This document shows, in pieces, positions 1 through 41,917 of a stretch of 41,917 nucleotides of DNA. The DNA is from Phycisphaerales bacterium. Its GTDB lineage: Bacteria; Planctomycetota; Phycisphaerae; Tepidisphaerales; Tepidisphaeraceae. Location: positions 1 through 41,917 of the forward strand of contig JANYKD010000518.1 in NCBI GenBank assembly GCA_025361735.1, in the 5' to 3' direction. The first letter of the stretch is position 1. Each line of letters begins with the position of its first letter. Under the pieces are notes generated by a model, which saw nothing but the letters and a program-made list of their open reading frames with translations, ran no database searches and was not told the DNA's origin. The position numbers were made by a program, and so were the translations under genes.

Positions 1-357
1 GGAGTTCTCACCGATCAGCGTCTTTCCATTCTCCAATCGCTGGCAGGAGTAGGTGCCCCCGCCACGCTGCTCTTCGGATTTGAATTGGAACACCACGGTC
101 TTGTCCGGCGCGATTTCGGTGACGGCTGAACCATCCGCGTAAAGCACATTGCCATTGGCCAGCATCCACGCATCATGCACGAGCCCGGCCTTGTGCTCCC
201 AGATTACTTTGCCTTCGGAATTGAGAATCACCACGCGGCTGGATCCGCCCGCGAGCACATTCCCCGGTAACTTCCCAGTGACCAGTTCCTGCACGTCGGC
301 GGCCTGCGCCAATCCACAGAACGCCAACGTTATCAGAAGAACGATTGTGTTACGCAT
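1..357 (-). CDS. Secreted beta-propeller-like protein, 3' end beyond window
   Basis: The reading frame starts at an ATG (355-357) and runs off the left edge, leaving 119 codons. The first 20 residues form a clear Sec signal peptide ending near LAQAAD, so the product is exported. The remainder contains strands of the type VVILNSEGKVIWEH followed by HDAWMLANGNVLYADGS, the spacing seen in PQQ-like or other beta-propeller blades where each blade reports a value, a WE motif and a 'NGNVL' turn. The substrate is unknown. It lies 59 bases downstream of the HZSA-like/SUMF1 gene on the same strand and is probably the third gene of the iclR operon. The true family and length cannot be settled because the C-terminal part is missing. 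Confidence 0.75.
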   Translation of the reverse strand, partial: MRNTIVLLITLAFCGLAQAADVQELVTGKLPGNVLAGGSSRVVILNSEGKVIWEHKAGLVHDAWMLANGNVLYADGSAVTEIAPDKTVVFQFKSEEQRGGGTYSCQRLENGKTLIGENS

Positions 358-416
358 GTTCGCCCGTCTTTTCTGGGTGGCATGGGCAAGCACTCTCGCC
401 CGTGTCACTCAAATGT

Positions 417-3400
417 TCACTCTTCCACGATCAATCGCACACCCACGTTGTACACCTTCTGCCACGCCGGAAACGCCTGGCGGAATCCCGACCGGGCGTT
501 CTTGGGCCGATCATACCACGAGCCGCCGCGCACGCTCATCTTCGCCAGTGATGAAACCGCCTTGTCATCCAGCGAGGGGTCGTACGGATATGGCCGATAG
601 GTGCTGCGCGTCCACTCGGCCACGTTGCCGTGCATGTCCTTCAGGCCCCAGGCGTTGGCCTGGTAGTGCCCGACATCCGCCAGATGCACTGCGCCATCAT
701 TGAATCGGTCGTCCTTGGGAACAAAATCCCAGAACTTGTCCGGGTTCTTGATCGGCTGCGGGTTCACGCCCTGCACCGCCAGTTGTTTGAGCGACGCATC
801 GCCGAGATTGGCGAACTTGGAGAAATCGCTGTTCAGGTCGCCGTAGAACAATGGCGTGTTGGTCCCTGCCCGGCAAGCCCATTCCCACTGCGCCTCGGTC
901 GGCAGCGTAACTTTCTTGCCGCTCTTCTGCGACAGCCACTTGCAGAGTTCCACCGCCTCCAGATACGAGACGCGGATCGCAGGCACTTGCGGCTGGTCCA
1001 TCAGGTAACCGGGTTTGACCTGATCCTTGTAGTGCATGTCGTAATAGCCGTTGCGATGCTGTGGATTGAACTGCTGATATTGCTCCAGCGACACTTCCGT
1101 CATCGCCATCCAGAACGGCTTGGCAATCTTCACTCGCGCCGTCGGATATTCATCAGGATAGCCGGTCAGATCGCCCATCTCGAATTCGCCGGCCGGGATC
1201 CGTCGCAGTTCGATCACCTTGCCATCGCCGAGGTCCAGGCGCATCTGGTTCACGCCGAGCGCGCTCTGCATCTGGCTCGCCTTCTCCGCGGAGAACGGCC
1301 AGCCCGTCACCGCCACGGGCACCGGCTTGGCGGGCATCGGCGGCGGCTGGATGAATTTCTCCGTCTTCTTATATGGGTTCAGCACGGCCTCGATGTCCTC
1401 ATTCACGCCTGAGTACAGCGTGCGCATCTCAGACCGGCGCTTCTCGAAATTACCCGGAATGTTGCCGATCTCATGCCACGTGCCATGGGCCGGCACGTTA
1501 AGGTCGATCCAGGTGATCAGCCGGTCCCATGCCTCCTTGTCGAGTTTTACGTTGTAGTGGCCTTTTTGCAGCAACTGGACCAGGTCGCTCGTGTCCGCGT
1601 GAAATTCGAGCGGCGTCAGCAGGTTGTAGTCGCCTTCAGGACCATTGCGACGCACGAACGGATGCAACTCGATGTATGACTTGGGGAACGAGCCGCCCAA
1701 TGATGTCTTTGTAATCGTGACGTCGTCCAGGTTCGGCCGGCCCGGCTGACCGTTGTGGCAACCGACGCAGTACTTGTCCAGCATCGGCTGCACTTCGCGA
1801 ACGAAACTGAAACCGCGCTTGGGTCCATACCACGGCTCCGGCTTGGATGGCGGAAACTGCATGGCGTCCGTGCGCTTGATCACCGCCGCCGAGTTCTGCA
1901 TGTCATGGCAACCGTTGCACGAGACGTACTCGCCCGGCATACCCACCAGCCAGCTTCGCTTCTGCTGCACGGCCTTGCCCTCGGCATCCAGCGGCTGGAG
2001 CGTCACCGGGAGGTTGGCCGGTATCTCGAACTGCGCCGAGCCATCCTCGTACACGGGCACGGTGCCGATGATGCGCCGGACGTCCCACGGACCTTCGATG
2101 CCAACCTTGTAGTGCCCACCCATGTTGCGATACGAATATTCATACTGGTAGAGCCGCAGCGATTTCACGGTTCCGCGCGGCACACCGACCAAACCCTGGC
2201 CGGTGTAGATGTCCTGAATCGCCACGGTCGCAGTGGTCTTGTCCAGCTTCACGCGATCCGGAATGGCCGGCGGCGTGGGCGTCTTCTTCAGCGGAATCGG
2301 CTCCAGCAGCGCGAATCCGGCCATCTCCTTGATCAGCACCATGTTATCAAACACGTCCACCAGATAGACGCCCCAGTTCGATTTCGCGCTGGACTTGGCC
2401 GACACGAGAATGTACTTGTCGTTCAGCGGCACCGGGTGCAGAAACTTCGGCCAGGAATCATTGACCAGCGTGTCCTTGATCAGGTCCACCACCGGCTTGC
2501 CCCATCCGGGAATCCGCTGCACCGCCCCGGTGTTCTCCTTCCGTCCACGGGTGCTGTCGAACATCACCAGTTCGCCCATCCGCGCGGCGCCATGGTGCCC
2601 GGAAACAATCCCGACGAACTTGCTCGGATTTCCCGGACACGGTTTGGCATAGAACGTGGAATTCGGCCAGTAGCTGTTGCTCCCGTAGAACTCGATCTGC
2701 CCCGTTCCGTCCGGGTTCATGGTCATCAACAGCCAGCTGAAGTAGTGCGCTGAATCCGTGTATTCCCACCGCAGGAACATCACCCGGCCATCGGGCATGA
2801 CCGTTGGATACCAGTCATTGTCCTGTTCGAAGCACAGCCTGCGCACGGTCTTCCGATCGGTACTCAGCAGATGCAGATTGCCGACATAGTCCGAACCGCC
2901 CACACAGGGCACGCCCACGAAACTCGCGGTCGAATCGTAGATGATCCGCCCGTCGGGAAGATAAATGCCGTTGTAGTTATCGATGTCGGCATACTCACCG
3001 GCTGTCACCTGGGTGACGCCGGTTCCGTCCGCCTTCATCTCGAACACCTGCCACTTGCTGTTCGTGCCGATCGACGAGAACAGCATCTTCTGAGCATCCC
3101 AGTGCAGGTTGAGATCACCCACAAACCACGGCTGCGCCGGCTTGTAGATCGTCTGCAGATTCGCGCCGCGCGTTTTGATGTCCAGGGTCGCGACCTCGTT
3201 CTCCATCTGCGGCTTCACGCTGGTGTTGCCCTGCCAGTTCTGTGGCAGCCCCAGATGCCCCGCCTCCCGCTTGACCAGCAGGATCTTCTCGAAATCCACC
3301 AGCGGATTCTCGATGAGCAGCGCCTTGTACTTTAACTCCTCACAGGCGGCGTTATACGCCTGCGTCGCCTTCTCGTCCTTTTGAATCGCCGCCTGTTTCT

Positions 3401-3653
3401 CCAGCGCATCCACCTGTGCCAGATACGCCTTGCCGTTCCGATACGTCTCCGGATACGCCGCCATCAGCGACTGAATGGACCGACGCAGGGCATCGAAGTT
3501 AATGCTGTATTCGGCCGCGACATTGCTGCTGGCGGCCGCCGGAGCGTTCTTCGCTCTGACCCTCGCTTCGGCGCCTCGCGACGGATTGGCAAACGCAGCC
3601 ATACCAGCCACGACCGCAACAGCCAGAGTCATTCGCGTGAATCTCATAGTCAT
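417..3653 (-). CDS. HZSA-like propeller protein with two heme motifs and C-terminal SUMF1 domain
   Basis: A 1078-residue exported protein. A signal peptide covers about residues 1-28. Residues about 150-480 contain PD40/TolB-type propeller repeats (MNPDGTGQ and KADGTGV strands). Two CXXCH motifs follow: CNGCH near residue 579 and CVGCH near 628. From about residue 812 to the end is a formylglycine-generating-enzyme-like (SUMF1) domain with IPAGEFEMGD, LPTEAQWEWACRAG and SVRGGSWYD. The part before SUMF1 resembles the hydrazine synthase alpha-type proteins common in non-anammox Planctomycetota; this is recalled, not searched. The two active-site cysteines of true FGE, expected just after RGGS, are absent (WYDRPKNARS), so FGE catalysis is unlikely. 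GGAGG precedes two possible starts, ATG at 3653 and ATG at 3647. It follows iclR by 13 bases, so the regulator probably controls it. Confidence 0.8.
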   Translation of the reverse strand: MTMRFTRMTLAVAVVAGMAAFANPSRGAEARVRAKNAPAAASSNVAAEYSINFDALRRSIQSLMAAYPETYRNGKAYLAQVDALEKQAAIQKDEKATQAYNAACEELKYKALLIENPLVDFEKILLVKREAGHLGLPQNWQGNTSVKPQMENEVATLDIKTRGANLQTIYKPAQPWFVGDLNLHWDAQKMLFSSIGTNSKWQVFEMKADGTGVTQVTAGEYADIDNYNGIYLPDGRIIYDSTASFVGVPCVGGSDYVGNLHLLSTDRKTVRRLCFEQDNDWYPTVMPDGRVMFLRWEYTDSAHYFSWLLMTMNPDGTGQIEFYGSNSYWPNSTFYAKPCPGNPSKFVGIVSGHHGAARMGELVMFDSTRGRKENTGAVQRIPGWGKPVVDLIKDTLVNDSWPKFLHPVPLNDKYILVSAKSSAKSNWGVYLVDVFDNMVLIKEMAGFALLEPIPLKKTPTPPAIPDRVKLDKTTATVAIQDIYTGQGLVGVPRGTVKSLRLYQYEYSYRNMGGHYKVGIEGPWDVRRIIGTVPVYEDGSAQFEIPANLPVTLQPLDAEGKAVQQKRSWLVGMPGEYVSCNGCHDMQNSAAVIKRTDAMQFPPSKPEPWYGPKRGFSFVREVQPMLDKYCVGCHNGQPGRPNLDDVTITKTSLGGSFPKSYIELHPFVRRNGPEGDYNLLTPLEFHADTSDLVQLLQKGHYNVKLDKEAWDRLITWIDLNVPAHGTWHEIGNIPGNFEKRRSEMRTLYSGVNEDIEAVLNPYKKTEKFIQPPPMPAKPVPVAVTGWPFSAEKASQMQSALGVNQMRLDLGDGKVIELRRIPAGEFEMGDLTGYPDEYPTARVKIAKPFWMAMTEVSLEQYQQFNPQHRNGYYDMHYKDQVKPGYLMDQPQVPAIRVSYLEAVELCKWLSQKSGKKVTLPTEAQWEWACRAGTNTPLFYGDLNSDFSKFANLGDASLKQLAVQGVNPQPIKNPDKFWDFVPKDDRFNDGAVHLADVGHYQANAWGLKDMHGNVAEWTRSTYRPYPYDPSLDDKAVSSLAKMSVRGGSWYDRPKNARSGFRQAFPAWQKVYNVGVRLIVEE

Positions 3654-3665
3654 TCTGCCTCCTGC

Positions 3666-4484
3666 TCATGCCTGCATCGTTTGACACAACAAACCGTAGC
3701 CCAGACGCCCCGAGATCAGTCCGACCTGCACGACCAGCAGTCTCCCGATCTCCGGCAAAACGCTCGCCGGTATCCGATCCGCCGGCCCTGTTGTCCACAC
3801 ACCCGCAACCGGATACCCGTGACGATCCAGCACCGCTGCCGCTACACAATGAATACCACTCAGTTGCTCGCCCCGATCCAGTGCGTACCCGTCTTTGACG
3901 ACGGTGTTGAGTTCCACGCTAAATGCCTCGGGCGTCACAATCGTGTGATCGTTGAAGCGGGTGAACCTCATCCGGCCGATGATCGCGTCACGCTCTCGCT
4001 GCGGCATGAGCGCCAGCATCGCCTTGGCCGGCGCTGATGTGTGCAACGGCAACCGGGCGCCCTTATCCACCGAGAACTTGAACGGATGCGACCCCAGCAC
4101 CTGTTCGAGCACAATCAATTCATCGCCGGCAATCGTCCCGATCAGCACGGTTTCCTTGATCGCGTCCCGCAGGCTCCGCAGCACATCAATGGCATTTGCC
4201 ATCAGGTCCTGCTCGCAAAGCGCCTTCGTGCCCATCGCCAGGAGCTTGCGGCTGAGCATCAGCGACTTGGTTTCTTCATTTCTGATCAGGTAGCCGTATT
4301 CCAGCAGCGTCATCGTAATCCGAAACACGCTCGTCTTGGAATAACCCAGCTTCGATGCCAATTCGCTCTGCGCCAACCCCTCCGGATGATCAAGCAGCAA
4401 CTCCATGATCCGCAACCCGCGCTCAAGGTTGGGCACCTTGTAGCGCGAATCACTGTCGCTGGGTTTGTTCTGCAACTGGGTCAC
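3666..4484 (-). CDS. IclR-family transcriptional regulator
   Basis: A 272-residue protein of standard IclR length. Residues about 18-75 form the winged helix-turn-helix (LERGLRIMELLLDHPEGL, then SELASKLGYSKTSVFRITMT). Residues about 90-270 form the effector-binding GAF-like domain, with the family signatures LHTSAPAKAMLALM and GYALDRGEQLSGIHCVAAAV. Members sense small carbon compounds and repress or activate an adjacent catabolic operon; the ligand here is not predictable. The gene leads a minus-strand operon with the HZSA-like/SUMF1 gene 13 bases downstream. A strong sigma-70-type promoter and a dyad between promoter and start codon suggest autorepression. Confidence 0.93.
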   Translation of the reverse strand: MTQLQNKPSDSDSRYKVPNLERGLRIMELLLDHPEGLAQSELASKLGYSKTSVFRITMTLLEYGYLIRNEETKSLMLSRKLLAMGTKALCEQDLMANAIDVLRSLRDAIKETVLIGTIAGDELIVLEQVLGSHPFKFSVDKGARLPLHTSAPAKAMLALMPQRERDAIIGRMRFTRFNDHTIVTPEAFSVELNTVVKDGYALDRGEQLSGIHCVAAAVLDRHGYPVAGVWTTGPADRIPASVLPEIGRLLVVQVGLISGRLGYGLLCQTMQA

Positions 4485-4503
4485 TCAACACTCCCAAAGA
4501 CAT

Positions 4504-4521
4504 GGTTTCATATGCGAAACC
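4504..4521 (-). promoter_or_regulatory. Candidate IclR operator (dyad)
   Basis: GGTTTCATATGCGAAACC has perfect six-base arms (GGTTTC/GAAACC) around a six-base centre. It sits between the predicted transcription start (near 4530) and the iclR start codon at 4484. Binding there would block the promoter, which fits autorepression by IclR. The assignment is by position and symmetry only. Confidence 0.5.
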
Positions 4522-4537
4522 GTGTTTCAGAAGTCGC

Positions 4538-4567
4538 ATTCTAAAGAAGAGCCGCTAGTCCTGTCAA
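4538..4567 (-). promoter_or_regulatory. Sigma-70-type promoter of the iclR operon
   Basis: Read on the minus strand, TTGACA (4562-4567) is followed after 18 bases by TAGAAT (4538-4543). The -35 is a perfect consensus and the -10 differs at one position. It lies in the gap between the ccmD-like stop (4618) and the iclR start (4484), so it would serve iclR and the two genes downstream. Confidence 0.65.
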
Positions 4568-4617
4568 CTGAAAAACAAACGCAATTCCCAGCGAGGGATG
4601 ACTGCAACCGGGACGGC

Positions 4618-4785
4618 TCATCGCGGCCGCGAATTGTGATCAGCGATGGTGTTTGCGGCCGGCGCGGCGGGTACCGACATCCGTCGGGAAACCGCGCGGT
4701 GCCCCCACCACAGCGCCATGGCGTAGAGCACGAGCAACCCCAAGCCGGCGGCGAAACCAAACACCGTGTAGCTGAGTTCGTTCAT
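4618..4785 (-). CDS. CcmD-like small membrane protein (55 aa)
   Basis: The start ATG (4783-4785) overlaps the TGA stop of the ccmC-like gene in an ATGA arrangement, which argues for translational coupling. The 55-residue product has one transmembrane helix (about residues 7-27, YTVFGFAAGLGLLVLYAMAL), then WWGHRAVSRR and a polar tail. This matches the size and shape of CcmD, the small heme-exporter subunit that stabilises CcmE with CcmABC; CcmD sequences are poorly conserved, so topology and position carry the call. The reading frame is shorter than common ORF cut-offs and could easily be missed. Confidence 0.7.
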   Translation of the reverse strand: MNELSYTVFGFAAGLGLLVLYAMALWWGHRAVSRRMSVPAAPAANTIADHNSRPR

Positions 4786-5606
4786 TTAGCCCTCGCGCGC
4801 TGGGCCTGCGTCGGCGTCGTTACCGGACCCGACATGGGCGTGGCTGCCACCAAGAGTCGTTCCCGCCGGCTCAATCTGTATCGGGCGACGATCAGCCCAA
4901 TGGTGATCATCGTCACGGGCACAAACCAGATGAATAACGTCAGCCTGAGTGGCCCGGCCATCGAAACTGCAGCCGACTGCGAGTCAGGCATCAAATTAGC
5001 TGACATATAAACTAATGGCACATCAAGGAACGCAATCACCCCGTAGACCGCGCAAACGGCCGCGCGCGTCTGGGGCGAGCGGATGGCTCGCAACAGTAAA
5101 TATATAAGGTATAGAACCCAGAGAATCAGGCTGAACGTCTGGTGCGGCGTCCAGCTCCACCACTCGCCGCGCGCACAACGCGTCCAGAGCAAGCCCGTGA
5201 GCAGCACGGCCGTGCAGAGGACCACGGCCACCTTGGCGGCCGCCACGCCAAGATCATCCCACCGGCTTGATCGGTCCCATAGAAACATGATGCCTGCGAC
5301 AAATGCAACGGCCCCGGCCACGAACGTATTGGTGGCCAGCGGCACGTGCAGACACAAGACCTCATGCACGAACTGCCCTGCGGAGATTTCTCGAAGTTGA
5401 TACCCGCATATTACCAGTGCGGCGGCCACGCCAAGAATGCATACGCTGATCCACACCGCCGCCAGCAGATTCCCAATTCCGCCGGCACCGGAAGCGTTGG
5501 GCTTCTCAGAAACGAGAGCTGCAACGGTCGCAGAATCCCTGCGGGGTTCGTCTTGGCCACCGATGCTTGAACGCACCGTGGAAGCTGTCTCAACCGATTG
5601 CTGCAT
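4782..5606 (-). CDS. CcmC-like heme handling/export membrane protein
   Basis: A 274-residue protein with a polar N-terminus of about 45 residues and six predicted membrane helices. It has the CcmC landmarks LCLHVPLATN (the conserved heme-ligand His in a HVP context) and a tryptophan-rich loop GEWWSWTPHQT followed by SLILWVLYLIYLLLR. Typical CcmC reads WGTWWVWDxRLT, so the usual Asp and Arg of the WWD motif are replaced. The second conserved heme-ligand His of CcmC, expected after the VPLVYMS segment, is not visible (ANLMPDSQSAAVSM follows). It may be a divergent CcmC dedicated to the cytochrome cluster. The start has only a weak ribosome binding site, so a later start is possible. No ccmA, ccmB, ccmE or ccmF is nearby. 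Confidence 0.75.
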   Translation of the reverse strand: MQQSVETASTVRSSIGGQDEPRRDSATVAALVSEKPNASGAGGIGNLLAAVWISVCILGVAAALVICGYQLREISAGQFVHEVLCLHVPLATNTFVAGAVAFVAGIMFLWDRSSRWDDLGVAAAKVAVVLCTAVLLTGLLWTRCARGEWWSWTPHQTFSLILWVLYLIYLLLRAIRSPQTRAAVCAVYGVIAFLDVPLVYMSANLMPDSQSAAVSMAGPLRLTLFIWFVPVTMITIGLIVARYRLSRRERLLVAATPMSGPVTTPTQAQRARAK

Positions 5607-5650
5607 AGCAACTTAAGTATTTCCTGGAACCACCTGTCCCGGGCATCGTC

Positions 5651-5678
5651 CCGGCATCGGGACAACACCCGATGCCGG
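5651..5678 (-). repeat. Stem-loop between hexaheme and ccmC-like genes
   Basis: CCGGCATCGGG (5651-5661) and CCCGATGCCGG (5668-5678) form an 11-base-pair stem with a six-base loop. It lies 60 bases past the stop of the hexaheme gene and 45 bases before the ccmC-like start. No U-run follows on the minus strand, so it may be a REP-type element or mRNA-stabilising hairpin, not a classic terminator. Confidence 0.55.
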
Positions 5679-5738
5679 CATGCGTGCAGCAAACGCTGAA
5701 CCAGCAAGAACTACGATCGACAATTGCCGCCACAACGA

Positions 5739-6587
5739 TCAATTTCGGTGACAGCTCAAGCACAGCCGGCTGGCGACATTCGACATGATCAACTGGTTCT
5801 TCTCGCCGGAATATGGGTTGTGGCAGGAGTTACATCCGACCCGGCCGTCGAAGAGGCGAATACGGGGATCGAGCATATTTGCGGACCTCACGGGCATTTC
5901 GCGGTTGGGATTGCTGCTGGCCATGATAACGCCCACGGGGTGCCCTTGGTGACCCTCGCGGCCAATATCGCTCGCGACGGTACCATCGTGGCAAGAAAGA
6001 CAGTTGCGGCTCTCGATATCCAGGTCGATCGTCGCCATCGTGAATGCGGGTTTCATCGACTGACGGCGCGCTGAAGCGGTGCGGGTGTAATGGGCTCTAT
6101 CGATCCCTAAAGAATGGCCGGAGCTTGACTTAGATCCAGTCCGAGCACTGAGGTGATGACAGGCGGTGCATCCGCTTCCAATGGACAAAGCAGGCCGCAG
6201 CAATCCATCGCGGCTTACGCCTTGCTTACGCCCGTGGCCGAGCACTCCATCAGTATCATGGCAGGTTGTGCATGTCATTTTCCCATCGAGACTTAGCGGA
6301 AGGTCGGCGGGAATGATGATCGCGGCCGAAGGAACCACATCGACTGGATGCGAGAACGACTTGTCCATCCGGTGGCATGTGCCGCAGTTGTTCCCAGATC
6401 CCAGCGGCGCCGGCCGTACGGAGATGTTACTCGCGAGCTGAACCGATCCTGACGACACGCCCGGGTTGGCACCGCGCGTGGGTCCGCCCAGCCAGGACAA
6501 GCCCAACGCTACCAGAAGAATCATGCCCGTGGAGCGTGCCTGCACGAACAACCAGGCGCAGTCACTCCGGAATCTCTCAAGCCTCAT
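5739..6587 (-). CDS. Secreted hexaheme c-type cytochrome
   Basis: The start ATG at 6585-6587 is chosen because GGAGGGCAGATT lies directly upstream; the frame is open for 31 more codons but those lack a signal. The 282-residue product has a hydrophobic segment at about residues 20-39 that acts as signal or anchor. Six CXXCH motifs lie at about residues 68, 106, 140, 196, 252 and 276. The last part contains CLSCHDGTVASD, GHPVG and CNSCHNPYSGEKNQL, the doubled-CXXCH module that also occurs in the tetraheme and dodecaheme proteins of this cluster. It is divergent from the tetraheme gene and upstream of ccmC/ccmD-like genes. A periplasmic or extracellular electron carrier is likely. Confidence 0.9.
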   Translation of the reverse strand: MRLERFRSDCAWLFVQARSTGMILLVALGLSWLGGPTRGANPGVSSGSVQLASNISVRPAPLGSGNNCGTCHRMDKSFSHPVDVVPSAAIIIPADLPLSLDGKMTCTTCHDTDGVLGHGRKQGVSRDGLLRPALSIGSGCTACHHLSARTGSKSSSGHSLGIDRAHYTRTASARRQSMKPAFTMATIDLDIESRNCLSCHDGTVASDIGREGHQGHPVGVIMASSNPNREMPVRSANMLDPRIRLFDGRVGCNSCHNPYSGEKNQLIMSNVASRLCLSCHRN

Positions 6588-6652
6588 AATCTGCCCTCCG
6601 GCCGTACTATCAACAGCCTTGTGGTCATCGACCCGATTGGGCAGCGACTTTT

Positions 6653-6671
6653 GTACGATCCGGGATCGTAC
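6653..6671. promoter_or_regulatory. Perfect 9-1-9 dyad between divergent cytochrome genes
   Basis: GTACGATCCGGGATCGTAC is a perfect inverted repeat with nine-base arms and a single central base. It lies 66 bases upstream of the hexaheme start codon, in the 296-base divergent control region. It is likely a regulator binding site; the protein is unknown. Confidence 0.5.
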
Positions 6672-6700
6672 GTCAGCCATGGGAGAGATCTCCGCAGGAA

Positions 6701-6718
6701 ATTCTCATTCCTGAGAAT
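6701..6718. promoter_or_regulatory. Dyad, candidate upstream activator site
   Basis: ATTCTCATTCCTGAGAAT has perfect seven-base arms around TTCC. Its centre lies about 100 bases upstream of the predicted start site of the sigma-54-like promoter at 6788-6803, the usual distance of an enhancer used by NtrC-type activators. The response regulator at 22777-24177 is the obvious candidate; this is inference. Confidence 0.45.
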
Positions 6719-6787
6719 CGGACCTGATCGGTACGGATGTAATGCCGACAATTCACACGATTTGGGCGTCTTTTGATTTGCCGGGTC

Positions 6788-6803
6788 TGGCACGCTGGTT
6801 GTT
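6788..6803 (+). promoter_or_regulatory. Sigma-54-type (-24/-12) promoter of the tetraheme gene
   Basis: TGGCACG, four bases, then TTGTT matches the sigma-54 consensus TGGCACG-N4-TTGCW except for T in place of C in the -12 element. The GG and GT dinucleotides are separated by exactly ten bases, as required. Transcription would begin near 6813, leaving a leader of about 70 bases before the tetraheme start at 6884. A response regulator with an intact GAFTGA loop is encoded at the far end of the cluster. Confidence 0.55.
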
Positions 6804-6883
6804 ATCAACCTCTCATATCCGTTAGAGGGCGGGCTCCGATGTAGGGCTCGCAGTATCAAATCTTGGTCTGAAAGGAGACCCGT

Positions 6884-7690
6884 ATGAATCGTATTTTGGT
6901 TGCTTCACTCGCTCTGATTGGGTTGATCGCCGTCGGTACCCGCGCCTTCGCGCAGGTTGCGGACGGGCAGGGCACGGATCGCATTCGCGCCACTGGCCAC
7001 AACTTCACGGACTTCGGCTGGTCGGGTAACGAAATCTGCAGACCCTGCCACACGCCGCACAATGCCATGACCGCCGCGGTGGCTGGCACTGACCGGCTCT
7101 GGAGCCACAAGCTGACCGACGCGACCTACAAGATCGGCGAGACCACGGTCGGCGGCGTGACGAGCGACGTGACCATGTCCGCCGCCACTGGCTTGGACAA
7201 AGTCAGCCGCCTTTGCATGAGCTGCCACGACGGCACGGTTGCTCTCGATGCCTTTGGTGGCACGGTGCTTCAGACTGGCACGCAGAACATGACCAAGGCC
7301 GGCCCGCTGCTCGGCACCGACCTCACCAATGACCATCCGGTTGGCACCAATGCCATCTATGACCCGCTCAACAGCCGCAGCGGCGTGCGAAGCCTCAAGC
7401 CGTTCACCGATGGCGCCTCGGGCGTCAGCGGTAAGGTTTACGTGATGGACGTTGTCAACAACGTGCCGACGAGCGCAACCCTGAGTCTTCGTCCCATGAC
7501 CGGCCTGAACTGGACGACAAACACCAACACCACGCCCGGCCAGACTACCGTCAAGATTACCCACACCAATGCGAACGGCTTTGTGGTTGGCTGCACGACC
7601 TGCCACACCCCGCACGGCAAAGGTTTCACCAAGCTGCTCAACGCCAGCAACAACTCAAGCAATGTCTGCCTGAGCTGCCACTACAAGTAA
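6884..7690 (+). CDS. Secreted tetraheme c-type cytochrome (doubled-CXXCH type)
   Basis: The 268-residue protein begins after AAAGGAGACCCGT, a strong ribosome binding site. Residues 1-23 are a signal peptide cleaved near AFAQ. Four CXXCH motifs lie at residues 52 (CRPCHTPH), 111 (CMSCHDGTVALD), 237 (CTTCHTPHG) and 262 (CLSCHYK). Extra histidines at 39, 59, 74, 151 (DHPVG), 227 and 244 can supply distal ligands. The same order of motifs occurs in the first four hemes of the dodecaheme protein. The gene has its own candidate sigma-54 promoter and a strong terminator, so it is probably expressed separately and perhaps abundantly. Its size and heme number recall extracellular filament-forming tetrahemes such as OmcE, but this is only a hypothesis. 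Confidence 0.9.
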   Translation: MNRILVASLALIGLIAVGTRAFAQVADGQGTDRIRATGHNFTDFGWSGNEICRPCHTPHNAMTAAVAGTDRLWSHKLTDATYKIGETTVGGVTSDVTMSAATGLDKVSRLCMSCHDGTVALDAFGGTVLQTGTQNMTKAGPLLGTDLTNDHPVGTNAIYDPLNSRSGVRSLKPFTDGASGVSGKVYVMDVVNNVPTSATLSLRPMTGLNWTTNTNTTPGQTTVKITHTNANGFVVGCTTCHTPHGKGFTKLLNASNNSSNVCLSCHYK

Positions 7691-7723
7691 TCCTCGGGTA
7701 ACGAATGAGAGCGTAGAGAGACA

Positions 7724-7760
7724 ACGGCGGGCCGGTGAGAAACCGGCCCGCCGTTTCCTT
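7724..7760 (+). terminator. Rho-independent-like terminator after tetraheme gene
   Basis: ACGGCGGGCCGGT (7724-7736) pairs perfectly with ACCGGCCCGCCGT (7742-7754) around a GAGAA loop, followed by TTCCTT. It starts 34 bases after the tetraheme stop. The stem is very stable; the T-run is short. Confidence 0.75.
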
Positions 7761-7872
7761 GATACGAGTCGGCCTCTGGGGCCATCGCTTGTCCAACGTT
7801 CTGCCCGCTCATGGAATACCGAAGCAAGATGAGGCGGAATGCCGCGTGCCGGGTGAATCCAACGGGTTGTTC

Positions 7873-7898
7873 AGAATGCAGGCTTCGGCCTGCATTCT
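7873..7898. repeat. 11-bp hairpin with UUCG tetraloop
   Basis: AGAATGCAGGC, TTCG, GCCTGCATTCT forms a perfect 11-base-pair stem closed by the very stable C(UUCG)G tetraloop. It lies in the 374-base stretch between the tetraheme stop and the first NHL lipoprotein gene. No gene is visible in that stretch, which otherwise holds only the terminator at 7724-7760. The hairpin could be a REP-type element or a 5' leader structure of the conduit operon. Confidence 0.55.
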
Positions 7899-8064
7899 TG
7901 GTTCGGGATGCGGTGTCTGCCGCACAGCCCGCGCTCGACAGGCAGGTCCTGTGTCTGCCAACCGGGATAAAATCGGGTCAGGATCTTGCGAGAACGGGTC
8001 GATAATGCCAAACTGGTGGCGCTGGCGTGGAACAGAGAATTGACATAACTGCACGAGGTGTAAG

Positions 8065-9303
8065 GTGATCGCAACACAGAACCGTCTTGGCGTTTCTGGC
8101 TACCCATGTGCATCCCGCGTGGGGACATCGATCGTTCTAATCTCCGTGATTGCAGGGCTGTTGACCGGTTGTGAATCAGCCGTCCCGGCCGCAGCGGAGA
8201 AGAAGTATGCGTTCTGGCCCCCCGCGCCCGATACGCCGCGAGTTCAGTTCCTGACGTCATTCCAGAAAGCATCGGACAACCGCATCAGCCAACAGGGCAA
8301 GCTCGATGAGTTCCTCTACGGCAAGGAGAACAAGGACGACCTGCCCATCCTCAAGCCATATGGCGTGGCCTGGTGGGACGGCCGAATCTACGTCACCGAT
8401 CTCCGGGGAACGGGAATCGTCGTGTTGGACCTGAAGAAGCGTGAGACACGGCTCATGGGTTCCAGAGGAACCGTGCAGATCAAGCGGGCCGTGGATATCT
8501 GTATTGCGCCGGACGGCACCAAGTACGTTGCGGACCTGCAGCAGAACGCGGTTCTGGTGTTTGACAGTAACGAACGGTTCGTCAAGATTTTCACGGCAAC
8601 AGATTTGCACCCCGCGGGAGTAGCGATTCGCGGCGAGGAGCTGTTCATTGCCGACATCGAAGCCAGCGTCATCAAGGTAGTTGACGCTGCCTCGGGACAA
8701 CTTCGTCGCACCATCGGTGGCCCGGGCACTGAGGATGGCAAGTTCGGCAAACCCCTCGCCCTGACGCACGATGCCCAAGGCAACTTGTACGTCGTGGACG
8801 TGCTGAAATGCCGGGTGCAGAAATTCAATCCCAAAGGTGAGTTCCTGCTGGGGTTCGGACAGGTCGGCGCCCGCGCCGGGGATTTCGTCCGGCCCAAGCA
8901 CATGGCGGTAACAGCGGATGGTACTCTGTACGTCACGGACGCGGCGTTCAACAACGTGCAGGCGTTCGACGAACAGGGCCTGGTGATGGGCTACTTCGGC
9001 GCCCTGGGCGACTTCCCGGGCGCGATGGATCTGCCGGCCGGCCTTGCCGTGGTGGAAAACCCGGCGGACATCCAGCTTTTTGCGGCGTATATTCACCCCG
9101 ACTTCCAGGCCGAGAAGCTGTTGATTGTCTCCAATCAGTTTGGCCCGAACAAGGTGGCGGTCTACGCCCAGGGCCAGCTCAGGCCCGGCAAGACCCTGTC
9201 CGATATCAACGCAGTGCGCGTGCAGATCAAAGAGGAGGCGCCGGATCGGTCGAAATCGCCGGACGTGATCACCACCCAGCCAATCGACGCTTTCAAGCCA
9301 TGA
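8065..9303 (+). CDS. NHL-repeat beta-propeller lipoprotein
   Basis: The start is GTG at 8065 with GAGG eight bases upstream. The 412-residue product has a lipoprotein signal peptide with lipobox LTGC (Cys36). Residues about 85-370 contain repeated NHL blades of the form PDGTKYVADLQQNAVLVFD, GNLYVVDVLKCRVQKFNPKG and DGTLYVTDAAFNNVQAFDEQG, giving roughly six blades. No heme motif is present. NHL propellers serve as protein-interaction platforms. Placed directly before the outer-membrane barrel and followed by a second NHL lipoprotein, it probably sits on the outer membrane as a structural part of the cytochrome conduit. The final 40 residues are polar and unstructured. Confidence 0.88.
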   Translation: MIATQNRLGVSGYPCASRVGTSIVLISVIAGLLTGCESAVPAAAEKKYAFWPPAPDTPRVQFLTSFQKASDNRISQQGKLDEFLYGKENKDDLPILKPYGVAWWDGRIYVTDLRGTGIVVLDLKKRETRLMGSRGTVQIKRAVDICIAPDGTKYVADLQQNAVLVFDSNERFVKIFTATDLHPAGVAIRGEELFIADIEASVIKVVDAASGQLRRTIGGPGTEDGKFGKPLALTHDAQGNLYVVDVLKCRVQKFNPKGEFLLGFGQVGARAGDFVRPKHMAVTADGTLYVTDAAFNNVQAFDEQGLVMGYFGALGDFPGAMDLPAGLAVVENPADIQLFAAYIHPDFQAEKLLIVSNQFGPNKVAVYAQGQLRPGKTLSDINAVRVQIKEEAPDRSKSPDVITTQPIDAFKP

Positions 9304-9366
9304 CCCTGTCGCAGTCCCGCGATGGGAGGTTGTCCGTGCTCATCCCGAAGTGCGACCGAGGAATCC

Positions 9367-11475
9367 ATGCTCGCTGCGAATCGTGATCAAATCAGTTTGT
9401 GGCATCGCTCGGCCACAAGGCGGCGAGGCGCCTGGGCTTGCGCCCTGGCGCTGGCAGCGGGACTGGTGGCGGCCGGTCCCGGTTCCGCCGGCGCGGAGGA
9501 AGGCCCGGTGGTGATCGGAGGCCAGAAAGAGCGCAAGTTCCGGTTTCTCGATTTCGACCGGCCGGAACTGACGCTGGAAACGACGATGTTGTACGCCACG
9601 GGCTCGTTCAGCGGCAATAGTGAATCATCCAGCTCCAAGAACCTGGTCTTTGAGGAAACGGCGGGACTGCGAACCAGTGGCTACATTGTCAGTCCGAGTT
9701 TTTTCGAGATGAGTCTGGCGGGCCTCATCGGCCTGCAACAGTCGCAAACAAACGTAGACAGCACAACCGGCGTCCAACCCTACACCATTGACGACCGCAG
9801 CGATCAAACCATTTACGAATACGACGTCCGAGGCACGCTGCGCCGGGAAAGCATTCTGCCCGTTTCCGCATACGCCACGCGGAGCCAGGAACTGGTGAAC
9901 CGGACATTTTCCGAGACGATGCAAAGCACCTTCAACAGCTATGGCGTCGACGTCAGCTACAACTCCCGGATCCTGCCCAGTTCCTTCCGTCTCTACCACC
10001 AGGACAACACGCAAACCTCGCTGGGTGGAGTGCAGGACTTCAGCACCAGCACCGATGCCTTCGAGTGGCACACCCAGTGGCAGCCGACTTCCAGCCAGTC
10101 GCTGACCTGGGACTACCGCCTCACCCAGGGCAGCCAGGTCAACGGGGATCGCATCCTCGGCGAGGCGTCCGATTCCACCAGCTCCCAGAGCCAGGACGCA
10201 ACCCTCATACACAGCGTGGCCTTTGGCGCAAATAGGGCCGCGAACCTCACCTCGTCGCTCAACTATTCCGATCAGACCGGCGACTTTGCGCAGGAACGGC
10301 TGCAGCTCGATGAGCGTTTCCATGTGCAGCACAACAAGACCTTTGAGACCAACTGGTTCTATCGGTATTTCGACACCACTTACCAGGACGTCGAGCAAAT
10401 CGAGCAGAATGTCCGAGCGAACTTTGTCCATCGCCTCTTCTCGAGTGTGGTCACATCGGGCAATATTGGCGCGAGGTTCCTGGACATGGACAACGGAGCC
10501 AGCCAGAGCAACGAGCAGTACGCCGATCTGGACACGACCTACACCAAGAACGTCCCGCTGGGCGTGTTGACTCTCAACGCGCACGCCGCCCTCTCGCAGC
10601 AGCAGAACGATGCCCAGGTCGCGCCCGTGGAAGTGCTCGACGAACCGCACACCTTCAACAACTATCAACCGATCATTCTCTCCCAGCAGTTCCTGGATCC
10701 CAACTCGATCCGCATCACCAACAAGGACAACACTTTCACCTATCGAAAGAACGTGGACTATACGGTGCGGAGCTTCCCCGGCCGTATCGAGATATGGCCA
10801 AGACCGGGCGGGATCATGGGGCCGGTCGTATCCACGTTGATCGACTACACGCTCAACCCGCAGCCCGCCAATAATGCGAGCACCGATTCCTTTTCGTTCG
10901 GCGCGAGTTACGAGTTCACGGAGGGCACGTTCAAAGGGTTCGGCGTGTTCGCGGGCTATCTCATGCAGGATCAGACGATCGATTCGGCCCAGGCGGATTC
11001 GTTTGTTCCCGACAACATTCGCGAGCTGACCCTCAGGGCACACTACAACATATGGAAGCTCATCTTCACCGCCGAATACAAGGACCATGAATCAACTCTC
11101 TCGCCATACACGGAAACCCGGTTGGACGCCCAGTTCCAGCACCGCACCAAGGGAGGCACGAATCTGACCCTGGACGTCCAGTACCAGATATATGACTATC
11201 CAAGCGGCGCCGGCGAGCGATTGGATATTCTGACTGCCTCGGGCTCCCTGGACCAGCAGTTCTCCAGTACGCTCCACGGATCGTTGAACGCCTCCTACAT
11301 CCAGGAGCAGATTGAAGGGCAGGGCTCCATTCACGGCACGGACGTTGAACTGAGACTCGACTGGAAATACCGGCAGACGCAGGTGTACGGAACCGTTCGG
11401 CACAGCACCCTGAACACAGAGGATTCAGACAGTTCCTTCATGCTGTTTCAAGTGGGCATCAAACGGACGTTCTGA
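9367..11475 (+). CDS. Large outer-membrane beta-barrel protein (conduit porin candidate)
   Basis: The ATG at 9367 is preferred over an in-frame start 15 codons earlier because GAGG lies just upstream and an ordinary signal peptide then follows (AWACALALAAGLVAAGPGSAGAEE). The 702-residue protein contains many alternating amphipathic strands, for example FEMSLAGLIGLQ, SFRLYHQDNTQTSL, FETNWFYRYFDTTY and LRLDWKYRQTQVYGTVRH. It ends FMLFQVGIKRTF, with the C-terminal Phe expected for BAM-inserted barrels. No heme motif or Cys is seen in the mature part. Its size is comparable to the OmbB/MtrB class of porins that sheathe cytochromes, but sequence homology was not tested. Flanked by NHL lipoproteins and cytochromes, a role as the outer-membrane sleeve for electron transfer is likely. 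Confidence 0.82.
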   Translation: MLAANRDQISLWHRSATRRRGAWACALALAAGLVAAGPGSAGAEEGPVVIGGQKERKFRFLDFDRPELTLETTMLYATGSFSGNSESSSSKNLVFEETAGLRTSGYIVSPSFFEMSLAGLIGLQQSQTNVDSTTGVQPYTIDDRSDQTIYEYDVRGTLRRESILPVSAYATRSQELVNRTFSETMQSTFNSYGVDVSYNSRILPSSFRLYHQDNTQTSLGGVQDFSTSTDAFEWHTQWQPTSSQSLTWDYRLTQGSQVNGDRILGEASDSTSSQSQDATLIHSVAFGANRAANLTSSLNYSDQTGDFAQERLQLDERFHVQHNKTFETNWFYRYFDTTYQDVEQIEQNVRANFVHRLFSSVVTSGNIGARFLDMDNGASQSNEQYADLDTTYTKNVPLGVLTLNAHAALSQQQNDAQVAPVEVLDEPHTFNNYQPIILSQQFLDPNSIRITNKDNTFTYRKNVDYTVRSFPGRIEIWPRPGGIMGPVVSTLIDYTLNPQPANNASTDSFSFGASYEFTEGTFKGFGVFAGYLMQDQTIDSAQADSFVPDNIRELTLRAHYNIWKLIFTAEYKDHESTLSPYTETRLDAQFQHRTKGGTNLTLDVQYQIYDYPSGAGERLDILTASGSLDQQFSSTLHGSLNASYIQEQIEGQGSIHGTDVELRLDWKYRQTQVYGTVRHSTLNTEDSDSSFMLFQVGIKRTF

Positions 11476-11555
11476 CGCGAGGCCAGGCCATGATGAACGA
11501 ACATACAATTCGACTTTTTCGCTCGCGAGACGATCGGCCCCTGAAGGGACGACAC

Positions 11556-12746
11556 ATGTCAGCCCAGGGCGCAACCCGCCTGGCCCGCGCCTGCGTGGCG
11601 GCGCTGTTCCTGGTGACCGGGGCCATGCTCGGCGGGTGCAGCAAGCCAGCGGGCGTGATCTTCGAGCCGCTGGCATCGCCACTGCTCTGGCCGCCTCCGC
11701 CGACGCCGGCTCGCATCGTCTACATCGGGCAGCTTGCGGCCAGCTCCGATCTCAAGCCGGCGAAAGACGGGCTGCAGGGCCTGGGCGAGGCCATCTTCGG
11801 CAAGAAGGATGAGTCGCAGGTAGTCTCTCCCTGCGCCATCTGCACCGACGGCGGCCAAAGGCTGTTTGTGGCCGACCCGGGAGCGCAACTGGTCCATGTG
11901 TTCGACATGGCAACCCGTAAATACGCCCAGTGGAAACCCGCGGCGCCGGAACAATTCACGCAGCCGGTGGGACTGGCGTGGGATCCGGCCGGGCGGCTGC
12001 TGGTGGCGGACTCGGTGGGCGAAGCCATCTTTGTCTTCGCCGCCGACGGGACATACAAGGGCAAACTGGGCGTGGGAGCGCTGCAGCGGCCCGCCGGGAT
12101 CGCCCGGGAAGCGGCGACCGGGCGGTTCTTTGTCGCGGACGTCTACGCACACCAGGTGGTGGTGCTCTCTCCGGAAGGGGAAGTGGTTCGGCGAATCGGC
12201 GAGCGAGGGGCCGGAATGGGGGAATTCAACTACCCGACCAACGTGGTGTTCGACAGCAAAGGCCGGCTCTACGTAAGTGATTCACTGAACTTCCGCATCC
12301 AGCAGTTTGCGCCCTCGCCGGGCCTGCGGTTCACCCGGTACATCGGCAAACAGGGCGATGTGCCCGGCACATTCTCCCAACCCAAAGGGGTTGCCGTGGA
12401 CGGCGAAGACCACGTTTATGTGATCGATTCCAGGTTTGAAAATGTGCAGATATTTGACGATATCGGACGACTTCTGCTGTTCTTCGGCGAAGAAGGTACA
12501 GGACCGGGACAGTTCTGGCTGCCGGCCGGCGTGTGCATCGACGCCCAGAACCGGATCTGGGTCGCCGACACGTACAACCGGCGGGTGCAGGTCTTCCAAT
12601 ACATTCCAGGAACACCGGATAACGCGGAGGGCGAGGCAACGACGGTCCCCGCAATACAGCCGGAATTGCCCTCGAACTGGTCGCCGTCCAAAGGCGGACC
12701 GGTGACGCTGCCGGCATCAAGCCCCGCACTGGAGAACAAGCCATGA
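11556..12746 (+). CDS. NHL-repeat beta-propeller lipoprotein (second)
   Basis: Two starts are possible: ATG at 11490, 14 bases after the barrel gene, and ATG at 11556, preceded by AAGGGACGACAC. The second is chosen because it gives a normal lipoprotein signal peptide with lipobox LGGC at Cys28. The 396-residue product has about six NHL blades (GQRLFVADPGAQLVHVFD, GRLLVADSVGEAIFVFAADG, GRLYVSDSLNFRIQQF, NRIWVADTYNRRVQVFQY). It shares the early motif LLWPPPPTPARIVYIG with the first NHL lipoprotein (FWPPAPDTPRVQFL), so the two are paralogues. Its stop overlaps the dodecaheme start (ATGA), indicating coupled translation. Confidence 0.87.
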   Translation: MSAQGATRLARACVAALFLVTGAMLGGCSKPAGVIFEPLASPLLWPPPPTPARIVYIGQLAASSDLKPAKDGLQGLGEAIFGKKDESQVVSPCAICTDGGQRLFVADPGAQLVHVFDMATRKYAQWKPAAPEQFTQPVGLAWDPAGRLLVADSVGEAIFVFAADGTYKGKLGVGALQRPAGIAREAATGRFFVADVYAHQVVVLSPEGEVVRRIGERGAGMGEFNYPTNVVFDSKGRLYVSDSLNFRIQQFAPSPGLRFTRYIGKQGDVPGTFSQPKGVAVDGEDHVYVIDSRFENVQIFDDIGRLLLFFGEEGTGPGQFWLPAGVCIDAQNRIWVADTYNRRVQVFQYIPGTPDNAEGEATTVPAIQPELPSNWSPSKGGPVTLPASSPALENKP

Positions 12747-14341
12747 CACGCCCATACTCCTTCATCCATATTGTGCTCTGCCTCGGCCTCGCCGCAACGG
12801 CCCCGGCGCAGGTGGGACTTAGCGTAGTCAACTCACAACACAATCTCTCGTCAACCGGCCCGGGCAAGGTACGGTCCAGTTCAGAGCAACAAGTGTGCAT
12901 CTTCTGCCATACCCCCCACCATGCCTCCGCAACCCAGCCCTTGTGGAACCGGAATGTGCTGCCGCAGGCCTACAAGCCCTACGCATCGACATCGCTGCAA
13001 GCCAAGCCCGGCCAACCGACCGGAACCTCCAAGCTCTGTCTTTCCTGTCACGACGGCATGATCGCCCTGGGCAACGTTGTCTCACGGAACCAGCCGATTA
13101 CCATGGCCCAGGGCATGACGGTGATGCCCGCGGGTCGGAGCAATCTCGGCACAGATTTGTCGGACGACCACCCGATCTCCTTCCGGTACGACGCGGCACT
13201 TCGGGCTAAAAATCCCAAGTTGAAGGATCCGAGCAGTTTGACGTACGCCAGACTGGACAGCAACCAGGAACTCCAGTGTACGACGTGCCATGACGCGCAC
13301 GACAACAGCAACAGCAAGTTCCTGGTGATGACCAACAGCAACTCCGAATTGTGCAACGCCTGTCACACTCCGGGCGTGACGACGGTTGCCGGGCACCGGC
13401 AATGCGCGGGTTGCCACCAGCCACACACCGCCCCGAGCGGGCCGTGGCTGCTGAAGAAAGCGAAGGTCGCTGAAACCTGCGGGCAATGCCACAGCGGCGG
13501 CACCGGTGCCAACCAGGGCGCCAACGTAATGGCCGACATCAATAAGTCGGTCAACCATGACACGTCACCGGTGGTGAACATTCTCGATCATGCCAAATCA
13601 TCCCCGGTAGTGGCCGACTGCACCGACTGTCACGGCAAACACACCATGACCAAAACAACGGCGACAGCGCCGTTGCTCCCGGGCCGATTCGGCGACGTTC
13701 CAGGCATGAACTCCAGCGGCGGCGCGGTGGCCAAGGCCCAGTATGAATACGAGGTCTGTTTTCGCTGTCATGGCAATATGCAGACGACCACGCCCGTGTC
13801 GCGGCAGTTCATGCCGGTCGGCGTGTTGAAGAAATTCGCTTCGCCGGCCGTGTCCTATCACCCTGTGGCCAGCGCGGGCAGGAACAGCAACGTTCCGAGT
13901 CTCCTGCCCGGATGGACCACCGCCAGCCTGATGTATTGCGGCGATTGCCACGGCTCGGAAACCGGGCACAAGGCCGGCGGCACCGGCCCGGATGGCGTTC
14001 ACGGTTCGGGAGTGTCCGCCCTGCTGAGCGGCAACTACAATACCAGCATCGCATGGACGGCCGAAAGCGCCACGGTTTACGCGCTGTGCTATCGCTGCCA
14101 CGACCGGAATAAGATACTGGCAACCAGCAGCACCCCGTTCAATTACCACAAGAAGCACCTGGGCAGCGAGGTCAAGGCAACGTGCTCCTTCTGCCACGAC
14201 GCGCACGGAAGCACCAATCCGCGACTGATCAATTTCGATACGCGGTACGTGGGCACCAATCTGACCTATACCCAGACCAGCACCGGACATGGTCGATGCA
14301 ATGGAGCCTGCCACGGCAAATCGCACAACGAGTCCTATTGA
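12743..14341 (+). CDS. Secreted dodecaheme c-type cytochrome
   Basis: The ATG overlaps the upstream TGA. The 532-residue product has a signal peptide (about 1-22, ending APAQ). Heme motifs lie at residues 52, 99, 179, 204, 221, 246, 293, 339, 399, 449 and 481 (all CXXCH), and at 519 there is CNGACH, a CX3CH variant at the very C-terminus. The first four (CIFCHTPHH, CLSCHDGMIALG, DDHPIS, CTTCHDAHD, CNACHTPG) repeat the order seen in the tetraheme protein. There is no lipobox. Twelve hemes next to a barrel gene parallels the Geobacter OmcB/OmbB arrangement in heme count only. It could sit inside or outside the barrel. Confidence 0.9.
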   Translation: MTRPYSFIHIVLCLGLAATAPAQVGLSVVNSQHNLSSTGPGKVRSSSEQQVCIFCHTPHHASATQPLWNRNVLPQAYKPYASTSLQAKPGQPTGTSKLCLSCHDGMIALGNVVSRNQPITMAQGMTVMPAGRSNLGTDLSDDHPISFRYDAALRAKNPKLKDPSSLTYARLDSNQELQCTTCHDAHDNSNSKFLVMTNSNSELCNACHTPGVTTVAGHRQCAGCHQPHTAPSGPWLLKKAKVAETCGQCHSGGTGANQGANVMADINKSVNHDTSPVVNILDHAKSSPVVADCTDCHGKHTMTKTTATAPLLPGRFGDVPGMNSSGGAVAKAQYEYEVCFRCHGNMQTTTPVSRQFMPVGVLKKFASPAVSYHPVASAGRNSNVPSLLPGWTTASLMYCGDCHGSETGHKAGGTGPDGVHGSGVSALLSGNYNTSIAWTAESATVYALCYRCHDRNKILATSSTPFNYHKKHLGSEVKATCSFCHDAHGSTNPRLINFDTRYVGTNLTYTQTSTGHGRCNGACHGKSHNESY

Positions 14342-14350
14342 CCGCTAACC

Positions 14351-15073
14351 ATGGATACCGGCCTGCAAAATCATCGGAAGGATGGCACTGAACCGGACGC
14401 GGTTCGATCCGTGCCTGCGCGGGCCGCATTACCGCGGCGCGCGGTCCGGGTTTCAGCGGTCTGCACGCTGTTTCTGACCGTATTCATGTCGCTTTTCTGG
14501 ACGGGTTGCGAAGTCAAGGTCACGAGGACGAACTACAAGACGCTGTCGCGCTGGTTTGATGGCGTGCCCGACCCGGATGCGCCCGAGGGAAGCATGAGGC
14601 AAAGACGAAAAGGAACCACGCTTCCCGTGCGAGCTCAAATCGTCTCGCACCACAAACCGTACGTGGAAGAGAAATGCGCTGAGTGCCACGCCAACAAGGG
14701 CGACCGGCCGGAGTTCGGCACGGCCACCGCGTCGTGCGTCAAGTGTCATGACAAAGTTGCGAAACAATATCCGGTGATGCACGGGCCGGTGGTGTCCAAC
14801 GCCTGCCTGTGGTGCCATTCGCCTCACGAATCGACGCTGCCCGCGCTGCTGCGGACCGACTCCACACAGTTGTGTACCCAGTGCCATGACCGCCGGGTGC
14901 TCAGCCCCGAAACAGCCGAGCACCAGACCGAGAAAAAGGGTTGCCTCGAATGTCACACCGGCCACGGCGGCACCGATCGGCGAATGCTCAAGGCACCCGG
15001 GATCTCGCCCGGGCCGACAACACAACCAGCGCCAACCCTCGGGCCGACCGCAACAATGGAGAAAGGCGGCTGA
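14351..15073 (+). CDS. Pentaheme c-type cytochrome, probable lipoprotein
   Basis: A 240-residue protein with a polar N-terminus, a hydrophobic segment (about 33-50) and Cys53 in FWTGC. This would be a lipobox, but Trp at -3 is atypical, so a membrane anchor remains possible. CXXCH motifs lie at about residues 109 (CAECH), 129 (CVKCH), 152 (CLWCH), 175 (CTQCH) and 198 (CLECHTGHGG). The last 30 residues are Pro/Thr rich. The ribosome binding site at 14351 is weak and a later start is possible. Located between the dodecaheme and octaheme genes, it likely carries electrons close to a membrane surface. Confidence 0.85.
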   Translation: MDTGLQNHRKDGTEPDAVRSVPARAALPRRAVRVSAVCTLFLTVFMSLFWTGCEVKVTRTNYKTLSRWFDGVPDPDAPEGSMRQRRKGTTLPVRAQIVSHHKPYVEEKCAECHANKGDRPEFGTATASCVKCHDKVAKQYPVMHGPVVSNACLWCHSPHESTLPALLRTDSTQLCTQCHDRRVLSPETAEHQTEKKGCLECHTGHGGTDRRMLKAPGISPGPTTQPAPTLGPTATMEKGG

Positions 15074-15075
15074 TC

Positions 15076-16143
15076 ATGCGGAAGACGCGAATATCCATGC
15101 TGTTGCTTTGCATCGCCGGGGCCGCCGCGATGCTCGCTCCAGTCTGCATGCGTGTTCGCGAGGCGGCCGCGGCACAGCGAAAATCAACCGTTCCGAGCCC
15201 CCACTGGATAGATGGGGGCTGCAAAATCTGCCACGAGGGCGACGGCGCCGCCCACCGCGCCATCGCCCCGGAGGCCGTCGATGACCTCTGCCTCAAGTGC
15301 CACGACGGAGCCAAGGCCGCGGCCGAGTTTCACCCCGTGCATCGAAAGTTCGAGGAGACTGCGTCCATCGCCAAGCCCAACGGCTGGCCGGTGGTCAACG
15401 GTCTGCTCGCCTGCGCCACCTGCCACGACATCCGCTACCCGTGCGACCCCAAGAAGAACCCGGCCGCCCTCAATCGCAATTTCCTGCGCGATTACAGCCT
15501 CCGCCGCACCCAGGGGCAACCCTTCTGCCAGAACTGCCACATCGAGAAGGCCTATCGCAAGATCAACCCCCACGAAATGCTGCTGGACCGGGCCGCGCCG
15601 GTGCATGCTCAGCCGCAGGCCGCGAGCGGCCCGGCGACACAGCCGGCAACCCTGCCGGCCGATGCCATGGTGCTGGCCGGCGGGCGCGAGATCATTGAGG
15701 AGAAATGTCTCTTCTGCCATACCAAGCCGCTCGATCGCAACGCCCTGAAACGAACCGAAAAGTCCTTCCTCAAGACCGATCAGGCCACGCTCTGCCGCGA
15801 CTGCCACCCCCGGCACAAGGATCCGATGATGCAGAGCCACCTTGGTCTGGCCCTCAAACCAGAGATGCTCGCCCTGATGTACGTGCGTGAGCAGATGGGT
15901 CTGGCTGGTGCGCCGAGCGCGACCATCCTTGACCAGGTTGCCAAGGCGGGATTGCGACCGAAAATGATGGTTGCCGCCGCCGGCAACACCGTCGTCTGCT
16001 CGACCTGCCATAACCCGCACCAGAACGGCGTGTTTCCGGCCACCAGCGATCTCGACTATCGCAGCATGCGGTACAATCGCCAGCAGAAACTCGTTTCTCC
16101 GGTCCATGAACAGGTCTGGTGCCGACAGTGTCACAGTATGTAA
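15076..16143 (+). CDS. Octaheme c-type cytochrome
   Basis: The frame is open far upstream, but ATG at 15076, two bases after the preceding stop, gives a proper signal peptide (MRKTRISMLLLCIAGAAAML) and is chosen. The 355-residue protein has CXXCH motifs at about residues 49, 72, 113, 151, 211, 240, 308 and 349. A linker at about 175-197 (AQPQAASGPATQPATLPAD) divides it into two tetraheme halves. It lacks a lipobox and is probably soluble in the periplasm. Eight hemes in a periplasmic carrier next to a barrel and a dodecaheme cytochrome mirrors the Geobacter OmaB position, by count and context only. Confidence 0.9.
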   Translation: MRKTRISMLLLCIAGAAAMLAPVCMRVREAAAAQRKSTVPSPHWIDGGCKICHEGDGAAHRAIAPEAVDDLCLKCHDGAKAAAEFHPVHRKFEETASIAKPNGWPVVNGLLACATCHDIRYPCDPKKNPAALNRNFLRDYSLRRTQGQPFCQNCHIEKAYRKINPHEMLLDRAAPVHAQPQAASGPATQPATLPADAMVLAGGREIIEEKCLFCHTKPLDRNALKRTEKSFLKTDQATLCRDCHPRHKDPMMQSHLGLALKPEMLALMYVREQMGLAGAPSATILDQVAKAGLRPKMMVAAAGNTVVCSTCHNPHQNGVFPATSDLDYRSMRYNRQQKLVSPVHEQVWCRQCHSM

Positions 16144-16152
16144 GGAAAAGGC

Positions 16153-17976
16153 ATGATATACCGTCCCGACATTCCACTGCTGCTGGCGATTCTACTGGCC
16201 GCCTCCTGGCCGGCGCGCGCCGCCGACACCGAGGGCTGCCTGACCTGCCACCAATACCGTGGCCTGGCCCGGATCGATACGTCGGGTACGAAGATCCTCG
16301 ACTACTCGGTCGATCCGGCCTACTACGCGCATGGGCTCGGGCCGCACGCCCGGCTCAAGTGTACTGACTGTCATGTGCGCACCGAGGTTGAGGTCTTTCC
16401 CCATAAGCAACTGTCGGCCGTGAATTGCCTGAAGAGTTGCCACCTTTCCTCCCCTTCCCAGATCGAGGTTCGCTTCTCGCACGAACGCGTGTCGCACATG
16501 CTGACGGAATCGGTGCATAAGCCAGAGGTCCTGCGCAAAGCCAACACGCTGCTGGGCTCGCCGCTTTCCGATGCGCAGGCTCAATGCCTTCTGTGCCACG
16601 ATGAGCCCACGTTCCGCAAAACTCAGAGCTGGCTGGCTGAAGAGGAATCGGTTCAGCGCTGCAACACATGCCACGACGACGGCCTGCCCAAGGACACGAA
16701 GTTCGCGTTCTGGCATGTCTTCGCCCGCTCGGTGCAGGCCAGAAGCAGCCGAGACGTCGTCCGGGTCTGCGGGGCCTGCCACAGCAATCCGGCCATCCAG
16801 AAGGAATTCAAACTGTCCGATGCCGCAGCCAGCTATATCTTCAGCTTCCACGGCAAGGCGGTCATGCTCGGCTCCAAGACCGCGGCCAACTGCATCAACT
16901 GCCACGTCGGCGTCGGGCAGAACGTACATATGATGCTGTCCCAGAAGAATCCGGCCTCGCCGACCAGTCCACAGCGGGCGCCGGACACCTGCCGCACGGC
17001 CGACTGCCACCGTAGCGCCGGAGCGAAAATCAGCTCGGCCGCCATCCACCTGAACATCGCAACCACGCGCGGCATCGAAATGCTCATCGCCATCATCTTT
17101 GTCGGCATGATCATGTTTACGTTCGGACCGTCACTGATGCTGACGGCGCTGGAGCTGCTGCACTATGCCGTGGGCAAGCACGACCCGGATCACCATCACA
17201 ATGAGGACTTGGCGAAGAAACTCCTGGCCAACGAACAGGCCCGCAAGAAGCTCGTTCGATTCAGTCCGCACCAGCGCGTCCAGCACTGGTTCCTGGCGCT
17301 GTCGTTCGCCACGCTCTGCGTGACGGGTTTCCCGCTCAAGTTCGCCGACCGGCCGTGGGCAGCGTGGGTCATGGACCGGTTCGGTGGCCTGACGGTCGCC
17401 AGGACAACTCACCGCGTGGCCGGGGTCCTGCTGATCATCGGCTTCGTCTACCATCTGACGTATGTCATCTACATGCTCATACGGTCCAAGAAGAGGAAGG
17501 GCCAGAGCTGGCTGAAGACGATCATGTACGCCCCCATGTGCGTGAGCCCCGCGGACGGCAAGCACATGCTGCATCTGACGCTCTACCTGCTGTTTCTCCG
17601 CAAGACCAAGCCGTCGGCCGGGAAGTTCAGCGCCGAGGAGAAATTCGAATATTTCGGTGTCTTCTGGGGCACGTTCGTGCTGGGCACCACAGGCGCCCTG
17701 ATGTGGGCCAACGACTGGACCAGCCGCCACCTGCCCGGCAGCGCACTGACCATCTCCATGCTGCTGCATACGTTTGAGGCCTTCCTGGCCATGCTCCACG
17801 TCGGCATCGTGCATATGGCAACCGTGATCTTCAGCCCCGGTGTGTTCCCGGTCTCCAAAGCCATGTTCACCGGCGACACGCCGATCGAAGAACTGGCCGA
17901 AGGGCATTCCGCCATGCTCAAGGAAGTGGCCGTTGAAATGGGACTCGAAGGCGAAAAGGAGGCTGGCCATGTCTGA
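16153..17976 (+). CDS. CbcL-like inner-membrane cytochrome: multiheme c domain plus b-type domain
   Basis: The 607-residue protein follows AAGGAAAAGGC. Residues 1-24 form a signal sequence. The periplasmic part carries heme motifs at residues 29, 70, 145, 170, 206 and 247 (CXXCH), 92 (CLKSCH, CX3CH) and 280 (CRTADCH, CX4CH). From about residue 303 there are five predicted transmembrane helices (about 305-336, 373-393, 419-442, 498-519, 533-560) with histidines at 373, 378, 420, 434, 539, 549 and 554, typical of di-heme cytochrome b subunits of the hydrogenase/formate dehydrogenase/CbcL type. Geobacter CbcL has the same two-part design and passes electrons from menaquinol to periplasmic cytochromes. 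The same role is inferred here: the quinol dehydrogenase of the conduit. Confidence 0.87.
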   Translation: MIYRPDIPLLLAILLAASWPARAADTEGCLTCHQYRGLARIDTSGTKILDYSVDPAYYAHGLGPHARLKCTDCHVRTEVEVFPHKQLSAVNCLKSCHLSSPSQIEVRFSHERVSHMLTESVHKPEVLRKANTLLGSPLSDAQAQCLLCHDEPTFRKTQSWLAEEESVQRCNTCHDDGLPKDTKFAFWHVFARSVQARSSRDVVRVCGACHSNPAIQKEFKLSDAAASYIFSFHGKAVMLGSKTAANCINCHVGVGQNVHMMLSQKNPASPTSPQRAPDTCRTADCHRSAGAKISSAAIHLNIATTRGIEMLIAIIFVGMIMFTFGPSLMLTALELLHYAVGKHDPDHHHNEDLAKKLLANEQARKKLVRFSPHQRVQHWFLALSFATLCVTGFPLKFADRPWAAWVMDRFGGLTVARTTHRVAGVLLIIGFVYHLTYVIYMLIRSKKRKGQSWLKTIMYAPMCVSPADGKHMLHLTLYLLFLRKTKPSAGKFSAEEKFEYFGVFWGTFVLGTTGALMWANDWTSRHLPGSALTISMLLHTFEAFLAMLHVGIVHMATVIFSPGVFPVSKAMFTGDTPIEELAEGHSAMLKEVAVEMGLEGEKEAGHV

Positions 17977-19039
17977 CCCCATCCGCCGCCGTCGGTTCCA
18001 CCCGCTGAATATCCTTCGCTTCCTCGGAAGATCCTTCACGAGGGTCTACGCGCTGGCACTGATGCTGGTACTCTGCTACACGGGCTATCTCGCGGTGACA
18101 TACCTTATGGACATCATCGTGCGTCCAGTCCAGTTGCCCAAACCGATGCTCGAATGGCAGGCCAGGACCGATGTCGCCTCGCTGCGGGAGGCGAGTTCTC
18201 CCGGAGTCTCTTCGCAGGCCGCCCGGGCACCCATGGCCCACTATCACCGCATCGAAACCTGGTTCCAGACCGATGCGGGCAATGGCTGCACGGCCGCCGG
18301 TTGCCACGAGCCGCTGCCGCACGGGAAGAAGATGAAGGTGCCCGCGTTCGCCAACTTCCACATGGCGTTCCTCGAATGCCAGGCGTGCCACGCCGATCCG
18401 GCGACCAGGCCGGTGAAGATGGCCTGGATGAACATCCAGAGCGCCAAGCAACAGGATGTGCCGGCCATCCTGCAACTTATCAAGCTGCTCGACGAAAAGG
18501 CCGAGGCCATCGAAAAGAACCCGGCCAGCGTGCAAGGTCAGATCGCTTCGTTACTCAAGGCGTTGCTCGCCGCGCGCGGGCCGGAACGCATGCTTGAGGA
18601 TTTGCTCATTCAGATCGAAACGCTTGAGCCGGGCAGCCCCGTCTGGCGAATGACCGTGCGGAGGTTGTCCGACGAACTGCCCACATATGCCCGTGGCGAA
18701 TACGGGGCCAAGCTCATCCCGCAAGCCGCGATCCCGGGCTATGCCGCGACCAATGACCAGATGAAACGACTGGCGAAACAGTACGCCGACACGAAGGACA
18801 GTAGCCAACGAAAAGCCATGGAAGACAAGGCGCACGCCGGCATCATCAAACATCCCACAGGCTGCGTGATGTGCCATTCTGATTCGCCGGGACTCATCGA
18901 TTACACTGTGGTCGGTTATCTTCCCTCGCGTGCCAAGGAACTGCACGACCTGCCGCTGGCCAAGCGCATGCAGGGCGTTCTTGAGGGGAAGCCGCCATTT
19001 TACCTGCCCAAACCCATGGGAGGTTCCGATGAGAAATAG
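17969..19039 (+). CDS. Membrane-anchored triheme c-type cytochrome
   Basis: The ATG at 17969 overlaps the CbcL-like stop by eight bases and follows GGAGG, so translation is coupled. The 356-residue protein has a basic start (MSDPIRRRRFHP) and one transmembrane helix at about residues 26-48, giving a periplasmic body. Heme motifs are CTAAGCH near residue 107 (CX4CH), CQACH near 137 and CVMCH near 307. The long helical region between the second and third motifs has no heme. Overlap with the CbcL-like gene suggests the two form a complex, this subunit being an anchor or electron acceptor. I do not recognise a named family. Confidence 0.82.
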   Translation: MSDPIRRRRFHPLNILRFLGRSFTRVYALALMLVLCYTGYLAVTYLMDIIVRPVQLPKPMLEWQARTDVASLREASSPGVSSQAARAPMAHYHRIETWFQTDAGNGCTAAGCHEPLPHGKKMKVPAFANFHMAFLECQACHADPATRPVKMAWMNIQSAKQQDVPAILQLIKLLDEKAEAIEKNPASVQGQIASLLKALLAARGPERMLEDLLIQIETLEPGSPVWRMTVRRLSDELPTYARGEYGAKLIPQAAIPGYAATNDQMKRLAKQYADTKDSSQRKAMEDKAHAGIIKHPTGCVMCHSDSPGLIDYTVVGYLPSRAKELHDLPLAKRMQGVLEGKPPFYLPKPMGGSDEK

Positions 19040-19970
19040 AATAGCGCTGCACATGTTTCTGGCGTTGGTTCTCCCGGCCGTGTTGGCTGCGGCGCCGATT
19101 CCGCCTGACAAGACCATTATCGCCAAGGTCGAAACGCACATCGAGATGCCGGCCGGCCAGCCGCCGATGCACATGCCCAATGCGGTGGCGGTCGATTCGC
19201 ATGGCTCGGTCTTCGTATCGGACGGAGCCAACAATCGCATCGTGCGCTTCGGACCCAGGGGCGAGTTCAACAAGAGCATCGAGGGTGGATTCAACCAGCC
19301 GGACGGTATTTTCATCGACCGCTCGGACAAACTCTGGATCGCCGACGCAGGCAATCACCGCATCGTCTGCACCGACAGCGACGGGAAGTTTCTGGAGAAG
19401 ATCGACCTGCCCGCCAACAAGGATAAGCCGGCCAAGCCCACCGACGTATTGCTGACCCCCGACGGCTCGCGCATGTATGTGGTCGATAACGACAATCACC
19501 GGATCCTCATCCGCGACGCCAAGGCCGGCACCTGGACGGTGATGGGCTCGGTTGGCAATGCGCTCGGCCAGTTCCAGTATCCCTTCATGATCGCCATCGG
19601 CGAGGAGAACTATGTCTATGTGACCGAGGCCGTGGGCGGCCGGGTGCAGATGCTCAGCCCGACCGACCGCTGGGCCGGCCAGATGTCGCGCTGGGGCGTG
19701 GAACTGGGACAGGTCTACCGACCCAAGGGCATCGCCACCAACGCCAAAGGACAGGTCTTCGTTTCCGACTCCACCTTGCGCGTGGTTCAGGTGTTCTCCA
19801 CCCGTGGTGTGCTGGACGGCATCCTCACCGATGATCTGCGTCAGCCCCTGCATTTCGAACATCCCATGGGCATGTGCTTCGACGCCTCGGGCAAGCTTTA
19901 TATCGTTGAATTGAAAGCCAATCGCGTGGCCGTGTTGAGCCTCCAAACCAAGGCGGGAGGGGCACCGTGA
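19029..19970 (+). CDS. Secreted NHL-repeat beta-propeller protein
   Basis: The ATG at 19029 lies inside the end of the triheme gene (11-base overlap), with GGGAGG upstream. The 313-residue product has a type I signal peptide (about 1-22), not a lipobox. Blades include PNAVAVDSHGSVFVSDGANN, DKLWIADAGNHRIVCTDSDG, DGSRMYVVDNDNHRILIRD, ENYVYVTEAVGGRVQMLS, KGQVFVSDSTLRVVQVFS and GKLYIVELKANRVAVLSL, giving six NHL blades. It is the third NHL propeller of the cluster and lies between the triheme and 24-heme genes. A scaffolding or docking role in the cytochrome assembly is inferred. Confidence 0.88.
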   Translation: MRNRIALHMFLALVLPAVLAAAPIPPDKTIIAKVETHIEMPAGQPPMHMPNAVAVDSHGSVFVSDGANNRIVRFGPRGEFNKSIEGGFNQPDGIFIDRSDKLWIADAGNHRIVCTDSDGKFLEKIDLPANKDKPAKPTDVLLTPDGSRMYVVDNDNHRILIRDAKAGTWTVMGSVGNALGQFQYPFMIAIGEENYVYVTEAVGGRVQMLSPTDRWAGQMSRWGVELGQVYRPKGIATNAKGQVFVSDSTLRVVQVFSTRGVLDGILTDDLRQPLHFEHPMGMCFDASGKLYIVELKANRVAVLSLQTKAGGAP

Positions 19971-22780
19971 GGAGTATGAGCGAGAAGGCACAAAAGCACG
20001 CAGGCACGAAAGCACGACATGGAACAGCCGACACTGCGCGCACCCGGACCTTCGTCGTCTCGCTTCTTCCCTTCGTGCCTCCGTGCCTCCGTGCCTTCGT
20101 GCCTCTGCTCTGTCTAATGCTCGCGCTCCCCGCCCAAGCGCAAGTCAACAGCGGCAAGGACTGCGCCGTCTGCCATCTCGATTGGGTTGACAGCTTCAAG
20201 CGACCGACGGCCATACTCCTGATGGATAAGCCCGAGAAATCGCAGGCCGCCGAGCCCGATATGTGTCTTGGCTGCCACGATGGTTCGGTCGCCGATTCAC
20301 GCCGACTCGTCTGGAAAGAACACAGCCATCGCACGGGTGTGGCTCCGTCGGCCGGCATGACCGTACCCAAGGAACTGCCCCTTCTCGACGGCAAACTCAC
20401 CTGCCGCACGTGTCACAGCGCCCACAATGCCGGGCAGACCAGTTCCCTCAAGGAAGCGTTCTTCCTCCGCACCGGCAACGAAACCGGTCAGCTCTGCAAA
20501 TCATGTCATACGGACAAAGCCAAGGGTCCGGCCGCGGGATCGCATCCGTTGGTCCAGATGAAGACGCCACTGCCGGCCTCTCTCAAGGCGGCAGGCGCGC
20601 GCGCCGGTGTCAACCAGGATCTTGTTGTCTGCCAGACCTGCCACGGCGCGCACGGGGGTGGCAAAGACCACCTGCTGCTCATGGCTAACAATTCCAGCCA
20701 GATCTGCACCACCTGCCACGAGCAGATGCGGCCGGCCATGTGGGATACCAATCCTGCACAATCACATCCTCAGAGCCCGGTCATTACCCAGGCGTACCAG
20801 ATTCAGGCCATCAAGGACATGAAGACCCAATTGGGCGAGGGCAACCGGCTCGTCTGCCTCTCGTGCCACAAAGTTCATGATGGACATGCCGGGCGTGCGA
20901 TGCTCGCGGACACGCTGCAGGACAGCGCGTTCTGCATTCGTTGCCACGAAGATCGGAAACCGATGTTCGGCACGGCCCACGACCTGCGTAAATCCGCGCC
21001 GGCCGAGCTGAACATCCAGAAGGAGACCACCGCTCAGTCCGGCCTTTGCGGCGCCTGTCATACTTTCCACAGCTACACGCGAACGCCCACGCCCCGTGAA
21101 GGCGACCCGCAGGGATTGTGTACGACCTGCCATTCCGATGGGCAGGTCGCGGCCAAGCATTCGGGCTCGCCCATGGCCCACAAGGCACTGCTCAAGCAGG
21201 ACAAACTGCCGGGCGACCTGAAGTTGGCGCTCTATCCCGCGCCAACGCCCGATTTCAAATCGCTCGCCTGCCAGACGTGCCACAACCCGCACGAGACAAA
21301 GCATCCCCATTTCCTCAGTCAGCCGCCCGAACAAATCTGCGCCAACTGTCACCAGGAACTTGCCCAGAAGCTGTCCAAACCACACGACTTCACGGACAAG
21401 AAAGACCTGAAGAACGCCAAGGGTTCCACGGTCGCCGACGCCGGCCGCTGCGGTTTCTGTCACACGATGCACCAGGCCAAAGGCCCGCGTATGTGGGCGG
21501 CGACGGACCAGCCATTCAAGACCGCCGATGATGCCTGCACGCAATGCCACTCGCTTCAAGGCATCGGCCACGACAAGCCGCTGGCGATGTTCAACCACCC
21601 CACCGGCCCGACGGCCACGCCCAAGGACGCCTCTGCCGATATGAAGCTGCCCCTCTACAACGCCAGCTTCACGCCCGATCGTGCCGGCGCGGTCGCGTGT
21701 GCTTCCTGCCACGACGTGCATGTCGGCGCCAAGCAATCCAAGTCACTCCTGCGCGCCACCTCGCCCTCGGCCCTCTGCATTCAGTGCCACAGCACGCAGG
21801 CGAAAATGGCCGGCAACGCCCACGACGTCAAGGTCTGCAAGAAGCCTTTCCCGCCCGACGCGGCCGTCAAGAACGACCTTTGTCTGTCGTGTCATCGCCC
21901 CCACAGCAATGACGAACAGAAGCAACGCTGGGCCACGACGCCGGCAGCCAACCAGACCGCGAAAGACGGGGTTTGCATCGGCTGTCACACGGCCGAGGCC
22001 TGGTCCAAGGTCCAGGTCGCCACGCAGTCCGGCCCGATGCTGCATTCCCAGAATTTCGTCCCCAGGCCCGATGTCCGAAAAGACCACGGCCTTCCGCTGA
22101 ACAAGTCGGCCACGCCCGATGCGACCGAGAAACTCATCTGTAAGACCTGCCACGATCCCCATTCACCTCCCGGCAAGACGGGCCTCCTGCGCATCGCCGC
22201 CAATCAATCGGCCACCGATCTCTGCGGCAAATGTCACGCTGAGGCGACCTATCTCCAGACCACGATGCACGACAAGGAACACGTCGCCAGATTCGTCACC
22301 ACTCAGCGCGGCTGTGCCCCCTGCCACTCCGTCCATGCAATCGAGGGTGAATCCCGCGACCTGCTCTGGGCCGCGAGGAAGGTTGCCGAAGCTCCCTCAC
22401 CCGCCGCGCAGCTTTGCCTTGGTTGTCACAACAACGCCAAGGACGGCGCCCCGCGTCCCACCTTCATCGAGCATCCCGTGACGACGCTGAAGGATCTGGC
22501 CAAGGCCACGACGCGCCCCAGCGTCATCATCGACCACTTCGGCAAGATCGACCGGATCAGTTGCGCCACCTGCCATATTCCCCACGGCCGTGACATGGGC
22601 GAAGCCGCCACCGCAGGCGCCAGCCGCAACCGCATCTCCGGCATCAAGGCCATGTTGCGTCCCAACATCGATCGTGAAGTCTGCGCCGCATGTCACGGCA
22701 TCGATGCCGCCCGACGCTACCTCTATTTCCACGACCCCGCTCGCCGCGCCAAGACGGAGAATCTCATCCAGTCGCCTTAG
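19967..22780 (+). CDS. 24-heme c-type cytochrome built from tetraheme repeats
   Basis: GTG at 19967 overlaps the upstream TGA (GTGA) and has GGGAGG five bases upstream; ATG at 19976 is a poorer choice. The 937-residue protein has a long N-region and a signal peptide ending near PAQAQ (about residue 59). Twenty-four CXXCH motifs begin at residues 66, 100, 146, 177, 222, 247, 297, 323, 361, 385, 435, 458, 495, 524, 578, 604, 639, 670, 725, 753, 783, 817, 866 and 906. Odd-numbered motifs from the third onward read CXXCHxxH, except the terminal pair arrangement; even-numbered ones do not. Motifs 7-22 fall into four tandem tetraheme modules of 138, 143, 147 and 141 residues, and motifs 3-6 form a fifth, looser one. 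It belongs to the doubled-CXXCH class and probably forms a long electron wire. Confidence 0.92.
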   Translation: MRSMSEKAQKHAGTKARHGTADTARTRTFVVSLLPFVPPCLRAFVPLLCLMLALPAQAQVNSGKDCAVCHLDWVDSFKRPTAILLMDKPEKSQAAEPDMCLGCHDGSVADSRRLVWKEHSHRTGVAPSAGMTVPKELPLLDGKLTCRTCHSAHNAGQTSSLKEAFFLRTGNETGQLCKSCHTDKAKGPAAGSHPLVQMKTPLPASLKAAGARAGVNQDLVVCQTCHGAHGGGKDHLLLMANNSSQICTTCHEQMRPAMWDTNPAQSHPQSPVITQAYQIQAIKDMKTQLGEGNRLVCLSCHKVHDGHAGRAMLADTLQDSAFCIRCHEDRKPMFGTAHDLRKSAPAELNIQKETTAQSGLCGACHTFHSYTRTPTPREGDPQGLCTTCHSDGQVAAKHSGSPMAHKALLKQDKLPGDLKLALYPAPTPDFKSLACQTCHNPHETKHPHFLSQPPEQICANCHQELAQKLSKPHDFTDKKDLKNAKGSTVADAGRCGFCHTMHQAKGPRMWAATDQPFKTADDACTQCHSLQGIGHDKPLAMFNHPTGPTATPKDASADMKLPLYNASFTPDRAGAVACASCHDVHVGAKQSKSLLRATSPSALCIQCHSTQAKMAGNAHDVKVCKKPFPPDAAVKNDLCLSCHRPHSNDEQKQRWATTPAANQTAKDGVCIGCHTAEAWSKVQVATQSGPMLHSQNFVPRPDVRKDHGLPLNKSATPDATEKLICKTCHDPHSPPGKTGLLRIAANQSATDLCGKCHAEATYLQTTMHDKEHVARFVTTQRGCAPCHSVHAIEGESRDLLWAARKVAEAPSPAAQLCLGCHNNAKDGAPRPTFIEHPVTTLKDLAKATTRPSVIIDHFGKIDRISCATCHIPHGRDMGEAATAGASRNRISGIKAMLRPNIDREVCAACHGIDAARRYLYFHDPARRAKTENLIQSP

Positions 22781-24177
22781 AGTTTTGAACCTTCTCCGTC
22801 CGCCTCGGCGCTTGGCCCCCCCTGCTCACCGACGTTCTTCGGTATGCTCAGCTCATCCATCTTCCGATAGAGGCTCGACATGCCGATGTCCAGTTGTTTG
22901 GCCGTTTCGGCCTTGTCGTAATTGTGCCGGCGCAGACTGCCAAGGATGTGTTGCCGCTCGAACTGCCGCAGGGCCTCTTTCAGCTCTTCACCGGTATCAT
23001 CGGCAATTCCCTGCGTGTTGAACGGCATGTCCTCGATGCTGATCTGCCGGCCTTCGGCGAAGATCACCGCGCGCTCGATCACGTTCTCCAGTTCGCGCAC
23101 ATTTCCCCGCCACTCGTGCCCGAGTATCGCCCGCATCGCGCCATTGGTGATGCCGAGGATCTGCTTGTTCAGCGCCCGGGTGTACTTGTCCACAAAATGT
23201 GACACCAGTAGCGGGATATCCTCCTTGCGATGCCGCAGCGGCGGCAGCAGCAGCTTCACGACATTGAGCCGGTACAGCAGATCCTCGCGGAACTCCCCTT
23301 TCTGTACCATCTGTTCCAGGTCACGGTTGGATGCGCCGATGATCCGCACATCGATCGGCCGCGGCTGCGTGTCGCCCACGGGCACCACGACCCGCTCCTC
23401 GATCACCCGCAGCAACGAACTCTGCACCGCGACCGGCAGCGCCGACAGCTCATCCAGAAACAGCGATCCGCCGTTGGCCGCCTCGAAGTACCCGACTTTG
23501 TCGCGAACCGCGCCGGTGAACGCCCCGCGGCGGTATCCGAACAGTTCCGACTCGATCAATGTCGCGGGAATTGCCCCGCAGTTCACGGCCACAAACGGCT
23601 TGCTCCGCGTGACGCCGTTGTAGTGAATCGCCCGGGCAAACAGTTCCTTGCCCGTGCCTGACTCCCCCACGACCAGCACATTGCTCTTCACGCTCGACAG
23701 TTTGCGAACCGTGCCGAACAGCTTCGCCATCGATGCGGAGGCACCCACGAGATTGTGGAATGTCGACTCCTCGGCCAGTTGCTCAGTAACCACCTGTTGT
23801 GTCCGCGAAAGTTCCTTGAACTCGATCGCCCGCCGCGCCTTGACCAGCACATCCTCAAACCGCACCGGCTTGAGCAGATAATCGTATGCCCCCGTCTTCA
23901 TCGCCGACACGGCGCTCTCCACCGTCCCATACGCGGTGATCAGGATCACCGGCGTCTCGGGAATCACCCGGTGCAGGTGCCCAAGCAATGTCAGCCCATC
24001 CATTTCCGGCATGCGGATGTCCGACAACACCAGATCCACCGGTTGCTTCAATACGTAGGCATACGCATCCTTTCCGTTTGACGCCTGAACAACCGCGAAC
24101 CCCTCATCCGTCAGCAGTTCCGCCAGGGATTGCCGCAGCACCTCTTCGTCTTCGACGATCAATATGGTCTTGCTCAT
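22777..24177 (-). CDS. NtrC-type sigma-54-dependent response regulator
   Basis: The ATG at 24175-24177 is chosen because MSKTILIVEDEE starts the receiver; the frame is open further upstream without homology. The 466-residue protein has a receiver domain (1-120; acidic pocket at 9-11, phospho-acceptor Asp53, Lys103), an AAA+ domain with Walker A GESGTGKE (171-178), GAFTGA (218-223) and Walker B GGSLFLDE (236-243), and a C-terminal Fis-type helix-turn-helix (DKAETAKQLDIGMSSLYRKM). The intact GAFTGA loop means it can activate sigma-54 RNA polymerase. Its stop overlaps that of the 24-heme gene (TTAG), so the two converge. No histidine kinase is encoded nearby. The cytochrome cluster is its likely target. 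Confidence 0.93.
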   Translation of the reverse strand: MSKTILIVEDEEVLRQSLAELLTDEGFAVVQASNGKDAYAYVLKQPVDLVLSDIRMPEMDGLTLLGHLHRVIPETPVILITAYGTVESAVSAMKTGAYDYLLKPVRFEDVLVKARRAIEFKELSRTQQVVTEQLAEESTFHNLVGASASMAKLFGTVRKLSSVKSNVLVVGESGTGKELFARAIHYNGVTRSKPFVAVNCGAIPATLIESELFGYRRGAFTGAVRDKVGYFEAANGGSLFLDELSALPVAVQSSLLRVIEERVVVPVGDTQPRPIDVRIIGASNRDLEQMVQKGEFREDLLYRLNVVKLLLPPLRHRKEDIPLLVSHFVDKYTRALNKQILGITNGAMRAILGHEWRGNVRELENVIERAVIFAEGRQISIEDMPFNTQGIADDTGEELKEALRQFERQHILGSLRRHNYDKAETAKQLDIGMSSLYRKMDELSIPKNVGEQGGPSAEADGEGSKL

Positions 24178-24458
24178 GATGTCTCTACCGCCAGTCCTTG
24201 CCCAATCATATCGCCTCCACCCGCCAACCGCACGGAATAGGCAGGGACATGTGGTGCCGACGGTGTCCTCAACGGCGGAAAGAAGAGCGGTTTCGGCCGC
24301 GGCAGGCCCGAGGACCATTCGGTTTACCAAGCGGCCGGAGAAAAGGGCGGCCGGTGCGCGGCAGGGCGACCTGCGCCGCAACGATCGGCTGCCGCTCGCA
24401 AGACGGCCGTTGCCCGCAGCAGGCATAGGGCGACGGCGTCATAGGCCATTGGAGTGCC

Positions 24459-25820
24459 CTACTGCCTCCAGAACCGCCAACCGCGTTTGCGCAACATATC
24501 GAGCAAGACGGCTCCGAGAATCACCAGACCGAGCACGACCTTCTGCCTATAGCTCTCGACCTTCGTCAGGTTCATGCCGTTCTGGATCACCGCGATGATG
24601 AAGGCCCCGATCAGCGTTCCGAAGATCTTGCCCGAGCCGCCGGAAAGGCTGGTGCCGCCAACCACGACCGCCGCGATCACGTACAGTTCGTAGCTCAGCC
24701 CATAGGTCGGCGAACTGCTCTTGAGTTGCGAAGCCACCACCACGCCACCCACGCCGGCCATGAGCCCGCTCAGCAGATAGACCATCAACAACACCCGGCC
24801 GACGCGCACGCCCGAGAGGCGCGCCGCCTCGACGTTGCCTCCGACCGCGTACACGTATCGCCCGAACGCGGTATTGGACATGGCCACATGGGCGACGACA
24901 TAAACCCCGGCCATCAACATCACCGCATTGGGAATCGACAACAGACCCGTGCCCCGGCCGAGCCAGACGAACGATGGCGGAATCTCGTAAATCGACTGCC
25001 CGGCCGACAGAATGTACGCCACCCCACTGGCCACCTGCATCATCGCCAGTGTGGCGATGAACGGAGGTATCCGAAACCAGGTGATGACCATCCCCGAGAA
25101 CAGCCCTACCATCCCGGATACCGCAATGCCCCCAAGCGAGCATAGCATCAGGTTCATCGTTCCAGCCCGCGTGGCTCCACCGAAATCGCGGATCAGCAGT
25201 CCCGTTACCACGGCCGACAGCGCTACCAGACTGCCCACGGACAGATCGATACCGCCCGTGATGATGACCATCGTCATGCCCACTGCAATCAGCGCAATCA
25301 CCACGATCTGATCGGCGATGTTGAGCAGATTCTTTGGTTGCAGAAACGTGGGCCAACGGTACGGCTCGGGGCTCACGAGTTTCGTCCGAGCCAGCCCCGG
25401 AAACCGCGGCATCATGTTCTCCAGCCAGCCCGCGCAGCTTTCTGTCGCGGCGATGGCGCCCACAGTCTCAGCCTTACCGCTGCCCTCCTGTAACGCGGCC
25501 AGGACGATGGCCGGATCACCTTCGATTCGAACCAGCCGTTCATATCCCTTCATTTTCAGCAACGCCATCGCTCGTCGGGCAAAGGCCTGGTCGTCCTCAC
25601 TCAATCCAGCGACAATCAGGATGGTCGCACTGCTATCCGCAACTCCCATGACCCTCGCCGCCACAACCTCGCCTGCTTCAGCCCCGACCGGCTTCTGATA
25701 CTGCAACGTCGCCCACGAATAGTACACGCACAGCAACAGCAACACGCCGGCCATGCCATAGTTGGCCGCCAGTTGCCCGACCGCGCTTCTCTTTCCCATG
25801 ATTCCCATCATTCTCCTCAT
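24459..25820 (-). CDS. Ribose-type sugar ABC transporter permease with N-terminal insert
   Basis: A 453-residue member of the RbsC/BPD_transp_2 family, with the signatures [33 protein letters not shown] and [20 protein letters not shown]. Most family members have about 320-350 residues. Here, about 115 residues (roughly 40-155) separate the first helix from the rest; they contain [20 protein letters not shown] and look like a small soluble alpha/beta domain facing the periplasm. The gene is six bases downstream of the ATPase gene. Several ATGs cluster at the start; that at 25820 is used. The 281 bases between its end and the response-regulator start hold no recognisable gene. Confidence 0.88.
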
Positions 25821-25826
25821 GCTCGT

Positions 25827-27323
25827 TCATGCCATGGCCAGCGCCAGCACCTGTTCCTGCGTGGCGTTTCCCACATCGGTGATCTCGCCTGTGATTCGTC
25901 CCTCGTGCATCACCAGGATCCGGTCGCTCATGCCCAGCACCTCGGGCAACTCTGAGGAAATCATGATGATCGCCTTGCCTTGCGCCGCCAGGGCGTTGAT
26001 GAGCACGTAAATGTCGTATTTGGTCCCCACATCGATTCCGCGCGTTGGCTCGTCGAAGATGACCACCTCGGCGTTGGCCTCCAGCCACTTGGCCAGCACC
26101 ACCTTCTGCTGGTTGCCGCCCGAGAGATTCTGGGCCGGCGTGTCCGCGTGCGGGATCTTGATCCGCAACTCCTGAACATATCGGCCGAACCGCGCTCGCT
26201 CCTGACTCTCCGACAGGAATCCAAACCGCAGGAACTTGCGGAGATTCGGCAGCCCGAAGTTCTCCCGCACCGATGCCCCAAGGATTAATCCCTGGCCCTT
26301 GCGGTCTTCGGTCAGCAGGCAGATGCCAGCGTGAATTGCGTCGCAAGGATTGCTAATATGCAGTTCTTTGCCGTCCAACGTAACGCGACCGCGATCCGCC
26401 CGGTCGGCCCCGAAGATCAGCCGCGCCGTCTCCGTCCGCCCTGCGCCCACCAGCCCGGTCAACCCGAGCACCTCGCCGCGTCGCACCTCGAACGACACGT
26501 CGCGGACAGCCTTACCGCGAGAGAGCCCCTGGACGACCAGACGCGGCTCGCCGGGCATTGTCGTGCGCTTGGGAAACTCATTCTCCAGCTTTCGCCCCAC
26601 CATCATCTCGATCAGCCGCTCGCGCGTGAGTTGGCCGATCGGCTGTGTGCCGACGTACTGCCCGTCGCGCATCACCGTGACGCGGTCGGCGATACGGAAG
26701 ATCTCGTCCATGCGATGGCTCACATACAGAATCCCCACGCCGCGTGCCTTGAGCCCGGCGATGATCGCAAATAGCTTCTCGACCTCGTTGCTGGTCAGCG
26801 CCGCCGTCGGCTCGTCCATGACCACAATCCGCGCCTCCAGGGCAATCGCCTTGGCAATCTCCACCACCTGCTGCTGGGCCACCGTCAGATCGGAGCACAG
26901 CGCCTCCGGATCCATCGCCACGTTCATGCGCGCGAACAACACCTCGGCCATGTCCCACTCGCGCCGGTGACGCACGAATGGCCCCAGCCGTTCCTCACGC
27001 CCCAGGAAGATGTTCTCCCGGGCCGTCAGCCCCGGCACCAGGTTGAACTCCTGGTAGATCACCGCGATGCCCGCCCGTTCCGCATCGCGCGGGCCGTGGA
27101 TGGTCACCGGCGTTCCGCAAATGCGAATCTCCCCGCGATCCGGCCGATGCGCCCCGGAGAGCACCTTGATCAGCGTGCTCTTGCCGGCCCCGTTCTCTCC
27201 CATCAGGGCGTGCACCTCGCCGGCACGCACATCCAGCCGGGCGTTCTGAAGCGCGCGTACACCGGGAAAGGTCTTGTCGATCCCTTCCATCTCCAGCAGG
27301 TTATCGAGCGACGTTGCGGTCAC
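25827..27323 (-). CDS. Ribose-type sugar ABC transporter ATP-binding protein (tandem NBD)
   Basis: A 498-residue protein with two nucleotide-binding halves, as in RbsA/MglA. The first half has Walker [10 protein letters not shown], and [10 protein letters not shown] as Walker B. The second has the degenerate P-loop GLVGAGRTE typical of the family, LSGGNQQKV and [11 protein letters not shown]. It drives import of a sugar or related small molecule through the adjacent permease. The substrate cannot be read from the ATPase. It is followed by the permease with a six-base gap and preceded by the binding-protein gene across a palindromic repeat. Confidence 0.94.
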
Positions 27324-27362
27324 TGCACTACTCCATCGCGGCTCAATCCCGGTGGCATCGCC

Positions 27363-27430
27363 TTTCGTAGCACAGCCGTCTCGGCTGTGTCCGAGCGCTT
27401 TGACACAGGCGAGACGCCCGTGCTACGAAA
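27363..27430. repeat. Palindromic REP-type element (GTAGCAC family)
   Basis: The outer arms TTTCGTAGCAC (27363-27373) and GTGCTACGAAA (27420-27430) are perfectly complementary. Inside are two hairpins: ACAGCCGTCTCGGCTGT (27372-27388) and an imperfect CACAGGCG/CGCCCGTG pair. It fills most of the gap between the binding-protein and ATPase genes. Related units occur at 35049-35121. Confidence 0.75.
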
Positions 27431-27446
27431 CTTACGCCGCGATCGA

Positions 27447-28427
27447 CTATTTCAAGTCCGGATCCTTTTGCGCATCCGCCTGCTTGTAGATGCTTGTCGG
27501 GTTAAGCAACTGCGCCACGGGCTTCTCGCCGGCCATGTACCTGGCAATCGCGTCGATGGTTCTCGCGCCGATCTGCTTGGGATACTGCATGACCGTCGCG
27601 TGGAGCTTCCCGTCCTTGATGGCCTGCCTCGCTTCCGGCTGGCCATCGAAGCCGATGACCTTCACCTTGCCCGATCGGCCGGCCTTTTCGATCGCGGCAA
27701 TTGCGCCCAGCGCCGTCGGATCATTGATCGCGAAAATCGCGTCCAGATCCTGGTTGGACTGGAGAATGTCCTGGGCCACCGCGAACGACTTGTCCCGAGC
27801 CCCTTGTCCCGGCAGTTTGGCCACAACCTTGATCCCGGGAGCCTTGGCGATTTCCCCATTAAAACCCTTGGTCCGGAGCATGCAGGATTCGACCTCGGGA
27901 TGATCGATCATCGCGATGTTCCCCTTGCCGCCGAGCATGGCGACCATCTCCCGGCCGGCAACCCGGCCGCCTTCAAGGTTGTCCGTCGCCACGTGCGTGA
28001 CGATCTTCACGCCGTCGGCCATGCAGGCGATGTCGGCGGTGAAGACGGGCACGCCGGCCTTGTTGGCTTCGATGATCGCCGTCCCGATCGATTTGGAGTC
28101 GCACGGCGCCAGCACAATGGCGCTGACCTTGCGCACGAGAAAATCCTTCACCTGGTCCTTCTGTTTGGCCGGGTCCAGTTCTCCGGAGGTGACGATGACT
28201 TCGTACCCGTGCTTGGCGCCCTCGGCCTGCATCGCGTCGCCCATATCCTTAAAGTAAGGATTGGTCATGGTCAGCAGCGACACGCCGATCACCGGCTTGC
28301 TGGCCGGCGGCGTCGAGGGCTTGCCCTTGTCGCAGCCCGCGAGGAGTACGGCAATACCCGCCATCGCGACAATACCCATGCACATCGAACGCGTCACACG
28401 CTGCCAAGCCGCTTTCTTGCTCATCAT
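27447..28427 (-). CDS. Ribose-type sugar-binding lipoprotein of ABC transporter
   Basis: A 326-residue protein of the periplasmic-binding-protein-4/RbsB family. The signal peptide ends in lipobox LAGC (Cys about 32), so it is a lipoprotein. Family motifs include GVSLLTMTNPYFKDMGDAMQ, ILQSNQDLDAIFAINDPTALG and KVIGFDGQPEARQAIKDG. It captures a sugar for the RbsC/RbsA-like permease and ATPase encoded downstream on the same strand. GGAGACCG precedes adjacent ATG codons, and either could start. No sugar kinase or isomerase is linked, so the substrate remains open. Confidence 0.92.
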   Translation of the reverse strand: MMSKKAAWQRVTRSMCMGIVAMAGIAVLLAGCDKGKPSTPPASKPVIGVSLLTMTNPYFKDMGDAMQAEGAKHGYEVIVTSGELDPAKQKDQVKDFLVRKVSAIVLAPCDSKSIGTAIIEANKAGVPVFTADIACMADGVKIVTHVATDNLEGGRVAGREMVAMLGGKGNIAMIDHPEVESCMLRTKGFNGEIAKAPGIKVVAKLPGQGARDKSFAVAQDILQSNQDLDAIFAINDPTALGAIAAIEKAGRSGKVKVIGFDGQPEARQAIKDGKLHATVMQYPKQIGARTIDAIARYMAGEKPVAQLLNPTSIYKQADAQKDPDLK

Positions 28428-28476
28428 CGGTCTCCAGAAATGAACCTCATGCCTGTCGCCAAATCCACCGGACTGG

Positions 28477-28503
28477 ATTCTACCCGGTTTGCCTGCGGTT
28501 CAA
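28477..28503 (-). promoter_or_regulatory. Possible promoter of the sugar transporter operon
   Basis: On the minus strand TTGAAC (28498-28503) precedes TAGAAT (28477-28482) with a 15-base spacer, two shorter than ideal. It lies about 50 bases upstream of the binding-protein start, in the region shared with the divergent PadR gene. Confidence 0.3.
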
Positions 28504-28549
28504 CCAGTCTCCACGCCGGACATTTCCGCGACAAGACATTCCTGCACGG

Positions 28550-28578
28550 TTGACGAAAGGGTACACCCTTTCTATATT
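28550..28578 (+). promoter_or_regulatory. Sigma-70-type promoter of padR, with operator in the spacer
   Basis: TTGACG (28550-28555) and TATATT (28573-28578) are separated by exactly 17 bases. The spacer and last -35 base hold a perfect dyad, GAAAGGGT/ACCCTTTC (28555-28562 and 28565-28572), so a repressor bound there would exclude RNA polymerase. PadR proteins commonly repress their own promoter, which makes the PadR encoded 30 bases downstream the likely ligand. Confidence 0.65.
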
Positions 28579-28604
28579 GGACTAAGTCTTATAGAGGAGC
28601 ACCT

Positions 28605-28994
28605 CTGGTAACCGACTTCACCGAATGCCCCTGCAGTGGCAAGACCCTCGCCCGCATCGTGCAGCCCGCGGTCATGGCCATCCTGGCCGAGCAGTCGCGA
28701 CATGGCTATGACATCGTCCAGCAACTGACCGGGCTCACCATGTTTCGCGGCCACGCCCCGGACGCGACCGGCGTCTATCGCCTGCTCAAGACCATGCAGC
28801 GGGACGAACTGGTCGACTCATCCTGGGAAACTGCCGACGGCGGGCCGGCCAAGCGACGCTATACCCTCACGCCGCATGGCAGGGATTGCCTTGACTGCTG
28901 GATCGGGACGCTTACGCAGTATCAGGAGTCGATCGCGGATCTGCTTTCTCGGCTGAAGCGTGCGTCGGGCGGCAAACGTAAACGGGCAAAGTAG
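28605..28994 (+). CDS. PadR-family transcriptional regulator, probable CTG start
   Basis: The winged-helix core is clear: VMAILAEQSRHGYDIVQQLT, then VYRLLKTMQRDELVDSSWE and PAKRRYTLTPHGRDCL. A GTG at 28659 would begin only at the first helix. The frame stays open upstream and encodes TECPCSGKTLARIVQP, an N-terminal extension I recall from some PadR proteins. The only codon well placed after GAGGAG (28594-28599) is CTG at 28605, giving 129 residues. It lies between the divergent sugar transporter and the aquaporin-CobW gene 21 bases downstream, and likely controls the latter. Confidence 0.8.
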   Translation: MVTDFTECPCSGKTLARIVQPAVMAILAEQSRHGYDIVQQLTGLTMFRGHAPDATGVYRLLKTMQRDELVDSSWETADGGPAKRRYTLTPHGRDCLDCWIGTLTQYQESIADLLSRLKRASGGKRKRAK

Positions 28995-29015
28995 CGCGAT
29001 TGTGATGGGTGTCTG

Positions 29016-30962
29016 ATGAACCAGAACAAGACTCTATTCCGTGAATGCACGGCCGAGTTACTCGGCACTTTTCTCCTCGTGTTTTTTGGTACCGGTGCGG
29101 TTTTTGTGGCCGCTCTAACCGGCGCGTTGCAGGGCCTGCTCCAAGTCGCCATCGTCTGGGGCGTGGTGATCGCGCTGGCGATCTATGCGACCGCCGCCAT
29201 CAGCGGAACGCACATCAATCCGGCCGTGACCATCGCCGCGCTAATCTGGCGACGGTTCCCTGTGCGCAAGGTGCTCCCCTACATCGTGTCGCAGGTGGCC
29301 GGGGCGTTCCTCGCCTCCGTCGTGCTCTTCGCTCTGTTCTGTGGCGTGCTGGCGGCCTATGAGAAAGACAAGAGCATCGTCCGGGGACAGCCGGGCAGTG
29401 AACTCAGCGCCATGGTCTTCGGCGAGTATTTCCCGAACCCTGGCGTCTTCGGAACCACCCCAGAGGCGTTCGCCAAGGTCAGCCACATTCAGGCGATGGC
29501 GGCCGAGGCTACCGGCACAGCCATCCTGGTGTTCTTCATCTTCGCCCTCACCGATTCCCGAAATCAGAGCCGGCCCGATGGCACGCTCTTCGCCCTGTTC
29601 ATCGGCCTGACCATCACCATCCTGATCGCGGTCATCGCTCCGATCACACAGGCGGGCTTCAACCCTGCTCGCGATTTCGGCCCGCGTCTATTCGCCTGTT
29701 TCGCCGGCTGGGGATCTGTGGCGATTCCCGGCCCGCGCGGCGGGTTCTTCACGGTGTTCATTCTCTCCCCGATCGTGGGTGGCACCGTCGGCGGTGGCAT
29801 CTACGACCTGCTCATACGTCCTGGACACGCGATGGCTGCGATTCAAAAGGAGTGCTGTATGCACCAGTCCCGTTACATCATGATCGGTGGTTTCCTGGGT
29901 GCGGGAAAGACCACGGCAATCGTCCGCCTCGCCGAATATCTGACCACACAAGGGAAACGTGTGGGCCTGATCACCAACGACCAGAGCGTCGGCCTGGTCG
30001 ACACCGCCCGCGTGCGCGCGGCCGGGTTTGCAGTTGAAGAAATCACCGGCGGGTGTTTCTGCTGCCGGTTTGACTCGCTCGTGACGGCTTCTGAACAACT
30101 GACGCGGGACACGGCTCCCGATGTCATCATTGCCGAACCGGTTGGCAGTTGCACTGATCTGAAAGCCACTGTCAGCTATCCGATGCGGCAACTGCACGGC
30201 CGCGAATATGAAGTGGCCCCGCTGTCCGTTCTGGTGGATCCGTTTCGTTGCCTGCAGGTGCTGGGTCTGGGGACGGAGCCGGCGTTTACGGACAATGTCA
30301 TGTACGTCTACCGGAAGCAACTCGAAGAGGCCGAGGTCATCGCGATAAACAAGATCGACTTGCTGGACGAGATGACCCGCCAGACGTTGCGAGCCGAACT
30401 GCGCAGTCGGTATCCGCATGCCGAGGTATTCGAAGTCTCCTGCAAGACCGGCCTGGGCCTGTCACACTGGTTTGACCGCATGCTGGCCGGAAACTTGGGG
30501 CATCGTCCCTCGATGGAGGTCGACTACGACCAATACGCCGACGGCGAGGCCCGGCTCGGCTGGCTCAATGTCACCGCCGATCTAACGTCGACGAGCGACT
30601 TCGATGGCAATCTCCTTTTGACGGAACTGGCCGGCCGATTGCAGGAGCGCATGGCAACGCTCGGCGTCGAGATCGCCCATCTCAAGATGACGCTGGCCCC
30701 GGCGCAGGGGCTGGGACTGGCGGCCATCAGCCTGACTCGTACGGACATGGCGCCGCAGGTGACTCATGGGCTCAAAGGCCCCGTTGGGCGCGGGCGACTG
30801 ACGATCAACCTGCGCGCTGAGACCGATCCGGAAACCCTCAAGAGCAGCACTCTGGCGACACTGCCCTCGCTGGCGCCGACCCGCTTCGCGGTCCAGGAAG
30901 TCCACGCGTTCCGGCCGGGCCGCCCCAATCCCACGCACCGCCTGTCGCTTGCGGTGGTATGA
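29016..30962 (+). CDS. Aquaglyceroporin (MIP) joined in frame to a CobW-type GTPase
   Basis: One 648-codon frame encodes two complete proteins. Residues 1-281 are a MIP channel with six helices and both pore motifs, HINPAVT and FNPARDFGPRL; Asp after the second NPAR marks the glycerol-facilitator type. Residues about 282-648 are a CobW/G3E GTPase: P-loop GGFLGAGKTT, the metal-binding GGCFCCR motif, EPVGSC and NKIDLLD. An AAGGAG six bases before ATG 29859 (codon 282) suggests the GTPase was or is also translated separately. Either this is a true fusion or two genes lacking an intervening stop. G3E GTPases deliver metal or cofactors; a link to glycerol or water transport is not known to me. Confidence 0.85.
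   Translation: MNQNKTLFRECTAELLGTFLLVFFGTGAVFVAALTGALQGLLQVAIVWGVVIALAIYATAAISGTHINPAVTIAALIWRRFPVRKVLPYIVSQVAGAFLASVVLFALFCGVLAAYEKDKSIVRGQPGSELSAMVFGEYFPNPGVFGTTPEAFAKVSHIQAMAAEATGTAILVFFIFALTDSRNQSRPDGTLFALFIGLTITILIAVIAPITQAGFNPARDFGPRLFACFAGWGSVAIPGPRGGFFTVFILSPIVGGTVGGGIYDLLIRPGHAMAAIQKECCMHQSRYIMIGGFLGAGKTTAIVRLAEYLTTQGKRVGLITNDQSVGLVDTARVRAAGFAVEEITGGCFCCRFDSLVTASEQLTRDTAPDVIIAEPVGSCTDLKATVSYPMRQLHGREYEVAPLSVLVDPFRCLQVLGLGTEPAFTDNVMYVYRKQLEEAEVIAINKIDLLDEMTRQTLRAELRSRYPHAEVFEVSCKTGLGLSHWFDRMLAGNLGHRPSMEVDYDQYADGEARLGWLNVTADLTSTSDFDGNLLLTELAGRLQERMATLGVEIAHLKMTLAPAQGLGLAAISLTRTDMAPQVTHGLKGPVGRGRLTINLRAETDPETLKSSTLATLPSLAPTRFAVQEVHAFRPGRPNPTHRLSLAVV
29847..29861 (+). promoter_or_regulatory. 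Internal ribosome binding site and start codon for the CobW part
   Basis: AAGGAG (29847-29852) is followed after six bases by ATG (29859-29861), in frame with both halves of the fused reading frame. The site sits exactly at the domain boundary. It could yield a free 367-residue GTPase in addition to the fusion. Confidence 0.55.
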
Positions 30963-30992
30963 ACTGTACGTCCGAGCCCGCCAACAACAGGA

Positions 30993-31017
30993 GAGCCCGC
31001 GGCATGGCCGCGGGCTC
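30993..31017. terminator. Bidirectional terminator hairpin between convergent genes
   Basis: GAGCCCGCGGC (30993-31003) and GCCGCGGGCTC (31007-31017) form a perfect 11-base-pair stem with a three-base loop. It lies between the ends of the MIP-CobW gene and lysC, which converge. No strong T-run is present on either side. Confidence 0.65.
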
Positions 31018-31047
31018 GGTTGAATCGTGCTGTGGATGGACGATCAA

Positions 31048-32289
31048 TCAGTGCGTCGTGTGCAGTTCAAAGGCATCATGCACGGCCTGCAGTGCCCTTG
31101 GCCCGTCCTCGCGCTTTACGATGCAGGAAATCTTGATTTCGCTGGTGGTGATGTTCTCGATATTGATGCTCAGATCGGCCAGCGCTTTGAACATGCGGCC
31201 GGCCACGCCCGTATGCACGCGCATGCCCACACCGACCACGGAGACCTTGGCCATGTCGTCCTGGAAGACGACGTTGGTCGCCCCGCCGAATTCCTTGACC
31301 AGGCGATCGACGACCGGCCTTGCGTCGGGCAGGTCGGATTTGTCAATGGTGAAGGAGATGTAGGCGGTCTTCTCTTCGTTGATCGTCTGGATGATGTCGT
31401 CGACCACGATGTTGGCCGAGCCGATCTCGGAGAAGATCTTGGCCGCCACGCCGGGTCGATCGGGAACCTCTGTGAAGGTGATGCGGGTGATATCCTTCTT
31501 GAGCGCCGCGCCGGATACAACAATGTGTTCCATGATGGGTGTTTCCGAAACAATCCAGGTGCCTTCGTGATCGTTCTGTGAATTGCGAACGTGCAGGGGC
31601 ACGTTGTACTTCTTGGCGAACTCGACGGCTCGCGTCTGCAACACGCTCGCTCCCAAGCCTGACAACTCGAGCATCTCATCGTAGCTGATGCGGTCGATCT
31701 TGCGGGCCTGTTTCACGATGCGCGGGTCGGCGGTGTAGATGCCGTCAACATCGGTGTAGTTCTCGCAGACATCGGCCTTCAATACCGCCCCCAGAGCCAC
31801 GAGCGTTGCATTGGAACCACCCCGGCCAAGAGTGGTCACATCGCCTTCGGGGGTGACTCCCTGGAAGCCGGCGACGATGACGATCTTGCCTTCGTCAAGC
31901 TGCTCGAAAATGCGCTGTTTGTTGATCGACTGGATGCGGGCTTTGGTGAATGCCTCATCCGTCAGCAGCCCGATCTGCCCGCCCGTGAAGCTGATGGCCT
32001 GATGGCCCAGCGCCTGCATGGCCATGGCCATCAGGGCGATGGTCACCTGCTCGCCAGTGACCAGGAGCTGGTCAAGCTCGCGCTTGGGCGGGTTGATCTT
32101 GGTCGGGCCGAACTCGCAGACCTGCTTTGCCAGATCCAGCAGGTCATCGGTTGTGTCGCCCATGGCCGACACCACAACAACGACCTGGTTGCCCTTCTCC
32201 TTGGCCGCAATCGCCCGCAAGCTGGCGCGATGGATGCGCTCGGCGTTGGCGACGCTCGTGCCACCGAATTTTTGTACGATTAAACCCAT
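31048..32289 (-). CDS. lysC: Aspartate kinase
   Basis: A 413-residue monofunctional aspartokinase that phosphorylates L-aspartate, the first step to lysine, threonine, methionine and diaminopimelate. The N-terminal kinase domain shows VQKFGGTSVANAERI, FTGGQIGLLTDEAFTKARI and GRGGSNATLVALGAVLKAD. The C-terminal part carries two ACT domains (FTEVPDRPGVAAKIFSEIG and VSVVGVGMRVHTGVAGRMF), where lysine or threonine feedback would act. Length matches the class with catalytic and regulatory parts together. A TATAAT-containing promoter lies just upstream. Confidence 0.96.
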   Translation of the reverse strand: MGLIVQKFGGTSVANAERIHRASLRAIAAKEKGNQVVVVVSAMGDTTDDLLDLAKQVCEFGPTKINPPKRELDQLLVTGEQVTIALMAMAMQALGHQAISFTGGQIGLLTDEAFTKARIQSINKQRIFEQLDEGKIVIVAGFQGVTPEGDVTTLGRGGSNATLVALGAVLKADVCENYTDVDGIYTADPRIVKQARKIDRISYDEMLELSGLGASVLQTRAVEFAKKYNVPLHVRNSQNDHEGTWIVSETPIMEHIVVSGAALKKDITRITFTEVPDRPGVAAKIFSEIGSANIVVDDIIQTINEEKTAYISFTIDKSDLPDARPVVDRLVKEFGGATNVVFQDDMAKVSVVGVGMRVHTGVAGRMFKALADLSINIENITTSEIKISCIVKREDGPRALQAVHDAFELHTTH

Positions 32290-32322
32290 AAGACCACGTT
32301 CTTCCGCAAATATGAAGTGGCA

Positions 32323-32350
32323 ATTATAGGCGACACCGCCGGAACCTCAA
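32323..32350 (-). promoter_or_regulatory. Candidate promoter of lysC
   Basis: On the minus strand TTGAGG (32345-32350) is followed after 16 bases by a perfect TATAAT (32323-32328). It is 34 bases from the lysC start and overlaps the last codon of gmk. Confidence 0.55.
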
Positions 32351-32949
32351 TGGCCGTTATATATCCCGACGTTTCGCTTGTGAGCCATGATCTTGGTGAT
32401 CTCATCGACGACCCTCTCCAGCGTGTCGTTGATGACCATGTAATCAAACGCCCGCGAGCCCTTGGCCATCTGCATTTCCCTGCGGGCAGCCCGAAATCGC
32501 TTGGCGATGTCCTCGGCGCTGTCCCGAGCCCGGCTTGTCAGCCGCTGCAGCAGTGTCTGCTCGTCGGGCGGCAACACAAAGACCAGCAGTGCCTGCGGAT
32601 ACTGGAACCGCACCTGCAACGCCCCCTGAACGTCGATTTCGAGCAGTACATCGCGACCAGCCGCGAGATGGTCCAGCGCCGGGTGCTTGGGGGTGCCGTA
32701 ATACTCGCCGTACACCTGCGCGTATTCCAGAAACTCATCGGCATCGAGGCGGCGAAAGAATTCCTCGCGGCTGATGTGGTCGTAGGTTTTGCCCAACTCG
32801 TCGCCGGGCAGTTTCGGACGGGTGGTGGCTGACACGGTGTAGGAAACATCCGTCCGCGCGGCCAATTGCCGCGAGATCGTGCTCTTGCCCACACCCGCCG
32901 GACCGACGAGAACGATCAACAATCCGGTCTTTGAAGAAGAAGCACCCAC
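32347..32949 (-). CDS. gmk: Guanylate kinase
   Basis: A 200-residue enzyme converting GMP to GDP with ATP. The P-loop GPAGVGKSTI is near the start; the GMP-binding segment VSATTRPKLPGD and lid region SREEFFRRLDADEFLEYAQV follow, then YGTPK and DVLLEIDVQGA. The start is GTG at 32949 with GAGGCGG just upstream. Length is normal for the family. It lies downstream of yicC, a pairing found in many bacteria, across a strong hairpin. Confidence 0.96.
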   Translation of the reverse strand: MGASSSKTGLLIVLVGPAGVGKSTISRQLAARTDVSYTVSATTRPKLPGDELGKTYDHISREEFFRRLDADEFLEYAQVYGEYYGTPKHPALDHLAAGRDVLLEIDVQGALQVRFQYPQALLVFVLPPDEQTLLQRLTSRARDSAEDIAKRFRAARREMQMAKGSRAFDYMVINDTLERVVDEITKIMAHKRNVGIYNGH

Positions 32950-32997
32950 TTTACCGCCTCATGCTTAGAAACGCGGCCATAACAAATTTCCGGTGTA

Positions 32998-33045
32998 TTG
33001 ATTGAGTGGCCTGGACAAGTACTCTTGCCCAGGCCACTCAATCAA
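32998..33045. repeat. Long hairpin between yicC and gmk
   Basis: Seventeen perfect pairs join 32998-33014 and 33029-33045, and after one mismatch CAAG/CTTG (33016-33019, 33024-33027) extend it to a four-base loop. The hairpin begins three bases past the yicC stop and lies 48 bases before the gmk start. It could uncouple yicC and gmk expression or act as a processing site. Confidence 0.7.
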
Positions 33046-33048
33046 CGG

Positions 33049-33924
33049 CTATTCAACGTTCTGGACCTGTTCCTTCATGCGGTCGATCGAGCCCTTGATC
33101 TCCACAATGTGCCGGGCGATCTCGCCGTCGTTGGACTTGCTGCCGATGGTGTTTGCCTCGCGGAGCATTTCCTGGGTGATGAAGTCCAGCTTGCGGCCGG
33201 CGTGCTCGCCCTGGCGGCACGCATGCTCGAAGGTATCCATGTGCGATGTCAGACGCTGGATCTCCTCGGAGATGTCGGCCCGTTCGGCAAACACCGCAAC
33301 CTCCTTCAGCAGATCCTGTTGTCCCACCTGCAATTCGGCCTTGCTGAGCAGGATGTTCACGCGCTGCACCAATCGCTTGTGATACTCGTCGATAACCGTC
33401 GGTGCCCGAAGCTTGATCTGCTCGAGTTCGCTGCGAATCACGCCCGAGTGCTTCATCAGGTCGGCGAACAGAGCCTCGCCCTCGCGGGCACGCATGGCAC
33501 TCAGTTTCACGATCGCCTGCGCGGTCAGTTCCCGCACCTTCGGGCCATGCTTGAGAAGTTCATCGCTTTCATCCCGCGGCTCCTGACACACTCCCGGCAG
33601 CGCCAGCAGGGCCGAGATGTTGATGTCAACACCATCGCTCTGCAGCACCTTGAGCTGGTCGATATAAGCCTGGAGCGCCGCCGTGTTGATGTGATAGGCG
33701 GCCTCGGCCGAGTCAGACCGCATCTTGAGCACGAACGTGATCGAGCCCCGTCCGAGCCGCTCGCGGAGGACTGTTTCCAGTTCCGGCTCGAGTCCCGAGA
33801 CGCGCTCAGGCAACTTGATGGTGGCCTTGAAATAGCGGTTGTTCAACGAGCGGATTTCGACGGAATAGTGGTTCCCGTTGTTCTCGCCGGTCGCGTCGCC
33901 GAAGCCGGTCATACTGACAATCAT
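33049..33924 (-). CDS. yicC: YicC-family endoribonuclease
   Basis: A 291-residue protein with the family hallmark start MIVSMTGFGDATGE and EIRSLNNRYFKATIKLPE. It continues with GRGSITFVLKM and ends with the DUF1732 signature (HAGRKLDFITQEMLREANTIGSKSNDGEIA then VEIKGSIDRMKEQVQNVE). YicC is a manganese-dependent RNA-degrading enzyme in E. coli and its relatives. ATG 33924 is used since GGGAG precedes it; a GTG two codons earlier is less likely. It lies upstream of gmk and 22 bases downstream of secG. Confidence 0.94.
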   Translation of the reverse strand: MIVSMTGFGDATGENNGNHYSVEIRSLNNRYFKATIKLPERVSGLEPELETVLRERLGRGSITFVLKMRSDSAEAAYHINTAALQAYIDQLKVLQSDGVDINISALLALPGVCQEPRDESDELLKHGPKVRELTAQAIVKLSAMRAREGEALFADLMKHSGVIRSELEQIKLRAPTVIDEYHKRLVQRVNILLSKAELQVGQQDLLKEVAVFAERADISEEIQRLTSHMDTFEHACRQGEHAGRKLDFITQEMLREANTIGSKSNDGEIARHIVEIKGSIDRMKEQVQNVE

Positions 33925-33946
33925 GAACACTCCCAGGGCGAAGGCT

Positions 33947-34189
33947 TCACCAACGGTTGGCCAGCAAATTGAGCACGACAGCGAGGATCACGAAGACGCC
34001 GAAGACGATGCTCGTCGCCCAGGTCAACACGTCGCCGGTCTTGGAACCGAACGCCGTGTTGGATCCGCCGCCGCCGAATGCCGACGCCAGCCCGCCACCA
34101 CGGCCCTTCTGGATCAGCACCAGCAGGATCATGAACAGACAGATGAAGATGAATATCGACATCAGGACGTAGAAAATGTAGTGAGACAT
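33947..34189 (-). CDS. secG: Preprotein translocase subunit SecG
   Basis: An 80-residue protein beginning MSHYIFYVLM (ATG 34187-34189; the open frame upstream is intergenic repeat and not coding). It has two membrane helices, the conserved LVLIQKGRGGGLASAFGGG loop and SNTAFGSKTGDVLTWATSIV. SecG joins SecY and SecE in the translocon and aids protein export. It sits between tpiA and yicC; secG next to tpiA is common in bacteria. Confidence 0.94.
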   Translation of the reverse strand: MSHYIFYVLMSIFIFICLFMILLVLIQKGRGGGLASAFGGGGSNTAFGSKTGDVLTWATSIVFGVFVILAVVLNLLANRW

Positions 34190-34212
34190 AATTGGTTTCC
34201 AGTTGATAGCGG

Positions 34213-34263
34213 ATAGTTGATAGTTGTTAGTTAAGAGGTCGCCGACTGGCAACTATCAACTAT
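34213..34263. repeat. AT-rich inverted repeat between tpiA and secG
   Basis: ATAGTTGATAGTTG (34213-34226) and CAACTATCAACTAT (34250-34263) are perfect 14-base arms around a 23-base loop. Partial copies of the GTTGATAG and CCATCAA units flank it. It is much richer in A/T than the genes on either side and is probably a dispersed intergenic repeat. Confidence 0.7.
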
Positions 34264-34281
34264 TAACCATCAACCATCAAC

Positions 34282-35028
34282 TCATTTTCCTGCATTCACG
34301 ATCGCCAGGAACTGATCGGCCTTCAGGGCTGCGCCACCGATGAGGCCGCCGTCGACGTCGGGCTGCGACATCAGGCCCTTGGCGTTGTCGGGCTTCATGC
34401 TGCCGCCGTACTGAATCCGCACGCGGGCGGCGTAGTCGGTGCTGAACATCCGGCCGAGTTCCGCGCGGATGAACGCATGCACTTCCTGGGCCTGCGCATC
34501 CGTCGCCGTCCGGCCGGTGCCGATGGCCCACACGGGCTCATACGCGACCACCAGCCGATCCGGATCATCCATCTTACTCGAAAGCTCGTGAAGCTGCGCC
34601 TTGCATACTTCCAGCGTCTTGTTCCCGTCGCGCTGTTCGAGTTTCTCGCCGATGCAGTGGACAAGAATCAGCCCGGCGCCATAGATTGCGTGGGCTTTCT
34701 TGGAGATCAACTCAGGTGATTCACCGATGACGTGGCGACGCTCGGAGTGGCCCGTCAGGCAGAACTTCACGCCCAGGTCCTTAAGCATATCCACGGAAAT
34801 CTCGCCCGTGAACGCACCGGGCTTCTCGAAGTACGCATCCTGTGCACCCAGCAGCACCTTCGAGCCGGCGATGGCCTGGCCAACCGCGTCGATGTACACG
34901 AACGGAACGGCCACGCCCGCCTGAACGCCATCCGGCGCGCCCTTGGCGACGCCCTTGGCCAGTTCCACGGCGACGGCCTTGGTGGTGTTCATCTTCCAGT
35001 TGCCAGCGATAAATTTGATCCGAGCCAT
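34282..35028 (-). CDS. tpiA: Triosephosphate isomerase
   Basis: A 248-residue glycolytic enzyme interconverting dihydroxyacetone phosphate and glyceraldehyde 3-phosphate. GNWKMN carries the catalytic Lys, CLTGHSERR the catalytic His, and AYEPVWAIGTGRTAT the catalytic Glu and the start of the flexible loop. QYGGSMKPDN and GGLIGGAALKAD form the phosphate-binding end. The length is standard. It is followed by secG. Confidence 0.97.
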   Translation of the reverse strand: MARIKFIAGNWKMNTTKAVAVELAKGVAKGAPDGVQAGVAVPFVYIDAVGQAIAGSKVLLGAQDAYFEKPGAFTGEISVDMLKDLGVKFCLTGHSERRHVIGESPELISKKAHAIYGAGLILVHCIGEKLEQRDGNKTLEVCKAQLHELSSKMDDPDRLVVAYEPVWAIGTGRTATDAQAQEVHAFIRAELGRMFSTDYAARVRIQYGGSMKPDNAKGLMSQPDVDGGLIGGAALKADQFLAIVNAGK

Positions 35029-35048
35029 AGGTCACTCATTCCTTATTT

Positions 35049-35121
35049 GTAGCACAGGCGTCTCGCCTGTGGTGCCGGTACTCCGGCACATCTCCTTCGT
35101 AGCACAGGCGTCCCGCCTGTG
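35049..35121. repeat. Two GTAGCAC-type REP units with a hairpin between
   Basis: Two 23-base units, GTAGCACAGGCG plus TCTCGCCTGTG (35049-35071) and the same with TCCCGCCTGTG (35099-35121), each fold on themselves. Between them GTGCCGG/CCGGCAC (35072-35089) forms another hairpin. They fill the gap between aroF and tpiA and are related to the element at 27363-27430. Confidence 0.75.
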
Positions 35122-35140
35122 ATTAATTTCATCCCGTTCC

Positions 35141-36172
35141 TTACACAAACTCTTTCCCGACCAGCGCCGCGATCTTCCGCAACTGCTCCATCAACCCGAC
35201 AAACGTCTCCGGCAGCAGCGCCTGCGGACCGTCGCACATCGCCTCGGAGGGGCAATAGTGTACCTCGATAATTGTTCCGTGCGCACCGGCCGCCATTCCG
35301 GCCGCCGCCATTGCCGGAACCCATTCTCGCTTACCGCAGCAGTGCGACGGGTCGACGATGATGGGCAGATGCGACCACTGTCGCACGACGGGGATCGAGG
35401 TCAGATCCAGCGAGTAGCGTGCCGAGTCTTCAAATGTCTTGATGCCGCGCTCGCAGAGGATCACGTTGCGGTTGCCCTGCGAGAGCACATATTCCGCGGA
35501 CAGCAGCCAGTCCTTCACCGTCGCCGCGAGCCCGCGCTTGAGTAGTACGGCCCGGCGGGTCTTGCCAACCTCGCGCAGGAGGTCGAAATTCTGCATGTTC
35601 CGCGCGCCGATCTGGAAGCAGTCCACATACTGTTCCATGGTCTCGACCTGGCGGGTGTCCATCACCTCGACGCAAATCGGCATGCCCAGTTCGTCGCCAC
35701 ACTCGCGCATCCATTTCAATGCCGGCTCGCCATGTCCCTGAAACGAATACGGGCTGGTCCGCGGCTTGTAGACGCCGCCTCGCAGGATCGTCGCCCCGGC
35801 GTTGCGAACATGGCCGGCGATGGTCCGCAGCATCTCGCGATTCTCCACCGCACACGGCCCGGCCATGGAAACGGCGTGTTTGCCGCCCACTTTGACCACG
35901 GGCACGCTGCCGCCGCCAATTTCGACGACTGAGTCATCCTCATGAAACTCGCGGCTGGCGAGTTTGTACGGCTTCATGATCTCGAAGACCTTCTCGACGC
36001 CATCCAGCGACAGAAGGTGCGCCTGATCGATCTTGGCCTCTTCTCCAACAGCCCCGATGACCGTGCGGAATTCCCCGCGAGACAGATGCGGCGTACCGCC
36101 CATCCGCTGGATTTCCGCCATCACCCGATCGATGGTCGGCTGCGGGACATGGGGATTCATTACCACGATCAC
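35141..36172 (-). CDS. aroF: 3-deoxy-7-phosphoheptulonate synthase (DAHP synthase)
   Basis: A 343-residue class I-beta DAHP synthase condensing phosphoenolpyruvate and erythrose 4-phosphate, the first shikimate-pathway step. Residues 1-70 form a ferredoxin-like regulatory domain (MIVVMNPHVPQPTIDRVMAE). The barrel shows SMAGPCAVEN, LRGGVYKPRTSPYSFQG, QIGARNMQNF, LLKRGLAAT and IVDPSHCCGKREWV with metal-binding Cys/His. The start is GTG 36172 after AAGGAG. The N-terminal domain usually confers feedback inhibition by an aromatic amino acid or later pathway compound. Confidence 0.96.
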   Translation of the reverse strand: MIVVMNPHVPQPTIDRVMAEIQRMGGTPHLSRGEFRTVIGAVGEEAKIDQAHLLSLDGVEKVFEIMKPYKLASREFHEDDSVVEIGGGSVPVVKVGGKHAVSMAGPCAVENREMLRTIAGHVRNAGATILRGGVYKPRTSPYSFQGHGEPALKWMRECGDELGMPICVEVMDTRQVETMEQYVDCFQIGARNMQNFDLLREVGKTRRAVLLKRGLAATVKDWLLSAEYVLSQGNRNVILCERGIKTFEDSARYSLDLTSIPVVRQWSHLPIIVDPSHCCGKREWVPAMAAAGMAAGAHGTIIEVHYCPSEAMCDGPQALLPETFVGLMEQLRKIAALVGKEFV

Positions 36173-36254
36173 GAATATCTCCTTGCGAATTCACAAGTTG
36201 CAGACTCCCATGCCAGCCACGCTCAATCGGACGGAGCAGGGGAAAGACCGGCAT

Positions 36255-36281
36255 ATTATGGTAAGGGTCGGGTTTGCTCAA
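36255..36281 (-). promoter_or_regulatory. Weak candidate promoter of aroF
   Basis: On the minus strand TTGAGC (36276-36281) precedes CATAAT (36255-36260) with a 15-base spacer. It lies in the 229-base gap between the ThiF-type gene and aroF, in which I see no gene. Spacing is short, so confidence is low. Confidence 0.3.
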
Positions 36282-36401
36282 GATCGCGGGGCGGTGAATG
36301 TTAGAACGCGCGTGCTCGTGGAGTTGCCGTCACCGCGGTCTCTATCCGCGATGACCGGTCGCGGCTGCCAGCACGTGGCTTGAAGGAAAACACAGCAGCC
36401 C

Positions 36402-37439
36402 TCACGCACCGAAATACCTCGCCACAATCGATCGGGCGCGGGAAGTATCTGAGGTGCCTTGCACGATGATCCGGCCATCGGGGAAAACGGTCAGACTCCA
36501 GCCCGGAGGCTCGACAAGATCGCACTGGAGGAAATACGCGCGGCGACGGAGAGTGCCGACTACGGAAAGCTTTGCGGCGATGGCATCCATGTCGATCGGA
36601 GTGGGTGCGGGGCGAACTTGTACAGCATTTCGGCCGCAGAGACTGACCTCGCCGCCGGGGGTGTTGAGGAAGACGAAATCACGCCGGGCGCAGCAGGGAC
36701 AGTCGGACGATTTGGCGTCAACTAGATCCAGTTGATGGAAGCGACCGGTGGCCAGGTCGAACGTCAGAAGCTGCGGGGAGATGTCGGCTGCTCTGCCAAC
36801 GAGAATCTTCAGAGCGAGCGTGACCTGATACGACGCCGCGATGGCGATAGTCGGAGCAAGGACCCCAGCCGTGTCGCACGTGGCCAGTTGGCCGGGTTGC
36901 GGCGCATCGCGGAACAGACAGCGGAGGCAAGCGCGGCCAGGGAGCACAGCCATCGCGCGGCCCTCGGTGGCAACAGCGGCCCCGTAGACCCAGGGGATGC
37001 CATCGCGGACGGCGAAGTCGTTGATGAGGTAACGAGTCTCGGCATTGTCGGTGCCGTCGAGGATGACATCGGGCTTCTGGCCGGAAAAGTCGGCGAGGCG
37101 TTCGATATTACCGGAGTGGATATCGACGACATGCGGATCAATGACGACCTGGCTGTTGACCTGCCCAAGACGCCGCGCGGCGGCGATAGCCTTGGGAAGC
37201 TGGCCGGCGACATCGGATTCGTCGAAGAGTGTCTGCCGCTGGAGGTTCGTGGTCTCGACGATGTCGCGGTCGGCGATGCGCAGTGTGCCAACGCCGGCGC
37301 GGACGAGTTGATCGGCGATCACGCAGCCGAGCGCACCGCAACCGATGACCAGGACGCGCGAGGCGGCCACGCGTTGCTGGCCGGCCGGGCCGATCCAGGG
37401 GATGAGCGTTTGACGGTGATAGCGGAGGTTGGGGTCCAT
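36402..37439 (-). CDS. ThiF/MoeB-family adenylyltransferase
   Basis: A 345-residue E1-like enzyme. The nucleotide-binding motif VLVIGCGALGCVIADQLVRAG, then RDIVETTNLQRQTLF and DVILDGTDNAETRYLIND are diagnostic. The zinc cysteines appear as CLRC and CPCC, and the catalytic Cys lies in LATCDTAGVLAP. Such enzymes adenylate the C-terminal glycine of ThiS or MoaD for sulfur transfer. About 75 residues follow the zinc site (SLCGRNAVQVRPAPTPIDMD...) in place of the rhodanese domain of some homologues. Whether it serves thiamine or molybdopterin synthesis is not decided here, since no thiS or moaD is nearby. Confidence 0.88.
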   Translation of the reverse strand: MDPNLRYHRQTLIPWIGPAGQQRVAASRVLVIGCGALGCVIADQLVRAGVGTLRIADRDIVETTNLQRQTLFDESDVAGQLPKAIAAARRLGQVNSQVVIDPHVVDIHSGNIERLADFSGQKPDVILDGTDNAETRYLINDFAVRDGIPWVYGAAVATEGRAMAVLPGRACLRCLFRDAPQPGQLATCDTAGVLAPTIAIAASYQVTLALKILVGRAADISPQLLTFDLATGRFHQLDLVDAKSSDCPCCARRDFVFLNTPGGEVSLCGRNAVQVRPAPTPIDMDAIAAKLSVVGTLRRRAYFLQCDLVEPPGWSLTVFPDGRIIVQGTSDTSRARSIVARYFGA

Positions 37440-37488
37440 AGGAAAACAGAGCGAGTGCGTATACTATAGCGGGTTAACAGAGGAGCAC

Positions 37489-37899
37489 ATGCCCGTCGAA
37501 ACAAAAGAGATTATGGAAATGGCCGAGAAGCTGGGACAGATTGTTGGACAGCATCCGGCGGTCGAGAAATACCGGCAGGCGCAGAAGTCGCTGGCCGAGG
37601 ATGCGGACGCAAACCGGCTGGTGAACACGTTCAACCGGCAGTTGATGCAGCTTGCGCAGCAGGAAGAGTCCGGGATGCCGGTTTCCGATGCACAGCGTAT
37701 GCAACTTGAGGGACTTCAGTCGCAACTCGCCTCGCACCTGAAGGTCAAGGCGATGAACCTGGCCCAGGTGGAATTTGTGAACATCATGCGGCAGATCAGC
37801 GACAACATCCGCAAGCATGTCCATGAGGCGGCACCCGGCGCGCCAGCCGCCGGCCACCAGCAGCCCGAACAGCCGGGTGGGCCAAAGATGGTGTTTTGA
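37489..37899 (+). CDS. YlbF-family protein
   Basis: The ATG at 37489 follows AGAGGAGCAC; the longer open frame has no support. The 136-residue protein is almost entirely helical: EIMEMAEKLGQIVGQHPAVE, QAQKSLAEDADANRLVNTFN and KVKAMNLAQVEFVNIMRQIS match the Com_YlbF pattern of a helical hairpin. Family members act in regulatory complexes such as the Bacillus YlbF-YmcA-YaaT RNA-maturation complex; the role in this lineage is unknown. The tail (about 115-136) is Pro/Gln rich. It diverges from the ThiF-type gene with a 49-base gap. Confidence 0.82.
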   Translation: MPVETKEIMEMAEKLGQIVGQHPAVEKYRQAQKSLAEDADANRLVNTFNRQLMQLAQQEESGMPVSDAQRMQLEGLQSQLASHLKVKAMNLAQVEFVNIMRQISDNIRKHVHEAAPGAPAAGHQQPEQPGGPKMVF

Positions 37900-37990
37900 G
37901 GATTGAGATTCGAGATTTCAAATTTGGAATTTCAGATTTGAAATTTGCGATCTCAGATTTGAAATTTGTGATTTGAAATCTCAAATTCGG
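37900..37990. repeat. A/T-rich short tandem repeats (GATTTGAAATTT units)
   Basis: TCAGATTTGAAATTTG occurs twice with a 21-base period (37932-37947 and 37953-37968), with degenerate copies on both sides and mixed direct and inverted polarity. The block fills the whole gap between ylbF and the EVE gene and differs sharply in composition from both. Confidence 0.75.
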
Positions 37991-38000
37991 ATGTCCAGCA

Positions 38001-38411
38001 ATGGCTTACTGGCTTCTCAAGACCGAGCCTTCCGTCTACGCCTGGGACGATCTAGTTCGGGACAAGAAGACGGTCTGGGATGGGGTTGCCAACGCGCTGG
38101 CGCTGAAGCACATCCGCACGATGAAGAAGGGTGATCAGGCGCTGATCTACCACACGGGCGATGAGCGACGGGCCATGGGTGTGGCCGAGGTCATGTCCGC
38201 ACCGTATGCGGATCCCAAGGCCTCTGATGAAAAACTGGTGGTCGTGGATTTGAAACCGTGTAAGAAACTGGCCAAGTCCGTGTCCCTTGAGGCAATCAAG
38301 GCCGACCCCAGTTTCGCAGGGTGGGATTTGCCCCGGATCGGGCGACTGAGTGTTGTTCCTGTTCCGGAGAAGATGTGGAAACGGATCGAGGAACTCGCAA
38401 ACAAGGAGTAA
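38001..38411 (+). CDS. EVE-domain protein
   Basis: A 136-residue protein consisting of one EVE (PUA-like) domain: AYWLLKTEPSVYAWDDLVRD at the start, KTVWDGVANALALKHIRTMK, GDQALIYHTGDERRAMGVAE and the closing LSVVPVPEKMWKRIEEL. EVE domains bind modified bases in RNA or DNA. Length is normal. No restriction or modification genes are next to it; it is followed two bases later by the PH-domain gene, so the pair is probably cotranscribed. Confidence 0.92.
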   Translation: MAYWLLKTEPSVYAWDDLVRDKKTVWDGVANALALKHIRTMKKGDQALIYHTGDERRAMGVAEVMSAPYADPKASDEKLVVVDLKPCKKLAKSVSLEAIKADPSFAGWDLPRIGRLSVVPVPEKMWKRIEELANKE

Positions 38412-38413
38412 CT

Positions 38414-39022
38414 ATGACGCAGGAGAATCCTCAACAACCGGTAACCGTTACGCCACCGCCCACCGGAGAAGGGCCTCACAAGCCCGCTAACGACAATGAA
38501 GAGGTGTATTTCGAAGGTTCCCCCTTGCTGCGGGCGGAGCTTGGCAATGCGAGCATTCATGTGCTGGTCGCCATCATCCTGGCGGCCATACCGTTCCTGT
38601 TGAAGAAGCCCTGGCCCGGCGAACCCCGGTGGATGTTCCCGTTGTTCATTCTCATGGGCCTGGGCGTGATCGGCTGGCCCATCATGATGGTGCGCACGGT
38701 GCGATTCCGGGTCAGCAACTACCGAATCGATTTCGAACGAGGCCTGCTCAGCAAACACATCGACACACTGGAACTCTGGCATGTCGAGGACATCCGTTTC
38801 GACCAGTCACTGATGGACCGGATGCTCAACGTGGGCAACATCACGATCCTCTCGCACGATGACACGACTCCGAAGCTGGTCATGAACGGCCTGCCAAACC
38901 CGCGGCCACTCTTCGAGGCGCTCAAGCAACGTGTGATCGCCGTGAAACGGCAACGGGGCGTGATTAAGATGGACACGGGCGGCATGGGCGACATGGTGGA
39001 CGGCGGACAACACAGCGGATGA
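38414..39022 (+). CDS. Membrane protein with bacterial PH (bPH2) domain
   Basis: The ATG at 38414 follows AAGGAG. The 202-residue protein has a Pro-rich cytosolic start, two membrane helices (about 52-68 and 78-96), then a YdbS/bPH2-type domain: VRTVRFRVSNYRIDFERGLL, LELWHVEDIRFDQSLMDRML and VGNITILSHDDTTPKLVMNG. Such proteins are widespread and mostly uncharacterised. The Gly/Met-rich tail shows no further domain. It converges with the DUF3467 gene across a 228-base region of repeats and a terminator. Confidence 0.88.
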   Translation: MTQENPQQPVTVTPPPTGEGPHKPANDNEEVYFEGSPLLRAELGNASIHVLVAIILAAIPFLLKKPWPGEPRWMFPLFILMGLGVIGWPIMMVRTVRFRVSNYRIDFERGLLSKHIDTLELWHVEDIRFDQSLMDRMLNVGNITILSHDDTTPKLVMNGLPNPRPLFEALKQRVIAVKRQRGVIKMDTGGMGDMVDGGQHSG

Positions 39023-39031
39023 AGGGAAATC

Positions 39032-39159
39032 CGAAACTCGAAATCCGAATTCCGAATGAAGTCCGAATGACCAAGGACGAACATCCCCCATTGGCCTCAG
39101 GGCGCGCCAGGAGTATTTGGTCATTGGATATTCGGATTTGATTCGTCATTCGAGTTTCG
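39032..39159. repeat. Imperfect long inverted repeat with TCCGAAT units
   Basis: The left arm (39032-39074) and right arm (39117-39159) are imperfectly complementary over about 43 bases. They are themselves built of CGAAAT/TCCGAAT/GAATGAC units, and the outermost CGAAACTCG/CGAGTTTCG and innermost TGACCAA/TTGGTCA parts match perfectly. It is a probable dispersed element between convergent genes. Confidence 0.65.
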
Positions 39160-39190
39160 GGTTTCGTCATTCCATCGCAGCGCAGACAAA

Positions 39191-39223
39191 CGGGCGCGGG
39201 AATCGAACAGATTCCCGCGCCCG
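39191..39223 (-). terminator. Terminator downstream of the DUF3467 gene
   Basis: CGGGCGCGGGAATC and GATTCCCGCGCCCG form a perfect 14-base-pair stem with a five-base loop. On the minus strand it is followed by TTTGTCTG. It lies 27 bases past the stop of the DUF3467 gene. Confidence 0.75.
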
Positions 39224-39250
39224 ACTTCTATATACGATGTAACGATCGCT

Positions 39251-39574
39251 CTAGCGGCGCTGGCCAGGCTGCACCTGGATTTCGCCGAACTGCTGCTCGT
39301 AGCGCTTGATGAGCTGACTGAGGGCATTGGCGAGGCGCTTGGTCGTGGGATAGCTCATGATCACGCGGTCGACGACCTTGAGCATGATCTGGGGCTGCCC
39401 CTGCTGATTGGGCTGGGCGACCTGGATGCCGAAGTCCACGAAGACTTCCTCGGCCGTCTGGTGAATGCGGGGCAGGTTGCTGTAGGTGGTCTTCAATTCG
39501 CGTTCGTCCACGAAGACCTGGATGTTCTGCTGGCCTTCAGCCGCCGGCGCCGCCTGGGTGATTTCTTCTGCCAT
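39251..39574 (-). CDS. DUF3467 protein
   Basis: The ATG at 39572-39574 follows GGAAGG; the longer open frame upstream overlaps the promoter. The 107-residue product matches DUF3467: TYSNLPRIHQTAEEVFVDFG, then ILKVVDRVIMSYPTTKRLANAL-like strands (here MLKVVDRVIMSYPTTK) and a C-terminal helix ALSQLIKRYEQQFGEIQ. No function is established for the family. The gene is flanked by a promoter and a strong terminator, so it is a single-gene unit. Confidence 0.88.
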   Translation of the reverse strand: MAEEITQAAPAAEGQQNIQVFVDERELKTTYSNLPRIHQTAEEVFVDFGIQVAQPNQQGQPQIMLKVVDRVIMSYPTTKRLANALSQLIKRYEQQFGEIQVQPGQRR

Positions 39575-39613
39575 GTCGTTTACCTTCCTTTTTTGAAAAA
39601 CAGGTTCGGAGGA

Positions 39614-39642
39614 ATTATGCACCAAATCGGCCATTTGTCCAA
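39614..39642 (-). promoter_or_regulatory. Promoter of the DUF3467 gene
   Basis: On the minus strand TTGGAC (39637-39642) is followed after exactly 17 bases by CATAAT (39614-39619). The start codon is 40 bases further on. Confidence 0.55.
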
Positions 39643-39692
39643 CCAGTCAATCAAAGTTCGACGAAATCGCAACGTCTGGATAAGCTTGGAGC

Positions 39693-41225
39693 ATGGCAGC
39701 AGACCAGGCCATCCTCGATTTGCGGCAACGATTGCCCGCGGACCGGATTGTCACCGACCCCTCGGAACTCTTTGTGTACGAGGCCGACGGCTTCACGATC
39801 GCCCACGCCCGGCCGGCGGCGGTCGTGTTTCCCACTTCAACAGACGAGGTCCAGCAAATCGTGCGCGTGCTGGCACAACATGACGTTCAGATCGTGCCGC
39901 GCGGTTCCGGCACCGGGCTCACAGGCGGCTGCGTGGCGTTTGCCAATGGTGTCATCATCTCGACGGTGAGAATGGACCGAATCCTCAAGATCGATCTGGA
40001 AAACCGAGTCGCCCATGTCCAAGCCGGCGTGCGGAATACCGCGCTGTCCGAGGCCGTCGCCAAGCTCCCGTTGGACCTAGTGCCGCCGGTGTCCTCACCG
40101 GCAGAATCCCACACGTGCTGCCAACGCCCACAGCCGCCAGCGATTTCGCTCGCAACACCAGCGACCAACCCCTACCACTTCGCCCCCGACCCGAGCAGCC
40201 AGCGTGCCTCGACCATCGGCGGAAACGCGGCCACCAACGCCGGCGGAATTCACACGCTCAAGGATTTCGTTTCCTCCAACCATGTGCTCGGCATGGAACT
40301 GGTGCTCGCAGACGGTTCCGTCGTGCAGGTTGGCGGCCGCGATGGGAGCTATGACGGAGGCACCTTCGATTTGCAGGGCTTGGTCTGCGGCAGCGAGGGA
40401 ACGCTGGGGATCATCACGTCGGTCTGGGTCAGGCTCGTGCCCAAAGCCGCCAGTTTCCGGACGATTGTCGCCACGTTTCGCACCTCGGCCGACGCCTGCC
40501 ACACCATCAGTGAGATCATTGCCGGGGGACACCTGCCGTCGGCGATGGAGATGCTCGACGGCCAAATGGTGCAGACAATCGAGGATGCGTTCGCGTTCGG
40601 CTTTCCGCGCGAGTCGGCCGCCCTGCTGCTGATTGAGATCGATGGCATCGACGCGCTACTGGAGGAACAGAACCGGGTGATCGCCGAAATCGCCAATCGC
40701 CACCACGCGATCGGCGTGGAAAGCTCGGCCGACCCGGAGCGCCGCACGCAATTGTGGAAAGTACGCAAAAGCGCGTTCGGAGCGATTGGCCGGATCTCCT
40801 ATTCCTATTGCACACAGGATGCGTGCGTGCCGCGGAGCAGGCTGGCCGAGGTGCTCATGAAGATCGACCGGATCGGCAAGGAATATGGCCTGTCGATCCC
40901 CAACGTATTCCACGCCGGCGACGGCAACGTACACCCGATATTCCTCTACGATGAGCGCGATGAACGGCAGGTGCAAAACATACTTGAGGCGGCCGAGAAG
41001 ATCCTGGAATACTGCGTGGACATCGGCGGGACGATCACCGGAGAACACGGCGTCGGCGTGGAAAAGATACACCTGATGCAATACATGTTCGACGGGCCGA
41101 GCATGGACCAATTCGCGTCCATGCGGCACGCGTTCGACCCCGAGGAACGAATCAATGCCGGGAAGTTGCTGCCGTCAGCGAAGGTGCGAGTCTGCCTTCT
41201 GAAACCGGCGATACACACGAGCTAA
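39693..41225 (+). CDS. GlcD-like FAD-linked oxidase with internal repeat insertion
   Basis: A 510-residue flavoprotein of the glycolate/D-lactate dehydrogenase family. The FAD domain has PRGSGTGLTGGCVA, DPSSQRASTIGGNAATNAGG and GSEGTLGIITSVWVRL. The C-terminal FAD_oxidase_C domain has FHAGDGNVHPIFLYD and TGEHGVGVEKIHLM. Between residues about 127 and 165 lies an extra segment (LVPPVSSPAESHTCC...) where relatives have a short loop; it begins with a repeat element also present at 41698-41727. The frame remains open, so the enzyme may still work. No glcE or glcF is adjacent, hence the substrate (2-hydroxy acid) is uncertain. Confidence 0.9.
   Translation: MAADQAILDLRQRLPADRIVTDPSELFVYEADGFTIAHARPAAVVFPTSTDEVQQIVRVLAQHDVQIVPRGSGTGLTGGCVAFANGVIISTVRMDRILKIDLENRVAHVQAGVRNTALSEAVAKLPLDLVPPVSSPAESHTCCQRPQPPAISLATPATNPYHFAPDPSSQRASTIGGNAATNAGGIHTLKDFVSSNHVLGMELVLADGSVVQVGGRDGSYDGGTFDLQGLVCGSEGTLGIITSVWVRLVPKAASFRTIVATFRTSADACHTISEIIAGGHLPSAMEMLDGQMVQTIEDAFAFGFPRESAALLLIEIDGIDALLEEQNRVIAEIANRHHAIGVESSADPERRTQLWKVRKSAFGAIGRISYSYCTQDACVPRSRLAEVLMKIDRIGKEYGLSIPNVFHAGDGNVHPIFLYDERDERQVQNILEAAEKILEYCVDIGGTITGEHGVGVEKIHLMQYMFDGPSMDQFASMRHAFDPEERINAGKLLPSAKVRVCLLKPAIHTS
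40078..40107. repeat. REP-type element inside the GlcD-like gene
   Basis: A palindromic element starting TAGTGCCGCCGGTGTCC and ending CACCGGCAGAAT, with CCGCCGGTG/CACCGGC pairing. It matches the reverse complement of 41698-41727 at 29 of 30 positions. Here it is translated as LVPPVSSPAE within the open frame. Confidence 0.8.
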
Positions 41226-41242
41226 TTGAAACCGAGGTCAAC

Positions 41243-41650
41243 ATGGTTGAAATGGAAATGGTTTACGAAGGTCAGCTTCATTGTCAGGCCAAGCACGGGC
41301 CGTCGGGAACCCTGATTTCGACGGATGCGCCCAGGGACAACATGGGCCGAGGCGAAGCATTCTCGCCGACAGATCTGGTGGCCGCAGCCTTGGGCACCTG
41401 CATCCTCACCACCATGGGAATTGTTGCCCAGCGAAACAACATCGACATGGCAGGTGCGACCGCGAAAGTGACCAAGGAAATGCTCGCACTGCCCGTGCGG
41501 CGGATCGGGAAGATTGGCGTGACCATTCACATGCCACGCAAGATGTCGGAAGACGATCAGCGACGCCTCGAGAGCGCGGCCCAAATGTGCCCAGTGAAGC
41601 AGAGCCTGCATCAAGATGTGGAAATTCCCATCACGTTTGTCTGGGGTTGA
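41243..41650 (+). CDS. OsmC-family protein
   Basis: A 135-residue protein of the OsmC/Ohr fold. The two redox cysteines are in the usual contexts, LVAAALGTCILTTMG and AQMCPVKQSL. The conserved RGEAFSPTDL loop precedes the first helix. OsmC proteins reduce organic hydroperoxides with these cysteines. Some members of this family have other roles. It follows the GlcD-like gene by 17 bases on the same strand. Confidence 0.93.
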   Translation: MVEMEMVYEGQLHCQAKHGPSGTLISTDAPRDNMGRGEAFSPTDLVAAALGTCILTTMGIVAQRNNIDMAGATAKVTKEMLALPVRRIGKIGVTIHMPRKMSEDDQRRLESAAQMCPVKQSLHQDVEIPITFVWG

Positions 41651-41697
41651 TGCGGTAACGCGGGAGTTACCGGCGATCATCAACGCCATCAAACCGA

Positions 41698-41727
41698 ATT
41701 CCGCCGGTGAGGACACCGGCGGCACTA
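41698..41727. repeat. REP-type element overlapping the TolC-like stop
   Basis: The reverse complement of the element in the GlcD-like gene (29 of 30 bases). Its terminal CTA supplies the stop codon (TAG on the minus strand) of the TolC-type gene. It lies 48 bases past the osmC stop. Confidence 0.8.
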
Positions 41728-41917
41728 CTTCTTCCGATACTTCAGCGACTCCGGGCCAATCGCTTCCTTCATGTCCACTGCGTTGTATTGGAGGATCGTG
41801 CCCTTGGCCTTCTCGAGATTCGCCAACGCCAGATTGTAGCCGGCGATCGCCCGTGTTTCGGAACTCTTGGCGCTGGCCACGGTGATCTGGGCGCTGAGCT
41901 TGAGGTTCACGAATTCG
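41725..41917 (-). CDS. TolC-type outer-membrane efflux protein, C-terminal fragment
   Basis: Sixty-three codons run in from the right edge and end at TAG 41725-41727. The fragment reads SAQITVASAKSSETRAIAGY, then NLALANLEKAKGTILQYNAV, matching the final helix of TolC-family proteins (a Y-x-x-A-x-A-x-L-x-x-A-x-G pattern). A charged tail, IGPESLKYRKK, follows. The protein would form the outer-membrane channel of an efflux or secretion system. The N-terminal part lies outside the window. Its stop codon is part of a REP element. Confidence 0.75.
   Translation of the reverse strand, partial: EFVNLKLSAQITVASAKSSETRAIAGYNLALANLEKAKGTILQYNAVDMKEAIGPESLKYRKK

Follow-up and report, generated by a model that had tools for sequence, protein, structure and literature searches.

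A stretch of 41,917 nucleotides of DNA from a Phycisphaerales bacterium (all of it referred to here as the window) carries a gene in which an aquaglyceroporin is fused in frame to a CobW-type G3E GTPase, and the same fusion recurs, probably with a second protein product made from an internal start, in other bacteria. The fused frame with its ribosome-binding site at the junction is beyond chance, because that site ranks among the strongest 3% and 11 other genomes are fused at the same point. The gene (positions 29016..30962, forward strand) begins with ATG, runs as a single open frame of 648 codons without internal stops, and is present in one copy in the genome. Its identity as an in-frame fusion, proposed in an earlier note made from the sequence, is borne out by Pfam matches to the MIP family (PF00230, residues 4-263, 29025..29804, E = 5.6e-49) and to cobW (PF02492, residues 288-472, E = 2.2e-23). 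Both halves are full length, again as the earlier note had it: the channel has two NPA motifs, and the GTPase has its P-loop, CFCC and NKID motifs. The segment that links the final helix of the channel to the GTPase (residues 268-281, 29817..29858), delimited by the structure model and the alignment, is modeled with a pLDDT of <50. The seam reads ...CGATTCAAAAGGAGTGCTGTATGCACCAG... and, as first noted, lacks a stop and carries a Shine-Dalgarno sequence AAGGAG (29847..29852), followed after a 6-nt spacer by an ATG (Met282, 29859..29861). This ATG lies 843 nt, or 281 codons, past the first one and is thus in frame; it occupies the position, 9 codons ahead of GGFLG, at which free GTPases begin.

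A gene for a PadR-family transcriptional regulator (111 aa, 28659..28994, forward strand; PF03551, E = 1.6e-15) ends ∼21 bp upstream of the fusion gene. The farther neighbors, a sugar-type ABC transporter and an aspartokinase-like gene, are divergent and convergent, respectively, so that the unit consists of PadR and the fusion gene. The divergent transporter (24459-28427) is of the ribose type, with a binding protein, an ATPase, and a permease that has a long N-terminal extension, its Pfam domain beginning at residue 164. The order PadR-(channel)-(GTPase) is conserved in many relatives, and PadR proteins 39 to 50% identical to that of the window are encoded upstream of the channel or the GTPase in other loci. 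One locus (L036:5984-7984, genome G026) has the order PadR, OsmC-like gene, GTPase without a channel; a channel remnant suspected there was rejected, as the gap is filled by the OsmC-like gene.

The channel half scores 183.7 bits against TIGR00861, over the cut-off, and its closest solved structure is the glycerol channel GlpF (1fx8, E = 2e-55), which Foldseek also retrieved with the channel half of the structure model (E = 9e-13). It shares with GlpF and the other MIP aquaglyceroporins the full MIP domain and both NPA motifs (N68-P69-A70, 29217-29225; N216-P217-A218, 29661-29669; forward strand, located by sequence and alignment), and its identity to GlpF is ∼42 to 44% over the structural alignment. 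It differs from GlpF in having a fused partner and in the aromatic/arginine selectivity filter, which in the window channel (29016-29849) is W-I-A-R rather than W-G-F-R. A W-I-(A/V/T)-R filter is found in all 39 channels paired with a GTPase, none of which has W-G-F-R, a filter seen in 18 of the 60 other channels tallied. Many of the unfused paired channels (11 of 27: L041, L112, L116, L117, L120, L154, L195, L198, L200, L201, and L204) terminate in Cys-rich tails such as CDC, CCC, or ECC. No such tails were found in the 18 W-G-F-R channels. The window junction reads KECCM, with the linker Cys-Cys immediately before Met282.

The GTPase half (367 aa, 29859..30962, forward strand) shares with the COG0523/CobW proteins (YjiA, CobW, and ZigA; PMC2770081) the P-loop GGFLGAGKTT (29886-29915), an NKxD motif (NKID, 30348-30359), a fold match to YjiA, and a metal motif of the CXCC type as defined for COG0523 in PMC2770081. 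The latter is CFCC (C347-F348-C349-C350, 30054-30065) and is invariant in nine aligned fused proteins. It differs from these proteins in having a channel as its partner, in lacking a match to Pfam CobW_C, in carrying a C-terminal signature of its own (PGRPxPxxR), and in falling below the NCBIfam equivalog cut-offs for CobW (40.4 versus 332.1 bits) and ZigA (46.8 versus 600 bits), so that it is a COG0523 protein of an unassigned subfamily. In an AlphaFold2 model built from the nine fused proteins (mean pLDDT, 74), the GTPase half is confident (pLDDT mostly >80) and includes a strand-helix C-terminal domain at residues 515-632; confidence in the channel half is moderate to low, given how shallow an alignment of nine proteins is. 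Foldseek matched the GTPase half of the model to YjiA (4ixn, E = 3.2e-9) and HypB (2hf8, E = 2e-8). Channel-free GTPases of the same subfamily sit in a conserved cluster in Planctomycetota (L070:1793-10000, L035:1-9039, and L033:1-9752) that encodes a GcvH-like protein, the GTPase, a protein of ∼120 aa, a 4Fe-4S protein, a radical SAM enzyme, a DUF116-polyprenyl synthetase fusion, two squalene-cyclase/prenyltransferase-like proteins, and a class-V aminotransferase. The radical SAM gene of that cluster has only weak matches in the genome of the window.

The search covered about 1,640 genomes, sampled from the class and phylum of the window organism, from the order and the phylum to which a deltaproteobacterium of the termite gut belongs, from Bacteroidota, and from named records, plus 80 named loci. 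Strong matches were obtained in 37 of 397 genomes of the class and 91 of 392 of the phylum, many of them covering one half only. The search as a whole yielded 39 distinct adjacent channel-GTPase pairs, 12 fused in frame and 27 encoded by separate genes, a nonrandom sample from which no rate of fusion follows. The fused genes belong to the class of the window organism (the window, G291, G809, and G139), to a single order of Deltaproteobacteria (G756, G771, G768, G772, G748, G763, and G762), and, in the case of G1189, to the same phylum as G748 outside that order. Unfused pairs are present in Planctomycetota, Armatimonadota, Bacteroidota, and Deltaproteobacteria. The domain order is identical in all fused genes, and the linkers vary in length and sequence. 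The fused gene of G809 (L187) is open through the P-loop and is broken later at a run of N; it was counted as fused and its ribosome-binding site was left unscored. Several candidates did not survive direct inspection: L183 (G788), which the search had listed as one long open frame spanning both halves, has stops between them and was not counted; a supposed partial fusion at L181 (G766) consists of an internally deleted channel and a GTPase encoded separately; and at L034 (G015), where the match begins at query residue 228, the upstream gene encodes a GcvH-like protein and no channel. A suspected channel-ArsM fusion at L189 (G297) was likewise dismissed: a channel of the same clade is cut short there by a stop after the second NPA region, and an arsM-like gene follows immediately. 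Additionally, a BioB-like radical SAM gene is found between the channel and the GTPase or right after them at L065:8634-9728 (G264) and L115:6945-7958 (Parabacteroides sp. PF5-9).

A stop codon deleted by sequencing, assembly, or binning would produce the same open frame, and the genome of the window, with 571 contigs and 6% contamination, is fragmented enough to invite such doubt, its seam being known from one assembly. Against this stand the 11 other genomes, from several groups, in which the fusion lies at the same point and the frames on both sides are intact, as well as the lack of any frameshift on either side of the window seam, and we regard an artifact as barely credible; sequencing error as the source of the fusion is rejected by these 11 further cases. 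The search among relatives suggested in the earlier note thus found its object, and the case it had set against itself, a sequencing error in a locus that relatives always encode as two genes, fails as stated, though 27 of the 39 pairs are indeed separate.

In all 11 scorable fused genes, an internal start is found 8 to 13 codons before GGFLG, matching the starts of free GTPases. The predicted duplex energy with the 16S rRNA tail averages -8.4 kcal/mol at these junction sites, compared to -2.5 kcal/mol elsewhere (p = 9e-8), the comparison set being 326 other in-frame ATG and GTG codons of the same fused genes. The junction site is among the strongest 5% of in-frame ATG and GTG codons in 10 of the 11 genes; in the window it reaches -8.2 kcal/mol (the strongest 3%), whereas the upstream start at 29016 has only -2.4 kcal/mol. 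In the unfused genes of Bacteroidota the ribosome-binding sites are weak. Weak sites are expected in that phylum, so this contrast between fused and unfused genes should not be over-read. The strength of the junction sites favors continued production of the free GTPase, short of proof. An obligate single protein of 648 aa, with the internal site as a relic, would agree with the continuous frame and with the domain order being the same everywhere. It is rendered quite improbable by the exceptional strength of the junction sites, by their retention where synonymous sites are near saturation, and by the weakness of the upstream start in the window.

Phylogenetic analysis indicates that the same two partners have been fused more than once. 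On a maximum-likelihood phylogeny of 80 GTPases, the fused state must change 7 times, with at least 4 of the changes forced by well-supported branches, and in the channel tree there are 6 changes, at least 5 of them forced. Placing all fused GTPases in one clade is 387 log-likelihood units worse, and a single origin of all fusions is rejected by the AU test (p = 3.8e-88). The window GTPase is nested within 28 GTPases that lack an adjacent channel, and its sister is found in G686 (support, 100/100). The latter GTPase (L210:181-2254), the most similar to that of the window (60%), is encoded directly behind a CDF cation-efflux gene. The fused genes of G291, G809, and G139, from two families of the class of the window organism, form a clade in both trees. 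Those of G291 and G139 share 66% amino acid identity and 34% identity at 4-fold synonymous sites, with the open seam and internal start persisting between them, which means that, barring two separate origins within the clade, this fusion is not a recent one. That the same partners have been joined repeatedly and independently argues strongly, on genomic grounds, that they function together.

These observations lead us to consider it rather likely, on the evidence of the genomes, that the gene is a functional two-domain gene yielding two proteins, a channel-tethered GTPase and a free one. Of the two readings in the earlier note, this one, a fusion protein plus a free GTPase, fits better than a very recent loss of a stop codon, which sits poorly with the 34% 4-fold identity of the G291 and G139 genes. 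A possible but rather doubtful alternative is that fusion is nearly neutral: in a tight, translationally coupled operon, loss or a small shift of the channel's stop would be tolerated, since the GTPase would still be supplied from the internal start, and the fused protein would be a functionless by-product. Several features agree with it. Unfused neighbors overlap or almost touch the ribosome-binding site (e.g., TAAGG), the internal start is retained in nearly all fused genes, and linkers differ in length and sequence. Fused and unfused genes are also intermixed in the deltaproteobacterial order of G748, which counts against the two-product reading since it also fits near-neutral gain and loss of a stop codon. 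Near neutrality is harder to reconcile with the three-gene clade, which spans two families and is still fused despite near-saturated synonymous sites, its linkers not having regained a stop, and with the repeated, independent fusion of the same partners, which suggests a benefit from tethering. Also counted against a two-product gene is the location of most members of the window GTPase clade in a different gene cluster, and where a fusion is young, the junction ribosome-binding site could be partly a relic of two genes.

If two products are indeed made, translation from 29016 would give a membrane channel bearing the GTPase on its C terminus, which in MIPs is cytoplasmic, and independent initiation at 29859 would give the free GTPase; with so weak an upstream site (-2.4 versus -8.2 kcal/mol), the free form is probably the more abundant of the two. 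MIPs are tetramers, so that one channel could bear up to four GTPase heads, which would put a metallochaperone at the cytoplasmic opening of the pore. The solute passed by the channel is probably a metal or metalloid species, such as a trihydroxy species resembling As(OH)3 or an organic derivative, that the Cys-X-Cys-Cys GTPase would bind, hand on, or sense. Expression would be controlled by PadR in the window and by ArsR-type regulators at other loci.

The genomic context suggests that the role of the channel-GTPase gene is probably in the handling of a metal or metalloid. Channels of the same clade adjoin arsM (arsenite-methyltransferase-like) genes in several genomes, and several pairs are adjoined by ArsR-family genes, whose products, where inspected, have Cys-Cys near their C termini. 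Further pointers are the Cys-rich tails of many unfused channels, the CDF cation-efflux gene ahead of the sister GTPase gene in G686, and the ars-like gene cluster that the genome of the window has on another contig. A firm assignment to arsenic is opposed by the PadR neighbor, by the location of the window gene outside any ars operon, among PadR, a sugar-type ABC transporter, and an aspartokinase-like gene, and by an ACR3-like exporter already present in the genome. The latter is part of an arsC-arsM-acr3-like cluster on another contig (G000:C378, L222:5210-8047), in which arsM is above the curated cut-off and arsC and acr3 were named from sequence; given this cluster, an arsenic role for the fusion gene is not required. 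A lesser, though real, possibility is that the fusion is genuine and the solute is no metalloid, as in uptake of a small polyol or urea next to a metal chaperone that serves another enzyme. GlpF as the closest solved relative, the sister GTPase behind a cation exporter, the presence of PadR and not ArsR in the window, and the description of COG0523 members as zinc- and cobalamin-linked metal chaperones (PMC2770081) all point that way. The filter points to a metalloid instead, W-I-A-R being common to the channels adjacent to arsM (4 of 5, with W-I-G-R in the fifth), unlike the W-G-F-R of GlpF, as do the ArsR-type genes that flank several pairs. More tentative still is the idea that recurrent tethered and free G3E GTPases, by turning over GTP where the W-I-A-R channel opens to the cytoplasm, capture or gate a metalloid or metal complex on its way through the membrane; if true, a passive channel would here be coupled to a trap that consumes energy.

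Fusion of a channel to an enzyme is as such already known. The nearest precedent is AqpS-ArsC of Salinispora tropica (Wu et al. 2010, as described in PMC6205960), in which, according to that description, an aquaglyceroporin-like channel likewise shares one polypeptide with a cytoplasmic partner; that partner is arsenate reductase, whereas in the window it is a G3E GTPase behind a seam at which a ribosome-binding site and a start are conserved. The presence of MIPs in ars operons is known (PMC4435449); the window gene, in contrast to these AqpS-type channels, lies outside such an operon, and only some of its relatives adjoin arsM. The archaeal type I-B CRISPR gene for Cas11b (PMC11899642) offers a parallel in that a shorter C-terminal protein is made from an internal start within one frame; in the window, the short form is predicted from sequence and would be a whole domain that elsewhere is a separate gene. 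A limited literature search, covering few subscription journals, found no paper on a MIP-COG0523 fusion, and the words aquaporin and fusion are absent from the text of the COG0523 survey (PMC2770081), in agreement with the impression in the first reading that no such fusion was known, although AqpS-ArsC, of the same general kind, has been published.

The conserved internal start would make this gene a clean example of one gene giving rise to tethered and free forms of a protein. To our knowledge, few clients have been identified for COG0523 proteins, and the same holds for cytoplasmic acceptors of passive channels. Through the fusion, an unassigned COG0523 subfamily acquires a physical partner, in the form of an aquaglyceroporin whose filter is distinct, together with a class of solutes that can be tested, and a tethered channel-chaperone would tie uptake directly to metal or metalloid handling.
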